Of a DNA stretch of 56,572 bases, positions 1 through 56,572 are shown piece after piece. The stretch is from NCBI RefSeq assembly GCF_039536245.1, contig NZ_BAAAYN010000051.1, forward strand, positions 1-56,572, read 5' to 3'. The number at the start of each line of letters is the position of its first letter. The stretch's first letter is position 1. Below the pieces are notes generated by a model that did not search any database, was not told the origin of the DNA, and was given only the letters and a program-made list of their open reading frames with translations. The translations under genes were made by a program, and so were the position numbers. This DNA comes from Cryptosporangium minutisporangium (GTDB taxonomy: Bacteria; Actinomycetota; Actinomycetes; Mycobacteriales; Cryptosporangiaceae).

Positions 1-1581
1 GGCGCCGGAGCGGTACCGGCCGATCCGGACGGTGGCCGTCCGCGCCCGCTCCCCGCGCTCCGCCTGGAAGCCGCCGAGGCCGCGCTCGCGGCGGGTGACA
101 CCGCGGGCTGCCGCCGGATGCTGACCGACGACGCGGCGACCGCTCCGGGTGACCGGGTACGCGCCGCAGTGCTGCGGGCCGAGGCGCTGCTGCAGGGCGG
201 CGCCGCCGCGGAGGCGTTGGACGCGGTGTCCGCGGTCTCCGCGAACGGGGCGCCGGGCGTCTTGCGGGCCGAGCACACCCGGGTGTCGCTGCTCGCGGCG
301 TTGAGCGCCGATCCGTCCGGTGCCCTGGCCCGCGCCGACGAGGTCCCACCAGAGCTGGCCGGCTACCCGGCGGTGCGGGTCGCGCTCGCGGCGCTCGTCG
401 CCCGGGACCGGCGGGAGGGCTGGGTGGACGGGCTGTCGGCGGCCGTGACCGCCGCGCTCGCCGACGGTCGTCCGGTGGACGCCTGGTGGAGCGGCTGGCT
501 ACTCACCGAGCACCTGCTGGCCGACGGCCGGATCGCGGAGGCGAACGGCGTCGCGGGGCAGTACCGGGCCGCGTGCGCCGGTCAGCTCGCGTACAGCTGG
601 GAGACCCGGTTCGCCGCCGCGGAGCTGTGGTGCGGGGCGCTGCTCGGCGCCGACCTGGACACCGTCGTCCGGAGCGCGGTCGACCTCCTCGATCGGACGC
701 TGCCCGGCCAGGCCCGCAGTTACGCGCTGGCCGCAGCGTCGCTGGCGCTGGCCGACACCGGCGCGCTGGCCCCGGCGCGGACCCGGCTCGACCGGGACCC
801 GGCCGCTCGGGCCGCCACCGGACGGGGGCCGGGGCCCGAGGTGGTGCGCTGGGTGGACCGCGAGGTGGCCTGGCTCGACGGGCAGCCGGACCGAGCCCTG
901 GACGCGACCGGCGGCGGCCGGCTCGCCGGAGGGCTGGGCGCCGTCACCGCCCAGTGGGCGCGGCACGACCTGGGCGCGTCCGAGCCGGGTCAGAACGCTC
1001 GGCACCGTCTGCTGCCGGTGCGGGCGACGTTGTCGGCTTGGGCGGGCGTCGAGGGCGGGGACACGGCGACCGGGAGCGGCGAGTCGGATCAGGACGGCAC
1101 CGGACCCGGTGCCCCCGTGCCCCGGGGCACCGGGCCGGGCGCCGGGGCCCCGGCGGTCACCGCGTTCGAGGCCGCTGCGGCGCTCTGGCAGGGCAGCGCA
1201 CTGCGAGAGCAGATCCGGTGCCTGCTCGCCGCCGGCCTCTCCACGCCGGACGCCGACCGGGCCGTGCCACCCCTGCTGGCTGCGGAGAAGTACGCCGAGC
1301 ACGCCGGGCTCACCGTCCTGCTCGGCCGCGTACACCGGGCACTTCGCCGGTTCTCGGTCCGCCGGGCGACGATCGACCGCAGCCGCACCAGCACGCTGAC
1401 CGCCCGCGAGCGGGAGGTCCTCGCGCTGGTCGCGGCCGGGGAGCCGACCCGGCGCATCGCGGGCCAGCTCGGGATCTCCCGGGAGACGGTCGAGACGCAC
1501 GTCCGGGCCGGGATGCGGAAGCTCGGCGCCCGTACCCGCACCGAGGCGGCGACGCTCGTCCTCGGCGGGGGCACCACGTGA
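1..1581 (+). CDS. LuxR-family transcriptional regulator (5' end outside window)
   Basis: The frame is open from base 1, so the first methionine at 118 is probably internal and the gene begins upstream. The visible ~527 residues are Ala/Leu-rich and helical, as in the TPR-like sensor segments of large LuxR/MalT-type regulators. They end in a clear LuxR/GerE helix-turn-helix: LTAREREVLALVAAGEPTRR, then a recognition helix around ISRETVETHV. A Gly/Pro-rich linker lies near 1080-1160. The start of the next gene overlaps the stop codon (GTGA), so the two are translationally coupled. The ligand and any ATPase domain cannot be judged because the N-terminus is missing. Family assignment rests on the C-terminal HTH. 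Confidence 0.85.
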   Translation, partial: GAGAVPADPDGGRPRPLPALRLEAAEAALAAGDTAGCRRMLTDDAATAPGDRVRAAVLRAEALLQGGAAAEALDAVSAVSANGAPGVLRAEHTRVSLLAALSADPSGALARADEVPPELAGYPAVRVALAALVARDRREGWVDGLSAAVTAALADGRPVDAWWSGWLLTEHLLADGRIAEANGVAGQYRAACAGQLAYSWETRFAAAELWCGALLGADLDTVVRSAVDLLDRTLPGQARSYALAAASLALADTGALAPARTRLDRDPAARAATGRGPGPEVVRWVDREVAWLDGQPDRALDATGGGRLAGGLGAVTAQWARHDLGASEPGQNARHRLLPVRATLSAWAGVEGGDTATGSGESDQDGTGPGAPVPRGTGPGAGAPAVTAFEAAAALWQGSALREQIRCLLAAGLSTPDADRAVPPLLAAEKYAEHAGLTVLLGRVHRALRRFSVRRATIDRSRTSTLTAREREVLALVAAGEPTRRIAGQLGISRETVETHVRAGMRKLGARTRTEAATLVLGGGTT

Positions 1582-2135
1582 CCGGCCGCCCGCTCTACGT
1601 GCTGCGAACGGCCGCGGACCTGGCCGTGGTCGTCCGTCGGCTGGCCGCCGAGGGCTGGGCGGTGCGCACCGGCTTGAGCGTGCCGGACGAGCCCTGGGAT
1701 CTCACCGCGACCAGGACGGTCGTCACCGGACCGGTCGCCGACGACGACGCCGTGGCCGGGGCGGTGCTGGCCGCGGCGCGCGGCGCGGGCGTCGTCGCGG
1801 TGGCCGACGCCGAGAGCACGACCGGCCAGGCGCTGCTCGCCGACCTGGCGCGGATCGGCCCGGTGCGCCGGGCACCACGGACCAGCGACACGAACGGACC
1901 CGCGGCGGCCCGGACGGAACCGGACGCCGGTGGGTCCGGTGACGGGTTACCGCTCACCGACGAGCAGCGGGCCCTGCTCGACCGGCTCGCCGCCGGTGAC
2001 TCGATCGCCGCCGCGGCGGCCGCGGAGTTCCTGTCGCTGCGGACCGCCAACCGCCGCATCGCCGCCGCCCGCGAGGCGCTCGGCGTACGCACCACCCGCC
2101 AAGCCGTCATCGAGTACGTGCGAGCCCGCCGCTGA
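1578..2135 (+). CDS. Small LuxR-like HTH protein coupled to the upstream regulator
   Basis: The GTG start at 1578 overlaps the previous stop by 4 bases. The ~185-residue product has an N-terminal alpha/beta segment (from about LYVLRTAADLAVVVRRLAAE) resembling a degenerate receiver-like or small regulatory fold without an obvious phosphoacceptor Asp. A disordered linker follows. The last ~60 residues look like a GerE-type HTH (LTDEQRALLDRLAAGDSIAA ... LSLRTANRRIAAAREALGVR). It is probably a DNA-binding partner of the upstream protein. A divergent response regulator is the main alternative. No target can be named. Confidence 0.7.
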   Translation: MTGRPLYVLRTAADLAVVVRRLAAEGWAVRTGLSVPDEPWDLTATRTVVTGPVADDDAVAGAVLAAARGAGVVAVADAESTTGQALLADLARIGPVRRAPRTSDTNGPAAARTEPDAGGSGDGLPLTDEQRALLDRLAAGDSIAAAAAAEFLSLRTANRRIAAAREALGVRTTRQAVIEYVRARR

Positions 2136-2149
2136 CGAGTGCCCAGGCC

Positions 2150-2210
2150 GGTTGCCGAGTAGCCAACGCCCTCGGCGCTCCCCAGGCGTTGACTTCTCGT
2201 CAATTCGTCG
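2150..2210. repeat. Left hairpin-type inverted repeat of the DUF559 unit
   Basis: The outer arm 2154-2171 (GCCGAGTAGCCAACGCCC) and the inner arm (GGCGTTGACTTCTCG, 2185-2199) pair with each other as an imperfect hairpin 15 bases long with 13 pairs and a 14-base loop. The whole block is also an inverted copy of 3126-3187: bases 2187-2210 match 3149-3126 at 23 of 24 positions, and 2154-2171 match 3182-3165 at 17 of 18. It starts 15 bases after the stop of the upstream gene, so it may also act as its terminator. Confidence 0.8.
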
Positions 2211-2272
2211 GCGCAGACGGTGCCTGTGGATGACGTGAGCGGTACCTTCGGCGGCTGCGCCACGCTCTTGCG

Positions 2273-3136
2273 GTGGGAGATGTGCGCCAGCTCCGGGGGC
2301 GGGTGTTCCGGGGATCCGATGCGGTCCGCTGTGGGCTGCTGACCGCTCGTCAGCTACAGGGACAGGCGTGGCACCGGCTGAATCGCGACGTGTACGCCGA
2401 CGCGGCGTTGCCGGTCACCCATCGGCTGCGGTGCGAGGGCGCGATGCTGTTGCTGCCGCAGAGCAGTGTGCTGACCGGACGCTCGGCAGCGTGCGTGCGC
2501 GGACTGCCGCTCGGCGACTGCGATGATCCGGTCCTGGCCATTGCTCCGCCCGGAACACGCAGCAGCGCGATCGCCGGTGTCCGGTTACGTCGGGCGGCGC
2601 TCGAGCCGCACGAGATTCGGTGCGGACGGTTACCGACGACCGTCCCGGCCCGAACGGCTTGGGAGATCGCCCGGGAGCCGGACCTGGTCGAGGCGGTGGT
2701 CGCAATCGACGTATTGCTGCGCCATCGCCATGTGCGCCCCGCCCAGCTGGCCGAACTGGCCGCAGCCCACCCCTACAGCCGGGCGGCGCGGGCCATCGGG
2801 CTGGCCGACGGGCGCGCCGAATCCCCGCAGGAATCCCGGACCCGGGTGCGACTCGTGCTCGCCGGCCTTCCGCCCCCGGTGCCGCAGTTCGAGGTGTGGG
2901 CTGGCGGCACGTTCCTCGGCCGCGTCGACTTCGCCTGGCCCGAGCATCGTGTCGTGCTGGAGTACGACGGGTTCTGGCACGCGGAGAAACGTCAATTCCT
3001 CCGCGATCGGCGGCGGTTGAACGGCCTGGTCAGCGACGGATGGACCGTCCTGCACGCCACCGCAGCCGACCTGGAGGACGACGAGGCTTTCGCGAGGCTG
3101 GTCGCGTTGATCCGGATCTCGCTAGCGACGAATTGA
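2273..3136 (+). CDS. DUF559 / Vsr-like nuclease-fold protein with AbiEi-type N-terminus
   Basis: 287 residues from GTG. The N-terminal ~60 residues (LLTARQLQGQAWHRLNRDVY) resemble the winged-helix start of AbiEi-type antitoxins. The C-terminal ~90 residues are DUF559, a very-short-patch-repair endonuclease-like fold. The PD-(D/E)xK-type signature is visible as GRVDFAW followed by VVLEYDGFWHA, with a conserved Arg-rich helix (FLRDRRRLNG) and the strand GWTVLHATAADLED. The biological role of DUF559 proteins is not established. The last codons (ATN then stop) lie inside the right inverted repeat. The gene stands alone between two hairpin repeats and between convergent neighbours, which suggests an insertion-like unit. 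Confidence 0.82.
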   Translation: MGDVRQLRGRVFRGSDAVRCGLLTARQLQGQAWHRLNRDVYADAALPVTHRLRCEGAMLLLPQSSVLTGRSAACVRGLPLGDCDDPVLAIAPPGTRSSAIAGVRLRRAALEPHEIRCGRLPTTVPARTAWEIAREPDLVEAVVAIDVLLRHRHVRPAQLAELAAAHPYSRAARAIGLADGRAESPQESRTRVRLVLAGLPPPVPQFEVWAGGTFLGRVDFAWPEHRVVLEYDGFWHAEKRQFLRDRRRLNGLVSDGWTVLHATAADLEDDEAFARLVALIRISLATN

Positions 3137-3187
3137 CGAGAAGGCAACGTTCGCCGGGGATCTCGGGCGTTGGCTTCTCGGCAAACC
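3126..3187. repeat. Right hairpin-type inverted repeat of the DUF559 unit
   Basis: This block is the inverted counterpart of 2150-2210 and is itself a hairpin: CGAGAAGGCAACG (3137-3149) pairs with CGTTGGCTTCTCG (3168-3180), 12 of 13 bases, across an 18-base loop. It overlaps the stop codon of the DUF559 gene (3134-3136) and ends next to the stop codon of the convergent flavoprotein gene (3189). It can serve as a bidirectional terminator. No obvious target-site duplication is visible outside the two blocks. Confidence 0.8.
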
Positions 3188-3188
3188 G

Positions 3189-4640
3189 TCAGCGGCCGTA
3201 GGTCTCCAGGAGGCGCAGCCAGATCTCGCTGATGGTGGGGAACGAGGGCACGGCGTGCCAGAGGCGGTCGAGGGGCACTTCGCCGACGATCGCGATCGTG
3301 GCGGCGTGCACCAGCTCCGCCGCCGTCGCCCCGACGAACGTGGCGCCGACGATCACGCCGCGGGACGTGTCGACCACGAGCTTCGCCCGGCCCGAGTACC
3401 CGTCCGCGTAGAGCGAAGCCCCGGCCACCTGCCCCAGGTCGTACTCCACCGCCCGCACCGACAGGCCCGCGGCACGCGCCTCCGCCTCGGTCCGGCCGAC
3501 CGCGCCGACCTCCGGATCGGTGAACACCGCCTGCGGCACCGCCGCGTGATCGGCGGTGGCCGCGTACCGGCTCCACGGTGTCGGCTCCGCCGCCGCACCG
3601 CCCGCCCTGGCCACGATCGCGGCACCGCACGCCCGGGCCTGGTACTTCCCCATGTGGGTGAGGAGCGCACGCCCGTTGACGTCGCCCGCGGCGTAGAGCC
3701 AGTCGACACCCGCCACTCGGCAGCTGTCATCGACACTGATCCCGGCCCGATCGAGCCCGGTCAGACCGACCGTCTCCAGGCCGAGCCCGTCGGTGGCCGG
3801 CGCCCGTCCGGTGGCCACCAGCACCTCGTCCGCGCGGACCGTGCGGCTCCCGTCCCCGTTCGCCGCGTCGGTCACCTCGATCCGGACGCCCGCGTCGTCC
3901 CGCTCGACCGTGGTGACCGTCGCCCCCAGCCGGACGTCGACCCCCGCCTTCCGCAGGCCGGCGACGACCGCCTCACCCGCGAACGGCTCCAGGCGCGGCA
4001 GCAGACCGTTCCCCCGGGCGATCAGCGTCACCCGACTGCCCAGCGCGGCGAACGCGGTGGCCATCTCGCAGCCGACGACGCCCCCGCCGAGTACCGCCAG
4101 CTCGTCCGGGATCGCGGTCACCGACGTCGCGTCGCGGCTGGTCCACGGATCCGCCTCGGCCAGGCCGGGAACGTCGGGCACGGTCGGGCGGCTCCCGGTG
4201 GCCAGGACGACGGCGTGCCGCGCGGTGACCCGGCGCACGCCGCCGTCCCGCGTCCGCACCTCGACCAGCCGCTCGCCGACCAGCCGCGCGGTGCCACGGA
4301 CCAGGGCGATACCGACCGAGTCGAGCCAGCCGACCTGCGAGTCGTCCGACCAGTTGTGGGTGAACGCCGTGCGGCGTTCCAGCACTTGTTCCGGGTTCGG
4401 CCCGCCACGGACCGCGGTCGCCGCCCCGTCGACGCGGCGAGCGTCCGCCAGCGCGGCGACCGGGCGGAGCAGGGCCTTGCTCGGGATGCACGCCCAGTAG
4501 GAGCACTCGCCGCCGACCAGCTCCCGCTCGACGACGAGCGCCGTCAGACCGCCGCGGACGACCTGGTCGGCTACGTTCTCCCCCACCGGCCCGGCACCGA
4601 CGACGATCACGTCGTACTCGTCCCCGCCCGACACCGTCAT
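3189..4640 (-). CDS. Class I pyridine nucleotide-disulfide oxidoreductase (dihydrolipoamide dehydrogenase/mercuric reductase-like)
   Basis: ATG at 4640 gives 483 residues, normal for the family; the open frame upstream of it has no homology-like content. In order: an FAD-binding GAGPVGENVA motif near residue 15, the redox-active site GGECSYWACIPSKALLRP (Cys-x4-Cys), a central NAD(P)-binding GGGVVGCEMATAFA, the second FAD motif YAAGDVNGRALLTHMGKYQA, and a dimerisation domain ending in HAVPSFPTISEIW. The SYWA spacer between the cysteines and the HAVPSFPTISE end differ from true dihydrolipoamide dehydrogenases (LNVG; HPT.SE). The substrate is therefore uncertain; quinone, mycothione or another disulfide are possible. 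A 40-bp periodic array lies about 100 bases upstream. Confidence 0.9.
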   Translation of the reverse strand: MTVSGGDEYDVIVVGAGPVGENVADQVVRGGLTALVVERELVGGECSYWACIPSKALLRPVAALADARRVDGAATAVRGGPNPEQVLERRTAFTHNWSDDSQVGWLDSVGIALVRGTARLVGERLVEVRTRDGGVRRVTARHAVVLATGSRPTVPDVPGLAEADPWTSRDATSVTAIPDELAVLGGGVVGCEMATAFAALGSRVTLIARGNGLLPRLEPFAGEAVVAGLRKAGVDVRLGATVTTVERDDAGVRIEVTDAANGDGSRTVRADEVLVATGRAPATDGLGLETVGLTGLDRAGISVDDSCRVAGVDWLYAAGDVNGRALLTHMGKYQARACGAAIVARAGGAAAEPTPWSRYAATADHAAVPQAVFTDPEVGAVGRTEAEARAAGLSVRAVEYDLGQVAGASLYADGYSGRAKLVVDTSRGVIVGATFVGATAAELVHAATIAIVGEVPLDRLWHAVPSFPTISEIWLRLLETYGR

Positions 4641-4744
4641 GCTCGCCGCCACCTGTCTCTCCGCCGCGTCCGGCCGCGCACGCGGCCGAGCGCACGGTAT
4701 CCAATCCGCGCACCGGTCACTGCACGTGACGCCGAGCGTCGGCG

Positions 4745-4995
4745 CGGCGACTCTCCCGAGAACCCACCGCTCGCCCCCGACCCGACGTGGCCTTCCCGAA
4801 AACCCGCCCCGCAGCGCCAAGAGGACGCAGCTTCCCCCGAACCACTCTCACGGCGGCTTTCCCGAAAACCACCACTCAGCCGCCGGCTCGACGTGGTCTT
4901 CCCGAAAGACCACCTCTCAGCGCCCGGCAGGATGTGGCCTTCCCGAAAATCAACCTCCCAGCGCGCGGCGGAACGTGGCCTTCCCGGAAATGTGC
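4745..4995. repeat. Degenerate ~40-bp periodic array with CCCGAA cores
   Basis: This occupies most of the 370-base gap between the flavoprotein start and the next gene (4641-5010). Seven units carry the core CTTCCCGAAAA or a close variant. The CCCGAA hexamers start at 4755, 4795, 4836, 4861, 4901, 4942 and 4983, with spacings of 40, 41, 25, 40, 41 and 41. Best-preserved units read ACGTGG(C/T)CTTCCCGAAA followed by ACC(A/T)C and CAGCGCCCGGC. The unit at 4893-4913 is a clean hairpin (GTGGTCTT...AAGACCAC). The period is not a multiple of three, so it is not a coding repeat. Confidence 0.85.
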
Positions 4996-5010
4996 CCCCG
5001 GCGGGACCGG

Positions 5011-5427
5011 TCAGCGCTGCGGGCGGGTGACGGCCCAGAGGGCGGCGGCGACCGCGGCCACCGCACCGGCGGCCGCTGCGTAGCTCGGCAGCTTCGCCAC
5101 CCGGCCGTTCCGGGCCGCGGCGACCAGCGTCACGGCGTCCGCGCCGTCGGCGAGTGCCGCGGCGAGCAACCAGGGCCGCGACGCCGAGCCGCCGCGCGCC
5201 ACCGTCCATCCGGCGCCCAGCGCGAGAGCAATCTCCCTGCTTGCGAACATTCGAGTGATAAATGCCGCTCGTCCCGCCGTGGCGCTATCGATACCCAACG
5301 ACCGCGGAAGCGCAGTAGGCTGAACACTGGACACGGCTCCGACGGCCAACCGGAGTAGCGCAACCGCCAGGACGATCTGCCGGGAACGGTCAGTACCGGT
5401 CGATCCAGCGTCGGTCTGGTGCTCCAC
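5011..5427 (-). CDS. Small multi-pass membrane protein of unknown function
   Basis: The GTG at 5427 is chosen because AAGGAGG sits 6 bases upstream on the coding strand. The product is 138 residues with about four hydrophobic segments (IVLAVALLRLAVGAV; EIALALGAGWTVARG; WLLAAALADGADAVTLVAAA; YAAAAGAVAAVAAALWAV), the last close to the C-terminus. The charged N-terminus is probably cytoplasmic. It resembles small DUF4267-like membrane proteins, but I do not recognise a function. It is divergent from rbpA across a ~140-base region. Confidence 0.75.
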   Translation of the reverse strand: MEHQTDAGSTGTDRSRQIVLAVALLRLAVGAVSSVQPTALPRSLGIDSATAGRAAFITRMFASREIALALGAGWTVARGGSASRPWLLAAALADGADAVTLVAAARNGRVAKLPSYAAAAGAVAAVAAALWAVTRPQR

Positions 5428-5503
5428 GCGTGTCCTCCTTGTAACCGATTGCCGCATACGCGCATGCGGGGCTGTGCTGCTGGGCACATAAGTCAACGAC
5501 AGC

Positions 5504-5529
5504 GGAATCTTCTGTCCGTCATCGTCGTT
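5504..5529 (+). promoter_or_regulatory. SigR/SigH-type promoter of rbpA
   Basis: GGAAT at 5504-5508 is followed by exactly 18 bases and GTT at 5527-5529, an exact match to the GGAAT-N18/19-GTT consensus of the thiol-oxidative-stress sigma factors SigR (Streptomyces) and SigH (mycobacteria). Transcription would start around 5535, about 35 bases before the rbpA start. rbpA is a known SigR target in Streptomyces coelicolor, which supports the call. It is read from sequence only. Confidence 0.75.
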
Positions 5530-5570
5530 GGTACCGGTGGCTGACCGCAGACGCCAGGGGGTTGATGCAG

Positions 5571-5915
5571 ATGGGTGAGCGCACGCTGCGCGGTAGTCGG
5601 CTCGGAGCCGTGAGCTACGAGACCGACCGCAACACGGAGCTGGCGCCTCGCCAGCAGGGAGAGTACCTGTGCCCGCGTGGTCACCGGTTCACGGTCCCCT
5701 TCGCTGCTGACGCGGAGATTCCGATCACATGGGAATGCCGAGCCGACGGTACCGTGGCACGGATTATCGACGGTGACGAGCCCGAGGCGAAGAAGGCAAA
5801 GCCGCCGCGGACGCACTGGGACATGTTGCTCGAGCGGCGCACTGTCGCCGAACTCGAGGAAGTCCTGGCTGAGCGTCTGGAGGTCCTTCGGGGCCGCCGG
5901 AGCCGCTCGGCCTGA
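5571..5915 (+). CDS. rbpA: RNA polymerase-binding protein RbpA
   Basis: Actinobacterial RNA polymerase-binding protein that stabilises the holoenzyme with the principal sigma factor and promotes open-complex formation. The 114-residue product has the hallmark MGERTLRGSRLG start, SYETDRNTELAPRQ, the zinc-ribbon-like core YLCPRGHRF and TWECR, the basic linker KKAKPPRTHWDMLLERR, and the C-terminal sigma-interaction helix TVAELEEVLAERLEVLR. ATG 5571 is preferred over 5565 and TTG 5562 because AGGGGG at 5556-5561 is better spaced and family members begin with M(S/G)ER. It has its own SigR-type promoter and a strong terminator, so it is monocistronic. Confidence 0.97.
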   Translation: MGERTLRGSRLGAVSYETDRNTELAPRQQGEYLCPRGHRFTVPFAADAEIPITWECRADGTVARIIDGDEPEAKKAKPPRTHWDMLLERRTVAELEEVLAERLEVLRGRRSRSA

Positions 5916-5945
5916 CGAGGCAGCCACCACCAGTACGACGACGGA

Positions 5946-5979
5946 AACCCGCCGCCCCAACCCGGGGCGGCGGGTTTTC
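5946..5979 (+). terminator. Intrinsic terminator after rbpA
   Basis: AACCCGCCGCCCC (5946-5958) pairs perfectly with GGGGCGGCGGGTT (5964-5976) around a 5-base loop, followed by TTTT (5975-5978) in the RNA sense. It begins 31 bases after the rbpA stop. It is also positioned to stop transcription arriving from the convergent fxsA gene. Confidence 0.92.
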
Positions 5980-6175
5980 CGTGTCCGCGCCCGGCTTCCG
6001 AGCGGCGATCCCATGCCCGCCCCCGGGTGCGCCGCCCGGACGCCGCAACGCTCGGAAGGCGCGGCCGCTCCCCCGGTGACGACGAATCGGCCTCCAAGCG
6101 GTGCTCAGGGACCGATTCGTTGTCGCGTGGGGTGCCACCCGGACTTCGGTGGCGCAGGAACGGCGAGGAGCGGCG

Positions 6176-6715
6176 TCAGCGCTCGAGCTCTCCCTCGATC
6201 ACCGTGCCACGCCCCGGCGACGTCGCCCGGGGCGGCATCGGCTCACCCTGTCCCGGCGCGGCAGCCGCGTCCGCCGGCGCGGTGTTCGCCCGCATCCGCC
6301 GCGAACGCACCTGCATCGGGCCGAGTAGCGCCGAGCTGACGTCCGGCGGGAGCCGCCGAACGGCCGACCGGAGCACCAGGCGCCCGGCGAGCATCCGGAT
6401 CGGCGGGAGCAGCAGCAGAATGCCGACCACGTCGCTCAGGAAGCCCGGCAGGATCATCAGCAGGCCACCGACCAGGACGACCGCGCCTTCGGCGGTCTCC
6501 TTCGCCGGTGTTCCGCCGGCGGCTGCCGCCTCGCGGAGCGCCCGGAACGCCCGGGCGCCCTCCCGGCGCAGCAGCCAGCTGCCGAGCAACGCGCTGGCGA
6601 GCAGCAACACCAGCGTCCACCCGAGCCCGACCTCGTGGCCGACTTGGATGAGCACGCTGATCTCGACGGTCGGGACGACGATCAGCAGGACAAACGCGGC
6701 TAGGAAGGCTCGCAC
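6176..6715 (-). CDS. fxsA: FxsA-family membrane protein
   Basis: 179-residue FxsA-like protein. The N-terminus has two hydrophobic segments (LAAFVLLIVVPTVEISVLIQ; LGWTLVLLLASALLGSWLLR) with the family pattern around PTVEI and the ALLGSWLLRREG turn. The AAAAGGTPAKETAEGAVVLV stretch and the LLMILPGFLSDVVGILLLLP segment are typical of FxsA. The C-terminal ~50 residues are polar and disordered. Its homologue in E. coli relieves F-plasmid exclusion of phage T7; the role in actinobacteria is unknown. It lies between rbpA and ppm1/lnt. Confidence 0.92.
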   Translation of the reverse strand: MRAFLAAFVLLIVVPTVEISVLIQVGHEVGLGWTLVLLLASALLGSWLLRREGARAFRALREAAAAGGTPAKETAEGAVVLVGGLLMILPGFLSDVVGILLLLPPIRMLAGRLVLRSAVRRLPPDVSSALLGPMQVRSRRMRANTAPADAAAAPGQGEPMPPRATSPGRGTVIEGELER

Positions 6716-6827
6716 TCCTCCAGCGTACGTCTGCCCCGCTCGCGGAGGGCCGGATCGGCCGACCGCTCTCAGCGCCCTCTCAGTCCCGGCGTCCCCGTTG
6801 CCGGCCCACCCGGACGGTGGACGCCAC

Positions 6828-6875
6828 CCCGACCCGGACGGGTGCCGTCCTCCCGACCCGGACGGGTGCCGTCCT
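6828..6875. repeat. 24-bp perfect tandem duplication at the ppm1 3' end
   Basis: CCCGACCCGGACGGGTGCCG plus TCCT occurs at 6828-6851 and again at 6852-6875, directly abutting the ppm1 stop codon. Each unit contains CCCG...CGGG, so hairpin formation is likely, and it may act as the ppm1 terminator. Confidence 0.75.
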
Positions 6876-7678
6876 CACCGCCGCCGGTCGAGGACCTTCT
6901 TCGCCGCGTCCAGTCGAGCCTGGACGCCCCAGAGCCCGACCCGCCACAGCGCCTCGCGGACGATGTCCGAACTCATCTTGCTCTGGCCCCGCTCGCGCTC
7001 GACGAACGTCACCGGCACCTCGACCACGCGGTAACCGGCGCGCCAGGCCCGGTACACCATGTCGATCTGGAAGCAGTAGCCCTGCGACGCGACGCCGCCC
7101 AGGTTCTTGGCGGCGATCACCTCGGCCCGGTAGGCGCGGAAGCCCGCGGTGCTGTCCCGCACCGGGAAGCCCAGCGCGAGCCGCGTGTAGAGGTTGCCGA
7201 TCTGGGAGATCATCACCCGCGACATCGGCCAGTTGACGATCTTGCCGCCCGGCACCTTCCGGGACCCGATCACCACGTCCGCGTCGCGCAACGCGTTGAG
7301 CAGCCGGGGCAGCTCGTCCGGGTCGTGCGAGCCGTCGGCGTCCATCTCGACCATCACGTCCGCGCCGTGCTCGGCGGCCCAGGCGAAGCCGGCCAGGTAC
7401 GCCGCACCCAGCCCCTCCTTGCCCGGCCGGTGCAGCACGTGCACGCGGGGGTCGGCGACCGCCAGCTCGTCCGCGATCTCGCCGGTACCGTCCGGCGACC
7501 CGTCGTCGGCGACCAGGACCTCGACCTCGGGCACCGCCCGGCGCAGCCGGGACACGATCTCGCGGATGTTCTCCGCCTCGTTGTACGTCGGGATGACGAC
7601 GACCACGTGTCCGAGGCCCGGGTACTCCTGCTGTGCGGAGACCGGACCGGTCCCCCGCTCCGTCTTTTCGGCCGTCAC
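6875..7678 (-). CDS. ppm1: Polyprenol-phosphate mannosyltransferase (Ppm1-type catalytic domain)
   Basis: GT2-family enzyme that transfers mannose from GDP-mannose to polyprenyl phosphate; the product feeds lipomannan and protein O-mannosylation. GTG 7678 lies 5 bases beyond the lnt stop, giving 267 residues. Family features are VVVIPTYNEAENI, VLVADDGSPDGTGEIAD, MDADGSHDPDELPRLL (the DxD metal/nucleotide site), VVIGSRKVPGG, DSTAGFRAYRAEVI and FVERERGQSKMSSDIVREAL. In M. tuberculosis this domain is fused behind an Lnt domain; here the two are separate, adjacent and presumably co-transcribed. Confidence 0.94.
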   Translation of the reverse strand: MTAEKTERGTGPVSAQQEYPGLGHVVVVIPTYNEAENIREIVSRLRRAVPEVEVLVADDGSPDGTGEIADELAVADPRVHVLHRPGKEGLGAAYLAGFAWAAEHGADVMVEMDADGSHDPDELPRLLNALRDADVVIGSRKVPGGKIVNWPMSRVMISQIGNLYTRLALGFPVRDSTAGFRAYRAEVIAAKNLGGVASQGYCFQIDMVYRAWRAGYRVVEVPVTFVERERGQSKMSSDIVREALWRVGLWGVQARLDAAKKVLDRRR

Positions 7679-7683
7679 CAGTG

Positions 7684-9636
7684 TCAGCCCTTCTCCGTCG
7701 CTCGTCCCACCCCGGCCGGTCGGCGCTGTGGGCTCCGTCGCAGTAGCCCGGCCGCCGCTATCGCGACCGCGCTGAGTGCACAGAACCCTGCCTCCGGCCA
7801 TTGGCCAAGTGTGGTGGCCAGCGTACGGTTCTCCGACAACGCGAGTGACCGGATCAGCGTTCCGGCCGAGAAGAGACCCGCCTGGTCGTGAATCGTTCCG
7901 TCTGGCCCAATTGTCGCCGAAATTCCGCTTGTCGACGCCACCACTGCCCACTTTCCGTGCTCCACCGCACGCAAGCGGGCCATCGCAACTTGCTGAGCGC
8001 TCTCGCCGCTCATGCCGAACGTCGCGTTGTTGGTCTGCACGGCGAGCAGGTCGGCACCGGCGTTCACGGTATCCGTCACCAGGCCGTCGTACGCCACCTC
8101 GAAACAGATGACGTCACCGACCCGGACGGTTCCGGCGTTCGCCGTGGGCATGCCCACTGTGCCGATCTCGGTGCCCGCCTTGAAATCCCGGCGGACCAGG
8201 TCGACCTTGGTCGTGATCTTCCGCGCGAACGAGCGCAGCGGCACGTACTCGCCGAACGGCACCGGGTGTCGCTTGGCGTACCGGTCCACCGGGCCCTGGC
8301 CGGGCACCCAGACCAGACCGGCGTTCGTCAGGTACTCACCGGGGCCGCGCAGTACCGCACCGACCAGGATCGGCGCCTTGATCGCCTCGGCCGCCCGGCT
8401 GATCTCGTCGTAGGCGTCCTCGTTGACCAGCGGATCGATGTCCGACGCGTTCTCCGGCCAGATCACCAGGTCGGGCTGCTTCTGCGCGCCCACGGCGACG
8501 TCCTTGGCGAGCGCGATCGTGCGGGTGACGTGGTTGTCGAGCACGGCTCGGCGCTGCGCGTTGAAGTCCAGGCCGAGCCGGGGAACGTTGCCCTGGATCA
8601 CCGCGACCGTGACCGTCCGCCCGTTGGCGGTCGGGGACGGCGTGAACCACCCCGCGAGGAGCACCAGACCGACGGCGGCGAGCCAGGCCAGCGCCCGCCG
8701 ACCGCCCCCGCCCCAGGACGGACCGCCCCCACCGGAGGGGCCCGACGGCCCGGACGGCCCCGAAGGGCCCGACGGACCCGGCGGCTCGGACGGCGTCGAC
8801 GGACCGGACGGCCCGCTCGCGAACAAGCGGTGGGCGAACGGCCGGTCCGCGAGCGGCCAGCGACGCCAGACGGCGGCGACGAGCAGGCCGCCGATCGCGG
8901 CGGTCGCGAACGTGACCAGCGGCGCTCCGCCGATCGCGGCGAACCCCAGCAGCACACCATCGGTCTCGGCGAACGCCAGCCGCCCCCACGGGAACCCGCC
9001 GAAGGGCCAGCGCGAGCGCACCGCCTCCTGGGTGACCCAGGCGGCGCCGACCACCAGCGGCCAGCCCCAGCGATACCGGTCGACGACCCGTGAGCTGGCG
9101 GCCAGCAGCGCGCCCATCCCGGCCACGTACGCGGCTTCGACGACCGCGAGCAGGTACGCGAACACGTCGCCGACGTAGATCCCGACCCAGTTGAGAAGCA
9201 CGCCGAAGAACACCGCGCCGTGCAGGAGGCCGAGCCAGGCACCGCGCCGGGCCCGCTGCCGGTGGACGGCGGCGGCGAGCATCGCGACCGCGATCGGCGC
9301 GAGCCACCACACGTCGTACGGCGGGAACGCGGGGACCAGTAGCGCGCCGGAGCCGAGCGCCAGCAGCGCCGCGAGCCAGCCGCGCAGCGGTGGACGCTCC
9401 GGGTCGGGGATCCGCCCGCGTCCCTCCGGACGACGGCCCCACGGACGCCACCGCCGCGGACGTGCGGCACGCTCCCCGGTCGCCGGATCCCCGGCGGCAC
9501 GCTCTCCGGCGTCCGCCTCGTCGGCGGCGGCGCGCGCCGTCACGTCCCCCGGGCCGTCAGAGACCGGGCCGTCGGAGACCGGAACGGTCGGGTCGGTCGG
9601 CCGCTCCGGGTCGGCTGACGGGGGGTCGGTCACCAC
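7684..9636 (-). CDS. lnt: Apolipoprotein N-acyltransferase
   Basis: N-acylates the lipid-modified cysteine of lipoproteins at the outer face of the membrane. The N-terminal half has several membrane spans; the C-terminal half is a nitrilase-fold domain. The catalytic Glu is in LVIWPENASDID, the Lys in DRYAKRHPVPFGEYVPLR and the Cys in GDVICFEVAYDG. A Gly-Pro-Ser repeat linker (about 8735-8815) sits in the loop before the last transmembrane/nitrilase part. The start is uncertain: GTG 9636 keeps the conserved region plus an acidic, probably disordered, N-terminal tail of ~80 residues, and the frame stays open to 9858. Next gene in the operon is ppm1. Confidence 0.93.
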   Translation of the reverse strand: MVTDPPSADPERPTDPTVPVSDGPVSDGPGDVTARAAADEADAGERAAGDPATGERAARPRRWRPWGRRPEGRGRIPDPERPPLRGWLAALLALGSGALLVPAFPPYDVWWLAPIAVAMLAAAVHRQRARRGAWLGLLHGAVFFGVLLNWVGIYVGDVFAYLLAVVEAAYVAGMGALLAASSRVVDRYRWGWPLVVGAAWVTQEAVRSRWPFGGFPWGRLAFAETDGVLLGFAAIGGAPLVTFATAAIGGLLVAAVWRRWPLADRPFAHRLFASGPSGPSTPSEPPGPSGPSGPSGPSGPSGGGGPSWGGGGRRALAWLAAVGLVLLAGWFTPSPTANGRTVTVAVIQGNVPRLGLDFNAQRRAVLDNHVTRTIALAKDVAVGAQKQPDLVIWPENASDIDPLVNEDAYDEISRAAEAIKAPILVGAVLRGPGEYLTNAGLVWVPGQGPVDRYAKRHPVPFGEYVPLRSFARKITTKVDLVRRDFKAGTEIGTVGMPTANAGTVRVGDVICFEVAYDGLVTDTVNAGADLLAVQTNNATFGMSGESAQQVAMARLRAVEHGKWAVVASTSGISATIGPDGTIHDQAGLFSAGTLIRSLALSENRTLATTLGQWPEAGFCALSAVAIAAAGLLRRSPQRRPAGVGRATEKG

Positions 9637-10399
9637 GGACGCGGCGGATCCGCCGGTCGTGTCGCGTCGCGGCAGCAACGAGTCCTCCCTCCCGACCCGG
9701 GAGGGTCGTGTCCTGGCACCGATTGTGCCCACTCCTCGGCCGGACCGGGGCCGGTGGGGCGAGCTGCTCCCGTCGGCACCTGTGCTAGGGAGTACTGGCC
9801 GGGGTGGATTCGGGGCGCGTGTGCATTTGCGCGTCCCCCGGCCCACAGAACTGCCCACACGTCAGGCCTCCGGCCCGGACATGCCACAGGGGCGCGGCGT
9901 GCACGCCGCGCCCCTGCTTCGGAGATCCCCGACCGGTACGGGAGGAGGATGGGAGAACCTTCGGACCGACTGCGGAGCGGCTGGCTGCGCGCTACGCCAG
10001 ACGTTGTCTACTGACCCTCCGTCACCACCATCACCACTGAACCCTCTTCACGCTGCGGCCTCCTCTGAGGTCAGACGACCTCTCGAAGCGGCCGGTCGAA
10101 AAGAGTTCACTACCTGGCACCGGTCGCGACCGTCGTCGTCCCGCCACCCCTCGCTTGCTGGACCTGGCCCCTGCGGTGGCGCCACCGCGTTTGCCCAGCT
10201 CCCGAGGGCACGTTCCGTCGCTTTCCGGTGCCCGAGGAAGTCACCCCGTCACCGTAATTGCCGTCCGTCTCCTGTCAATACCGACCGGAGCCGACAGTAC
10301 GGACATCATGCCTGGTCAGCCACTGGAAGGCGAATCCGGCCCCGCACAACGAGATAATACGGATGGTCCGCGTGTCGGCGGCGTGTCGTCCGGACGGTC
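9637..10399. other. Gene-poor gap between lnt and the amidohydrolase gene
   Basis: I see no convincing protein gene here. It holds a CCCTCCC-GACCC-GGGAGGG hairpin (9687-9705), the 30-bp perfect palindrome at 9887-9916, a GGGAGGAGG Shine-Dalgarno-like run before a 21-codon frame (9949-10014), and a 16-bp palindrome GCGGTGGCGCCACCGC (10173-10188). It must contain the lnt promoter and the 3' end of the amidohydrolase transcript, both on the minus strand. Confidence 0.6.
9887..9916. repeat. 30-bp perfect palindrome
   Basis: CAGGGGCGCGGCGTG is followed immediately by its exact reverse complement, with no loop. It is GC-only apart from the ends and the centre. It could be a dimeric-protein operator, a cruciform-forming site or a factor-independent terminator. 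Its position upstream of lnt and downstream of the amidohydrolase gene allows either reading. Confidence 0.85.
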
Positions 10400-11986
10400 T
10401 CACTCCGCAGTGAACACCGTCTCACCGCGAACCACCGTCCGCAGGCACCGCGGCGGGGTCGCCCCGTCACTCAGCGCCGGAAGCCCCTGCACGCCGGCGC
10501 GCGGATCGGTGCTCCAGCGCGCAACCCGGTCGTCGGGAGCCTGGACGACCAGCTCCTCGACGTCCCAGACCGCGAACGAGGCGACCGCGCCGGGGACCAG
10601 CATGCCGCCGTCGTCGCGTCCGAGCGCCCGCCAGCCGCCTCGGGTGTGCGCGGCGAACGCCGCCCGCACGCTGATCGCGTGGTGCGGGTTGTGCGGGAAC
10701 GCTGCCGCCCGGACGGTTCCCCACGGGTCCAGCGGGGTCACCGGGGCGTCCGAGCCGAACGCGAGCGGCACACCGACGCCGGCCAGACCGGAGAACGGGT
10801 GCAGCCCGGCCGCTCGCTCGGTCCCGAGCCGCTGGGCGTACATGCCGTCCGGGCCGCCCCAGGCGGCGTCGAAAGCGGGTTGGACGCTCGCCACCGCGCC
10901 GTGGTTCACCAGCGCCCGGATCAGTGTCGGGTCGAGCATCAGGGCGTGCTCCACGCGGTGCCTGCCGATCCGCAGGCGGTCCAGTCCCACGGTGGCCGCC
11001 GCCGCGGCGAAACCCTCCGCGACCGCCGCGAGGGCCCGATCGCCGATCGCGTGGAACCCGCCCTGGGTGCCGTTCGTCACGCAGTCGACGAGGTGCTCGG
11101 CGATCTCACCGGCGTCCAGGTAGAGGTGCCCGCTGGTACCGGGAGCGTCGGCGTACGGAGCGGCCAACGCGGCGGTGTGCGAGCCGAGCGCGCCGTCCAC
11201 GAACAGGTCGCCACCCGCGCCGACCGCACCGAGCTCGCGTGCCTTCGCCGCCGACCGCCACTCTCCCCAGTACCCGAAGACGTCCGGCCCCGGCTCGGCC
11301 GCCGCCAGGGCCAGGAGCGCGGTGAAGTCGCCCTCGCCGCCGACGTCCGGGCCGCCGCACTCGTGCAGCGCGACGATGCCCTGGCGGGCGGCGTGCGCCC
11401 TGGTCTCGCGCTGGGCGGCGGCGCGCTGGGCGGCGGTGATCGAGCCCAGCGCGACCCCGCGGACGGCGTGGTGCGCGTCCCGGGTCAGCGCCCCGTCGGC
11501 GTCGTGACCGACGAGGTTCTCCAGGCCGGGAACCGCGGCCCGCAACGCGCTGGACGCGACCGCCGAGTGCACGTCGACGCGGGAGAGGTAGACCGGACGG
11601 TCCCCGGCCGCCCGGTCGAGCTCCGCGGTGGTGGGCGGGCGCCGCTCCGGCCAGGACGTCTCGTCCCAGCCGTGGCCGAGGACGATGCCGGGGTGGGTGG
11701 CCGCGTGCCGCTCGACCGCGGCCAGCGCGTCGGCGAGCGTGCGGACGCCGGACAGGTCGAGCCCGGTGAGCGTGAGACCGGTCTGGGTGGCGTGGACGTG
11801 CGCGTCGACGAAGCCGGGGACGACCAGCGCTCCCTGGAGGTCCACGACCTCGTCGGCGCCGAACGCGGCCGCCTCGGCGGCGTCGTCGGAGCCCACGAAC
11901 AGCACCCGGTCGCCCTCGACCAGCAGTGCGGTCGCGAATGGATCCGCGGGGCTGTAGACCTCGCCGTTGCGGTAGAGCGTCGCCAT
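10400..11986 (-). CDS. Amidohydrolase-family protein (YtcJ-like)
   Basis: Metal-dependent hydrolase of the amidohydrolase superfamily, YtcJ/DUF-type. ATG 11986 gives 528 residues starting ATLYRNGEVYSPADPF, the typical family opening; ATG 11995 is an alternative. Visible features are PGFVDAHVHATQTG (the HxH metal site), LGHGWDETSWPERRPPT, LHECGGPD, FHAIGDRAL, GRHRVEHALML and FGSDAPVTPLDPWGTVRAAA (the late Asp ligand region). Members hydrolyse N-substituted formamides or related amides, but the substrate is not predictable here. It stands alone, with a long non-coding stretch after it. Confidence 0.9.
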   Translation of the reverse strand: MATLYRNGEVYSPADPFATALLVEGDRVLFVGSDDAAEAAAFGADEVVDLQGALVVPGFVDAHVHATQTGLTLTGLDLSGVRTLADALAAVERHAATHPGIVLGHGWDETSWPERRPPTTAELDRAAGDRPVYLSRVDVHSAVASSALRAAVPGLENLVGHDADGALTRDAHHAVRGVALGSITAAQRAAAQRETRAHAARQGIVALHECGGPDVGGEGDFTALLALAAAEPGPDVFGYWGEWRSAAKARELGAVGAGGDLFVDGALGSHTAALAAPYADAPGTSGHLYLDAGEIAEHLVDCVTNGTQGGFHAIGDRALAAVAEGFAAAAATVGLDRLRIGRHRVEHALMLDPTLIRALVNHGAVASVQPAFDAAWGGPDGMYAQRLGTERAAGLHPFSGLAGVGVPLAFGSDAPVTPLDPWGTVRAAAFPHNPHHAISVRAAFAAHTRGGWRALGRDDGGMLVPGAVASFAVWDVEELVVQAPDDRVARWSTDPRAGVQGLPALSDGATPPRCLRTVVRGETVFTAE

Positions 11987-12075
11987 GGGGGCCATTCTGC
12001 CCCGCACCCCGGACGCGCCCCGCCGGGCTCGGCACCGCCGTGGGCCCGGTCACCCGCCGGCTAGCCCCGCCAGGG

Positions 12076-12660
12076 TCAGGCCGCCACCGGCACGGCGCGC
12101 GGAGCGGCGACGCGGCGGAGTGTCCAGGACAGGCCGATCACACCCACCGACCCGAGCAGGAACCCCAGCGAGACGACCGAGTCGGGAACGGCCCCGCGCC
12201 CGGCAGCGAGCAGGAAGCCCACGGCGTAGAGCGCCACCGCCCACCGCGGGTAGACCCGCGTGCGCCAGAACGCCGCCGAGAACAGCGCCACACCCACCGC
12301 GAAGACCGCCGCGATCACCAGGAACCCGGCGCGCGTGCGGCCGTCGACCAGCGCGTCGACCTCGTCGGTGGAGAGGTCGGCGAACACGTAGTGGGACGCG
12401 AACTCGGCGATCAGCAGGCCGGCGACCCCGGCGAGGTTGAGCGCGTAGCCGACCAGGCCGAGCCGTCCGGCGGTGTCCCGGACCCGGAGGTACAGACCGG
12501 TCAGCGCGTACAGGGCCAGCACCGCCGGGAGCGGCGCGATGCACTCGGTGAACGCGTTCTCCGGCACGAGGCCCTCCCGCCGGAGGTCGTTGAAGAGCAG
12601 CAGGACGCCGGTGAGCAGGCCGGCGAGTCCGGCGAGCCGGTACAGGCTGGATGCGGGCAC
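12076..12660 (-). CDS. Multi-pass membrane protein (DUF4386-like)
   Basis: GTG 12660 is chosen because GGAGG lies 5 bases upstream on the coding strand, giving 194 residues. Five to six hydrophobic segments are visible (LYRLAGLAGLLTGVLLLFND; PLPAVLALYALTGLYL; LVGYALNLAGVAGLLIAEFA; GFLVIAAVFAVGVALFSAAF; WAVALYAVGFLLAA; VVSLGFLLGSVGVIGLSWTL). The pattern resembles DUF4386-type membrane proteins of unknown function. It is transcribed divergently from the adjacent two-component system and may be its target. Confidence 0.75.
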   Translation of the reverse strand: MPASSLYRLAGLAGLLTGVLLLFNDLRREGLVPENAFTECIAPLPAVLALYALTGLYLRVRDTAGRLGLVGYALNLAGVAGLLIAEFASHYVFADLSTDEVDALVDGRTRAGFLVIAAVFAVGVALFSAAFWRTRVYPRWAVALYAVGFLLAAGRGAVPDSVVSLGFLLGSVGVIGLSWTLRRVAAPRAVPVAA

Positions 12661-12868
12661 GAGAACCTCCGTGATCGATCGGGACGAGGCCCCGACCGTA
12701 GGAATCCGGCCCGGTCCGGCGGCAGTGCCGCGGGACGCATCCGCCGTCCGGTGGTCACCGGTACCCCTGCCGATCGGCACGTGTCGCTCGACCGGTTCAC
12801 GCCGGATCCGCGATCCGGGCCCGGCGGCGCCGGTTACGGTTCCCCCGAGGCGGGAGGCGGTGGTTGCG

Positions 12869-14035
12869 GTGGTGTCGATCGCGCCGGTGGTCGGCGTGCG
12901 CGGACGGACGGGACCGCTGTTCGGGGTGGCGTCCGCGCTCTACGGCACGGTGCTCGCCGGCGGTCTGTACGTCGCCGCCGCAGGCCTCGCGCCGGCCGCA
13001 CCGTGGCGGACCGCGGCGTTCGTCGCCGGGCTGGTCGGATTGCTCGTGCTGGAGTGGGTGGACACCGGCACCCACCGGGGCCTCGTCGTCCGGGCCGTGC
13101 TGATCCACGCGGTCGCTGCCGTGGACCCGTCCGGCCTGGCCCGGGTGCTGTTCCTGCTGGTGCCGTTCGCGGTCTACCGCACGCTCGGTCGTCGGGCGGG
13201 GCACGTGGCCGCGCTCGGGTACGGCGTCGGGGTCGTCACCTGGTGGACGCTGGCCGACGCCGACTGGCCGTCGGACCCGGAGGCGCTCGGCGACCTGGTC
13301 ATGTTCACGGTCGGCCTGGCGTTCGCGGTCGCGATGGCCGCGGTCGCGGTGACGGCGGACGTCAACCGGGTCCGCGCGGAGCGTTTGGTGGACGAGTTGG
13401 CCGCCTCCCATCGGCGGATCGCCACGCTCGCCGCCGCCGAGGAGCGCGTCCGGGTCGCCCGGGACGTCCACGACAGCCTCGGCCACCACCTCACCGCGAT
13501 CGCGATCCAGCTGGAGAAGGCCACCGCGTACCGTGAGCGGGACGCGGTGGTCGCCGCCCAGGCGGTGACCGACGCCCACGGATCGGCCCGGGCCGCACTC
13601 GCCGACGTCCGCCGCTCGGTGGCGGCGCTGCGGACCGGGACGTCCTCCTCGTTGAGCGCGGAGCTCGCCGCGCTCGCCGCGCGTCTCGGCTCGTCCGGGA
13701 CCACGGTCACGTCCGCGGTCCACGGCGACGAGCAGAGCTGCCCGCCGGAGCTCCGCGCGACGCTCGTCCGCGTCGCCCAGGAGGGTCTGACCAACGCGGT
13801 CCGGCACGCGGGTGCCCGCTCGGTGACGGTGACCGTTCACTGCGCGGCGGACGCGATCGCGCTGACCGTCCGCGACGACGGCTCCGGCCTGCCCGGCGAG
13901 GCGCACGACCTACCCGGCTACGGCGTTCCCGGGATGCGCGAGCGGCTCGCCGCGGTGGGCGGGACGCTCGACCTGACCGGCCCGCCCGGCCGCGGCACGA
14001 CGCTGACCGCGCGGATCCCGGTGGGTGCCGGGTGA
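12869..14035 (+). CDS. NarL-type sensor histidine kinase
   Basis: 388 residues from GTG 12869; a GGGAGG lies 11 bases upstream, and GTG 12860 or 12872 are alternatives. About four membrane spans fill the first 130 residues with no large extracytoplasmic domain. A coiled segment leads to the HisKA_3 dimerisation/phosphoacceptor box EERVRVARDVHDSLGHHLTA, then the HATPase domain with an N-box at AQEGLTNAVRHA, a G1 box at LTVRDDGSGLPG and a second glycine box at GPPGRGTTLTAR. The response regulator gene starts inside its stop codon, so this is a classic pair. Confidence 0.93.
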   Translation: MVSIAPVVGVRGRTGPLFGVASALYGTVLAGGLYVAAAGLAPAAPWRTAAFVAGLVGLLVLEWVDTGTHRGLVVRAVLIHAVAAVDPSGLARVLFLLVPFAVYRTLGRRAGHVAALGYGVGVVTWWTLADADWPSDPEALGDLVMFTVGLAFAVAMAAVAVTADVNRVRAERLVDELAASHRRIATLAAAEERVRVARDVHDSLGHHLTAIAIQLEKATAYRERDAVVAAQAVTDAHGSARAALADVRRSVAALRTGTSSSLSAELAALAARLGSSGTTVTSAVHGDEQSCPPELRATLVRVAQEGLTNAVRHAGARSVTVTVHCAADAIALTVRDDGSGLPGEAHDLPGYGVPGMRERLAAVGGTLDLTGPPGRGTTLTARIPVGAG

Positions 14036-14733
14036 GGCCGGTGCGGGTCCTGGTCGTGGACGACCAGCGCCTGGTCCGGGAGGGCGTGGCGTCGCTGCTC
14101 GCGCTGGCCGAGGACATCACGGTGGTCGGCACCGCCGCCGACGGCCGGGAAGCGGTGGCCGAGGCCGTCGCACGGCAGCCGGACGTCGTCCTGATGGACG
14201 TGCGGATGCCGACCACCGGCGCGGCACCCCCCGCGCAGCCCTCGACCGGAACGGTCGCCGACACCGGCGGGATCGAGGCGACGGCGGTGATCCGCCGGCA
14301 GGCCCCCGGCTGCCGCGTGGTGATGCTGACGACGTTCGACGACGAGGAGTACGTCGTCCGGGCGCTCCGGGCCGGCGCCAGCGGTTACTTGCTCAAGGAC
14401 CTCCCGGCCGCGGAGCTGGCCCGCGCCGTGCGGATGGCGCACGCGGGCGTCGATCAGTTCGATCCGGCGGTGACCGCCCGGCTGCTCGCCGCGCTCGATC
14501 GGGGCGCGACGCTGTCCGCCGCCGCACCGCTGCCTGAGGGCGTTCCGCTCACCCCGCGCGAGGTGGACGTGCTGCGGCTGGTCGCCCGGGGCTCCACGAA
14601 CCGGGAGATCGCCGACACGCTGGTGGTCAGCGAGGGCACGGTGAAGAACCACGTCTCGAACATCCTGAGCCGCCTGGGACTGCGGGACCGCACCCAGGCG
14701 GGGCTCTACGCCCGCGACCGCGGTCTGGCCTGA
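14032..14733 (+). CDS. NarL/FixJ-type response regulator
   Basis: 233 residues from the GTG overlapping the kinase stop. The receiver domain has the acidic pair VVDDQRL and phosphoacceptor Asp56 in VVLMDVRMP, with later Thr (MLTTFDDEEY) and Lys (GYLLKDLPAAEL) switch residues. The C-terminal GerE HTH runs from LTPREVDVLRLVARGSTNRE to VKNHVSNILSRLGLRDR. There is an odd ~18-residue Pro/Thr/Ala insertion after Asp56, between MP and GIEAT, where most relatives have only GMDG. This lies in the loop next to the phosphorylation site. Confidence 0.94.
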   Translation: MRPVRVLVVDDQRLVREGVASLLALAEDITVVGTAADGREAVAEAVARQPDVVLMDVRMPTTGAAPPAQPSTGTVADTGGIEATAVIRRQAPGCRVVMLTTFDDEEYVVRALRAGASGYLLKDLPAAELARAVRMAHAGVDQFDPAVTARLLAALDRGATLSAAAPLPEGVPLTPREVDVLRLVARGSTNREIADTLVVSEGTVKNHVSNILSRLGLRDRTQAGLYARDRGLA

Positions 14734-14737
14734 CCCT

Positions 14738-14812
14738 GCGCGGGCCGGGCCGGGCCGGGCCGGGCTGGGCCGGGCAGGGTCGGCCGCGGGCAGGGTCGGC
14801 CGCGGGCGCAGG
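14738..14812. repeat. GGGCC tandem run and GGGCAGGGTCGGCCGC duplication between convergent genes
   Basis: The gap between the response regulator and the convergent peptidase gene is almost all simple repeat: four successive GGGCC/GGGCT units followed by more G-runs, then two copies of GGGCAGGGTCGGCCGC. On the plus strand GGGCCGGGCCGGGCCGGG fits the canonical G-quadruplex pattern (four G3 runs, 2-base loops). It may act as a roadblock or terminator between converging transcripts. Confidence 0.8.
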
Positions 14813-14815
14813 CGG

Positions 14816-15925
14816 TCAGAGCAGGGTGAGGGTCCGGGGTGTGTCGTTCAGCCGGTCGGGGCCTTCCTCGCCGCAGACCACGATGTCCTCGATCCGGGCG
14901 CCGTACCGTCCAGCCAGGTAGAACCCGGGCTCGACGCTGAACGCCATGCCCGGCTCGAGCACGGTCTGGTTGCCGCCGATGATCCAGGGCTCCTCGTGCT
15001 CCTCCAGGCCGATACCGTGCCCGGTGCGGTGGATGAACGCATCCCCGTACCCGGCGGCGGTGAGCACGTCCCGGCAGGCGGCGTCGATCGACGCCGCGGT
15101 CACCCCCGGCCGCACCGCGGCGACCCCCGCCTCCTGCGCCTCCTGGAGCACCGCGTACGCGGTCGCGAAGCCTTCCGGCGGTGCGCCGAGGACGTAGGTG
15201 CGGGTGGAGTCCGAGCAGTACCCCTCGGCCGTGATCCCGCCGATGTCGACGACGACCGGGTCGCCCTCCTCGATCACCCGGTCGGAGACCGCGTGGTGCG
15301 GGCTGGCCCCGTTCGGCCCGGAGCCGACGATGACGAACGACACCTGCGCGTGGCCCTCGGCGAGGATCGCGTCCGCGATGTCCCGGCCCACCGCGGCCTC
15401 GGTGCGCCCGGCGACCAGCCACTCCCCCATCCGGGCGTGCACCCGGTCGATCGCCTGCCCGGCCCGGCGTAGCGCCTCGACCTCGGCCGGCGACTTCCGG
15501 ACGCGCAGCGGGCGCAGCACCTTTCCGGCGAGCACCTGGTCGGCGTCGGGGAACGTGGCCCGGAACGCGAGGACCTGCTCGGCCCACATCCGGTCGGCGA
15601 GGCCCAGCCGCCGGGGCCCACCGCCGAGCACGCCCCGGATCAGCGCGTACGCGTCCTCGCCCTCCGGGAACGCGCGGATCTCCAGGTCCAGCCCGCCGGC
15701 TGGCGACGCCTTCGCGGCCGGCTCCTCCAGCGCGGGGACGACCAGCACCGGGTCGCCGTCCGCGGGCAGAACCAGGCAGGTCAGGCGCTCCAGCGCGTGC
15801 GCGTCGTAGCCGGTCAGGTAGCGCAGGTCGGCGCCGGGCGTCAGCAGCAGGGCGTCCAGGCCGGCCTCCGCGGTGGCCTGCTGGGCCACCCGCAGCCGAT
15901 CGGACGGGTAGAGCGACTCAGACAT
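14816..15925 (-). CDS. pepQ: M24-family Xaa-Pro dipeptidase/aminopeptidase
   Basis: Cytosolic metallopeptidase cleaving X-Pro bonds. The 369-residue product has a creatinase/prolidase N-terminal domain (residues ~10-140) and a pita-bread catalytic domain. All five metal ligands are visible: Asp in VVVDIGGITAEG, Asp in YCSDSTRTY, His in HRTGHGIGLEEHE, Glu in FSVEPGFYLAG and Glu in ARIEDIVV. A possible orthologue is mycobacterial PepE, also near helY and the 5'-3' exonuclease gene. The symbol is used in the family sense; exact substrate length is unknown. Confidence 0.93.
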   Translation of the reverse strand: MSESLYPSDRLRVAQQATAEAGLDALLLTPGADLRYLTGYDAHALERLTCLVLPADGDPVLVVPALEEPAAKASPAGGLDLEIRAFPEGEDAYALIRGVLGGGPRRLGLADRMWAEQVLAFRATFPDADQVLAGKVLRPLRVRKSPAEVEALRRAGQAIDRVHARMGEWLVAGRTEAAVGRDIADAILAEGHAQVSFVIVGSGPNGASPHHAVSDRVIEEGDPVVVDIGGITAEGYCSDSTRTYVLGAPPEGFATAYAVLQEAQEAGVAAVRPGVTAASIDAACRDVLTAAGYGDAFIHRTGHGIGLEEHEEPWIIGGNQTVLEPGMAFSVEPGFYLAGRYGARIEDIVVCGEEGPDRLNDTPRTLTLL

Positions 15926-15990
15926 GCCGTCAGATTACGGCGTTCGACGCCCGGCGGCGGCCCGCACGCCGACGGCCCGCAGGCACGGGG

Positions 15991-16311
15991 TCAGGCGTCG
16001 CTCGGCAGCTTGTAGCGGCTCCGGGACGCGGCCGGCACCAGGTCCAGGTAGTCGAGATGCCGGGCGATCCAGCCGGAGATGTACGGGCAGCGCGGCAGAA
16101 CCTCCAGGCCGCGGCGGCGCGCGTCGTCCAGGACGTAGCGGGCCAGCTGCGACGCGATGCCGCGCCCCTCGAACTCCGACGGCACCCCGGTGTGGGTGAA
16201 CATGATGACGTCGCCGTCGAGCTGGTACTCGACCACGCCCGCGAGCGTGCCGTCCAGGTTCGCCTCGTACCGGCTCTCGTCCGGTGCGTCGGTAATGGCC
16301 AGCTCGGTCAT
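15991..16311 (-). CDS. Small GNAT-type N-acetyltransferase (YjdJ-like)
   Basis: 106 residues from ATG 16311, preceded by GGAGGTAACC on the coding strand. It has the compact single-domain COG2388 GNAT pattern: YEANLDGTLAGVVEYQLDGD, then MFTHTGVPSEFEGRGIASQL (acetyl-CoA pyrophosphate loop with GRGIAS), ARYVLDDARRRGLEVLPRCP and the C-terminal YISGWIARHLDYLDLV. The acceptor substrate is unknown. It is divergent from the 5'-3' exonuclease gene. Confidence 0.9.
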   Translation of the reverse strand: MTELAITDAPDESRYEANLDGTLAGVVEYQLDGDVIMFTHTGVPSEFEGRGIASQLARYVLDDARRRGLEVLPRCPYISGWIARHLDYLDLVPAASRSRYKLPSDA

Positions 16312-16422
16312 GGTTACCTCCCCAGGTGCGGTTGTCCGGTGCAGCGCGAGTTCCCCGCTCGGGATTCCCCGCGGGCGTGTGACTCGCGCGACCGGTGGGG
16401 CGAAGTCTGGCAGGCTGCAGGC

Positions 16423-17352
16423 GTGACCAGGACACCCGGGGCGTTGATGCTCCTCGACGCGGCCAGCCTCTACTTCCGTGCGTTCTACGGCGTCCCGACG
16501 TCGATCACCGCGCCGGACGGCACGCCGATCAACGCCGTCCGCGGCTTCCTCGACATGACGTCGACGCTGGTCACCCGGTACCGGCCGACCCGGTTGGTGG
16601 CGTGTCTCGACGAAGATTGGCGCCCGGCGTGGCGGGTCGCGCTGGTGCCGTCGTACAAGGCGCACCGGCTGGCCGAGCCGACCGGTGACCCGACCGTCGA
16701 GGAGGTCCCGGACCTGCTGGCGCCGCAGGTCCCGATCCTGCTGGAGGTCCTGGCCGCGGTCGGGATCGCGGCGGTGGGCGCGGCCGGCTACGAAGCCGAC
16801 GACGTGATCGGGACGCTGGCCACGCGCGGCCCGGGGCCGGTGGACGTGGTGACCGGCGACCGCGACCTGATCCAGCTGATCGACGACGCGAACGGCGTCC
16901 GGGTGCTCTACACCGGACGTGGTGTCGCGAAGCTCGAGGAGATGGACGCCGCCGCGGTGCGCACCAAGTACGGCGTCGAACCGACTCAGTACGCCGACTT
17001 CGCCACCCTGCGCGGCGACCCGAGCGACGGCCTGCCGGGCGTCGCGGGCATCGGCGAGAAGACCGCGGCCGGCCTGCTCAGCCGGTTCGGTGATCTCTCG
17101 GGCCTGCTGGCCGCGGTGGACGCGCGCAACCCCGCGCTGCCTGCCGCGCACTGGAAGCGGCTGGACGCCGCCCGCGAGTACCTGGCGGTGGCACCGGACG
17201 TCGTGAAGGTCGCGTGTGAGGTGGCCATTCCGCCGGTCACCGACGCGCTCCCGTCAGCGCCCGTGGACCCTGAGCGCCTGACAGCGCTGGGGGCCCGCTG
17301 GGGGTTGGAGAGCGCCGTCGCGCGCCTCGAGAAGGCGCTCGCCGGGTCCTGA
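16423..17352 (+). CDS. 5'-3' exonuclease (FEN-like, Pol I N-terminal-domain type)
   Basis: Stand-alone flap/5'-3' exonuclease acting on RNA primers or DNA flaps. 309 residues from GTG 16423; ATG 16447 just before LLDAASLYFRAFYG is an alternative. Conserved acidic metal-binding positions are seen at MLLDAASLYFRAF, LVACLDEDWRPAWR, GYEADDVIGTLA and VVTGDRDLIQLID. The helix-hairpin-helix segment is GDPSDGLPGVAGIGEKTAAG. The ~309-residue size and absence of a polymerase domain match the mycobacterial Rv2090-type protein, which also lies near pepE and helY. Confidence 0.93.
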   Translation: MTRTPGALMLLDAASLYFRAFYGVPTSITAPDGTPINAVRGFLDMTSTLVTRYRPTRLVACLDEDWRPAWRVALVPSYKAHRLAEPTGDPTVEEVPDLLAPQVPILLEVLAAVGIAAVGAAGYEADDVIGTLATRGPGPVDVVTGDRDLIQLIDDANGVRVLYTGRGVAKLEEMDAAAVRTKYGVEPTQYADFATLRGDPSDGLPGVAGIGEKTAAGLLSRFGDLSGLLAAVDARNPALPAAHWKRLDAAREYLAVAPDVVKVACEVAIPPVTDALPSAPVDPERLTALGARWGLESAVARLEKALAGS

Positions 17353-17354
17353 CC

Positions 17355-17394
17355 TCAGATGGACGCTACGCGCGCCGACGTAGCGTCCATCTGA
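17355..17394 (+). terminator. 16-bp perfect hairpin after the 5'-3' exonuclease gene
   Basis: TCAGATGGACGCTACG (17355-17370) pairs exactly with CGTAGCGTCCATCTGA (17379-17394) around an 8-base loop, two bases after the stop codon. No U-tract follows. It sits between convergent genes, so bidirectional termination is likely. Confidence 0.85.
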
Positions 17395-17396
17395 CG

Positions 17397-17464
17397 TCGA
17401 CGGGGCGCGGCGTCACCCGGCGGCGACGGGACGCGGCGTCGCCCGGCGATCGACAGGGCGCGGC
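17397..17464. repeat. Three degenerate ~27-bp tandem units
   Basis: Units beginning TCGACGGGGCGCGGCGTC, CGACGGGACGCGGCGTC and TCGACAGGGCGCGG follow each other between the exonuclease hairpin and the stop codon of the convergent kinase gene. The first two share the ending (A/G)CCCGGCG. The role is unknown. Confidence 0.65.
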
Positions 17465-18385
17465 TCAGTGCGGGGACGGGGCCGTGGGGAGCGTCAGGCG
17501 GAACGTCGTCCCGTGGCCGGGCGCCGATCGGACGTCGAGGTCACCGCGGTGGGCGCGCGCGATCGCGCTGACCGTGCCCAGGCCGAGGTGTGCGTCCTCC
17601 TCCTGACCGCTGCCCTCGCCGAGGACCAGCCGCAGCGGCCGGAGCAGGCCGCGTTGCCGCTCCGGGTCGATGCCGACGCCGGTGTCCTGGACCTCCACCG
17701 CGGGTTTCGGCTCGGCCAGCGCCCGGAGTTTCAGCTGCCCGCCGCGGTCGGTGAAGCGGAGCGCGTTGCCGGCCAGGTGACCGATGGCGCGCTCCAGCAG
17801 CACCGGGTCGCCGACCGTCCAGACCGGATGCTTCGCCTCCACGGTCACGGCCACCCCGCTGCCGTCCGCCGCCGGTGCCACCGCGGAGCCGACGCGGTCG
17901 ACCACCGCGGCGAGGTCGACCGGCACGTGATCGCGGGCGGCGTCGCCGTGGCGGGCCCGGGCGAGCAGCAGGAGCGTGTCGATCACCCGGAGCATCCGGT
18001 CGGAGTTCGCCTTGACGGCGTTCACCAGTCGTTTCGCGGTCGCTGGGTCCAGGCCGGCTGCCTGGTCGTCGGCGAGGAGTTCGAGCAGCGTGCGGATCGC
18101 GGTGAGCGGCGTCCGCAGATGGTGCCCTACCAGGTCGACGAAGTCGTCGATGAAATCGTGCGGGGTGGCGGGGGGACCGCCGTCGCCGACTCCGGTGTCG
18201 CGGTTGCGGGACCGGAACGCTGCCTGGAACGCCGCGTGGTCGGCGTCCGGGTCGACGCCGTCCGCGTCGGTGACGTGGGTGCGGGCGTGGTGTCCACTCT
18301 CGCCGTCGTCGGGGTGCTGTTCAGGAACGTGAACGCCGTACTCATGACCCGCGTGTTGACGGAGCGGAGCATCCTCGTGCCGCAC
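17465..18385 (-). CDS. Soluble sensor histidine kinase without a sensor domain
   Basis: GTG 18385 (VRHEDAPLRQ) gives 306 residues; the frame is open to 18472 but has no better start. There is no transmembrane segment. The first ~80 residues are His/Asp-rich and disordered. HisKA follows with DLVGHHLRTPLTAIRTLLEL (phosphoacceptor His), then HATPase_c with NALRFTDRGGQL (N-box), VQDTGVGIDPE (G1), GLGTVSAIARAHRGDLDV (G2) and APGHGTTFRLTLP. No response regulator is adjacent, so it is an orphan. Input would have to come through the N-terminal tail or a partner protein. Confidence 0.88.
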   Translation of the reverse strand: MRHEDAPLRQHAGHEYGVHVPEQHPDDGESGHHARTHVTDADGVDPDADHAAFQAAFRSRNRDTGVGDGGPPATPHDFIDDFVDLVGHHLRTPLTAIRTLLELLADDQAAGLDPATAKRLVNAVKANSDRMLRVIDTLLLLARARHGDAARDHVPVDLAAVVDRVGSAVAPAADGSGVAVTVEAKHPVWTVGDPVLLERAIGHLAGNALRFTDRGGQLKLRALAEPKPAVEVQDTGVGIDPERQRGLLRPLRLVLGEGSGQEEDAHLGLGTVSAIARAHRGDLDVRSAPGHGTTFRLTLPTAPSPH

Positions 18386-18475
18386 TGAGCCCCCAGTCGG
18401 AATTGCCCACAGTAGATTTGACCCTGCACGGACGCCCGGTATGCCGGAATCTAACCACAGGAAATGCCGCAAACA

Positions 18476-18537
18476 GCGCCAACGGCGCGCGCAGCGTCGT
18501 CCACCACGAGCAGTGAAAGCGCCGCAGGCGCGCGCAG
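18476..18537. repeat. Direct repeat GCGCC(AAC/GCA)GGCGCGCGCAG, 43 bp apart
   Basis: Two copies of a 19-base motif (18476-18494 and about 18519-18537) lie upstream of the orphan kinase gene and downstream of helY. Each contains overlapping GCGC palindromes. They may be regulatory sites for the kinase gene, as they end within about 150 bases of its start. Confidence 0.6.
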
Positions 18538-18554
18538 TTTGCTTGAACCTGGAG

Positions 18555-18651
18555 CCCTCTGAGGGCGGCGCTGCCGATCCGGCGCGGCCACGCCGCGTAT
18601 AACTTGCTACTCAAGTGGTCGCGCCGGCTCGGCAGCGTCGTTCTCAGAGGG
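18555..18651 (-). terminator. Long imperfect hairpin (35-bp arms) at the end of helY
   Basis: Bases 18555-18589 (starting CCCTCTGAGGGCGGCGCTGC) are an inverted copy of 18617-18651 at 30 of 35 positions, with a 27-base loop. The right arm overlaps the last codons and stop of helY. It is far longer than a normal terminator stem. Confidence 0.75.
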
Positions 18652-21370
18652 CCGTATAGGCGACTACGCCTCGGCGGGTGGCGTCTATCGCCTGGCGGGC
18701 CGTGGACCGCAGGTCGCTGCCGGCCGGGGCCGCGCCCGCGATCTGGTCGAGCAGGTCCAGCACCTGCCGGCACCACCGCACGAAGTCTCCGGCAGGCATC
18801 TCACCCTCGACACCCGCCGCCGCGGTGAGCACCCGCTCCAGCGGCTCTCCCCGGGCCCAGCGGTAGGCCGGCCAGACGAAGCCGTAGTCGGGCTCGCGGG
18901 TCAGCGCCAGGCCCCGATCCCCCTCGTCGGCCTGCAGCTCCGCGGCGAGGCGACCGATCACGGTGAGCGAGTCCCGCAGCGGCCCGTTCGGTACCGGCGT
19001 CGGCCCCTCGTCAGCCCGCCGGGCCTCGTAGACCAGCGCGGACACCGCACCAGCGAGCTCCGCGGCCGACAGGCCATCCCAGACGCCGGCACGCAGGCAC
19101 TCGGCGACCAGCAGGTCGGACTCGGACCAGATCCGGGCCAGCCCGCTGCCGGCCTCGGTCACCCGCTCGCCGTCCAGGTAACCCCGGCTCTCCAGCAGGC
19201 CGCAGACCTGGTCGAAGGTCCTGGCGAGCGAGTTGGTGCGGGTGTGCACGCGCTGCTCGAGCTGGTGGGTCTCCTTCGCCAGGCGGTCGTAGCGCTCGGC
19301 CCAGCGGGCGTGCTCCTCCCGGTCGTGGCACCCGTGGCAGGGGTGGCGGCGCAGGGCCGCACGCAGCTCCGCCAGCAGGTCGTCGTCGGCCGCCGCCGCC
19401 CGGCCCTTGCGCTTCCGCACCGCGGCCAGGTCGGAGGCGGCGGTCCGCAGCGACGACGCGAGGTCGCGCCGGGCCTGCGGCGACCGGTGGTTGAAGTGCT
19501 TCGGCACCCGCATCCGGGTGAGCACCTCGACCTCGTTCGGGAAGTCGGCGAGCGACAGCCGGCCGGCCCAGCGATCGGCGGTGAGCACGAGCGGGCGAGC
19601 CTCGCCCAGCGGTTGCGACCCCGGGTCGAGCACGACGGCCAAGCCGGCGCGGCGACCGCTCTGGACCATGACGACGTCGCCGATGCGCAGCCGCTCCAGC
19701 GAGTCGGCGGCCGCCGCCCGCCGCTGCGCCGCGCCCTGTTTGGCCAGCGCGTTCTCACGGTCCTTGATCTGCCTGCGCAGCGCCGCGTACTCGGCGAAGT
19801 CACCGAGGTGGCAGGTCATCGACTCCAGGTAGGCGTCGAGCGCGTCGTTCTGCCGCTGCGCCTGCTTGGCCAGTCCGACGACGGCCCGGTCGGCCTGGAA
19901 CTGGGCGAACGAGGTCTCCAGCAGCTCGCGGGCTCGCTCCCGCCCGACCGAGCCGACCAGGTTGACCGCCATGTTGTAGGACGGCCGGAAGCTCGACCGG
20001 AGCGGATAGGTGCGGGTCGACGCGAGGCCGGCGACGTGCCGCGGATCGATCTCCGGCGACCAGACCACGACCGCGTGCCCCTCGACGTCGATCCCCCGAC
20101 GCCCGGCGCGGCCGGTGAGCTGCGTGTACTCCCCCGCCGTCAGGTCGACGTGGGTCTCGCCGTTGAACTTGACCAGGCGCTCCAGCACGACCGAGCGCGC
20201 GGGCATGTTGATGCCGAGCGCGAGCGTCTCGGTGGCGAACACGGCCTTGACCAGCCCACGGACGAACAGCTCCTCGACGACCTCCTTGTAGACCGGGAGC
20301 AGCCCGGCGTGGTGAGCGGCCAGGCCTCGCTGCAGCCCGTCGAGCCACTCCCAGTAGCCGAGCACCTGTAGGTCTTCGGCCGCGAGGTCGGCGGTGCGCT
20401 CCTCGGCGATACGACGGATCTCGATGCGCTCCTCCGGCGTCGTCAGGCGCAAACCGGCGGCCATGCACTGCTGGACGGCGGCGTCGCACCCGGCGCGGCT
20501 GAACACGAAGGTGATCGCCGGGAGCAGGCCTTCCCGGTCCAGGCGCTCGATCACGTCGGACCGGTACGGCACCAGGTTCTTCGCCCGGATCGGCCGGCCG
20601 GAACGGCTGAACTGGACGCGACGCAGTTGCTCGCGGACGTAGCGGGTGAGTTCCGGGTCGACGTCCTTGTGGGAGGGCTGCCCGGTCGCGGACGCCTTCT
20701 CGGTGAACAGGTCGAACATTCGCCGCCCGACGAGCATGTGCTGCCAGAGCGGCACCGGGCGGTGCTCGGAGACGACCACGGCCGTGTCGCCGCGGACGGT
20801 GACCAGCCACTCCGCGAACTCCTCGGCGTTGCTGACCGTCGCCGAGAGGGAGACCAGCGAGACCGACTCGGGGAGGTGGATGATCACCTCCTCCCACACC
20901 GCGCCGCGGAACCGGTCGGCGAGGTAATGCACCTCGTCCATCACGACGTAGGCCAGGTTCGCCAGGGTCGCGGAGCCGGCGTAGAGCATGTTCCGCAGTA
21001 CCTCGGTGGTCATGACCACCACCGGCGCGTCGCCGTTGATCGCGTTGTCGCCGGTCAGCAGGCCGACCTTGTCAGCGCCGTACCGGGCGACCAGGTCGTT
21101 GAACTTCTGGTTGGACAGCGCCTTGATCGGCGTCGTGTAGAAGCACTTGGTGCCCTGGCGCAGCGCCAGGTGGACCGCGAATTCGCCGACGACCGTCTTC
21201 CCGGCGCCGGTCGGGGCGCACACCAGCACCCCGCGCCCGTCTTCGAGCGCCTGGCAGGCCTCCCGCTGGAAGTCATCGAGATCGAACGACAGTTGCGCGG
21301 TGAAGTCGGTGTACCCCGGGTAGGCGGCGCGCCGACGAGCCGCCGCGTACTGCTCGGCGGGGGAGCTCAT
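18644..21370 (-). CDS. helY: HelY-type DEAD/DEAH-box RNA helicase (Ski2/Mtr4-like)
   Basis: 908 residues from ATG 21370, the start that precedes the conserved YPGYTDFTAQLSFDLDDFQR region. Motifs in order: Walker A APTGAGKTVVGEFA, motif Ia TTPIKALSNQKF, LLTGDNAIN, motif II VVMDEVHYLAD, motif III SLSATVSNAEEF, FVFSRAGCDAAV, the helicase C-terminal LALGINMPARSVVLERLVKF and motif VI YTQLTGRAGRRGIDVEG. The C-terminal ~300 residues carry the family's SH3-like/ratchet and DSHCT-type region, including RHPCHGCHDREEHARWAERY. It is expected to act in RNA turnover. HelY is part of the conserved tat/paf neighbourhood in actinobacteria. Confidence 0.95.
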   Translation of the reverse strand: MSSPAEQYAAARRRAAYPGYTDFTAQLSFDLDDFQREACQALEDGRGVLVCAPTGAGKTVVGEFAVHLALRQGTKCFYTTPIKALSNQKFNDLVARYGADKVGLLTGDNAINGDAPVVVMTTEVLRNMLYAGSATLANLAYVVMDEVHYLADRFRGAVWEEVIIHLPESVSLVSLSATVSNAEEFAEWLVTVRGDTAVVVSEHRPVPLWQHMLVGRRMFDLFTEKASATGQPSHKDVDPELTRYVREQLRRVQFSRSGRPIRAKNLVPYRSDVIERLDREGLLPAITFVFSRAGCDAAVQQCMAAGLRLTTPEERIEIRRIAEERTADLAAEDLQVLGYWEWLDGLQRGLAAHHAGLLPVYKEVVEELFVRGLVKAVFATETLALGINMPARSVVLERLVKFNGETHVDLTAGEYTQLTGRAGRRGIDVEGHAVVVWSPEIDPRHVAGLASTRTYPLRSSFRPSYNMAVNLVGSVGRERARELLETSFAQFQADRAVVGLAKQAQRQNDALDAYLESMTCHLGDFAEYAALRRQIKDRENALAKQGAAQRRAAAADSLERLRIGDVVMVQSGRRAGLAVVLDPGSQPLGEARPLVLTADRWAGRLSLADFPNEVEVLTRMRVPKHFNHRSPQARRDLASSLRTAASDLAAVRKRKGRAAAADDDLLAELRAALRRHPCHGCHDREEHARWAERYDRLAKETHQLEQRVHTRTNSLARTFDQVCGLLESRGYLDGERVTEAGSGLARIWSESDLLVAECLRAGVWDGLSAAELAGAVSALVYEARRADEGPTPVPNGPLRDSLTVIGRLAAELQADEGDRGLALTREPDYGFVWPAYRWARGEPLERVLTAAAGVEGEMPAGDFVRWCRQVLDLLDQIAGAAPAGSDLRSTARQAIDATRRGVVAYTAL

Positions 21371-21593
21371 GAGGCCAAGGCTACGCGAGGATGCGACTGG
21401 TTCACGCGTCGCGGCCCTCGGGGGTGTTACAGGTCGCGGCCGCCCGAAGAGGCCAGAACCGGGAGATGGCGACATTCTCGATGTTACGGGCGGCGCCACC
21501 GGAATTTCCCGCCATTTCTCGCCCGGCGAGTAGGACACACGAGTCGACGGCAGGGTGAATTACCCCGCCGTCGAATTCATGTACCGATTTCCG

Positions 21594-23108
21594 CTACGCC
21601 GTGGTTGCAACTTCCCCGCTCACCACGGAAATACCGTCGACCATCGGCTTCAGCTCGGGAACCTCCGAGAGACAGCGCAGCGTCCGCGTCACCCGTTCGA
21701 CGTTCAGACCCTGTCGGGCTCCGTCGAACTGCGCTCCTCGCAAGGAATCCACGAGAAGCGGGACGACCGGGCCGAGATCCTGAACCGTCGCACCTTCTCG
21801 CGCCAGGATGTCCGGGTCGCAGCCCCATGTCAGGATCCGCATCCGCTGCGCCGGGTCGGCGCCGTCGAACGTGGCACGGCAGCCCCATTGCAGGAAGTCG
21901 GCGAGCCGCTTCTTGTGCACGGCGCGATCGTCGACGTCGGAGCTCTCCACGTCCGCGCAGAGCCGCTCGATCTCGGCGGCCACCGGAACCGACGGGTGCG
22001 AGGGGCGGGAGATCATCATCCCCTCGTCCTCGGTGAGGTGGGCGTCGTCGGACTCCAGCGCGTTGAGCATCGGGTGGGTCTTGCACGGGTCCGACCAGTC
22101 GAGCTGACCGAGGAACGTGTGCTTCTCGTAGCCGGCCGGCAGGCCCATGAAGCAGAGCGGGACGTCTCGGCCGCTCACCGCGATCGTGTGCAGAGCCAGC
22201 CGGAGGATGTCGAGCGGCCAACCGAGGTCACCGACCGTGACGAGCGTCGCCTCGCCGTCGTCCACATAGAGCGTCGTGTTGAGCACCAGGGCCACCGCCT
22301 CGGACATGCTCTGCACGTACATCAAGCGATAGGGCTCGTGGATGTTCAGGACGCCGGCGTCGACCTTCCGCCGGAAGTCGTCGAAGACGATGCTGTTCTC
22401 GGCGATGTGCGTGAACCGGACCATGCCGATCTTCGTCGCGAGCGACGGCGCTTCCTCGGCGATCATCCACTCCGCGACCTTCTTGCTGCCCGCGTAGATG
22501 TCGGGCGTGTAGTACCTGGCCGCTTTTCCGGTGGAGGCGTGGACGCAGATGTCCACCCCGAACTGGTCGCAGAGCGTCAGGACGTTCCGCGTGCCGGTGA
22601 TGTTCGTGCTGATCGTGAACGCGGTCTCGAACTCGGCGAGACCGGGTTCCCGCTGTGCGGCGAGGTGGTAGACGATCTCCGGGTTGAACTCGGCGAAGAC
22701 CTTGCCGGTCGCTTCCAGGTCGCGGATGTCGGCGATCACCGGAACGACGCGGTTCTCCGCACCCTCCGGAATCGGTGAGTCGCGCAGGTCGAGCGCACAG
22801 ATCGCGCCGGTCGGCAGACGGTTGGCCAGCGCGGCGACGACCTCCGAGCCGACCGCACCGGCCGCGCCGGTGACGAGCACCCGCTTGCCGCGCAGGAAGT
22901 CGGCGAGGCGAGTCGTCTCCAGTGGAACCGCGCGCTGCCGGTAGATCTCCATCGGGTCGACGGTGATCGGTTCGTCGGCGTCGTAGGACTTGATCAGCGC
23001 GCTGGTCAGGCCCCACAGCCGGGCGCGCACGGGTTCCGGGTTCGGACCGAAGTCGCCTGCCGGTGCCAGCGCCAGGATTTCGTCGATGATCTCGGCTCGA
23101 CTGAGCAT
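21594..23108 (-). CDS. FlaA1/CapD-like NAD-dependent nucleotide-sugar dehydratase/epimerase, long form
   Basis: 504 residues from ATG 23108 (GGGGGGC upstream). The Rossmann glycine motif is RVLVTGAAGAVGSEVVAALA near residue 95; VYHLAAQREPGLAEFETAF, the HASTGKAARYYTPDIYAGSK stretch with a YxxxK catalytic pair, and RFTHIAENSIVFDDFRRKVD follow. It resembles polysaccharide-biosynthesis dehydratases (UDP-HexNAc 4,6-dehydratase type). It has an extra ~90-residue helical N-terminus and a ~200-residue C-terminal part that I do not recognise. No membrane span and no sugar-pathway neighbours. It is flanked by unusually AT-rich spacers, so lateral acquisition is possible. Confidence 0.8.
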   Translation of the reverse strand: MLSRAEIIDEILALAPAGDFGPNPEPVRARLWGLTSALIKSYDADEPITVDPMEIYRQRAVPLETTRLADFLRGKRVLVTGAAGAVGSEVVAALANRLPTGAICALDLRDSPIPEGAENRVVPVIADIRDLEATGKVFAEFNPEIVYHLAAQREPGLAEFETAFTISTNITGTRNVLTLCDQFGVDICVHASTGKAARYYTPDIYAGSKKVAEWMIAEEAPSLATKIGMVRFTHIAENSIVFDDFRRKVDAGVLNIHEPYRLMYVQSMSEAVALVLNTTLYVDDGEATLVTVGDLGWPLDILRLALHTIAVSGRDVPLCFMGLPAGYEKHTFLGQLDWSDPCKTHPMLNALESDDAHLTEDEGMMISRPSHPSVPVAAEIERLCADVESSDVDDRAVHKKRLADFLQWGCRATFDGADPAQRMRILTWGCDPDILAREGATVQDLGPVVPLLVDSLRGAQFDGARQGLNVERVTRTLRCLSEVPELKPMVDGISVVSGEVATTA

Positions 23109-23761
23109 GGACTGCCCCCCATCCTCGATGTTCGTGACCGTCTGGAGTCGTCTACGGACACCCACCGACTCCCCGACGCGGCCAGGGCCTCCGCGGCCCC
23201 GGCCGAGGGGGTGGTGGGGGTGTGGATCGCACGATCGCCCTGGCTGATTCGCGACCCTTCGCCTGACGCCCGGCGCAGCGCGTGAATGGGAATCGTCTGG
23301 GTTGCCACCCACGCTCCATTCACGCCGTCCGGCACCGATCAGGGTTCTGGGTTAACGGAAAGTTTCGAATACACGAAGGCCCGCCGGGAAAAGACAATAC
23401 AGCCCACGCGCATCCCCACGCTATCGGTCCCGCAAGCCGATCGGGTCGAAGTCGAGATCGCGGAGTACCGAATCCGGCAGTTGCCACCACATCGGCGACG
23501 GGGTCACGGGGAGTGCTAGCACTGGGACATACTTTCGTCGAAACAATACCGACGTACGGCCCCCTGAACCGTGGTCAACAGCGCTTTTCCCGCGACAGAT
23601 ATCCGTGCAATCGTCACCGAGGGTCGCCTGACGACTTATTACCATTACATATTTGTTTCCTAATAGCGAGCCTGTTTCACGCGAGAACCACGCATTACCT
23701 ACTTCGCCGATAGGAGTGCCTCGACCGCAGTCGACGTGGTGAAGTGGGTTAACGTGGCGAC
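23109..23761. other. 653-base divergent, partly AT-rich intergenic region
   Basis: No believable gene. GC falls clearly between about 23330 and 23720, with runs such as TTATTACCATTACATATTTG (23635-23654), unlike the rest of the window. It contains the 12-bp palindrome AGTGCTAGCACT (23512-23523) and a GCCGATAG octamer (23706-23713). It must hold the promoters of the divergent dehydratase and HAD genes. The size suggests complex regulation or a decayed acquired segment. Confidence 0.6.
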
Positions 23762-24472
23762 GTGTCAGATGCCCGACAGCTCCGCCCTATTGACGCCGTC
23801 CTCTTCGATTTCTCCGGCACGTTGCTCTCGGTCGAGCCCGCCGAGGAGTGGCTCCGGAGAGCCGCTACTCCGCTCGGACTCCACTACTCCCCCACGGAGG
23901 CAGCCGAGCTGACCGAGCGGCTGCTGTGGGCCGGTCGCCCCGGCGGTCCCGCGCCGTCGGACCTCACCGGTGCGCTGATCGACGCGTACGCGTCCCGGGA
24001 CCTCACCCCGGAATTGCACCGGGAGACCTACACCGCGCTGATGGCCCGCGCCGACCTGCCCGACCCCCGACTCGTCGACGCGCTCTACGACGCGATGCTG
24101 CCGCCGGAGGCCTGGGTGCCCTACCCGGACGCCGCACCGGTGCTCGCCACCCTGCAGGAACACGGCATCAAGGTCGCCGTGGTCAGCAACATCGCGCACG
24201 ACCTGCGGCCGACGTTCGACCAGCACGGGCTGAGCCGCTGGATCGACGCGTTCGTGTTCTCGTACGAGCTCGAGGTGATGAAGCCGAGCCCGAAGATCTT
24301 CCACGCGGCGTGCGAAGCGCTCGACGTGGTGCCGGAGCGCGCGCTGATGGTCGGGGACACGACCGCGGACGCGGGGGCGGTCGAGGTAGGGATGCCGGTG
24401 CTGGTGCTGCCGGCCAGCCCGCCCGGTGTGGTCCACGGCTTGGCGGCGGTGTTGGCGCTCGCGGGAATCTGA
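23762..24472 (+). CDS. HAD-superfamily hydrolase with a DFSGT motif
   Basis: 236 residues from GTG 23762. HAD motif I is VLFDFSGTLL, motif II VAVVSNIAHDLRP, motif III the Lys in VMKPSPKIFHAA, and motif IV MVGDTTADAGAVE. The helical cap lies between residues ~20 and 110. Motif I has Ser where phosphatases have the second Asp (general acid). This is seen in some HAD subfamilies and would alter or weaken phosphatase activity. Substrate unknown. It is followed by a 240-base gap and a secreted TIG protein that is probably separately transcribed. Confidence 0.9.
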   Translation: MSDARQLRPIDAVLFDFSGTLLSVEPAEEWLRRAATPLGLHYSPTEAAELTERLLWAGRPGGPAPSDLTGALIDAYASRDLTPELHRETYTALMARADLPDPRLVDALYDAMLPPEAWVPYPDAAPVLATLQEHGIKVAVVSNIAHDLRPTFDQHGLSRWIDAFVFSYELEVMKPSPKIFHAACEALDVVPERALMVGDTTADAGAVEVGMPVLVLPASPPGVVHGLAAVLALAGI

Positions 24473-24715
24473 CCACCGCGCGCCGGCCTGGCGCGGCCGG
24501 CCCAGGCCGCCTGGGACCGGTCGGGCCGGGCCGAGTGCTTCCCGGCGGCGGGCGGACCGCTGAACGGCCGGGGAGGATCAGCCGTTCGGCCGGAACCGCC
24601 GGTGAAGGCTCAGCTCGGCGATTCCCGCGCCGACCTCCCCGGCGAAGCGCGAACGCACCCGCGATCGCGGTCCGGACCAGGCACGGAGCGTGCCGGTCTC
24701 ACGGAGGAGACCCCC

Positions 24716-25711
24716 ATGCTTGCTGTCCGCACCCGGCGCACTCGCCTCGTCGCCGCGCTCGGGGCCAGCGTCCTGGCCAGCGGTGCGGTGCTCGCCGGCG
24801 CGTCCATCGCGTCCGCCGCGGTCGCGCCCGCGCTGTCGATCAAGTCGCTGAGCATCAGCAAGGGCAACATCGCCGGCGGCACCGCGGTCGTCATCACCGG
24901 AAAGGGCTTCAACGCTCTCGACGAAGGCGTGCCGGCGAGCGTCATGTTCGGCACCCAGGCGGTCGCTTTCTTCAACGTGCTCTCCGACACCCAGCTCGCC
25001 ACCAGGGCGCCCGTCCCCGCCTCATCGGATCTGAGAGACCTGGTGAAGGTGCAGGTCAAGATCACCGACGGCGACCACACGACCGCGAACACCACCGCGG
25101 ACGACTTCACCTACCTCCCGCCGATCGCGGTCGCGGTCCCGGCCGACACCGTGTTCAGCGCCGCCGGCGGTACGGTCGTGCGCCTGACGCTCAGCGGCGA
25201 CAACCTCGACCTCGGCACCGCACCGACGTTCGCGTCGAAGAAGATCAGCGCGACCGTCAACGGCGTGCTCGGCAAGCTGAAGTACGTGGACGCGACCCAC
25301 GTCGACCTCGCCGCGCCTCCCGGAACGCCGACCACGAGCGGCGGTGCGGTCACGGTCGCGGTGTTCAACGACGGTGTTCCCGGCCCGGTGGACGACGAGC
25401 ACGCCACGTACGCCGCGGTGGTGAGCAGGCTCAGCGTGACGTCCGGCAAGACGACCGGGACCGAGGGCATCGACGGCGACAAACCCAAGCCGGCCCTGAC
25501 GATCACCGGCGCAGGCCTGACCGGCGCGGAGTGGAAGATCGGCGAGGACGCCCTTTCCTGCACGGCCGTCGCCGGCAAGGCGTCGACGACCTGGACCTGC
25601 CAGGACATCCCGGCGGGCGACGCCGGACCGGTCTCGGTCCTGCCCGAGTTCAGCAACGGCGCCGTGGCCGCGGTGACCGCCGGCGCGACTTACACCTACA
25701 GCGAGCTGTAA
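24716..25711 (+). CDS. Secreted IPT/TIG-domain protein
   Basis: 331 residues from ATG 24716, with ACGGAGGAGA upstream. A Sec signal peptide is clear: basic start LAVRTRRTRLVAAL, hydrophobic core, cleavage after IASAAVA. The mature protein has Ig-like IPT/TIG modules: a first at LSISKGNIAGGTAVVITGKG, a second at FSAAGGTVVRLTLSGDNLDL and a third at KPKPALTITGAGLTGAEW. No sortase motif or anchor is visible, so it is probably released or loosely wall-associated. Function is unknown. A similar but larger TIG protein lies at 35663-37036. Confidence 0.85.
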   Translation: MLAVRTRRTRLVAALGASVLASGAVLAGASIASAAVAPALSIKSLSISKGNIAGGTAVVITGKGFNALDEGVPASVMFGTQAVAFFNVLSDTQLATRAPVPASSDLRDLVKVQVKITDGDHTTANTTADDFTYLPPIAVAVPADTVFSAAGGTVVRLTLSGDNLDLGTAPTFASKKISATVNGVLGKLKYVDATHVDLAAPPGTPTTSGGAVTVAVFNDGVPGPVDDEHATYAAVVSRLSVTSGKTTGTEGIDGDKPKPALTITGAGLTGAEWKIGEDALSCTAVAGKASTTWTCQDIPAGDAGPVSVLPEFSNGAVAAVTAGATYTYSEL

Positions 25712-25725
25712 CCCTCCCGAGTCAG

Positions 25726-25755
25726 ACGCCGGGGCCCCTGTCGGGGTTCCGGCGT
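25726..25755 (+). terminator. Hairpin after the TIG-protein gene
   Basis: ACGCCGG (25726-25732) pairs with CCGGCGT (25749-25755), extended by GGCCCC/GGGG pairing inside, 15 bases after the stop. It lies between convergent genes and has no U-tract. Confidence 0.7.
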
Positions 25756-25771
25756 TCGGCGTCCCGGAGGC

Positions 25772-26545
25772 TCAGTGCACCGAGAAGCCGCCGTCGACGA
25801 AGAGCGTCTGACCGGTGACGTACGCCGCGGCGTCGCTCGCGAGGAACACCGCGACGCCCGCGTAGTCGTCCGGCTCGCCGTTGCGGCCGATCATCGTGCG
25901 GGCCGCCATCGCACCGGCTTTGGCCGGGTCGGCGAAGACCGGCGCGGTGAGCGGCGTCCGCACCACGCCGGGCGCCACCGCGTTGCAGCACACACCGCGC
26001 GCGGACCACGCCTCGGCCTGCGACCGGGTCAGCGCGGTCACGCCACCCTTCGAGACTCCGTACGCACCGCTGTTCAGATACGCCCGGACGGCCTGTTGGG
26101 ACGCCACGTGGATGATGCGGCCCCAGCCACGGGCCGCCATGCCGGGGCCGAACCGCTGTCCGAGCAGGAACGGCGCGGTGAGGTTCAGCTCCAGCGTGGC
26201 GTCCCAGTCGTCGAGCGAGAGCTCGTCCATCGGCGGCCGGTGGTTGACCGCGGCCGCGGTCACCACGATGTCCGGCTCCCCGAACACCGCGGCGGCCTCC
26301 TCGGCGGCCCGCGCCACCTCGCCCCGGTCGCCCAGGTCGGCGCTGACCGCCACCGCCTCGACACCGTGCCCGCGCAGCTCCGCGACCGTCTCGTCGAGAG
26401 CGTCCTGGCGACGCGCGACCACGACGACCCGCGCACCGGCCCGACCGAGCGCACCGGCCATCGTCCGGCCGATCCCCGAGCTACCGCCGGTCACCAGCGC
26501 GACGCGGCCGGCCAGCGAGAACAGTTCGTTCAAGTACTCCGTCAC
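25772..26545 (-). CDS. SDR-family NAD(P)-dependent oxidoreductase
   Basis: 257 residues from GTG 26545, overlapping the stop of the upstream methyltransferase gene (GTGA). Classical SDR features: cofactor site VALVTGGSSGIGRTMAGALG, NNAG-equivalent VTAAAVNH, catalytic Ser in IIHVASQQAV, Tyr/Lys in YGVSKGGVTA, and the C-terminal LASDAAAYVTGQTLFVDGGF. It looks like a gluconate 5-dehydrogenase/3-oxoacyl reductase-like enzyme. The substrate is not predictable. The translational coupling to an rRNA methyltransferase gene is not obviously functional. Confidence 0.92.
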   Translation of the reverse strand: MTEYLNELFSLAGRVALVTGGSSGIGRTMAGALGRAGARVVVVARRQDALDETVAELRGHGVEAVAVSADLGDRGEVARAAEEAAAVFGEPDIVVTAAAVNHRPPMDELSLDDWDATLELNLTAPFLLGQRFGPGMAARGWGRIIHVASQQAVRAYLNSGAYGVSKGGVTALTRSQAEAWSARGVCCNAVAPGVVRTPLTAPVFADPAKAGAMAARTMIGRNGEPDDYAGVAVFLASDAAAYVTGQTLFVDGGFSVH

Positions 26546-27465
26546 GCCGTCCTCCGGTAGACGCTGAGGGTGACCGACACGGTGACCTCGACCGGCTCGG
26601 CGAGCGTCGCGACCCGGGCTTCCAGGGTTGCCGGGTCGACGTGCCAGGCCGCCGGACCCATCGCGACCGCGGTCACCGCCTCCGCGTGGCTCAACCGCAG
26701 GGTGGTCTCGTGGGTCTGCGCGCCGGTCGCCGTCAGGTACGGCCCGAGCGCGGCGTCGAGGCGGTCGGTCTTCCGCGGATCGACCGAGACGGCTCCCACC
26801 GCGGTCGCGAGCTCCCGCAGGTGCCGGTCGGTCGGCGCGGCCACGACCACGACCCCGCCGGGGCGCAGCACGCGGTGCAGTTCCGCGCCGTTGCGCGGAG
26901 CAAAAACAATGAGGACGACGTCGGCCGCGCCGGTCCGCAGCGGCAGCGGACGCCAGGCATCGCACCGGACCGCACCGGCCCGAGGGTGCGCGCGGGCCGC
27001 TCGGCGCAGTGCGTAGCCGGAGATGTCCGCGGCGACGCCGACCCAGCCGGGCACCGCGTCCAGGACCCCGGCGAGGTGGTGCCCGGTCCCGGCGCCGAGG
27101 TCGACGACACACCCCGCCGCGCCGCGGGTCCCGCCGTCGGCGCCCGACAGCAAGTCGGTCCGCTCCTCGGGGGCCGACGGGGAGTCGGCGGCGAACTGGG
27201 CGGCGTGGGTGGCTAGCGCGGCGGTGAGATCGGCGAAGTGGCCGCCCGCGAGGAACGCCTCCCGGGCCGCGACCATCGCGCCCGTGTCACCCGGCACCGT
27301 GGGCGCCTGGCCGGTGAGGAGGCTGACGTATCCCTGTTTCGCCACGTCGAAGCTGTGCCCGGCGGGGCAGCCCAGGGTCCGTCCGTCGAGCGCGAGACCG
27401 ACGTCGTCACCCGTGCGCGCGGCGCAGTGCGGGCAGCGGAGCCGGTCGACGACGTCCACCAGCAC
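26542..27465 (-). CDS. RlmA-type 23S rRNA (guanine-N1)-methyltransferase
   Basis: GTG 27465 is preceded by GGAGG nine bases upstream, giving 307 residues. The N-terminal zinc ribbon is LRCPHC ... LGCPAGHSFDVAKQGYVSLL, the signature of RlmA(I)/RlmA(II) proteins such as TlrB. The Rossmann methyltransferase domain has SAM motif I CVVDLGAGTGHHLAGVL, then DISGYALRRAARAHPRAG, and the motif IV region VLIVFAPRNGAELHRVLRPG. RlmA proteins methylate G745 or G748 in 23S rRNA, and RlmA(II) contributes to tylosin resistance. Which position is modified here cannot be told. Confidence 0.9.
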   Translation of the reverse strand: MLVDVVDRLRCPHCAARTGDDVGLALDGRTLGCPAGHSFDVAKQGYVSLLTGQAPTVPGDTGAMVAAREAFLAGGHFADLTAALATHAAQFAADSPSAPEERTDLLSGADGGTRGAAGCVVDLGAGTGHHLAGVLDAVPGWVGVAADISGYALRRAARAHPRAGAVRCDAWRPLPLRTGAADVVLIVFAPRNGAELHRVLRPGGVVVVAAPTDRHLRELATAVGAVSVDPRKTDRLDAALGPYLTATGAQTHETTLRLSHAEAVTAVAMGPAAWHVDPATLEARVATLAEPVEVTVSVTLSVYRRTA

Positions 27466-27577
27466 CGTGGAAGTCCTCCGCCCGTTCGCCCGATCCGCCG
27501 GTAGGCATCCTTCCATCCGGCGGGCGGCGGAGCGGACAGCGGTCCGCCGAACGAGGAGCGGCCCCGACCGCGGCCGG

Positions 27578-27988
27578 TCAGGTCGGGACGCAGACCCGGC
27601 TGGTCGCGACCTGCATGCTGATCGGAGCGCTGCGGAAGTAGCTCGGGTAGATCGCTTCGAGCCAGAACACGTACGGCGCGCGCCGGGTCAACGACCCGAC
27701 CCGCACGTTCGCGGTGCCACCGGTGGCCGGAGGCCGCACGTTCACCTTCCGGTAGGTCTGCGGCGCTCCGGGCGCGATGTTCTGCGGCACGACCCAGATC
27801 TTGTACGCGCTGACCGGGCCGTCCCAGTAGCTACGGACCCAGGTCACAGTGCAGGCCGACTTCGCTGCGGTCACGCGCACCTGCACGCGCCAGTACGGGT
27901 CCGCGTGGGCCGGTGCAGCCGGGCCGACCAGGACGCCGAGAAGGACGGCGAGCCCGAGAAAGGCGGCGGCGAGACGGCGGGTGGGCAC
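27578..27988 (-). CDS. Small secreted protein, fibronectin-like fold possible
   Basis: 136 residues from GTG 27988 (GAGGAA upstream). The signal peptide is PTRRLAAAFLGLAVLLGVLV with a cleavage site after PAHA. The mature ~105 residues are aromatic-rich and beta-like (PYWRVQVRVTA; WVRSYWDGPVSAYKIWVV; VFWLEAIYPSYF). They contain two cysteines (SACTVTW and SRVCVPT) that could form one disulfide bridging the ends. The alternation suggests a single Ig/FnIII-like module. I do not recognise a named family. Confidence 0.75.
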   Translation of the reverse strand: MPTRRLAAAFLGLAVLLGVLVGPAAPAHADPYWRVQVRVTAAKSACTVTWVRSYWDGPVSAYKIWVVPQNIAPGAPQTYRKVNVRPPATGGTANVRVGSLTRRAPYVFWLEAIYPSYFRSAPISMQVATSRVCVPT

Positions 27989-28079
27989 GGCGGTTCCTCT
28001 CGAACGAGTCGTCAACCCACCTCATCGGCGCGCACGTCGCCGCCTTTACCAGTGCTCCCGATCCGCACCCGTCTCGACG

Positions 28080-29021
28080 TCAGCTGGAGAGTTGCGCGCC
28101 GATCAGCCGAACGGCGTCGGGAACGCAGGTCAGCGTGAGCGGCAGCGGCACGAGCGGCTCACCGTCCGCGAACACGCTCGCGCCCGGGGCGTCCACCCGG
28201 ATCGTGGCGGCTCGGTAGGTACGGACCGCGGGGTGCGTGACGTGGGTTCCCGAGTACAGGCGGGGCTTGACCCGGATCAGTTCCAATCGGCTCACCGGGT
28301 CGACGACCGTGACGTCGAGCAGACCGTCGGTGGGGTCGGCGTCCGGGCACATCCGCATGCCGCCGCCGTAGCTGCGGGTGTTGCCGATCGCGACGAGCAG
28401 GGCGGGCCCTTCGACGGTCGTCCCGTCGAGCTCGAGCGTGAGCGGGTACGTGCGGAGCCGCGCCAGCTCGGCGAGGATCGCAAGATCGTAGCGGCGGGGA
28501 CCGCGGGGCCACTGCATCCGGTTGGCCCGGGCGTTCACCGCTGAGTCGAAGCCCACCGAGAGGATCGCGGCGTACCAGGGTCCGTCCGCGTGCGGGGGTG
28601 CGGTCGCGTGAGGGGGTGCGGTCGATAGCGGTGCCGCGCTGGACACGCGCACGGCGTCGATGACGGTGGTTCGCGCGGCCGCGAGATCGGCGAGCACCGC
28701 GTGGGCGGCGGCGACCGGATCGGCCGGCACTCCTACGGCGTCCGCCAAGTCGTTGCCGGTGCCCAATGGGATCAGGCCGAGCGGGACACCGGTCCCGGCG
28801 ACCGCCTGCAAGGCGAGGTGCGCGGTGCCGTCACCACCGACCGCAACCACGCCGACGGCGCCCGCCTCGACCGCAGCGCGCGCGGCGGCGATCGCGTCGG
28901 CTCTGGTCGATGCGGGCAGGACAACGGGGTCGGCCGCACGAAGCGCGGCCAGCACTGCGGGCAGGTGCCGCCCGACCTGGCCACGCCCGGCAGCCGGGTG
29001 CGCGATTACCGCCAAAGACAC
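28080..29021 (-). CDS. Diacylglycerol/sphingosine-kinase-family lipid kinase
   Basis: 313 residues from GTG 29021. DAGK catalytic features: an N-terminal AHPAAGRGQVGRHLPAVL, the nucleotide motif VVAVGGDGTAHLAL, GLIPLGTGNDLADAVG, a Gly-rich SYGGGMRMCPDADPTDGLLD segment, and a C-terminal FADGEPLVPLPLTLTCVP. The family phosphorylates diacylglycerol or related lipids at the membrane. A His/Pro-rich insert (STAPPHATAPPHADGP) lies in the middle. It is downstream of tatC on the same strand, a position where a DAGK gene also occurs in other actinobacteria. Confidence 0.93.
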   Translation of the reverse strand: MSLAVIAHPAAGRGQVGRHLPAVLAALRAADPVVLPASTRADAIAAARAAVEAGAVGVVAVGGDGTAHLALQAVAGTGVPLGLIPLGTGNDLADAVGVPADPVAAAHAVLADLAAARTTVIDAVRVSSAAPLSTAPPHATAPPHADGPWYAAILSVGFDSAVNARANRMQWPRGPRRYDLAILAELARLRTYPLTLELDGTTVEGPALLVAIGNTRSYGGGMRMCPDADPTDGLLDVTVVDPVSRLELIRVKPRLYSGTHVTHPAVRTYRAATIRVDAPGASVFADGEPLVPLPLTLTCVPDAVRLIGAQLSS

Positions 29022-29084
29022 GGCGCACCCTATCGCTCGCCGAACGACGCGGCCCCACCGGCGGGGCCGCGTCGTCGTGCGGTG

Positions 29085-30032
29085 TTACTCGAGGTCGTCC
29101 CGGCGGGTCGGCGCGGGGTCCGCACTCGCTTGGACCGGACCGCTGGCTTGGACCGGACCGCTGGCTTGGACCGGGCCGCTCGCCTCGACCGGCTCGAGCA
29201 CCGGCTCGATCTCCGACGCCTCGTCGTCCGCCAGGCCGGCGAGCCCGTTCCGGGCGGCGACGCGGGCGCGCCGACGCTCGTTGAGGAACGCGGCACCGAC
29301 CGCGGCGAAGTAGAGCGCGGTCATCGCCAGGCCGAGCGCGGTCATGCCGAACGGGTCGGGGGTCGGCGTGACGATCGCGGTGAACACGAACGTCAGGAAC
29401 ACCGCGGCGCGCCACCAACCGAGCAGCCGCTTCGCGCTCGCCACCCCGGCGAGGTTCAGCATGAACACGATCAGCGGGAACTCGAACCCGACACCGAAGA
29501 TCATCAGCATGCCGGTCACGAAATCGATGTAACCGGCGATGTTCGTCGTGAACTGATACTCCCCGTCGACCGGGAGCAGGTACTCGATGCCCTTCGCGAC
29601 GACGAAGTGCGCGAGCACGGCGCCTGCGACGAACAGCGGCACGGCGAACGCGATGAACGCGTACGACCACTTCCGCTCCCGGGCGTGCAGCCCGGGAGCG
29701 ACGAACGCCCACAGCTGGAACAGCCAGATCGGCGACGCGATGATCAGGCCCAGGTAGAGCGCGATCTTCAAGCGGACGATCGTCGGCTCGAGTGGCGTCG
29801 TGGCGTTGAGCGCGCACTCGCCGTCGGCGAATCGGCTGCAGTAGGGCTCGGTCAGGAACCGTTGTACCGGCAGGGAGAAGTACAGGCCGATACAGAGGCC
29901 GAGGACGATGCCCAGGCACGCCTTGAACAGGCGGTCACGCAACTCACGGATGTGCTCCATGAGCGTCATCGAGCCGTCCGGCGACACCGGCCTCTTCGGC
30001 GTGCGTCGACGGAGGCGGAGCGCCGGGCTCAC
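29085..30032 (-). CDS. tatC: Twin-arginine translocase subunit TatC
   Basis: Receptor/core of the Tat pathway, which exports folded proteins. 315 residues from GTG 30032 overlapping the tatA stop. Typical start TLMEHIRELRDRLFKACLGI; six membrane spans; YFSLPVQRFLTEPYC in the first periplasmic loop; IASPIWLFQLWAFVAPGLHA and the FxxFE-type region VGFEFPLIVFMLNLAGV. The C-terminal tail (~70 residues) is long and acidic and carries three SGPVQA repeats encoded by 18-bp DNA repeats (about 29124-29190). Confidence 0.95.
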   Translation of the reverse strand: MSPALRLRRRTPKRPVSPDGSMTLMEHIRELRDRLFKACLGIVLGLCIGLYFSLPVQRFLTEPYCSRFADGECALNATTPLEPTIVRLKIALYLGLIIASPIWLFQLWAFVAPGLHARERKWSYAFIAFAVPLFVAGAVLAHFVVAKGIEYLLPVDGEYQFTTNIAGYIDFVTGMLMIFGVGFEFPLIVFMLNLAGVASAKRLLGWWRAAVFLTFVFTAIVTPTPDPFGMTALGLAMTALYFAAVGAAFLNERRRARVAARNGLAGLADDEASEIEPVLEPVEASGPVQASGPVQASGPVQASADPAPTRRDDLE

Positions 30033-30325
30033 CGCTGGTCGCGGGTCTCGCTTCGTGAGTCGACCACCCGGGATTCGACGACCGGGTTGGGCCGCTCACC
30101 GAACTGGTCTGCCGGATCGCCGCGATCGTCGGTCAGCGGCGCACGTTCGTGCTTGGCCTCGGCCTTGCCCTTGACGTCGTCCTCCATGAGGCCTTTGGTC
30201 TCGGCCTTGAAGATCCGCAGCGAACGGCCGAGGCCGCGAGCCGCGTCGGGCAGACGCTTCGCCCCGAACAGCAAGAGCAGCACGACGACGAGTACTGCGA
30301 TATGCCAGGGCTTCAGAGCACCCAT
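30029..30325 (-). CDS. tatA: Twin-arginine translocase subunit TatA/TatE
   Basis: 98 residues from ATG 30325 (AGGAGAGG upstream). A single N-terminal membrane helix, GALKPWHIAVLVVVLLLLFG, is followed by the hinge AKRLPDAARGLGRSLRIFKA, the amphipathic helix, and an acidic/basic disordered tail. TatA oligomers form the translocation pore with TatC, encoded immediately downstream with a 4-base overlap. In actinobacteria this gene usually follows pafC; here a small membrane-protein gene and a divergent permease gene intervene. Confidence 0.95.
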   Translation of the reverse strand: MGALKPWHIAVLVVVLLLLFGAKRLPDAARGLGRSLRIFKAETKGLMEDDVKGKAEAKHERAPLTDDRGDPADQFGERPNPVVESRVVDSRSETRDQR

Positions 30326-30528
30326 GACGACACCTCTCCTATCGGATACCGGTTCATCGTACGTCTCACCGGGCAGGCGATCGGAAGGATAGGTCCTAGG
30401 GCTGAGAACCCGACGAGCGGGGCGGCCCGGAGCGGGGTCGACGAAGCCCAGGCCGTCGCGATTCAGCACGGCGACGAACCGGCGCGGAAACGTTCCTCGC
30501 GATTGGGTCGTCCCGTAGGTTCGGGGCC

Positions 30529-31374
30529 GTGCAGCGAGGGCGTGCGGACCGGTCGCGGCGGCGCGTCATCGTCGGGGAGCTCCGCCGGGGTGGCCCACGG
30601 TTGCTGATCGTGGCGGCTGGCTGGGGCGCGGCGATCGGTGTGCTGGGCGGCATGATCGGGCTGGGCGGCGCGGAGTTCCGGCTGCCGCTGTTGATCGGCG
30701 TGTTCGGGTTCGTGGCGCTGCAAGCGGTGATCCTGAACAAGGCGATGAGCCTGGTCGTGGTGTTCACCGCGCTGCCCGCGCGGCTGGGGGCCGTTCCGTT
30801 CGATCAGCTCGCCGAACACTGGACGGTCGTGGCCAACCTGCTCGCCGGGAGTGTCGTGGGCGCGTGGCTGGGAGCCGCGTGGGCGACCCGAATGCGTTCG
30901 GCGACGCTGTATCGGGTGCTGGCCGGGTTGCTGGTGCTGATCGCCGTGGCGTTCGCGGTGACGCACGTCGGCGAGGTTCAGGCACTGGAGCTGCCACCGG
31001 TCGTCCGGGTCGTGGCCGGGGTGGCCGCCGGGGCTGGGATCGGTGTGGTCGCGGCGATCATGGGAGTGGCCGGGGGCGAGCTGCTGATCCCCACGATCGT
31101 GCTGTTGTTCGCGATCGACATCAAGACCGCGGGCAGCCTGTCGTTGGCGGTGTCGTTGCCGACGATGCTGGTGGCGTTCGCCCGCTACCGGCGGGACGAC
31201 TCCTTCCGGGTCATTCGGGAACAGTGGGTTTTCGTGCTGGTGATGGCCGCAGGGTCGATCACGGGCACCGTGTTGGGCGGGTTGTTGCTGGGGGTGGTGC
31301 CGGTACCTGTTCTGGTGCCGCTGCTGGTGGCGTTGCTGCTGTTCTCGGCGGTTCGGGTATGGCGCCACGAGTGA
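30529..31374 (+). CDS. TSUP-family (TauE/SafE) membrane permease
   Basis: 281 residues from GTG 30529. Eight to nine hydrophobic spans occur in two halves with the family repeats GVLGGMIGLGGAEFRLPLLI and VVAAIMGVAGGELLIPTIVL (the GGGxxxxP-like motifs), followed by AGSLSLAVSLPTMLVAFARY. TSUP proteins carry sulfite, sulfonates or other organic anions. The substrate is unknown. It is divergent from tatA and has no sulfur-metabolism neighbours. Confidence 0.9.
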   Translation: MQRGRADRSRRRVIVGELRRGGPRLLIVAAGWGAAIGVLGGMIGLGGAEFRLPLLIGVFGFVALQAVILNKAMSLVVVFTALPARLGAVPFDQLAEHWTVVANLLAGSVVGAWLGAAWATRMRSATLYRVLAGLLVLIAVAFAVTHVGEVQALELPPVVRVVAGVAAGAGIGVVAAIMGVAGGELLIPTIVLLFAIDIKTAGSLSLAVSLPTMLVAFARYRRDDSFRVIREQWVFVLVMAAGSITGTVLGGLLLGVVPVPVLVPLLVALLLFSAVRVWRHE

Positions 31375-31575
31375 CGCCCTCTCAGGCGCCGCACGCTTCG
31401 GCGTGGTCATGGGGGTTGACGGCGCGGCCGTGATGCGCGCCGCGGTCGGAGGGCGACGCGATCATCTTGCGCGGCAGAGTGGCGTGGCGTGGCGCGGACG
31501 CTGCTGCGGGCGCGAGCGCTGTGCGGGCGCGCGCGGCGGCGGCGCGGTACGACACGCGGCCACGCGGAAGCGCGC

Positions 31576-31803
31576 TCAGGGAGTGGGGCGGACCGCCTCG
31601 ACCTTGGCCTGCACTTCCAGCACGCGCGCCTGAAGGCGTTCCAGCTCGGCCTGCAGCGTCTGCGCCTCAGCGGCCTTGCCCCGGAGTACCCCCACGGCAT
31701 GCTGCAGCCGGCGGAGCTTGGGCAGCAACGGCGCGGCCAACGCACCCAGCGCGACGACACCCACCACGACCAGGGCTACGACGATCCAGCTCGCAACGGT
31801 CAC
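31576..31803 (-). CDS. Small single-span membrane protein with coiled coil
   Basis: 75 residues from GTG 31803. One N-terminal membrane helix (ASWIVVALVVVGVVALGALA) is followed by a basic turn (LLPKLRRLQHAVG) and a ~35-residue coiled coil (AEAQTLQAELERLQARVLEV QAKVEA). It sits between pafC and tatA on the same strand, a slot where small membrane proteins are common in actinomycetes. The architecture is like FtsB/DivIC-type or small scaffold proteins, but I cannot assign a function. Confidence 0.75.
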   Translation of the reverse strand: MTVASWIVVALVVVGVVALGALAAPLLPKLRRLQHAVGVLRGKAAEAQTLQAELERLQARVLEVQAKVEAVRPTP

Positions 31804-31874
31804 AGACCGCACCCTAATGCAACGGCTTCGCCGAGCGCGGTCGCGCCCCCGAGGCGCCAGCACGACGCAACGGC

Positions 31875-31973
31875 GGCCGCGAGGCGAGGCGGGCCGCAGC
31901 CCAGGAAGGCCGCGAGGCGAGGCGGGCCGCAGCCCAGGAAGGCCGCGAGGCGAGGCAGGCCGCAGCGCGAGAA
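31875..31973. repeat. Three tandem 33-bp repeats
   Basis: Units at 31875-31907, 31908-31940 and 31941-31973 begin GGCCGCGAGGCGAGGCGGGC. The first two are identical and the third has three changes; a decayed fourth copy follows. 33 is a multiple of three, so all frames stay open. The plus strand would read RRGGPQPRKAA and the minus strand LAAFLGCGPPR, but neither has a start and neighbours that make a gene. It lies in the 268-base gap between pafC and the small membrane-protein gene. Confidence 0.85.
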
Positions 31974-32071
31974 GGCCGCGAGTGTGGGTGTCCCGCGCTC
32001 GGCGGCCGCGAGGCGGGGCGCTGCGTCGCAGGGCGGCCGCGAGGTGGGCGCGGCAACTCGGCGTGCCGACG

Positions 32072-33040
32072 TCAGCCGGTGTAGGCCGCCAACGCCGCCC
32101 GCGCCTCGGAGCGCACCAGTTCGACGAGTTCCTCCGGGCCGACCACCTCGGCGTCCTCCCCGAGCCCCATGGACAGCCGACGAGCCCACTCCAGGTCGCT
32201 GGCCTTGAGCGTCACCAGCCACGTACCGCCGTCTTCGGCACGGACGTCCTCGCACGGGTAGTACTCGGTGACCCACCGGCTGCCGAGTCCGACGCGCAGC
32301 GTCACCAGCGGGCTGTCCGGCGGCGGCTCGAACACCGCACCGTCCGACAGCCGGAAGCTGCCGTCCGACCCGGCCAGGCCCCGCGCCGGCACCGACGGCT
32401 CGGGCAGCTCTTCCAGGGCGTCGATCCGGTCGAGGCGGAACATCCGCACCGCCTCGGCCCGGCGGCACCAGGCCTCCAGGTAGCCCCGCCCATCGACGAC
32501 GAGCAGCCGCATCGGGTCGATCACCCGCTCGCTCGTCGCGTCGCGACCCGCGGTGTAGTAGACGATCTTCAGCGCCCGGCCCCGCTCCAGCGCACCACGA
32601 ACCCGGGCGGCGATGCCGGTGTCCTCGTAACCGACGGTGATCGCGACTTGCTTCGCCGACCGGCCGGCCTCCCCCGCGGCCCGCTCCACCTTCGCCAGGG
32701 CCCGTCCCACCGCGTCGCCGTCCACACCCGGCGTCTCCGCCAGTGCCCGCAGCGCGACGATCAGCGCGAGTGCCTCGTCCGCGGTCAGCCGGAGCGGCCG
32801 GTCGAGCTCGGCGTGATAGGTGAGCGTCACGGTGTCGTCGTCCAGCGACATGTCGATCAGGTCGCCGGGTCCGTAGCCGGGCAGGCCGCAGACGAACAGC
32901 AGCTGCAGATCGTCGCGCAGCTGCTTCTCCGAGACGCCGTGGTCGGCCGCGACCTCGGAGATCAGCGCACCGGGCCGGGCCTGCAGATACGGCACCAGCG
33001 CGAGCAGGCGGGCGAGACGTTCGGTTCCGGAGCCGCTCAT
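32072..33040 (-). CDS. pafC: WYL-domain regulator PafC
   Basis: 322 residues; the ATG at 33040 overlaps the pafB stop (ATGA). N-terminal winged HTH (LARLLALVPYLQARPGALIS ... HGVSEKQLRDDLQLLFVCGL), WYL domain (RALKIVYYTAGRDATSERVI, GRGYLEAWCRRAEAVRMFRL) and the C-terminal WCX extension (TLRVGLGSRWVTEYYPCEDV). In mycobacteria PafB and PafC form a heterodimeric activator of the RecA-independent DNA damage response, thought to sense single-stranded DNA through WYL. The coupling with pafB supports the same partnership here. Confidence 0.94.
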   Translation of the reverse strand: MSGSGTERLARLLALVPYLQARPGALISEVAADHGVSEKQLRDDLQLLFVCGLPGYGPGDLIDMSLDDDTVTLTYHAELDRPLRLTADEALALIVALRALAETPGVDGDAVGRALAKVERAAGEAGRSAKQVAITVGYEDTGIAARVRGALERGRALKIVYYTAGRDATSERVIDPMRLLVVDGRGYLEAWCRRAEAVRMFRLDRIDALEELPEPSVPARGLAGSDGSFRLSDGAVFEPPPDSPLVTLRVGLGSRWVTEYYPCEDVRAEDGGTWLVTLKASDLEWARRLSMGLGEDAEVVGPEELVELVRSEARAALAAYTG

Positions 33041-34404
33041 CGTCCCGACTCCTTCCGGCTACCGGCCGCCATGATCGCGGACGGTTCCCACGGCGGTCCG
33101 TCGACATCGTCGGCCACGGCCGACTGCGGTCCGTCGGCATCACCCGCCGCAGCCGTTCGCGGCCCGTCGCTCGCGCCGCCCCCCAGGCCTTTCGTCGACC
33201 GAGGCGGCTCCGCGCGCCCGGAATCGTCCGAACCGCCCGGCCGACGGGGTATCGGTATGCCGGCCGCGATGCGGGACAGGTGTCGGATCACGGCGTTGCG
33301 CACCTCGGGCGGGGACAGCGCCACCACGGCCGAGCCGTAGCCGGCCAGCCGGCCGGCGAGCGCCTCCGGGTCGGAGTAGCTGAGCGTGACGAGGTCCCAG
33401 GCCGCCTTCGCGTCCGGCGCCGGTTCACCGCACGCCCCGTCGTCCAGATCGGGGTCGGCGTCGGCGGTCTGCGGCTCGTCCGGCGGACGGACGGCGTGCA
33501 CCGGTGCGTCCGGGTCGTCGACGAGGACCTCACGGCCGATGCCCGCCTGGGCGACGTCCGCATCGAGCATTTCGGGAGGGCTCTCCTCCTCGGGCTGCAC
33601 GGCATCGGCCCAGCGTCGCAGGCCTGCGGCCGCCCCGACCCGCACCCGGACCTGGGCGGTCTTGTGCTGCGACGGCTCCGGGTCGAAGGCCGCGACCTGC
33701 GCGACCAGGTCGAGGCCGTCCGGCGGCGCGAACGCGTCGGCCGGGCCGAACGGGGTGACCGTCCCCGCGACGCGCGACAGGCGGAAGCACCGCGTCGCGC
33801 CGCGGTCGAGGTCGTGCCCGATCACGTACCAGCGCCCCCGCCAGGACACGACACCCCACGGTTGGAGTCGCCGCTGGCGCGGCTCCCCGTCACGCGGGGT
33901 GCGGTAGTAAAACCGCACGGCGCGGCGGACGTTGATCGCGCCGAGCATCGGGGTGAGCGCCGGATCGGCGCTCACCACCGGTTCGATACCCAGCGGCGGG
34001 CCATCGACCAGGTCGACGCCGCCCGCCCGCAACTTCGTCAGCCCGGACGACGCCGCGGTGGAGAGCTCGGCGTGGTGCCAGAGTCGCGCGGCGATGCCGA
34101 CGGCGGCCGCCTCCTCGGGGTCGAGGTGGACTTCCGGGAGCGCGTAGTCACCGCGAGTGACGCGGTAGCCCGGTTCGCTGTCGAACACGCTGTTCGTGCC
34201 GGTTTCGAGGGGCACACCAAGGTCGCGAAGCTCGCCTTTGTCGCGTTCGAACATGCGTTGGAACGCTTCGTGCGATTTCGGATCATCCTCGTCGTGCTCG
34301 TATCCGGGCACGATCGTCGCGATCTGCGCAGCGGTGAGATACCGGCGTGTCGAGAGCAGGCAGAGCAGCAGGTTGACCAGGCGTTCGGTGCGTCGACGGG
34401 ACAC
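33037..34404 (-). CDS. pafB: WYL-domain regulator PafB, enlarged
   Basis: GTG 34404 starts the conserved SRRRTERLVNLLLCLLSTRR helix. A PafB-type HTH domain follows (PGYEHDEDDPKSHEAFQRMF), then WYL (RRAVRFYYRTPRDGEPRQRR, SWRGRWYVIGHDLDRGATRC) and WCX. The 455 residues exceed the ~330 usual for PafB. Two extra parts explain this: an acidic Pro/Asp-rich insertion of about 65 residues inside the WCX region (QPEEESPPEMLDADVAQAGI onward) and a ~55-residue disordered tail. The stop overlaps the pafC start. It acts with PafC as a heterodimeric DNA-damage regulator by homology. Confidence 0.92.
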   Translation of the reverse strand: MSRRRTERLVNLLLCLLSTRRYLTAAQIATIVPGYEHDEDDPKSHEAFQRMFERDKGELRDLGVPLETGTNSVFDSEPGYRVTRGDYALPEVHLDPEEAAAVGIAARLWHHAELSTAASSGLTKLRAGGVDLVDGPPLGIEPVVSADPALTPMLGAINVRRAVRFYYRTPRDGEPRQRRLQPWGVVSWRGRWYVIGHDLDRGATRCFRLSRVAGTVTPFGPADAFAPPDGLDLVAQVAAFDPEPSQHKTAQVRVRVGAAAGLRRWADAVQPEEESPPEMLDADVAQAGIGREVLVDDPDAPVHAVRPPDEPQTADADPDLDDGACGEPAPDAKAAWDLVTLSYSDPEALAGRLAGYGSAVVALSPPEVRNAVIRHLSRIAAGIPIPRRPGGSDDSGRAEPPRSTKGLGGGASDGPRTAAAGDADGPQSAVADDVDGPPWEPSAIMAAGSRKESGR

Positions 34405-34497
34405 ACCGAACGACGCTACTTCACTTCTGCGACCGGCGTGGCGCACCCCGGCCGCCTGTTGATGACGGCGGGTCATTTGAGTCGGGCAGGGACTACG

Positions 34498-35583
34498 GTG
34501 TGCGACGTGATTCGGTGGCGGCGGGGACAGGTGGAATCGGTCGGGCGTGGCTGGTCCGGGGCGGTGGAACTGTCCGTCACCGTGGATGGTTCCCCGATGC
34601 GCGCGCTGGCGTATCCAGCGATCGTGGGGACGCCGGAGCCCGGCGACACCGTCCTGTTGAACACGACCGCCGTGGCGATGGGGCTCGGCACCGGCGGCTA
34701 CGCGCTCGTCGTCGCGCTGCCCGACCGGTTGCCCCCGGACCCTCCGGTGGTCGAGGGCCCCGGGCACATGGTGAAGGCGCGGTACGCGCCTCAGCAGGTG
34801 ACGGTGCTGGGCGTGGACGAGCAGGACTCGCCGCACCACGCGGTGCTGGCGTCGGACGCTTCCCTCGACGGCATGCCGGTCGTGGTGGCCGACCTGCACT
34901 CGGCGCTGCCGGCGATCCTGGCCGGGGTGCGGGCTTCCCGGCCTGATGCCCGGGTCGCTTACGTGATGACGGACGGCGGGGCGCTGCCGCTCTGGTTCTC
35001 CCGGACGGTGGCGACGCTCCGCTCCTCCGATCTGCTGGTGGGCACGGTGACCGTGGGCCAGGCGTTCGGCGGTGACCTGGAGGCGGTGACGCTGCACACC
35101 GGGCTGCTGGCGGCGCGGCACGTGCTCGCGGCCGACGTGGCGATCGTCGCCCAAGGGCCGGGGAATCTCGGCACGGGGACGCCGTGGGGGTTCTCGGGGG
35201 TCGCGGTCGGCGAGGCGGTGAACGCCGTTTCCGTACTCGGGGGGCGCGCGGTCGGATCGCTGCGGATCTCCTCGGGCGACGCGCGAGAGCGGCACCGAGG
35301 GGTGTCACACCACTCGCTGACCGCGTACGGGCGGGTGGCGCTGGCACCTGCCGACCTGCCGGTGCCGATGCCACTGCCTACTGAGCTGGCCCAGCGGGTG
35401 CGGGATCAGCTGGCGGAGTTGCCGGACCGGCATCGGGTGATCGACGTGCCGCTCGACGGGCTCGACGAGGCGCTGCGGGCCCTGCCGGTGAAGCTGTCCT
35501 CGATGGGGCGTGGCCTCGACGAAGATCGCGTCTACTTCGACGCCGCCGCGGTCGCCGGCCGCCACGCCGCAGCCCACCTCTGA
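34498..35583 (+). CDS. DUF3866-family protein
   Basis: GTG 34498 has GCAGGG about 7 bases upstream; GTG 34507, giving the family-like opening IRWRRGQVESVG, is the alternative. About 360 residues, matching actinobacterial DUF3866 proteins, with the conserved VLLNTTAVAMGLGTGGYALV, GHMVKARYAPQQVTVLGVDE, VVVADLHSALPAILAG, AYVMTDGGALPLWFS, VTVGQAFGGDLEAVTLHTGL and QGPGNLGTGTPWGFSG stretches. Cytosolic, function unknown. It is divergent from pafB and shares the promoter gap of about 90 bases. Confidence 0.9.
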   Translation: MCDVIRWRRGQVESVGRGWSGAVELSVTVDGSPMRALAYPAIVGTPEPGDTVLLNTTAVAMGLGTGGYALVVALPDRLPPDPPVVEGPGHMVKARYAPQQVTVLGVDEQDSPHHAVLASDASLDGMPVVVADLHSALPAILAGVRASRPDARVAYVMTDGGALPLWFSRTVATLRSSDLLVGTVTVGQAFGGDLEAVTLHTGLLAARHVLAADVAIVAQGPGNLGTGTPWGFSGVAVGEAVNAVSVLGGRAVGSLRISSGDARERHRGVSHHSLTAYGRVALAPADLPVPMPLPTELAQRVRDQLAELPDRHRVIDVPLDGLDEALRALPVKLSSMGRGLDEDRVYFDAAAVAGRHAAAHL

Positions 35584-35588
35584 ACGCA

Positions 35589-35620
35589 CCTCGGCCCGGG
35601 CACAAGGGCCCGGGCCGAGG
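35589..35620. terminator. Bidirectional hairpin between DUF3866 and the TIG-protein gene
   Basis: CCTCGGCCCGGGC (35589-35601) pairs perfectly with GCCCGGGCCGAGG (35608-35620) around a 6-base loop, starting 5 bases after the DUF3866 stop. The neighbours converge. No U-tract. Confidence 0.88.
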
Positions 35621-35662
35621 AACTAGTGCTGCCTCAACGGCACGCGGTCACGGACTGGCTGA

Positions 35663-37036
35663 TCAGTACGGCGCGATCGTGAACGTCGAGCCGCTGGTGA
35701 CCACCGAGACCCGGTCTTCTGCATCGGCGACGTCAGCGTCGGGCGTCGTGTCGTCGATCAGCTGCACCTGGTACGCACCCGGCCGGACCGCAGCCCCGTT
35801 CGTGTGGTTCGCTGCACCTGCGACCGTCGGGTCCAACGTGCAGATCAGCTCGGTGTCGGACAGAGCCACCGCGTTGATGCACTCCGCCGCTGCGGCGCCG
35901 AAGGCCGGCTGATCGGCGGTCGGGCTGAAGAGACCACCGATCGACAGAATGATGTGTGGGCTGTTGTCCATCGTGAAGTCGTTGGTACCCACATTGAGCG
36001 GGGTCACGCCGCTCCAGTTGTAGCCGCTGAAGCCGGAGCCTGTGATCACCAGTGTCGCGGCGGCAGTGGCCGGTGCGGTTTGCGGAGTCACCGACAATGC
36101 GTCGAGATAGTCGTACTCGGCTTCGGTGGGAGTCGTGAACGTTGCCTGTCCGGCTGGGGTCGTGACCACAATAGGTCGGTCGGCGCCGAGTCCCGGCGGC
36201 GCGACCGCGGTGATCAATGATGCCGTAGCGGCGGTGACCCGGGCGGCGACGCCGCCGATCGTCACCGTATTGGCGGTCGTCGATGCGCCGAAGCCGGTGC
36301 CCTCGATCGTGAACGTGTTGCCACCCGCAGAGGGGCCGCTGTTGGGCTCCACGGCGGTGACGTTCGCCACCGGATACGAGGTGAACGCAGCGGCAGTCGT
36401 GTTCGCGATCACGGTCGAGGCGCCGCTGGCCACGCTATAGACGCAGACGTACCAGCGAGTACCCGCGGCCACGGCGGGGAGCGGGGGCACCTGAACTACC
36501 AGCCGGGTCGGAGTGATGTACCGGACGGACTGAGCCGGGTACGGGCCGGCTGCGACACCGATGGACACGTTCAGCCCAGAGGCAGTCCCGGTCGCGGCCG
36601 CGCTGATCGTCGCCGTACCGGCGACGGCATCAACCGCAGTGATGGTCGCACCCGACGGGATCCCCGTGCCGTTGATGACCTTTCCGACGTCACCGTTGAC
36701 GAAGGCCCCGGCGCCGGTCTCGGTGACCGTGGTCGTGCCCGCGGTAGCCACGTCCGGCATGATTCGGCCGGGAGTCGGAGTGGTGGTCAACGCCGTGTTG
36801 CACGCAGCAGTCTGGAACTGAACCGCCTCCGGAGCATCCGGCCTGGTAGGACTGAACGTGTTGGCGGTCGTCGTATTGAGGTTGATGTACGTACCGCCGG
36901 CACCGCTAGCCGGGCTCACGGTAATCGGTGCCGCCTGGCTGGGGTTAGCGGTGGCCACCAGGGTCGTGGCGGTGACCGCAGCCACGATGCCGACGCGCGC
37001 GGTCCACTTGGTGGTGGATGGTCTTTGAATCGTCAT
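35663..37036 (-). CDS. Large secreted IPT/TIG-domain protein
   Basis: 457 residues from ATG 37036. The signal peptide (TTKWTARVGIVAAVTATTLV, cleavage after SQA) precedes an N-terminal Ser/Thr-rich part. At ~95-145 lies a module with NGDVGKVINGTGIPSGATI, a pattern frequent in phage and secreted beta-structured proteins. One IPT/TIG module follows (VTAVEPNSGPSAGGNTFTIE ... FGASTTANTVTIGGVAARV), then a second (LVITGSGFSGYNW) and a Cys-containing C-terminal domain. Base composition is less GC-biased than its neighbours, suggesting acquisition or relaxed codon use. No wall-anchor motif. It resembles the protein at 24716-25711. Confidence 0.82.
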   Translation of the reverse strand: MTIQRPSTTKWTARVGIVAAVTATTLVATANPSQAAPITVSPASGAGGTYINLNTTTANTFSPTRPDAPEAVQFQTAACNTALTTTPTPGRIMPDVATAGTTTVTETGAGAFVNGDVGKVINGTGIPSGATITAVDAVAGTATISAAATGTASGLNVSIGVAAGPYPAQSVRYITPTRLVVQVPPLPAVAAGTRWYVCVYSVASGASTVIANTTAAAFTSYPVANVTAVEPNSGPSAGGNTFTIEGTGFGASTTANTVTIGGVAARVTAATASLITAVAPPGLGADRPIVVTTPAGQATFTTPTEAEYDYLDALSVTPQTAPATAAATLVITGSGFSGYNWSGVTPLNVGTNDFTMDNSPHIILSIGGLFSPTADQPAFGAAAAECINAVALSDTELICTLDPTVAGAANHTNGAAVRPGAYQVQLIDDTTPDADVADAEDRVSVVTSGSTFTIAPY

Positions 37037-37363
37037 TGAGGCGAAGTCCTGTCGTAGTGACGCAGGGGCCCGTAGCCGATGCGAAAGATGTGTGTCGAGA
37101 CGAGCCAGCGGTCCGATCGGCACCGCCGGTCGCGGAACGAATCGGACATTACCGTACCTATACACCATCAGGAAGATTCGCCACATAAGCCGTCTCGCAG
37201 GCCCGCGCCGGCACACTTCGCTATAGGCGTTAACTTTTCCCCTTATTGGATGGTTGCTGGCGTTCTCGGCGCGTCTGTCTGGCGTGTCGCGATCGATCCG
37301 GCACCCTGAAGCCGCGAACGCGCCGGTGAACGGCCGGCGAAACGACGTCGGACGGGGTGGGCG
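37037..37363. other. 327-base divergent promoter region
   Basis: No gene seen. It separates the divergent TIG-protein and lipoprotein genes and is AT-rich for this genome at 37150-37170 and 37215-37260 (for example GGCGTTAACTTTTCCCCTTA), where promoters for both genes are likely. No recognisable riboswitch or operator. Confidence 0.55.
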
Positions 37364-38080
37364 ATGAGGACGCGGAACGTCAGAGGACTAGCCGGCGCCG
37401 GGGTGCTTCTCGTAGCGCTGGCGGCCTGCGGTGGGAGTAACGACGACCGGCAGGAGCCGGCGGCCTCGCCGACGGCGGAGGGTGTCGCTTCGGCGCCGGT
37501 CGTGCCGCAGCCGTCGGAGACCACGAAGCGTGTACTGCCCGGCTCTCCCCCGGCCATCCGTACCAGCGCGCCGCCGCCTCCGGCCGCCGCGCCGCTCAAC
37601 CCGGCCACGCAGGCGCCGCCACCGGCACCAGGCAACCTCGCCGCGTGCAAGACCGGCCAGCTGTCAGTCCGGGTCATCCGGCAGCTGAACAAGGCCAAGA
37701 ACGGTCCTGCCGTCGGCCTCGTCGCGCTCACCAACAAGGGCACCAGGCCCTGCTCGTTGAGCGGCTGGCCCACCGTCAACCTGACGAGAGGCGGCGCGGC
37801 GGTCGGCGTCCCGACGATGAACGTGAACCAGCCGCGGACGCCGGTGGCGGTCGCATTGGCGCCGCAGCGCTCGGCGTTCGCCGGGCTGCAGTGGCGGAGC
37901 TGCCCGCCGACCGCAACCGGCTGCCGGACGGGTGACGGCTTCCGGGTGGGCGCGCCGGGTTCGGGCTCGGCCACGGCCGAGCTGGCCGGCTTCTCCACCG
38001 CCGAGCAGAAAGGCTTCGCGGTCAGCCGGATCATGATCGGAGCCATCCAGCCGACGACCACCGACATCATCAACTGGTAG
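37364..38080 (+). CDS. Lipoprotein with DUF4232 domain
   Basis: 238 residues. The lipoprotein signal peptide ends in the lipobox LVALAAC-GG, so the mature protein would be diacylated and, given Lnt in this window, N-acylated. A Pro/Ala-rich linker spans residues ~27-92. The C-terminal ~140 residues are DUF4232-like: CKTGQLSVRVIRQLNKAKNG, VGLVALTNKGTRPCSLSGWP, FAGLQWRSCPPTATGC. Four cysteines fit two disulfides. DUF4232 occurs in secreted actinobacterial proteins; function unknown. It is followed by two strong hairpins. Confidence 0.88.
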   Translation: MRTRNVRGLAGAGVLLVALAACGGSNDDRQEPAASPTAEGVASAPVVPQPSETTKRVLPGSPPAIRTSAPPPPAAAPLNPATQAPPPAPGNLAACKTGQLSVRVIRQLNKAKNGPAVGLVALTNKGTRPCSLSGWPTVNLTRGGAAVGVPTMNVNQPRTPVAVALAPQRSAFAGLQWRSCPPTATGCRTGDGFRVGAPGSGSATAELAGFSTAEQKGFAVSRIMIGAIQPTTTDIINW

Positions 38081-38097
38081 GGCGAACGTCCGCTGTT

Positions 38098-38147
38098 TGA
38101 CGACAAGTCAACGTGCCCGACGGCCTGGGCGTGTTGGGTTCTCGTCA
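38098..38147. repeat. Solo hairpin related to the DUF559 flanking repeats
   Basis: TGACGACAAGTCAACGTGCC (38098-38117, plus C) pairs imperfectly (16 of 21) with GGGCGTGTTGGGTTCTCGTCA at 38127-38147. The outer part TTCTCGTCAAT followed by CGGCTGTGGATG repeats the arrangement at 2194-2235 (TTCTCGTCAATTCG ... CCTGTGGATGACG) with about 20 bases missing. It lies 18 bases after the lipoprotein stop and before a second terminator. Confidence 0.65.
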
Positions 38148-38204
38148 ATCGGCTGTGGATGTCGGGACGCCGGCGTGCGCACCGAACCACGCCGCCCACG
38201 ACAC

Positions 38205-38246
38205 GTCGGCGGCCCGCCCCGAACACAACCGGGGCGGGCCGCCGAC
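38205..38246. terminator. 17-bp perfect hairpin between convergent genes
   Basis: GTCGGCGGCCCGCCCCG (38205-38221) pairs exactly with CGGGGCGGGCCGCCGAC (38230-38246) around an 8-base loop, 8 bases before the end of pafA. It is probably the main pafA terminator. Confidence 0.9.
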
Positions 38247-38254
38247 GGACTACC

Positions 38255-39613
38255 TCACATGCTGGCGATCAACCGATCCACGCGCTCGTCCACGGCCCGG
38301 AACGGGTCCTTGCAGAGCACCGTCCGCTGCGCCTGGTCGTTCAGCTTCAGGTGCACCCAGTCCACGGTGAAGTCCCGCCGCCGCTCCTGCGCCCGCCGGA
38401 TGAACTCGCCGCGCAGCCGCGCCCGCGTCGTCTGCGGCGGAATCGACTTCGCCGCGAACACGTCCAGATCGCGGGTCACCCGTTCGACCGCGCCGCGCTT
38501 CTCCATCACCTGGAACACGCCGCGACCGCGCCGGATGTCGTGATAGGCCAGGTCGAGCTGCGCCACCCGCGGGCTGGAGAGCGACAGCCCGTGCCGCTCG
38601 GAGTACCGCTCGATCAGCTTCAGCTTCGTCACCCAGTCGATCTCTCGCTCGACCGAGCCCAGGTCGTCGCCCTCGACGGCCTTCAGCACCCGGCCCCAGA
38701 GGTCGATGATCCGGTGGGCGGCCGGACCGCCGCCGTACCGGTCGACGAACTCCGACGCCTTGGAGTGGTACTCCATCTGGATGTCGAGCGCGCTGATCTC
38801 CTTGCCGTTGGCGAGCCGCACCGTCCGCCGACCGGTGATGTCGTGCGAGACCTCGCGGATCGCCCGGATCGGGTTCTCCAGCGTCAGGTCGCGCATCGTC
38901 ACGCCGGCCTCGATCATCCGCAGCACGATGTCGGCGGCGCCGACCTTGAGCAGCGTCGTGACCTCGTTCATGTTCGAGTCGCCGACGATCACGTGCAGGC
39001 GCCGGAACCGCTCGGCGTCGGCGTGCGGCTCGTCCCGGGTGTTGATGATCGGGCGCGACCGGGTGGTCGCCGACGAGACGCCCTCCCAGATGTGCTCGGC
39101 CCGCTGGGACAGGCAGTAGACCGCGCCGCGAGGCGTCTGCAGCACCTTGCCTGCGCCGCAGATCAGCTGACGGGTGACGAGGAACGGGATCAGGACGTCG
39201 GCCAGTCGCGCGAACTCCCCGTGCCGCGAGACCAAGAAATTCTCGTGGCATCCGTACGAGTTGCCGGCCGAGTCGGTGTTGTTCTTGAACAGGTAGATGT
39301 CCCCGGCGATGCCCTCGTCCCGCAGCCGACGTTCGGCGTCGACCAGCAGGCCTTCAAGGATCCGCTCGCCGGCCCGGTCGTGCGTGACGAGGTCGGCGAC
39401 CGAGTCACACTCCGGGGTGGCGTACTCGGGATGGGAACCGACATCGAGGTACAACCGGGCGCCGTTGCGAAGAAAGACGTTGCTCGACCGACCCCACGAG
39501 ACCACCCGCCGGAACAAGTACCGCGCCACCTCGTCGGGCGAGAGACGCCGCTGGCCCCGGAACGTACACGTGACTCCGTACTCGGTCTCGAGACCGAAGA
39601 TCCGCCGCTCCAT
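38255..39613 (-). CDS. pafA: Pup--protein ligase PafA
   Basis: Attaches the prokaryotic ubiquitin-like protein Pup through its C-terminal Glu to substrate lysines, marking them for the bacterial proteasome. 452 residues, the normal length. The start [16 protein letters not shown] is diagnostic. The glutamine-synthetase-like active site includes catalytic Asp57 in [19 protein letters not shown], with [20 protein letters not shown] and [20 protein letters not shown] further on. The usual prcB/prcA and pup genes are not in the window, and pafB/pafC are 4 kb away, separated by three other genes. Confidence 0.98.
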
Positions 39614-39703
39614 GATTGAACACTAGCCGCCGTTGCACGCCTGCACCCGGCAACGGCGAGCGTGGTGGATTTGCCCCCTACGGCGGTCGCTCTCCGTTTC
39701 GGA

Positions 39704-40303
39704 TTACGCCCGATTCAGCGACGCGTAGTAGTTCTTGCACTCTTCGTAGTCGGGCAACGCTCCGGCGGCGAGCGATTCGGCGAGCGACGGCGCGGCGGCG
39801 TCCTTGGCGGACAGCTGCGGGCTCTCGGCGGGCCAGTCGATGTTCAGCTCTGGGTCGAGCGGGTGGATCGCGTGCTCCCGCGTCGGCGCGAACGTCTCCG
39901 AACAGAGGTAGGTCAGCGTCGCGTCGTCGGTGAGCGCGCAGAACCCGTGACCGAGGCCCTCGGCGAGGTAGACCGCGCGCCGGTCGACGTCGTCGAGGCG
40001 GACCATCTCGTGCTGCCCGAACGTCGGCGACCCCACCCGCAGATCGACGATCACGTCAACCACCGCACCGCGGACGCAGGCGACGTACTTGGCCTGACTC
40101 GGCGGCACGTCGGCGAAGTGGATCCCGCGCACGACCCCGCGCGCGGAGACCGAGAGGTTGCCCTGAGCGAGCCGCAGCGGCTGCCCGACCGCCTCGGCGA
40201 GATGGTCGAAGCGGTACCACTCGGTGAACAGGCCGCGGGGGTCGCCGTGCTGGACCGGCGTGATCTCCCAGGCGCCGTCGATGCTCAACGGTCGAATCTT
40301 CAC
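39704..40303 (-). CDS. rmlC: dTDP-4-dehydrorhamnose 3,5-epimerase
   Basis: Third enzyme of dTDP-L-rhamnose synthesis. 199 residues, cupin fold: GAWEITPVQHGDPRGLFTEW, the catalytic His in GVVRGIHFADVPPSQAKYVA, the conserved QHEMVRLDDVDRRAVYLAEG, LGHGFCALTDDATLTYLCSE and the Tyr/Asp region HAIHPLDPELNIDWP. Reads away from the other rml genes on the minus strand, about 4.5 kb from rmlB/rmlD. Confidence 0.95.
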   Translation of the reverse strand: MKIRPLSIDGAWEITPVQHGDPRGLFTEWYRFDHLAEAVGQPLRLAQGNLSVSARGVVRGIHFADVPPSQAKYVACVRGAVVDVIVDLRVGSPTFGQHEMVRLDDVDRRAVYLAEGLGHGFCALTDDATLTYLCSETFAPTREHAIHPLDPELNIDWPAESPQLSAKDAAAPSLAESLAAGALPDYEECKNYYASLNRA

Positions 40304-40349
40304 CAGGCAACCGTAGCGGCCCCTCCAGGCCCGCGCGGCGCCGCCTCGC

Positions 40350-40382
40350 CACCGTCGTCAGTGGAGCACCGTCGTCAGTGGA
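40350..40382. repeat. 17-bp tandem duplication upstream of rmlC
   Basis: CACCGTCGTCAGTGGAG is directly repeated (40350-40366; 40367-40382 lacks the last base) in the 88-base gap between the methyltransferase and rmlC genes, both on the minus strand. It could be a regulatory site for rmlC or a recent slippage product. Confidence 0.7.
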
Positions 40383-40391
40383 ACACGGAAC

Positions 40392-41009
40392 TCAGGGCTT
40401 CCGGGCGACGACCACGAACTCGTTGTAGGCGAACACCTTGCCGGCGAAGCGCGGGAAGGGGAACGAGTACTTCTTCAGCACGGTCAAACCGACGTCCCTG
40501 GCCAGCGCGGAGACCTCGTCGAAGCCGCTGAACCGGATGTGGGTCGCGTCGGTCGTGTAGCCCTTCTCCTGCGGCGTGATGAACACGACCCGCCCGCCCG
40601 AGCGGAGGTACGGGAGGTAGGACTCCACCACCGCCTTGGCGTCCGGCTCCAGCAGGTGCTCGACCAGGTGCGAGGCGAGGATCGCGTCGAACGAGTCGGG
40701 CTTCGCGTCGGCCGAGGAGTGGAACTCGTCGACCGTGTACGCGGTGAAGCCGCGCTGCCTGGCCAGCTCGATCGACGTGGCGTTGTGGTCGACGCCGACC
40801 GGCGGCGGGTTCTTGCCGTCGGAGAGGTGCGAGAGGTTCCGGCCGATGCCACAGCCGACGTCGAGCGTGCGCCCCAGCTCGAGCCTGCGCAGGTTCCACC
40901 GGTACGGCGCCTGGACGTCGAGCACCTGCTTCCAGCGTGCGGTCTCGAGCCGCTGGAGGCGCTCGGCGTAGTCAGCGCCGGCGGTTCCCGGAACGTCGTT
41001 GGTGGGCAC
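40392..41009 (-). CDS. SAM-dependent methyltransferase (glycan-associated)
   Basis: GTG 41009 with AGGGAAGG upstream gives 205 residues. Class I fold: motif [17 protein letters not shown], acidic motif [17 protein letters not shown], then [20 protein letters not shown] and [21 protein letters not shown] Trp/Arg-rich N-terminus ([20 protein letters not shown]) is typical of methyltransferases in polysaccharide loci. It is probably co-transcribed with rmlC and could methylate a rhamnose-containing glycan or its precursor, but this is inference. Confidence 0.85.
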
Positions 41010-41119
41010 GGCCAACCTTCCCTGTCGAGCCTGCGGCAGTCCGGTCCGGCGTTTGCCGCGGCGTCCTCCCGACCCCTTGCGGTGTCTCCGGCACCTTATC
41101 GCCCCGGCACGAAGAGCAC

Positions 41120-41146
41120 TCAGACCCGTCGATCGAGCGCCGATAG
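41120..41146 (+). promoter_or_regulatory. Possible flagellar-sigma (SigD/FliA/WhiG-type) promoter of the chemoreceptor gene
   Basis: GCCGATAG at 41139-41146 matches the GCCGATAA -10 consensus at 7 of 8 positions. The 4 bases 15 bp upstream are TCAG rather than TAAA. The start of transcription would be near 41153, about 30 bases before the ATG. Spacing is right and the -35 is weak, so this is tentative. Confidence 0.45.
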
Positions 41147-41181
41147 GAGGTCGTCTTCCGTCTGGTCCGAGGAGTCCGTAC

Positions 41182-42786
41182 ATGCCGACACCGACGACGG
41201 GGTTCTCCCTCCACCGGCTGAGCATCCGGAGCAACCTGATGCTCACCGCCACGCTGGCGCTCGTCATCGCTGCACTCATCGGGACGGTCAGCCTCGTCCA
41301 GATGAACCGGATCGCCGACCGCGCGCAGGAGATTTACACGAAGTCCCTGCAGCCGGTGCAGGTCGTCGGCGAGATCCAGGGAGCGATCTGGCACTCCCGG
41401 TGGGCGAGCCTCTCGGCGTCGACGTCGACCGACGCGGCGAAGGAGACGGCGTACCGCGCCGAGGCCAACGAGGAGTTGGAGGCCGTCCAGAGCGGCATCA
41501 CGGCCTTCCGTGCGCTGCCCGTCTCGTCGGCCGAGAAGGCCGCGATGGACAAGTTCGCGGACGCGTGGGCGAAATACCTGGACCTCCGTCAGCAGGCGCT
41601 CGACCTGGAGGCGGCCAACCGCATCGAGGAGTGGCAGACGCTGCGCTCCACCCAGCTCAACCCCTCGATCGTCGACGCCGTCGCGCTGCTGGAGGAGGCC
41701 AAGACCGTCTCCGCCGAGACCGCTGCGGAGGCCGCCGCGAACGCCCGGTCGACCGCCGACACCGCACGGACCCTGATCCTCGTCGTCCTGGTCCTCGGCA
41801 TCCTGCTCACCGGGGCGTTCGCGCTGGCCACCGCCCGTTCGTTGGTCAGCCGCGTGCACCGGCTGCGGGACCAGCTCACCGCGATCGCGGCGGGCGACCT
41901 CGCGGAGCGTCCGGTCGACACCGCCGAGAACGAGATCGGGGAGATGTCCCGGGCAGTCCAGCAGGCCGCCGAGAAGATGCGCGCCACCGTCCTCGCGCTC
42001 GCCGAGACCAGCGTCGGGCTGAGCCGGAGCGCCGCGTCGCTGCAGGGCGCCAGCCGGGAACTGACCGAGAACACCGACCGCGCGAGCCGGCAGGTCTCCG
42101 CCCTCGACTCGGCCGCGACCGAGGTGACCGGCGGCGTGCAGGCGGTGGCCGGCGGCGCGCAGGAGATGGGCGCGGCGATCCGGGAGATCTCGGTCAACGC
42201 GTCGGACGCGGCGACGGTGGCCGGCCAAGCGGTGGAGACCGCGGCGCAGACCCAGCAGGTGATGATCCGGCTGGGCAACTCGTCCACCGAGATCGGCAAC
42301 GTGCTGAAAGCGATCACCGCGATCGCCGAGCAGACCAATCTGCTCGCGCTCAACGCCACGATCGAGGCGGCGCGCGCCGGGGAGAGCGGCAAGGGCTTCG
42401 CCGTCGTCGCGGGTGAGGTCAAGGACCTCGCGCAGGAGACCGCGAAGGCCACCGAGGAGATCGGGCGCCGGATCGACGCGATCCAGCAGGACACCCGCAG
42501 CGCCGCGGACGCGATCGCCGGCATCAGCGAGGTGATCGGGAAGATCAACGACTACCAGACGACGATCGCGTCGGCGGTGGAGGAGCAGAGCGCCACGACC
42601 AGCGGCATGACCGGTGACCTCGACCGGGTCGCCGGAGGCACCGGGGAGATCAGCGCCCAGCTGGGTCAGGTCGCCGATCTCACGAACGCGACCGAGGGTG
42701 CCGCGCGGGCGACGCAGACGGCTGCCGACGAGTTGGACGTCGCCGCCGGGCAGCTGCGCGCCGCGATCGCGACCTTCCGGTACTGA
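41182..42786 (+). CDS. Methyl-accepting chemotaxis protein
   Basis: 534 residues from ATG 41182 (GAGGAG upstream). Transmembrane helix 1 ([20 protein letters not shown]), an extracytoplasmic four-helix-bundle sensor domain of ~150 residues (4HB_MCP-like), TM2 ([20 protein letters not shown]), HAMP ([20 protein letters not shown]) and the MCP signalling domain. The hairpin tip is [20 protein letters not shown], followed by [20 protein letters not shown]. No che genes lie nearby, so it is an orphan chemoreceptor sitting between rmlC and rmlA. Confidence 0.95.
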
Positions 42787-42813
42787 TCCCGGCCGGGACC
42801 GCGGACACGGGCT

Positions 42814-43680
42814 TCAGGAGGAGGCGAGCAGCTCGATCAGGTAGTCGCCGTAGCCGGACTTGCGCAGCGGCTCGGCGAGCTCACGCAGCTGGTCGTCGGT
42901 GATGTACCGCTGCCGCCAGGCCACCTCCTCGACGCAGCCGATCTTGAAGCCCTGCCGCTCCTCGATCACCCGCACGTACTCCGCGGCCTGGACCAGCGAG
43001 GTGAACGTGCCGGTGTCCAGCCACGCGGTGCCGCGGTCCAGCACCGTCACCTTCAGCTGGCCGGCCGACAGGTAGGCCTGGTTGACCGCGGTGATCTCCA
43101 GCTCGCCGCGCGCCGACGGCTTCAATCCGCGGGTGATCTCCACGACCTGGTTGTCGTAGAAGTACAGCCCCGGCACCACGTACTTGCTCTTCGGCTTCTC
43201 CGGCTTCTCCTCCAGCGAGAGCACCGTGCCGGTCTCGTCGAACTCGACCACGCCGTACGCCTCGGGGTTCGCCACCGGATAGGCGAACACGCGGCCGCCG
43301 GTGAGCCCGTTGTGCGTGGAGAGCTGCCGGCCCAGCCCGGCGCCGTGGAAGATGTTGTCTCCCAGGACGAGCGCCACCGGCTGGTCACCGATGAAGTCCG
43401 CGCCGATGAGGAACGCCTGCGCGATCCCGTCCGGCGACGGCTGCACGGCGTACTGGATGTCCATCCCCCACCGGGAGCCGTCGCCGAGCAGCTTCTCGAA
43501 CTGCGCCGCGTCCCCGGGCGTCGTGATCACCAGGACTTCCCGGACACCGGCCATCATCAAGGTCGACAGCGGGTAATACACCATCGGTTTGTCGAAAACC
43601 GGCATCAACTGCTTCGACACCGCATGAGTGATCGGCCACAACCGCGAACCGGTGCCACCGGCCAGGAGGATTCCGCGCAC
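42814..43680 (-). CDS. rmlA: Glucose-1-phosphate thymidylyltransferase
   Basis: First enzyme of dTDP-L-rhamnose synthesis: joins glucose-1-phosphate and dTTP. 288 residues. The nucleotide-binding signature is [20 protein letters not shown], with [60 protein letters not shown] and [20 protein letters not shown]. Convergent with the chemoreceptor gene and divergent from the rmlB/rmlD operon across a small gene. Confidence 0.96.
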
Positions 43681-43760
43681 GCCGGGCAGCCTACGCGATT
43701 CAGAAACCGCGCAGCCCGTGTGGCGAGAGCTTCACCCCTCGTGAGGTGAGCCCGGTCGCA

Positions 43761-44168
43761 CTACCGGTCGTCGTCGTCCGGGGTGTCGCTGCCCGACGCT
43801 CCCCCGGCGGCGGCGATCCGGCGCAGGTCCCCGACCGCTCCGATCGCCCCGGCGGCGCCCACCGGGTCTCCGGTGCCGACCGGGCTGTCCGCGCCCAGGA
43901 TGCTGCCGCCCCCGGCGTCGTCGGCGGGCCGGTCGCTGTGCGCACCCTCGTTCCCGTTCAGTTCGGGGATCGCGTCGACGCCGAGGTCACCGCCGGCCAC
44001 CGCCGCCGCGGCGCCGGTCGTCCCGGGGGCGGTCTGGGTGTCGCGGTGCGCGTCGCCGGCGTCGCGGCCGGCTTCCGGGTGACCGGGCCGTGGCAGGCCG
44101 GATCCCTCGCCGGCGGAGTCCATCCCACCCGCGCCAGCGGTCCTATCGTAATCGGCTGAAGCACTCAT
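43761..44168 (-). CDS. Small disordered acidic protein of unknown function
   Basis: 135 residues from ATG 44168. Composition is Gly/Ala/Asp-rich with no membrane span or signal peptide; only a short segment (VAGGDLGVDAIPELNGNEGA) and a helix-like DLRRIAAAGG break the low complexity. It ends in DDDDR. It lies between rmlA and the divergent rmlB. No family recognised. The coding potential is moderate: the frame has the expected GC3 bias, but no strong Shine-Dalgarno is visible. Confidence 0.5.
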   Translation of the reverse strand: MSASADYDRTAGAGGMDSAGEGSGLPRPGHPEAGRDAGDAHRDTQTAPGTTGAAAAVAGGDLGVDAIPELNGNEGAHSDRPADDAGGGSILGADSPVGTGDPVGAAGAIGAVGDLRRIAAAGGASGSDTPDDDDR

Positions 44169-44277
44169 GAACGGGGACATACCCCCACGCATCGCTGCCT
44201 ATGCCCTCCCCCGATCGCCGGATGCGCGGCTCGGCGATTCACGGTCGGTCGCTGCCGGTGACTACACTCCGGTCCCC

Positions 44278-45270
44278 GTGAGGATTCTTGTCACCGGCGG
44301 CGCCGGGTTCATCGGGTCGCATTACGTTCGCACGCTGCTGAGCGGCGGTTACGCCGGCGCGGACGAGTGGTCGGTCACGGTGCTGGACTCCCTCACCTAC
44401 TCCGGGAACCTGCCCAACCTCGACCCGGTGGCCGACAACCCTCGGTACACGTTCGTCAAGGGCGACATCACCGATGTCGACCTGGTGAACGATCTGGTGC
44501 CGGGGCATGACGCGGTCGTGCACTTCGCCGCCGAGTCGCACGTCGACCGCTCGATCACCGGCGCCGCACAGTTCGTCACCACGAACGTGCTCGGCACCCA
44601 GACGCTCGTCGACGCCGCCCACCGGCACGGCACCGGCCGGTTCCTGCACGTCTCGACCGACGAGGTCTACGGCAGCATCGACGAGGGGTCCTGGCCGGAG
44701 ACCCACCCGCTGATGCCGAACTCGCCGTACTCCGCGTCGAAGGCCTCCAGCGACCTGATCGCGCTGGCGTATCACCGCACGCACCACGTCGACGTCGTCG
44801 TCACCCGGTGCAGCAACAACTACGGGCCGTACCAGTTCCCGGAGAAGGTCATTCCGCTGTTCGTGACCAACCTCCTGGACGGTAAGCCGGTCCCGCTCTA
44901 CGGCGACGGCGGCAACGTGCGCGACTGGCTCCACGTCGACGACCACTGCCGGGGCATCCAGCTCGCACTCACCGGCGGCCGGGCCGGCGAGGTCTACAAC
45001 ATCGGTGGCGGCACCGAGCTCACCAACAAAGAACTCACCCAGCTCCTGCTCGACGCCACCGGCCGCGACTGGGACAGCTACGTCACGCCGGTCGCCGACC
45101 GCAAGGGCCACGACCGCCGGTACTCGGTCGACATCACGAAGATCCACGACGAGCTCGGCTACACGCCGCAGGTGCCGTTCGACACCGGCCTGGCCGACAC
45201 CGTCGCGTGGTACCGCGACCACCGAGGCTGGTGGGAGCCCCTCAAACAGCGCGCCGCACTGGAGAAGTAA
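44278..45270 (+). CDS. rmlB: dTDP-glucose 4,6-dehydratase
   Basis: Second enzyme of the dTDP-L-rhamnose pathway. GTG 44278 starts RILVTGGAGFIGSHYVRTLL, the family N-terminus, giving 330 residues. Extended SDR features: HFAAESHVDRSITGAAQFVT, HVSTDEVYGSIDEGSW (catalytic Thr-Asp-Glu), YSASKASSDLIALAYHRTH (Tyr/Lys), TRCSNNYGPYQFPEKVIPLF and YGDGGNVRDWLHVDDHCRGI. First gene of an operon with rmlD and glycan-export/transfer genes. Confidence 0.97.
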   Translation: MRILVTGGAGFIGSHYVRTLLSGGYAGADEWSVTVLDSLTYSGNLPNLDPVADNPRYTFVKGDITDVDLVNDLVPGHDAVVHFAAESHVDRSITGAAQFVTTNVLGTQTLVDAAHRHGTGRFLHVSTDEVYGSIDEGSWPETHPLMPNSPYSASKASSDLIALAYHRTHHVDVVVTRCSNNYGPYQFPEKVIPLFVTNLLDGKPVPLYGDGGNVRDWLHVDDHCRGIQLALTGGRAGEVYNIGGGTELTNKELTQLLLDATGRDWDSYVTPVADRKGHDRRYSVDITKIHDELGYTPQVPFDTGLADTVAWYRDHRGWWEPLKQRAALEK

Positions 45271-45273
45271 GGC

Positions 45274-46173
45274 ATGCGCTGGCTGATCACCGGCGCCGGC
45301 GGCGCCCTCGGACACGACCTCCGCGCCGCGCTGCCCGATGCCACGGCCGTCACCCGCGCCGATCTCGACATCACCGACGCTGAAGCGGTCCGCGCCGCGG
45401 TCACGGGGCACGACGTCGTGGTCAACACCGCGGCCTACACCGCGGTGGACAACGCCGAGAGCGACGAAACCGAGGCCATCCGGATCAACGGGCACGGCCC
45501 GGCGCTGCTCGCCGACGCCTGCGCGGCGGCCGGGGCGGTCCTGCTGCAGGTCTCCACCGACTACGTACTGCCGGGCGACGCCACGAGCCCGTGCCCGGAG
45601 GACGCCGCGACCGACCCCGTCAACGCGTACGGCCGCAGCAAGCTCGCCGGGGAGCGGGCGGTGCTCGACCGGCTGCCCGACGCGGGCTACGTCGTCCGCA
45701 CGGCGTGGCTGTACGGCGAGACCGGTACGAACTTCGTCGCGACGATGCTGAAGCTCGCCGCGGCGCGGCCGACGGTCAGCGTCGTCGACGACCAGCACGG
45801 CCAGCCGACCTGGACCGCCGCGCTCGCCGAGCAGCTGGTCGCGCTCGGCCGAGCGGCCAGGGAAGGCCGGGCGGCGCCCGGCGTCTACCACGGCACGGCC
45901 TCGGGCCAGACCACCTGGCACGGGCTCACCCAGGCCATCTACCGCCTCGCCGGGCTCGACCCGGAGCGGGTGGCGACCACCACGAGCGACGCGTTCCCTC
46001 GCCCGGCCAAGCGGCCCGCGTACAGCGTGCTCGGGCACGGACGCTGGGCCGCCGCAGGCATCGAGCCCCAGCCGCACTGGCACGACCAGCTCGAGGCCGC
46101 ACTGCGACGGCCCGCGTTCGTCCGGCTCGTCGAAGACGCCCGGGCCGCAACGCACGCCGGGGCGAGCCCGTGA
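45274..46173 (+). CDS. rmlD: dTDP-4-dehydrorhamnose reductase
   Basis: Final step of dTDP-L-rhamnose synthesis. 299 residues, 3 bases after rmlB. SDR features: WLITGAGGALGHDL, VVVNTAAYTAVDNAESDETE, LLQVSTDYVLPGDATSPCPE (typical rmlD substrate region), AYGRSKLAGERAVL (Tyr/Lys), VVRTAWLYGETGTNFVATML and QHGQPTWTAALAEQLV. The stop overlaps the flippase GTG start. Confidence 0.96.
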   Translation: MRWLITGAGGALGHDLRAALPDATAVTRADLDITDAEAVRAAVTGHDVVVNTAAYTAVDNAESDETEAIRINGHGPALLADACAAAGAVLLQVSTDYVLPGDATSPCPEDAATDPVNAYGRSKLAGERAVLDRLPDAGYVVRTAWLYGETGTNFVATMLKLAAARPTVSVVDDQHGQPTWTAALAEQLVALGRAAREGRAAPGVYHGTASGQTTWHGLTQAIYRLAGLDPERVATTTSDAFPRPAKRPAYSVLGHGRWAAAGIEPQPHWHDQLEAALRRPAFVRLVEDARAATHAGASP

Positions 46174-47552
46174 CCTCGACCCGGCTGCGCGCGCTGCTGG
46201 GCAGCGCCGCGTCGGTGGGCGCGGGTTACCTGGTGCTCGGAGGCGCCGGGTACGTGTTCCTCGCGGTCGCGAGCCGGGTCTACGACGACGCCGAGTACTC
46301 CGCCCTCGCCTCGGTCTACCTGATCGTCAACATCATCGGTCCGGGACTCTTCGCAGCGGTCGAGCAGGAGACCAGCCGACACATGGCCACCCGGCTGGCC
46401 CGCGACGAGGACGTGCGGCCGGTGATGCGCCGTCTCGGGCTGATCTCCGGCAGCCTGTTCGGCGGTGTCGCACTGCTGACGCTCGCGCTCTCGCCGGTCC
46501 TGCTCCCCGACGTCCTCAACGGCGACGTGCTGCTGCTGGCCGGTCTGCTGATCGCGAGCGCGGCGTACGCGGTGGTGTCGGTGACCCGCGGCAACTTCGG
46601 CGGGCGGCGCGCGTTCGGCCGGTACGGCACGTCGGTCGGCACCGAGGGCACCGTGCGGCTGGCGGCCGGTGTGGTGGTTGCCGCGCTGGCGCTGGGCGGC
46701 ATGGCGGTCGCCGGCGGTGCGAGCGCGTACGGGCTGGCGTTCTGCCTGGCGCCGCTGGTGGCCGTGCTGGTCACCGCGCGCTGGTTCGTCGGCGACGTCC
46801 GGGCGAGCCAGGGCACTCCGGCGCCGGCCGAGCCGATCGGGCCCCTCGCCCGTAGCGTCGGGCTGCTCACCGTCGCCTGGGGTCTGTCGCTGGCGATCGC
46901 GAACGCGGCGCCGGTCGTGGTCCGCGCGTTGCTGCCGAACGACGCCGCCGGCGACGCGACCGCCGCGACGTTCGCGTCCGCGGTCGTGCTGGCGCGGATT
47001 CCGCTCTTCGTGTTCCAGGGCGCCCAGTCGCTGGTGCTCCCGTCGTTCGCGCGGGCCGCCGCGAAGGCCGACGAGGACGGCGACCCGAGCGCCCTGCGCC
47101 GGGCCGTGCGTCCGGCGCTGTTGCTGGTCGCCGCCGTCGGCGTGCTCGCGTTGCTGGTCAGCGCCGTGCTCGGCCACTGGCTCGGCCGGATCGCGTTCGG
47201 CCCGGACTTCACCAGCTCCAACGGTCTGGTCACCGCGCTGATGGTCGGTACCGTCGCCGGCATGGCCGTACAGATCGTCCAGCCGGCGTTGCTCGCGTTG
47301 GGCAGGCATCGCTGGGTGGCCGGCGGCTGGGTGCTGGGCGCCGTGGTGTTCGCGGCCGCGTTCGCGCTGCCGTTCACACCGGTCACCGATGCGGTGATCG
47401 CACAGCTGGCCAGCGGCGCGGTCACGGTCGGCGTGCTCGGCGTCGTGCTGTTCCGGGCGCTGCGCACTGTTCCTCCCTCCCCGTCCCCCGGCACGCAGCC
47501 CCCCGGCACGCAGCCCCCGACCCAGGAGTTCACCGATGCCCAACCCGCCTGA
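46170..47552 (+). CDS. Wzx-like polysaccharide flippase (MOP superfamily)
   Basis: 460 residues from GTG overlapping the rmlD stop. About 12-14 hydrophobic spans, with the MOP/oligosaccharide-flippase pattern: LGGAGYVFLAVASRVYDDAE near the N-terminus, a central AFGRYGTSVGTEGTVRLAAG and VLARIPLFVFQGAQSLVLPS. The polar C-terminus has a Pro/Gln/Thr-rich tail with two PGTQPP copies encoded by repeated CCCCCGGCACGCAG. It would move a lipid-linked rhamnose-containing oligosaccharide across the membrane. The next gene starts 17 bases before its stop. Confidence 0.86.
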   Translation: MTSTRLRALLGSAASVGAGYLVLGGAGYVFLAVASRVYDDAEYSALASVYLIVNIIGPGLFAAVEQETSRHMATRLARDEDVRPVMRRLGLISGSLFGGVALLTLALSPVLLPDVLNGDVLLLAGLLIASAAYAVVSVTRGNFGGRRAFGRYGTSVGTEGTVRLAAGVVVAALALGGMAVAGGASAYGLAFCLAPLVAVLVTARWFVGDVRASQGTPAPAEPIGPLARSVGLLTVAWGLSLAIANAAPVVVRALLPNDAAGDATAATFASAVVLARIPLFVFQGAQSLVLPSFARAAAKADEDGDPSALRRAVRPALLLVAAVGVLALLVSAVLGHWLGRIAFGPDFTSSNGLVTALMVGTVAGMAVQIVQPALLALGRHRWVAGGWVLGAVVFAAAFALPFTPVTDAVIAQLASGAVTVGVLGVVLFRALRTVPPSPSPGTQPPGTQPPTQEFTDAQPA

Positions 47553-48585
47553 GGAGAGGACCGCGCACAGCGATCTCCCGCGCGTCAGTGCGGTGGTGCT
47601 CGCCTACAAGGCGGAGCCCTGGCTGCGGCGCGCGGTCGAGGCGCTGCTGGTCTCCGAGAAGGTCGCCGTCGACGTCGTCCTGGTCGACAACGGCTGCACC
47701 ACCGACGACGTCGACGTACTCGAGCACGTCGAGGGGGTCACGGTCGTCCGGCCGGGGACCAACACCGGCTTCGCCGGTGGCTGCAACCTCGGTGCGCGGG
47801 CGGCGACCGGTGAGTACCTCGCGCTGGTCAACGGCGACGCCGTGGTCGAGCCGACGACGCTGAGCAGGCTGGTCGAGGAGGCGTCGCGGCCGGACGTGGG
47901 CATCGCGGTCGCGAGCGTGCGGCTCGCCGAGGACCCCACGCTGCTCAACGCGGGTGCGAATCCGATCCATGTGCTGGGGCTCTCCTGGTCCGGCCGGATG
48001 GGCCAGCCGGAGACGCTGACCGAGCCGGTCGAGACGGCGGGCGCGTCCGGGGCGTGCGTCGTCGTACCGAAGGCACACTGGGACGCGCTCGGCGGTTTCG
48101 ACGAGGAGTACTTCGCTTACCACGAGGACGCCGAGCTCTCGATCCGCACCTGGCGGAAGGGCCTCCGGGTGCTGTACGTGCCGGACGCGGTCGCGGTCCA
48201 CCGGTACGAGTTCTCCCGCAACGACTTCAAGATGTACCTGGTCGAGCGGAACCGGCTGCTGTTCGTGACGACGCTCTGGAGCGGTCGCGCGCTGGTGCTG
48301 CTCGCGCTGCCGCTGGCCGGTCTCGAGGCGGCGATGACGCTGATGGCCGCGACGCAGGGCTGGTTCCCGGCCAAGGTGAAGGGCTGGCGGTGGCTCTGGA
48401 GCCACCGCGCGCACATCCGGGCCCGCCGCAAGGAGCTCCGTGCGGAGGCGACCGTTCCCGATCGCGTCTGGATGGCCCGGCTGACGACGAAGGTCGACGC
48501 CTCGGTGATCCCGGTCCCGGCGCTGGCGAGCACGGTCAACGGTCTGGTCACGATCTGGTGGAGGGTGACCAGCCGGTGGGTATAG
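47536..48585 (+). CDS. Family 2 glycosyltransferase (WbbL/GlfT-like)
   Basis: 349 residues from ATG 47536, overlapping the flippase 3' end. GT2 hallmarks: SAVVLAYKAEPWLRRAVEAL, VVLVDNGCTTDDVDVL, NTGFAGGCNLGARAATGEYL, VNGDAVVEPTTLSRLVEEAS (the DxD-like acceptor of the nucleotide sugar), and SGACVVVPKAHWDALGGFDE-EYFAYHEDAELS. A C-terminal hydrophobic segment (LVLLALPLAGLEAAMTLMAA) may associate it with the membrane. The family includes rhamnosyltransferases and galactofuranosyltransferases; next to rmlB/rmlD a rhamnosyltransferase role is reasonable but unproven. Confidence 0.88.
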   Translation: MPNPPEERTAHSDLPRVSAVVLAYKAEPWLRRAVEALLVSEKVAVDVVLVDNGCTTDDVDVLEHVEGVTVVRPGTNTGFAGGCNLGARAATGEYLALVNGDAVVEPTTLSRLVEEASRPDVGIAVASVRLAEDPTLLNAGANPIHVLGLSWSGRMGQPETLTEPVETAGASGACVVVPKAHWDALGGFDEEYFAYHEDAELSIRTWRKGLRVLYVPDAVAVHRYEFSRNDFKMYLVERNRLLFVTTLWSGRALVLLALPLAGLEAAMTLMAATQGWFPAKVKGWRWLWSHRAHIRARRKELRAEATVPDRVWMARLTTKVDASVIPVPALASTVNGLVTIWWRVTSRWV

Positions 48586-48686
48586 GTGGCATGCCGCTAT
48601 TAGAGTTCGTCGACATCCGATCTTCCGAAGAGGCTGGCGTAAACCCCATGGGCACGAACCCCGCGGAGAGCGAAGGCGGAAGTACC

Positions 48687-49490
48687 GTGACCGGAGCCAC
48701 GGACGACGCGGCCGTGTTGAGCAGTGCCGAAGTCGCGGAGAGCACCGGTGTCGAGGTCGGTGCGGTCGCCGAGGGCGACCTGCACGACGCACCGGTCGGT
48801 CGGCGCGAGGACCACAAGGACGTCTGGCTCGTCATCCCGGTCTACAACGAGGCGCAGGTCATCGCGGACGTCGTCGAGCACGCCCGGCAGACGTTCCCGA
48901 ACATCGTCTGCGTGGACGACGGGAGCCGCGACGGCTCGGCGGCGGCGATCGCGCCCACCGGTGCCCACCTCGTCCAGCACCCGATCAACATGGGGCAGGG
49001 CGCGGCGCTGGAGACCGGTCTGCGGTACGCGCTGTCCCGGCCCGGCGCCGAGTACTTCGTCACGTTCGACGCCGACGGCCAGCACCGGGTCGAGGACGCG
49101 CTCCGGATGCTCGAGGTCGCTCGGTCGGGCAAGGCGGACGTCGTCCTCGGCTCGCGTTTCCTGGAGTCCCGGGAGACCGTGCCGTGGCTCAAGCGGTTCG
49201 TCCTCAAGACCGTCGTCGCGCTCAGCCCGACCGCGCGGAAGCTCAAGCTGACCGACGCCCACAACGGCTTGCGGGTGCTCAACCGGCCGGCCGCCGAGGG
49301 GCTGCGGATCCGGATGAACGGCATGGCCCACGCGTCCGAGATCGTCGGGAAGCTGGCCCGGTCGGACTGGCGGGTCGCCGAGATCCCGGTGACTATCCTC
49401 TACACCGACTACTCCCGGGCCAAGGGGCAGTCCCTGGTCAACGGCGTCAACATCCTGTTCGAGCTCTCCCTGCGGCACCGAGGCGCGTAA
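48687..49490 (+). CDS. Family 2 glycosyltransferase (DPM1-like)
   Basis: The conserved domain runs from residue ~37 (VWLVIPVYNEAQVIADVVEH), then VCVDDGSRDGSAAAIA, GAALETGLRYALSR, FDADGQHRVEDALRMLEVAR (DxD), VVLGSRFLESRETVPWLKRF and YTDYSRAKGQSLVNGVNILF. This is the polyprenyl-phosphate glycosyltransferase branch. The start is uncertain: GTG 48687 has GGCGGAA upstream, and ATG 48648 or 48591 would add a disordered N-terminus. Its neighbour is a DUF2304 membrane protein, a frequent partner of this GT2 type. Confidence 0.88.
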   Translation: MTGATDDAAVLSSAEVAESTGVEVGAVAEGDLHDAPVGRREDHKDVWLVIPVYNEAQVIADVVEHARQTFPNIVCVDDGSRDGSAAAIAPTGAHLVQHPINMGQGAALETGLRYALSRPGAEYFVTFDADGQHRVEDALRMLEVARSGKADVVLGSRFLESRETVPWLKRFVLKTVVALSPTARKLKLTDAHNGLRVLNRPAAEGLRIRMNGMAHASEIVGKLARSDWRVAEIPVTILYTDYSRAKGQSLVNGVNILFELSLRHRGA

Positions 49491-49493
49491 CCG

Positions 49494-49913
49494 ATGGTCA
49501 TCCAGTTCCTGCTGCTGCTCGCGGTCGCCGCGTCGCTGTTCTACTTCGTCCGGCAGCAGCACGGCGTGCGCCTGCAGGCGGGCAAGCGCCTGGCGTTCGT
49601 GGCGTTCCTGTTCTTCGCCGCGTACGCGGTGATCCGGCCGGACGACGTGACGTGGGTTGCCCGCAGGGTCGGCGTCGGCCGCGGCGCCGACCTGGTGCTC
49701 TACGCGACCGTGGTCGCGTTCGTGTTCGTCGTCATCAACTTCTACCTGCGGACGCGGGAGATGGAGCGGCGGATCACCGAGCTCGCGCGCGCGGTCGCGC
49801 TACGGGACGCCGAGATCCTCAACCAGCACCGGCTGCCCACCTCGCCGGCCGCGGGGCCGGACGCGGAGGCGGCGATGCTCGCCGCGGTGGTGGCGGAGGG
49901 CAAGCGCCCCTAG
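49494..49913 (+). CDS. DUF2304-family membrane protein
   Basis: 139 residues from ATG 49494, three bases after the glycosyltransferase stop. Three hydrophobic spans (IQFLLLLAVAASLFYFVRQ; LAFVAFLFFAAYAVIRP; LVLYATVVAFVFVVINFYLR) are followed by a coiled-coil helix (REMERRITELARAVALRDAE), the DUF2304 layout. The family is usually next to DPM1-like glycosyltransferases in glycan loci and may anchor or assist them. Function is not established. Confidence 0.9.
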   Translation: MVIQFLLLLAVAASLFYFVRQQHGVRLQAGKRLAFVAFLFFAAYAVIRPDDVTWVARRVGVGRGADLVLYATVVAFVFVVINFYLRTREMERRITELARAVALRDAEILNQHRLPTSPAAGPDAEAAMLAAVVAEGKRP

Positions 49914-49980
49914 GGCCAGGTCCTCCGCAGGGCCAGGGTTCCCCGCGGGGCCACGTCCTCCGTGCGTACCCGCGTGCGGG

Positions 49981-50466
49981 TCAGGCGAGCTGGGCCTCGA
50001 TCGCGGTGACGACCTCGGGCGCCTCCGGCTCGGTGCGCGGACGGAAGCGCGCCACGACCGACCCGTCCTTGGCGACCAGGAACTTCTCGAAGTTCCACTG
50101 GACGTCGCCGGCTTCGCCCTCCGCGTCCGGGACAGCGGTGAGCTCGGCGTAGACCGGGTGCCGGTTCTCGCCGTTCACCTCGATCTTCTCGAAGAGCGGG
50201 AACGTCACGCCGTACGTCGCGGAGCAGAACTCCTGGATCTCCTCCGCGCTGCCGGGCTCCTGGCCGTAGAACTGGTTGCACGGGAAGCCGAGCACGGTGA
50301 AGTCCTTGTCGGCGTACTTCTTCTGCAGCCGTTCGAGGCCCTCGTACTGGGGCGTGAGTCCGCACTTGGACGCGACGTTCACCACGAGCAGCGTCTGACC
50401 GGCGTACTCGGCGAGGCTGGTCGGCTCACCGGCGAGCGTGCGCAGCGGGATGTTCTGAATCGCCAT
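49981..50466 (-). CDS. gpx: Glutathione peroxidase-family thiol peroxidase (Cys-type)
   Basis: 161 residues from ATG 50466. Conserved blocks: LVVNVASKCGLTPQYEGLER (peroxidatic Cys), TVLGFPCNQFYGQEPGSAEE (Gln and the second Cys), and VQWNFEKFLVAKDGSVVARF (Trp, Asn). It lacks selenocysteine. Such enzymes usually use thioredoxin-type reductants, since actinobacteria lack glutathione. Hydroperoxide detoxification in the cytosol is likely. Single gene, convergent with the glycan operon. Confidence 0.95.
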   Translation of the reverse strand: MAIQNIPLRTLAGEPTSLAEYAGQTLLVVNVASKCGLTPQYEGLERLQKKYADKDFTVLGFPCNQFYGQEPGSAEEIQEFCSATYGVTFPLFEKIEVNGENRHPVYAELTAVPDAEGEAGDVQWNFEKFLVAKDGSVVARFRPRTEPEAPEVVTAIEAQLA

Positions 50467-50703
50467 TTCCGGAGACTAGCCCCGGTTTGCCCTACGGGGT
50501 AACCGGCGCTCGGTGTGACCCGGAGCACTCGGACGGACCGGATCCCCCGGTCGACGCGGGCTTTCCGCGCGTTTTCTGGGCCGAGGTATGCGTCCATGCG
50601 TGGATGCATCGGACAGGGCCCGGACGCCGGGCAATCATCGGCCTACCGCTCAGGCACCGGCCGGGGCCGCCTGGGTTCGCACCGGTGAACACGAGGGAGG
50701 CCC

Positions 50704-51039
50704 ATGAGCCAGCCGATGCCGTTCCCCCGTCCGCGGGCCCGCGCCGAGGACACGTTCGCGCCCGGCCGCCCGGACACACCCGGGAACCTGCCGAAGCGAG
50801 TGCCCGGCGCCGCACTGTACGGCGTTCCGGGCGCTCGGAACGCCGGCCCCATGGAGCAGCCGCGACTGGACTGGCGGCCGTATCCGCCACACCGTTCGCC
50901 CGGCCCGCGGCGCGCGCCCGACGCGGAGCGTTCACCCGGCCCGGAGGACGCGCCCGGCTCGGAAGGCGCATCGGGCTCCCCGCGTGGGCCGTGGGCCCGG
51001 CTCGTCGCCGCGCTCCGACTCCGCCTGCGCCGCCGATGA
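50704..51039 (+). CDS. Small Pro/Arg-rich hypothetical protein
   Basis: 111 residues from ATG 50704, preceded by GAGGGAGG. Rich in Pro, Arg, Gly and Ala with no hydrophobic span until a basic amphipathic end (WARLVAALRLRLRRR) that could bind membranes. Disorder is likely. No family recognised. The good Shine-Dalgarno supports it as a real gene. It is convergent with the hybrid kinase gene. Confidence 0.55.
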   Translation: MSQPMPFPRPRARAEDTFAPGRPDTPGNLPKRVPGAALYGVPGARNAGPMEQPRLDWRPYPPHRSPGPRRAPDAERSPGPEDAPGSEGASGSPRGPWARLVAALRLRLRRR

Positions 51040-51054
51040 CGGCCGGGCCAGCGC

Positions 51055-53325
51055 TCAGACCGGCAGGCGGAGCACCTCTTCGATCGCGGCCAGCAGGTCC
51101 CGGCGGTTGAACGGCTTCTCGATCAGCGTCACCTCGGGGTCGATCGTGCCCTTGGAGGTGAGCAGCCGCTGGGCGAACCCGGACATGTACAGCACCTGGA
51201 CGGTGGGGTGGAGCGACCGCACCTGGTCGGCAACCTCGCGGCCGGACAGCCCGGGCATGGTGATGTCGGTGAGCAGCAGGTCGAGCGGCCCGCGGTACGA
51301 CGCGGCCAGCTCGACCGCCTCGGCGCCGGACGCCGCCGACAGCACCGTGTAGCCGGCCCGGACGAGGATCGTCTCGATCGACGCCCGGAGTTCGCGCTCG
51401 TCGTCGACGAGCAGGATCGTGCCGTAACCCGGGCGTCCCGCCGCATCGGCGTCCGGGTCCGGCTGGGCCGTGTCGTCGAGAGCGACATCGTCGGCGGAGG
51501 GCAGCAGGATCGTCACGGTCGTGCCGACGCCGAGCTCCGAGTCGAGCGCGATCGCGCCACCGGCCTGCGTGACGATGCCGTACACCGACGCCAGCCCCAG
51601 CCCGGTCCCCTGCCCCTCGGCCTTGGTGGTGAAGAACGGCTCGAACGCGCGCTCGGCCACTTCCGACGCCATGCCGGTGCCGGTATCGGTGACCCGCAGA
51701 CGCACGTACTGGCCCCGGTCGAGACCGTGCGACGCGGCCTCGACCGGCCCGAGGACCGTTTGGTCGATGTGCATGCTCAGCGAACCGCCGGCCGGCATCG
51801 CGTCCCGGGCGTTGACCGCGAGGTTGACCAGGACCTGTTCGACCCGGCCGAGGTCGGCGCTGACCGCCGCCGGCCGCGCGGAGAGTTCGGCGCTCAAGAC
51901 GACGTCCGCACCGAGTGTGCCGGTGAGCATGCGCTGTACGTCGCGCACGACGTCGTTGAGGTCGAAGATCTCGGGGCGGAGGATCTCCCGGCGTCCGAAC
52001 GCCAGCAGTTGCTTGGTGAGCCGAGCGCCGCGCTCGGCCGCGGCCAAAACCTGCGCTACCGCCTCCCGAGCCCCGTCGAGCGCGGGTGCCGCGCTCTCCT
52101 CGATGTCCTCCTCGAGGATCGACGCGTGCGTGCTGATGATCGCCAGCACGTTGTTGAAGTCATGTGCGACGCCGCCGGCGAGCTGGCCGAGGCTGTCCAG
52201 CCGCTGGGAGCGCTGCAGTTCGTTCTCCAGCCGCCGGTGCTCGGCCTCCTGCTCCAGCCGGGCGGAGACGTCGTGCACCGTGGCGGCGATCAGCAGGCCT
52301 TCGTCGGTCGCGATCGACGCCAGCGAAATCTCCGCGGGGAACTCCGAGCCGTCCTTGCGGCGCGCCGCGAGCTGCAGTCCCTCCCCCATCCGCCGCATCC
52401 GCGGGTCGGTGGCGTAGATCGCCCGGTGCTGGACGTGGCGTTCCCGGACGTCCTCCGGCAGGAGTATCTCCACCGGCTGACCGCGCAGTTCGTCGGCGGT
52501 ATAGCCGAAAACCCGCTGCGCCTCGGCGTTGATCAGCTGGATCATGCCGTCGCCGTTGACCCCGACGATCGCGAGCGTGGTCGCGTCGAGGAGCCAGCGG
52601 AACTTGGCCTCGTCCCGGTGGCGGGCGGTCACATCCCGGGAGACGCGGGCGGCGCCGACGATCCGCCCGGCCGCGTCGGTCACCGGGGACACCGAGAGCT
52701 CCACCATCATCCGGTGGCCGTCCCGGTGCAGGCGTTGCGCCTCGTAGACCTCCACACTCTGGCCCTCGGAGATCCGCCGGAGGATCTCTTCCTCCTCGCT
52801 GGCGCTCGAGGCCGGGTAGAGCTCGGACATCCGGTGGCCGAGCATCTCCTGCTCGGTGTAACCGTAGAGCTGCTCCGCCGCCGCGTTCCAGGAAGTCACC
52901 CGGCCGTCCAGGGACTCCCCGATGATCGCGTCCCGAGCCGAGCGAACGATGCCGGCCAACCAACTCTGCGCCGCGCCGAACCCCTCGGTCGGCCGGAGGC
53001 TGAGCGCGGTCCGGACGCCGTCCGTGCCGGTGAGGGCCCCGCAGGTCACGGTCACCGTGAAGACGCTGCCGTCCGGCCGCCGGAACGGAGTCGTCGCGAC
53101 GGCGCCGACCTCCGCACGGAGCAGACCGTGCGCCGAGTACTCCTGGTCGGGGGGCGCGAGCAGGTCCGCCAGCGGGCGGCCGACCAAGACGTCGGCCGGG
53201 CAATCGAACAACTCGGCCGCCGACGCATCGGCCAGGGCGACCTGGCCGTCCTCGTCGAGCGCGAGCAGCGCCGCCGGCCGGTGTTCGTCATCCCACAGCG
53301 GTGCCGCGAACGACAGCGTTCCCAT
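51055..53325 (-). CDS. Soluble PAS-domain hybrid histidine kinase/response regulator
   Basis: 756 residues with no transmembrane segment. At least three PAS domains: residues ~18-110 (LLALDEDGQVALADASAAEL), ~125-235 (DAIIGESLDGRVTSWNAAAE ... GYTEQEMLGHRMSELYP) and ~245-360 (LAIVGVNGDGMIQLINAEAQ ... VFGYTADELRGQPVEILLPE). HisKA has the phosphoacceptor in LAGGVAHDFNNVLAIISTHA, HATPase_c has NLAVNARDAMPAGG and GTGLGLASVYGIV, and a C-terminal receiver has LLVDDERELRAS, Asp in LLLTDITMPGLSG and Lys in LIEKPFNRRDLL. It follows the binding lipoprotein gene by 32 bases on the same strand and is probably co-transcribed. Confidence 0.95.
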   Translation of the reverse strand: MGTLSFAAPLWDDEHRPAALLALDEDGQVALADASAAELFDCPADVLVGRPLADLLAPPDQEYSAHGLLRAEVGAVATTPFRRPDGSVFTVTVTCGALTGTDGVRTALSLRPTEGFGAAQSWLAGIVRSARDAIIGESLDGRVTSWNAAAEQLYGYTEQEMLGHRMSELYPASSASEEEEILRRISEGQSVEVYEAQRLHRDGHRMMVELSVSPVTDAAGRIVGAARVSRDVTARHRDEAKFRWLLDATTLAIVGVNGDGMIQLINAEAQRVFGYTADELRGQPVEILLPEDVRERHVQHRAIYATDPRMRRMGEGLQLAARRKDGSEFPAEISLASIATDEGLLIAATVHDVSARLEQEAEHRRLENELQRSQRLDSLGQLAGGVAHDFNNVLAIISTHASILEEDIEESAAPALDGAREAVAQVLAAAERGARLTKQLLAFGRREILRPEIFDLNDVVRDVQRMLTGTLGADVVLSAELSARPAAVSADLGRVEQVLVNLAVNARDAMPAGGSLSMHIDQTVLGPVEAASHGLDRGQYVRLRVTDTGTGMASEVAERAFEPFFTTKAEGQGTGLGLASVYGIVTQAGGAIALDSELGVGTTVTILLPSADDVALDDTAQPDPDADAAGRPGYGTILLVDDERELRASIETILVRAGYTVLSAASGAEAVELAASYRGPLDLLLTDITMPGLSGREVADQVRSLHPTVQVLYMSGFAQRLLTSKGTIDPEVTLIEKPFNRRDLLAAIEEVLRLPV

Positions 53326-53357
53326 TCAAGCCATAATGCACCAAATAATGGCTTATG

Positions 53358-54410
53358 TCAGACGAGCGGATCCGGGAACGGCTGAGTCGCATCGGGGTAC
53401 GCCGCGAGCTCGGCCGCGACGTTGGCCTGGTCCACCAGCCAGCTCTGGGTGGTCAGCCGGGGTTTGACCGTCTTGCCGTCGGCGACTTCACGACAGGCTC
53501 GGACCAGCACCTCACCGACCGCGGCCGAGTACGTGGCGACGGTGGCGGTCAGCTCCCCGGATTTGACGGCCCGCAAGCCATCCTCGGTGCCACCCACCGA
53601 GATGACCTTGATCGTGCCTTTCTTGCCGAGGTCGGCGATCGCTTTCGCCGCAGCTCGGCCGATCGTGTCGCTGCTGGCGAAGATGCCGCGCAGGTTGGGA
53701 GCCGCGTTGATCGTGTCGGTCACGACGCTCACCGCGGTCTTGTAGTCGTCGGCGGTCGACTGGGTCATCGAGACGCGGAGACTCCCCTCCGCGGCCTCCT
53801 TGAAGCCGAGCCGCTGCTGCGCGGCGTTGGTGTCGGCCTCACTACCGAGGACCATGGCGACCTCGCTGTCCTTGGGCACCACGGTGAGCATCTTCCGCGC
53901 GGCCTGGTGCCCGATCTCCTGGTCGGACGGGCCGATGAACGACGCGATCGGGACCTTGGCTTCCTTCGCCGCTGCCTCGTTCAGACGGAGGCCGACGTTG
54001 AAGATCGGCACGCCCTTCTGGGCGAACGCCGCCAGGGGCTTCACCAGCGCGGTGGGGTCCACCGGGGCGATCGCGAAACAGCTCAACTGCTCCGGGGCGA
54101 AAGCCGAGACCTTTCTGACCTGCGCCGCGGCGTCGAGCCCGTCGTCGGCGGAGTCGGCGGAGACCTCCACCCCGCTGGTGGCGCCCTGGTCGACCGCGGC
54201 GCCACGCAGCCGGTCCCAGACGTCGGTCGTCGAGTCGGGCAGGACGACGCCGAGGCGCGTCGTGTCCGGAACGCCGGTTGCCGCGTCGGACTCTTCCGGC
54301 GTCCCGCAACCGGTCGTCAGTGCAAGGGCCGCGCAGGCCAGGACGGCGGCGGCGGCACGGGCGACCGGTCTCCGTCGACGGGGCAGAGGGGGGTGTGTGA
54401 CGACTCTCAC
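53358..54410 (-). CDS. Sugar-type ABC-transporter substrate-binding lipoprotein (orphan)
   Basis: 350 residues from GTG 54410; GTG 54428 is an in-frame alternative, and neither has a strong Shine-Dalgarno. A basic n-region (LPRRRRPVARAAAAVLACAA) leads to the lipobox LALTTGC. The mature part is a periplasmic-binding-protein type 1 fold like RbsB/XylF: TTRLGVVLPDSTTDVWDRLR, LSCFAIAPVDPTALVKPLAA, KGVPIFNVGLRLNEAAA, NLRGIFASSDTIGRAAAKAI, GTEDGLRAVKSGELTATVAT. No permease or ATPase genes are near. The only partner is the cytosolic kinase downstream, so it may have a sensing role. Confidence 0.9.
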   Translation of the reverse strand: MRVVTHPPLPRRRRPVARAAAAVLACAALALTTGCGTPEESDAATGVPDTTRLGVVLPDSTTDVWDRLRGAAVDQGATSGVEVSADSADDGLDAAAQVRKVSAFAPEQLSCFAIAPVDPTALVKPLAAFAQKGVPIFNVGLRLNEAAAKEAKVPIASFIGPSDQEIGHQAARKMLTVVPKDSEVAMVLGSEADTNAAQQRLGFKEAAEGSLRVSMTQSTADDYKTAVSVVTDTINAAPNLRGIFASSDTIGRAAAKAIADLGKKGTIKVISVGGTEDGLRAVKSGELTATVATYSAAVGEVLVRACREVADGKTVKPRLTTQSWLVDQANVAAELAAYPDATQPFPDPLV

Positions 54411-54692
54411 GATGAAGGAACCTAGCACCTGGAAACGCGCTTCACCTCATGCTCCCCGGCAGCATCAGCCGAAGTCAGAGAGGTGATGGGGCGACTCTTC
54501 ATCCCAAACATCGGCTAAGCGGTCGAACCCGTCGACCCCGGTTCACCGAAACGTCGTTTGACACGCGCGGCGCCGCGCGGTATTCGGACGATTACCGTCC
54601 GACGCGTGGGGCTTTCCTCGGGTACCGTCGCGCCGCGGACTGCCTGACGAGAACTGTTCCCGGATCAGGCGGTTCGTCCGGGACGGAGGGTT

Positions 54693-56312
54693 ATGAACAG
54701 CGCCGGGTCCGGCGTTCGGATGGGTACCGCGTCCGGTCGGTGGGTGCTGCTCGCCACCGTGCTCGGGTCGAGCATCGTCATGCTCGACGCCACCGTGGTG
54801 AACGTCGCGCTGGAGCGGATCGGCCGCGATCTGGACGCCGACTTCGCCGGGCTGCAGTGGATCGTGAACGCCTACACGCTCGCCCTCGCCGCCCTCATCC
54901 TGCTCGGCGGTGCGCTCGGCGACCGGTTCGGACGCCGCCGGGTGTTCCAGTTCGGCGTCGTCTGGTTCGCGATCGCCTCGCTGTTGTGCGCGCTGGCGCC
55001 CTCGGCCGAGCTGCTCGCCGGCGCCCGTGCACTCCAAGGCGTCGGAGGCGCGCTGCTCACGCCCGGCAGCCTCGCGATGATCGCGGCGACGTTCGACCCG
55101 GCCGACCGGTCGCGGGCGGTCGGCGCGTGGTCGGCGTGGGGCGGGATCGCCGGTGCGATCGGCCCGTTCGTCGGTGGGTGGCTCGTCGAGTGGGACTGGC
55201 GAATGGTGTTCCTGCTGAACCTCCCGCTCGCGGCGGTGGTGCTGGTCGTCACCCGGCTCCACGTGCCCGAGTCGCGCGATCCGAGCATGGTGCCGGGCTT
55301 CGACGTCTCCGGCACGGTGGTCGGGGCGGGCGGCCTCGGGCTGCTGACCTACGGACTGATCGCCGCCGGCGGGCGGGGTTTCGATCCGGTTGCGGTCGTG
55401 CCCGCGGTCGCGGGTCTGGTCTTGCTCGGCGCGTTCCTTCAGATCGAACGCCGGTCCCCGCACCCGTTGGTGCCGCTGGACCTGTTCGCGAACCGGACGT
55501 TCACCGCGGTCAACGGCGTCACGTTCATGGTGTACGCCGCGCTCGGCGTCTTCTTCTTCCTGCTCGTGCTGCAGTTGCAGGTCGTGGCCGGGTACTCGCC
55601 GCTCGCCGCCGGCACCGCGCTGCTGCCGGTGACCGTCGTGATGCTGCTGTTCTCCGCCAGGGCGGGGGCGCTGGCCGACCGGATCGGCGCACGGATTCCG
55701 CTGACCGTCGGGCCCCTGCTGGCCGCCGCCGGACTCCTGCTGGCGACCCGGGTGGACGCGGACGCCACGTACCTGGGCACGGTGCTGCCCGCCCTCCTGG
55801 TGTTCGGGCTGGGGTTGGCGCTCACCGTCGCGCCGCTCACCGCGACCGTGCTGGCGTCGGCGGAGTCGCGGCACGCCGGTATCGCGTCCGGCGTCAACAA
55901 CGCCGTGGCCCGCGCCGCCGGACTGCTCGCGGTGGCCGTGGTGCCGGTGGTGGCCGGGCTGTCGGGCCAGGCGTACGCCGACGCGGACCGGATGACGGAG
56001 GGCTTCCGGATCGCGATGGTGATCTCTGCGGCGTTGCTCGCCGTCGGTGGCGTCCTGTCCTGGTTCGTGATCCGGACGCCGGTCCCCGCACCGCCGAAAG
56101 AACCTGTGCCGACGGGTGGCCCCGTGCCGACCGCGGGGCCCGTGCCGACTGCAGAGCCGGTGCCGACGGCGGGGTCCGTACCGACCGCCGAGCCGGTGTC
56201 GACGGCCGCGCCGACGCTGGACCTCGCGAAGTGCCTGCACTGTGGTGTCACCGGACCCCAGCTGCACCCCGACCCGCCGGCCCGGGTGCCTACCGGGCCG
56301 CGCGCGCAGTAA
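54693..56312 (+). CDS. DHA2-family MFS drug exporter (EmrB/QacA type)
   Basis: 539 residues from ATG 54693 (GGAGGG upstream), 14-span layout. MFS motifs: LGSSIVMLDATVVNVALERI in TM1, QWIVNAYTLALAALILLGGA, motif A GGALGDRFGRRRVFQFG, and motif C region GGIAGAIGPFVGGWLVE. The C-terminal ~70 residues are unusual: six hexapeptide repeats of the form PVPTA(E/G), encoded by 18-bp DNA repeats (about 56104-56211), then DLAKCLHCGVTGPQLHPDP with a Cys-x2-Cys pair. No adjacent regulator gene. Substrate unknown. Confidence 0.92.
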   Translation: MNSAGSGVRMGTASGRWVLLATVLGSSIVMLDATVVNVALERIGRDLDADFAGLQWIVNAYTLALAALILLGGALGDRFGRRRVFQFGVVWFAIASLLCALAPSAELLAGARALQGVGGALLTPGSLAMIAATFDPADRSRAVGAWSAWGGIAGAIGPFVGGWLVEWDWRMVFLLNLPLAAVVLVVTRLHVPESRDPSMVPGFDVSGTVVGAGGLGLLTYGLIAAGGRGFDPVAVVPAVAGLVLLGAFLQIERRSPHPLVPLDLFANRTFTAVNGVTFMVYAALGVFFFLLVLQLQVVAGYSPLAAGTALLPVTVVMLLFSARAGALADRIGARIPLTVGPLLAAAGLLLATRVDADATYLGTVLPALLVFGLGLALTVAPLTATVLASAESRHAGIASGVNNAVARAAGLLAVAVVPVVAGLSGQAYADADRMTEGFRIAMVISAALLAVGGVLSWFVIRTPVPAPPKEPVPTGGPVPTAGPVPTAEPVPTAGSVPTAEPVSTAAPTLDLAKCLHCGVTGPQLHPDPPARVPTGPRAQ

Positions 56313-56341
56313 CCCGCCGCGACCCAGCGGCTCGATCGCTT

Positions 56342-56388
56342 CCGGGAAGTCAACGCGTCACGCGGCTGCGGACGCGTTGACTTCCCGG
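56342..56388. terminator. 18-bp perfect hairpin with the AAGTCAACG core
   Basis: CCGGGAAGTCAACGCGTC (56342-56359) pairs exactly with GACGCGTTGACTTCCCGG (56371-56388) around an 11-base loop, 30 bases after the MFS stop and 20 before the end of the convergent gene. It shares the AAGTCAACG/CGTTGACTT core with the hairpins at 2150-2210 and 38098-38147. Confidence 0.88.
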
Positions 56389-56408
56389 CGATGCGCAGGG
56401 TCGACGCG

Positions 56409-56572
56409 TCAGCGGTTGCGCTTCGGGTCGGGGGTGTCGCCGCCGACGAGACCGGAACGGCGCAACGCGACGGCGAGCGCGCCCTCCGGCTCCGGCCGGC
56501 CGCGACGCTGCCCGCCGCCCTGGCCACCCTGACCGCCGCGACCACCCTGGCCGCCGCCCTGCCCGCCGCCCT
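56409..56572 (-). CDS. C-terminal end of an unidentified Gly/Gln/Arg-rich protein (partial)
   Basis: Only the last ~54 codons are inside the window; the rest lies beyond base 56572. The visible part begins with a GGQGG-type repeat tract (GGQGGRGGQGGQGGG), then QRRGRPEPEGALAVALRRSG, and ends in GDTPDPKRNR and TGA at 56409-56411. A low-complexity RGG-like tail is usual in RNA-binding or helicase proteins, but no domain is visible and I do not assign a function. Confidence 0.7.
   Translation of the reverse strand, partial: GGGQGGGQGGRGGQGGQGGGQRRGRPEPEGALAVALRRSGLVGGDTPDPKRNR

Follow-up and report, generated by a model that had tools for sequence, protein, structure and literature searches.

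Palindrome-bracketed DUF559 nuclease genes in Cryptosporangium minutisporangium and related actinobacteria: a candidate mobile unit

Introduction

AbiEi antitoxins are described as binding inverted repeats, with AbiEi proteins occupying pairs of 23-bp inverted repeats (PMC7319586), the homing endonuclease I-Bth0305I is described as dimerizing on nearly 60 bp of DNA (PMC3943268), and the enzyme of the CGTC-type REPs is left open (Di Nocera et al., 2013; PMC3733652). A literature search covering few subscription papers found no unit composed of a DUF559 gene and palindromes. To our knowledge, no REP-like system has an enzyme of the EDxHD/Vsr-type nuclease class.

The window analyzed here is a 56,572-nucleotide stretch of C. 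minutisporangium DNA, near the start of which a DUF559 gene is bracketed by two palindromes. This arrangement is probably one unit of a palindrome-bracketed nuclease element that copies, loses, and flips itself via its own palindromes. Such units occur in many soil actinobacteria, are present, absent, swapped, or flipped at one spot in related species, and look like a small, undescribed mobile element.

Organization of the window unit

Self-comparison of the window detected two sets of inverted arms, one of 24 nt with 96% identity (2187–2210 and 3126–3149) and one of 20 nt with 95% identity (2152–2171 and 3165–3184), in agreement with the original prediction that the blocks 2150–2210 and 3126–3187 are inverted copies. 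The blocks were also expected to fold on themselves, and each contains a 52-bp palindrome, TTGnCGAGnAGnCAACG-N18-CGTTGnCTTCTCGnCAA (2152–2203 and 3133–3184, no strand assigned), with 1/200 and 0/200 shuffled sequences folding at least as well as single-stranded DNA. The two palindromes are confirmed as genuine, and chance is ruled out. Their layout is TTG-n-CGAGnAGnCAACG, 18 nt, CGTTGnCTTCTCG-n-CAA; the upstream copy has the arms TTGCCGAGTAGCCAACG and CGTTGACTTCTCGTCAA around its 18-nt spacer, and the downstream copy is inverted relative to it. The DUF559 gene (2273–3136, + strand, 287 amino acids) ends inside the right block, as had been noticed, with its TGA stop in the first four bases (TTGA) of the downstream palindrome, and the flanking reading frames stop at 2135 (+) and 3189 (−), which places the unit between convergent stops.

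The leader motif CTGTGGATGACG lies at 2224–2235 (+ strand), and its TGTGGA starts 48 nt before the adopted start codon. With start codons chosen by script, TGTGGA occurred within −150 to +40 in 49/77 DUF559 loci and in 7/300 control windows, and it stood at exactly −48 in 26 of the 49 motif-bearing loci, as it does in the window unit. The form CCTGTGGACGAC was seen ∼48 nt upstream of the start codon in many units (L198–L277) and at window 2224–2235, and was not detected in most Micromonospora loci of the 77-locus scan; we take it to resemble a DnaA box.

The window protein matches Pfam DUF559 at 4.3e-5, PADLOC AbiEi models match it at 6e-9 and the L219 protein at 1.4e-16, and Pfam REase_MTES_1575 matches 49/55 family members; family scans gave DUF559, MTES_1575, AbiEi, and Vsr models and no match to the Y1 (HUH) model. 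In the predicted structure, residues 1–179 have the AbiEi fold and the nuclease domain (184–286) has the fold of the I-Bth0305I catalytic domain, and the protein is modeled as a predicted AbiEi-like winged-helix DNA-binding part joined to a predicted EDxHD/Vsr-type nuclease. Residues E187, D219, H236, and D245 are invariant across 55 members, and are assumed, from their spacing, to be the EDxHD positions. In an alignment with I-Bth0305I, D245 lies opposite D and H236 opposite A, the latter possibly, we presume, the mark of a mutated crystal construct. The gene is under purifying selection, and a plasmid search with the window protein returned 3 records among 72,556, with 31–34% identity.

Matched palindromes around other DUF559 genes

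Bracketing was scored as the best match between the 400 bp upstream and the 400 bp downstream of each gene. In the named set, comprising 76 usable loci of 80 (four were too short), 39 genes reached a score of at least 35 and 43 reached at least 30, compared with 0 and 3 of 453 control windows from the same loci. In the order-wide set, comprising 28 usable loci of 29 (one was too short), 14 genes reached at least 35 and 14 at least 30, compared with 0 and 10 of 224 controls from closer-spaced windows, so that only the cut at 35 is clean in this set. The objection that the pairs are a common terminator used by chance failed on these controls. At least three loci belong to both sets (L075=L219, L076=L200, and L081=L212), and genes below 35, without a strong matched pair, number 37/76 and 14/28, respectively. 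A further control, pairing upstream flanks with the downstream flanks of other loci, was dropped (99th percentile 195, 0/80 observed above it) because related loci have palindromes in common, which spoiled it.

Matched pairs, in inverted or direct orientation, were seen in Geodermatophilus, Blastococcus, Modestobacter, Klenkia, Micromonospora, and Catellatospora. The suggested REP/RAYT-like unit of nuclease plus palindromes is found across nine of the order's family codes, the window's own family among them. A generic scan of the 29 order-wide loci found look-alike palindromes flanking ∼12 genes, each with its own sequence (by eye). Within the genus, high pair scores were obtained for the window unit (45.5), own-genome copies C17 (48.5) and C31 (32.5), and G001 C1 (47), and low ones for G001 C38, G001 C18, G002 C2, and G002 C1 (11.5–15) and the split G003 copy (14); the test covered close full-length own copies, leaving out the partial C44 and C46 and the 26%-identical C7. 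The idea that other DUF559 genes are flanked as well thus stood in part, C17 and C31 having matched pairs of other sequences and 4/8 of the genus genes examined having none. The window palindrome is not a general DUF559 partner, and units have palindromes of their own. An interim conclusion that other DUF559 genes lack palindromes was rejected, its search having used only the window's own sequence, and generic scans reversed the outcome. In G001, a sensitive model search placed the gene in L150 between two 52-bp palindromes whose sequence is not that of the window pair, and the right one again holds the stop codon.

Dispersed copies of the palindromes

A fixed-spacing pattern with ≤3 mismatches detected 14 palindromic sites in the own genome, and its reversed control detected 0. 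The covariance model R1, built from these 14 copies, matched at E<0.01 in 43 distinct own-genome places (the 14 included), 13 in G001, 1 in G002, and none in G003, all lower bounds with rough E-values, 150 first-look candidates having been scored per genome. Two solitary members lie in the window itself, one of the same family as the window pair (38097–38148, no strand assigned) and one more diverged (56343–56387, likewise), with 45 bp between inner arm ends; in scans permitting other lengths, clear copies have 44 bp between these ends, and one has 45. The inspected solitary palindromes lie mostly between unrelated genes, and at C8 and C38 a frame from a simple gene caller runs across the palindrome. 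The C18 and C25 copies are nearly identical, with ∼80 bp in common (by eye), and C12 carries a pair of near-identical palindromes that face the same way at a distance of 823 bp (L063, 4072–4115 and 4895–4938), which are also alike over ∼25 bp outside the palindrome and between which no DUF559 gene was noticed.

The 18-nt spacer is variable in sequence and near-fixed in length, and the arms are conserved as sequence, which for the window family makes protein-bound half-sites likelier than a covarying stem. A hairpin kept by compensatory change was rejected, since covariation in the 14 copies did not exceed that of column shuffles (0.084, with 124/500 shuffles as high). An integron attC site or a GTAG-type REP did not match the consensus when compared by eye.

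An exact search with a 20-base version of the window palindrome found 0 stretches in species genomes (the own genome possibly excluded), and among 60 relatives, a single 3-mismatch site was detected in each of G002 and G048. One Micromonospora palindrome type is present in 37/101 genomes with 1–13 exact copies each, with reversed controls at 0 throughout. Among the matches listed, its copies are 31–33 bp long, though 26–40 was permitted, and form unit-like pairs ∼1.07–1.2 kb apart in G199, G217, G260, G232, and G192, the others being single. In a separate observation on G001 C39 (L175 and L179), several 52-bp TTGACGGGAAATCGGCG palindromes are embedded in longer repeats at distances of 486 and 912 bp from one another, and no DUF559 gene was called at these places.

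Empty, filled, and flipped sites

In Geodermatophilaceae, one site that can hold a unit has a flavoprotein oxidoreductase on one side and MarR on the other (both named by eye). The site was located via the oxidoreductase, which was matched in 104/112 genomes with 113 matches (some genomes have a second copy elsewhere), and 90 of these matches were read (30 + 60 loci). A full DUF559 gene was present at 34/90 loci (32 on the minus and 2 on the plus strand), and the other loci comprised 10 with a partial DUF559, 28 with MarR and without DUF559, and 18 with neither in reach. The pair score reached 25 in 23/34 full units. At a second site, flank-cluster membership assigns 7 loci to one orientation of the gene and 10 to the opposite one.

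Filled sites have a palindrome on each side, and empty sites with a single palindrome also occur. Among 19 short empty gaps, palindromes were detected in G112, G100, and G113 (one each) and G064 (two), with 0/200 shuffles as good in each case; eight gaps (32–86 bp) had no palindrome beyond shuffles, and those of the remaining seven were not clearly beyond shuffles. Given the eight short gaps without one, a pre-existing palindrome may not be needed. The G161 gap, which is among the seven unclear ones (21/200 shuffles as good), holds two Modestobacter-type palindromes and remnants of both gene ends (by eye). The single G106 palindrome, which is imperfect (38/200 shuffles as good), can be aligned with either end of the G056 unit, the match covering the left palindrome plus the flank outside it in one case and the right palindrome plus the flank outside it in the other; the filled site therefore differs by the gene and one palindrome. 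Apparent decayed units with palindromes, a leader motif, or gene fragments, and no full gene, were seen in L306 (G161), L366 (G108), and L304 (G102).

The empty site with a single palindrome that the original prediction anticipated was thus found at another site and not at that of the window, which is no simple empty or filled site and where relatives are inverted. In G002 and G003, a LuxR-type pair and an oxidoreductase are ∼13 kb apart in another relative orientation, and the oxidoreductase end adjoins an azoreductase-like gene (names by eye), which the own genome carries on C56, where its neighbor is the gene found after the LuxR pair of G002. Over window 1–3189 and L140, L141, L142, and L160, this gene order implies an inversion of ∼13 kb compared with G002 and G003, which brought the LuxR pair next to the oxidoreductase, and the unit lies at the junction so formed. 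At the second junction (C56), no palindrome of the window family was seen. Imperfect repeats with CTTCCCGAAAAC motifs were also seen by eye at window ∼4740–4990, upstream of the oxidoreductase gene.

Co-change of nuclease and palindrome types

Co-change was examined in the 29 of 34 full units that have MarR, with palindromes compared left against right between species. Palindrome similarity correlated with DUF559 identity when MarR identity was allowed for (partial rho 0.31, p 0.001), and the reverse partial correlation, of palindrome with MarR given DUF559, was 0.05 (p 0.29). For example, Modestobacter G159 and G162 have one DUF559 type (78%) and one palindrome type (32.5), and G048, G158, G040, G143, and G149 have another of each (84–94% and 31–36.5). 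Between these groups, DUF559 identity is 64–67% and palindrome similarity 13.8–23.5, while the MarR part is 95–100% identical. The link is loose in Geodermatophilus, where palindromes are alike (38.5–52.2) in G111/G120, G118/G120, and G103/G120 at a DUF559 identity of 64–70%. Overall, palindrome type appears to follow nuclease type.

Discussion

In the proposed mechanism, the flanking palindromes would be copies of the protein's own recognition site, in which a dimer would bind two inverted half-sites a fixed distance apart. Once such a site had been cut, its repair could place a copy of the unit at a vacant site or palindrome, delete the gene by recombination between its two palindromes so that one is left, or occasionally flip the gene. 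Solitary palindromes would then be vacant sites, relics, or short non-autonomous copies. Support at the level of sequence comes from the bracketing, matched pairs, unit-specific palindrome type, and dispersed copies, from empty and filled sites, unit-type exchange, and the occurrence of both orientations, and, for the gene and its protein, from purifying selection, the predicted fold, and the conserved acid and histidine residues. Palindrome binding and cutting by the protein, and the role of these activities in driving the site changes, are inferred. By analogy, a 50–80-bp palindrome with two half-sites and a spacer of near-fixed length would fit a dimer of an AbiEi–nuclease fusion. Against a mobile element, two intact flanking sites expose the gene to its own nuclease, unlike in classical homing genes; in addition, the comparison is between copies from different species, so that any moves would be old and indirect.

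A resident gene could instead use the palindromes as operator and terminator: the AbiEi-like part would repress the gene from the upstream copy, the downstream copy would end transcription, and nothing would move by design. AbiEi antitoxins repress their own promoters through inverted-repeat binding (PMC7319586), and the purifying selection, the leader motif at −48, and the apparent genus synteny of own C17 with G001 C38 and own C31 with G002 C2 (gene order by eye) also suit this explanation. It is nonetheless unlikely, as autorepression leaves unexplained the matched copy over the stop codon, the dispersed solitary copies, the palindromes at gene-less sites, and, in near-identical hosts, the different types of gene with palindromes that occupy one site. 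Less probable still is that another enzyme, such as a RAYT-type transposase, moves REP-like palindromes as hairpins and that the DUF559 genes are caught passengers: bracketing and intergenic dispersion resemble REP/RAYT units (PMC2817692, PMC3733652), and C18 and C25 are near-identical dispersed copies, but the bracketed gene belongs to the same nuclease family locus after locus, with position-matched windows as the comparison, and the palindrome type overall seems to follow that nuclease.

The PADLOC AbiEi and Pfam REase_MTES_1575 matches also suit a one-gene defense or toxin–antitoxin-like factor (AbiEi plus a restriction-type nuclease) at stable sites, its palindromes kept alike by gene conversion, which is a very improbable account, as neither empty sites nor both orientations would follow from gene conversion alone. 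That the palindromes are a common bidirectional terminator used by chance is scarcely credible; only tens of bases do separate several solitary copies from a called gene end, but no control window had a matched pair at ≥35 (0/453 and 0/224), which already contradicts it.

The unit may, tentatively, represent a new class of mobile element, with an EDxHD homing-type nuclease, an antitoxin-derived DNA-binding part, and its own palindromic site on both flanks, that would enter and leave intergenic sites in either orientation and scatter solitary palindromes through genomes, with the enzyme changing in step with its palindrome. If so, actinobacterial palindromic repeats would gain a dedicated enzyme, DUF559, a Pfam family of unknown function, would gain a testable role, and the co-varying pairs of enzyme and palindrome would form a natural catalogue of nuclease specificities, in which the DNA specificity of the AbiEi–nuclease fusion could be read by comparison and which might be a source of long-site DNA cutters.

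Comparison with known systems

The closest likeness is to REP/RAYT, in that a nuclease gene lies between two palindrome copies (in the window and for roughly half of the genes scored), the unit palindrome is also dispersed singly, and its type varies between lineages. The enzyme, however, is not a Y1 tyrosine transposase but is predicted to combine an EDxHD/Vsr-type nuclease with an AbiEi-like part, and the palindromes are inverted repeats of ∼50–80 bp with a spacer, in inverted or direct pairs, without a noticed GTAG tag; the enzyme being unrelated to RAYT, the DUF559 unit is not a REP/RAYT member. With I-Bth0305I, an EDxHD homing endonuclease of a phage intron, the nuclease has a predicted catalytic fold in common, but the DUF559 gene is free-standing and chromosomal, has no intron setting, and has a palindrome on either side, apparently in place of an interrupted target, and an AbiEi-like part replaces the phage DNA-binding region. 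Similarly, residues 1–179 are predicted to have the fold of the AbiEi antitoxins of type IV toxin–antitoxin systems (Rv2827c and S. agalactiae AbiEi), from which the window protein differs in the fusion of this part to a nuclease, and it differs from the Vsr mismatch endonuclease in its linkage to palindromes. MITEs are likewise short dispersed inverted-repeat elements with near-identical copies, from which we take the palindromes of DUF559 units to differ in being shorter and in having a partner enzyme that is not a known transposase. The palindrome-bracketed DUF559 unit would be categorically new beside these systems if its nuclease were shown to move it.
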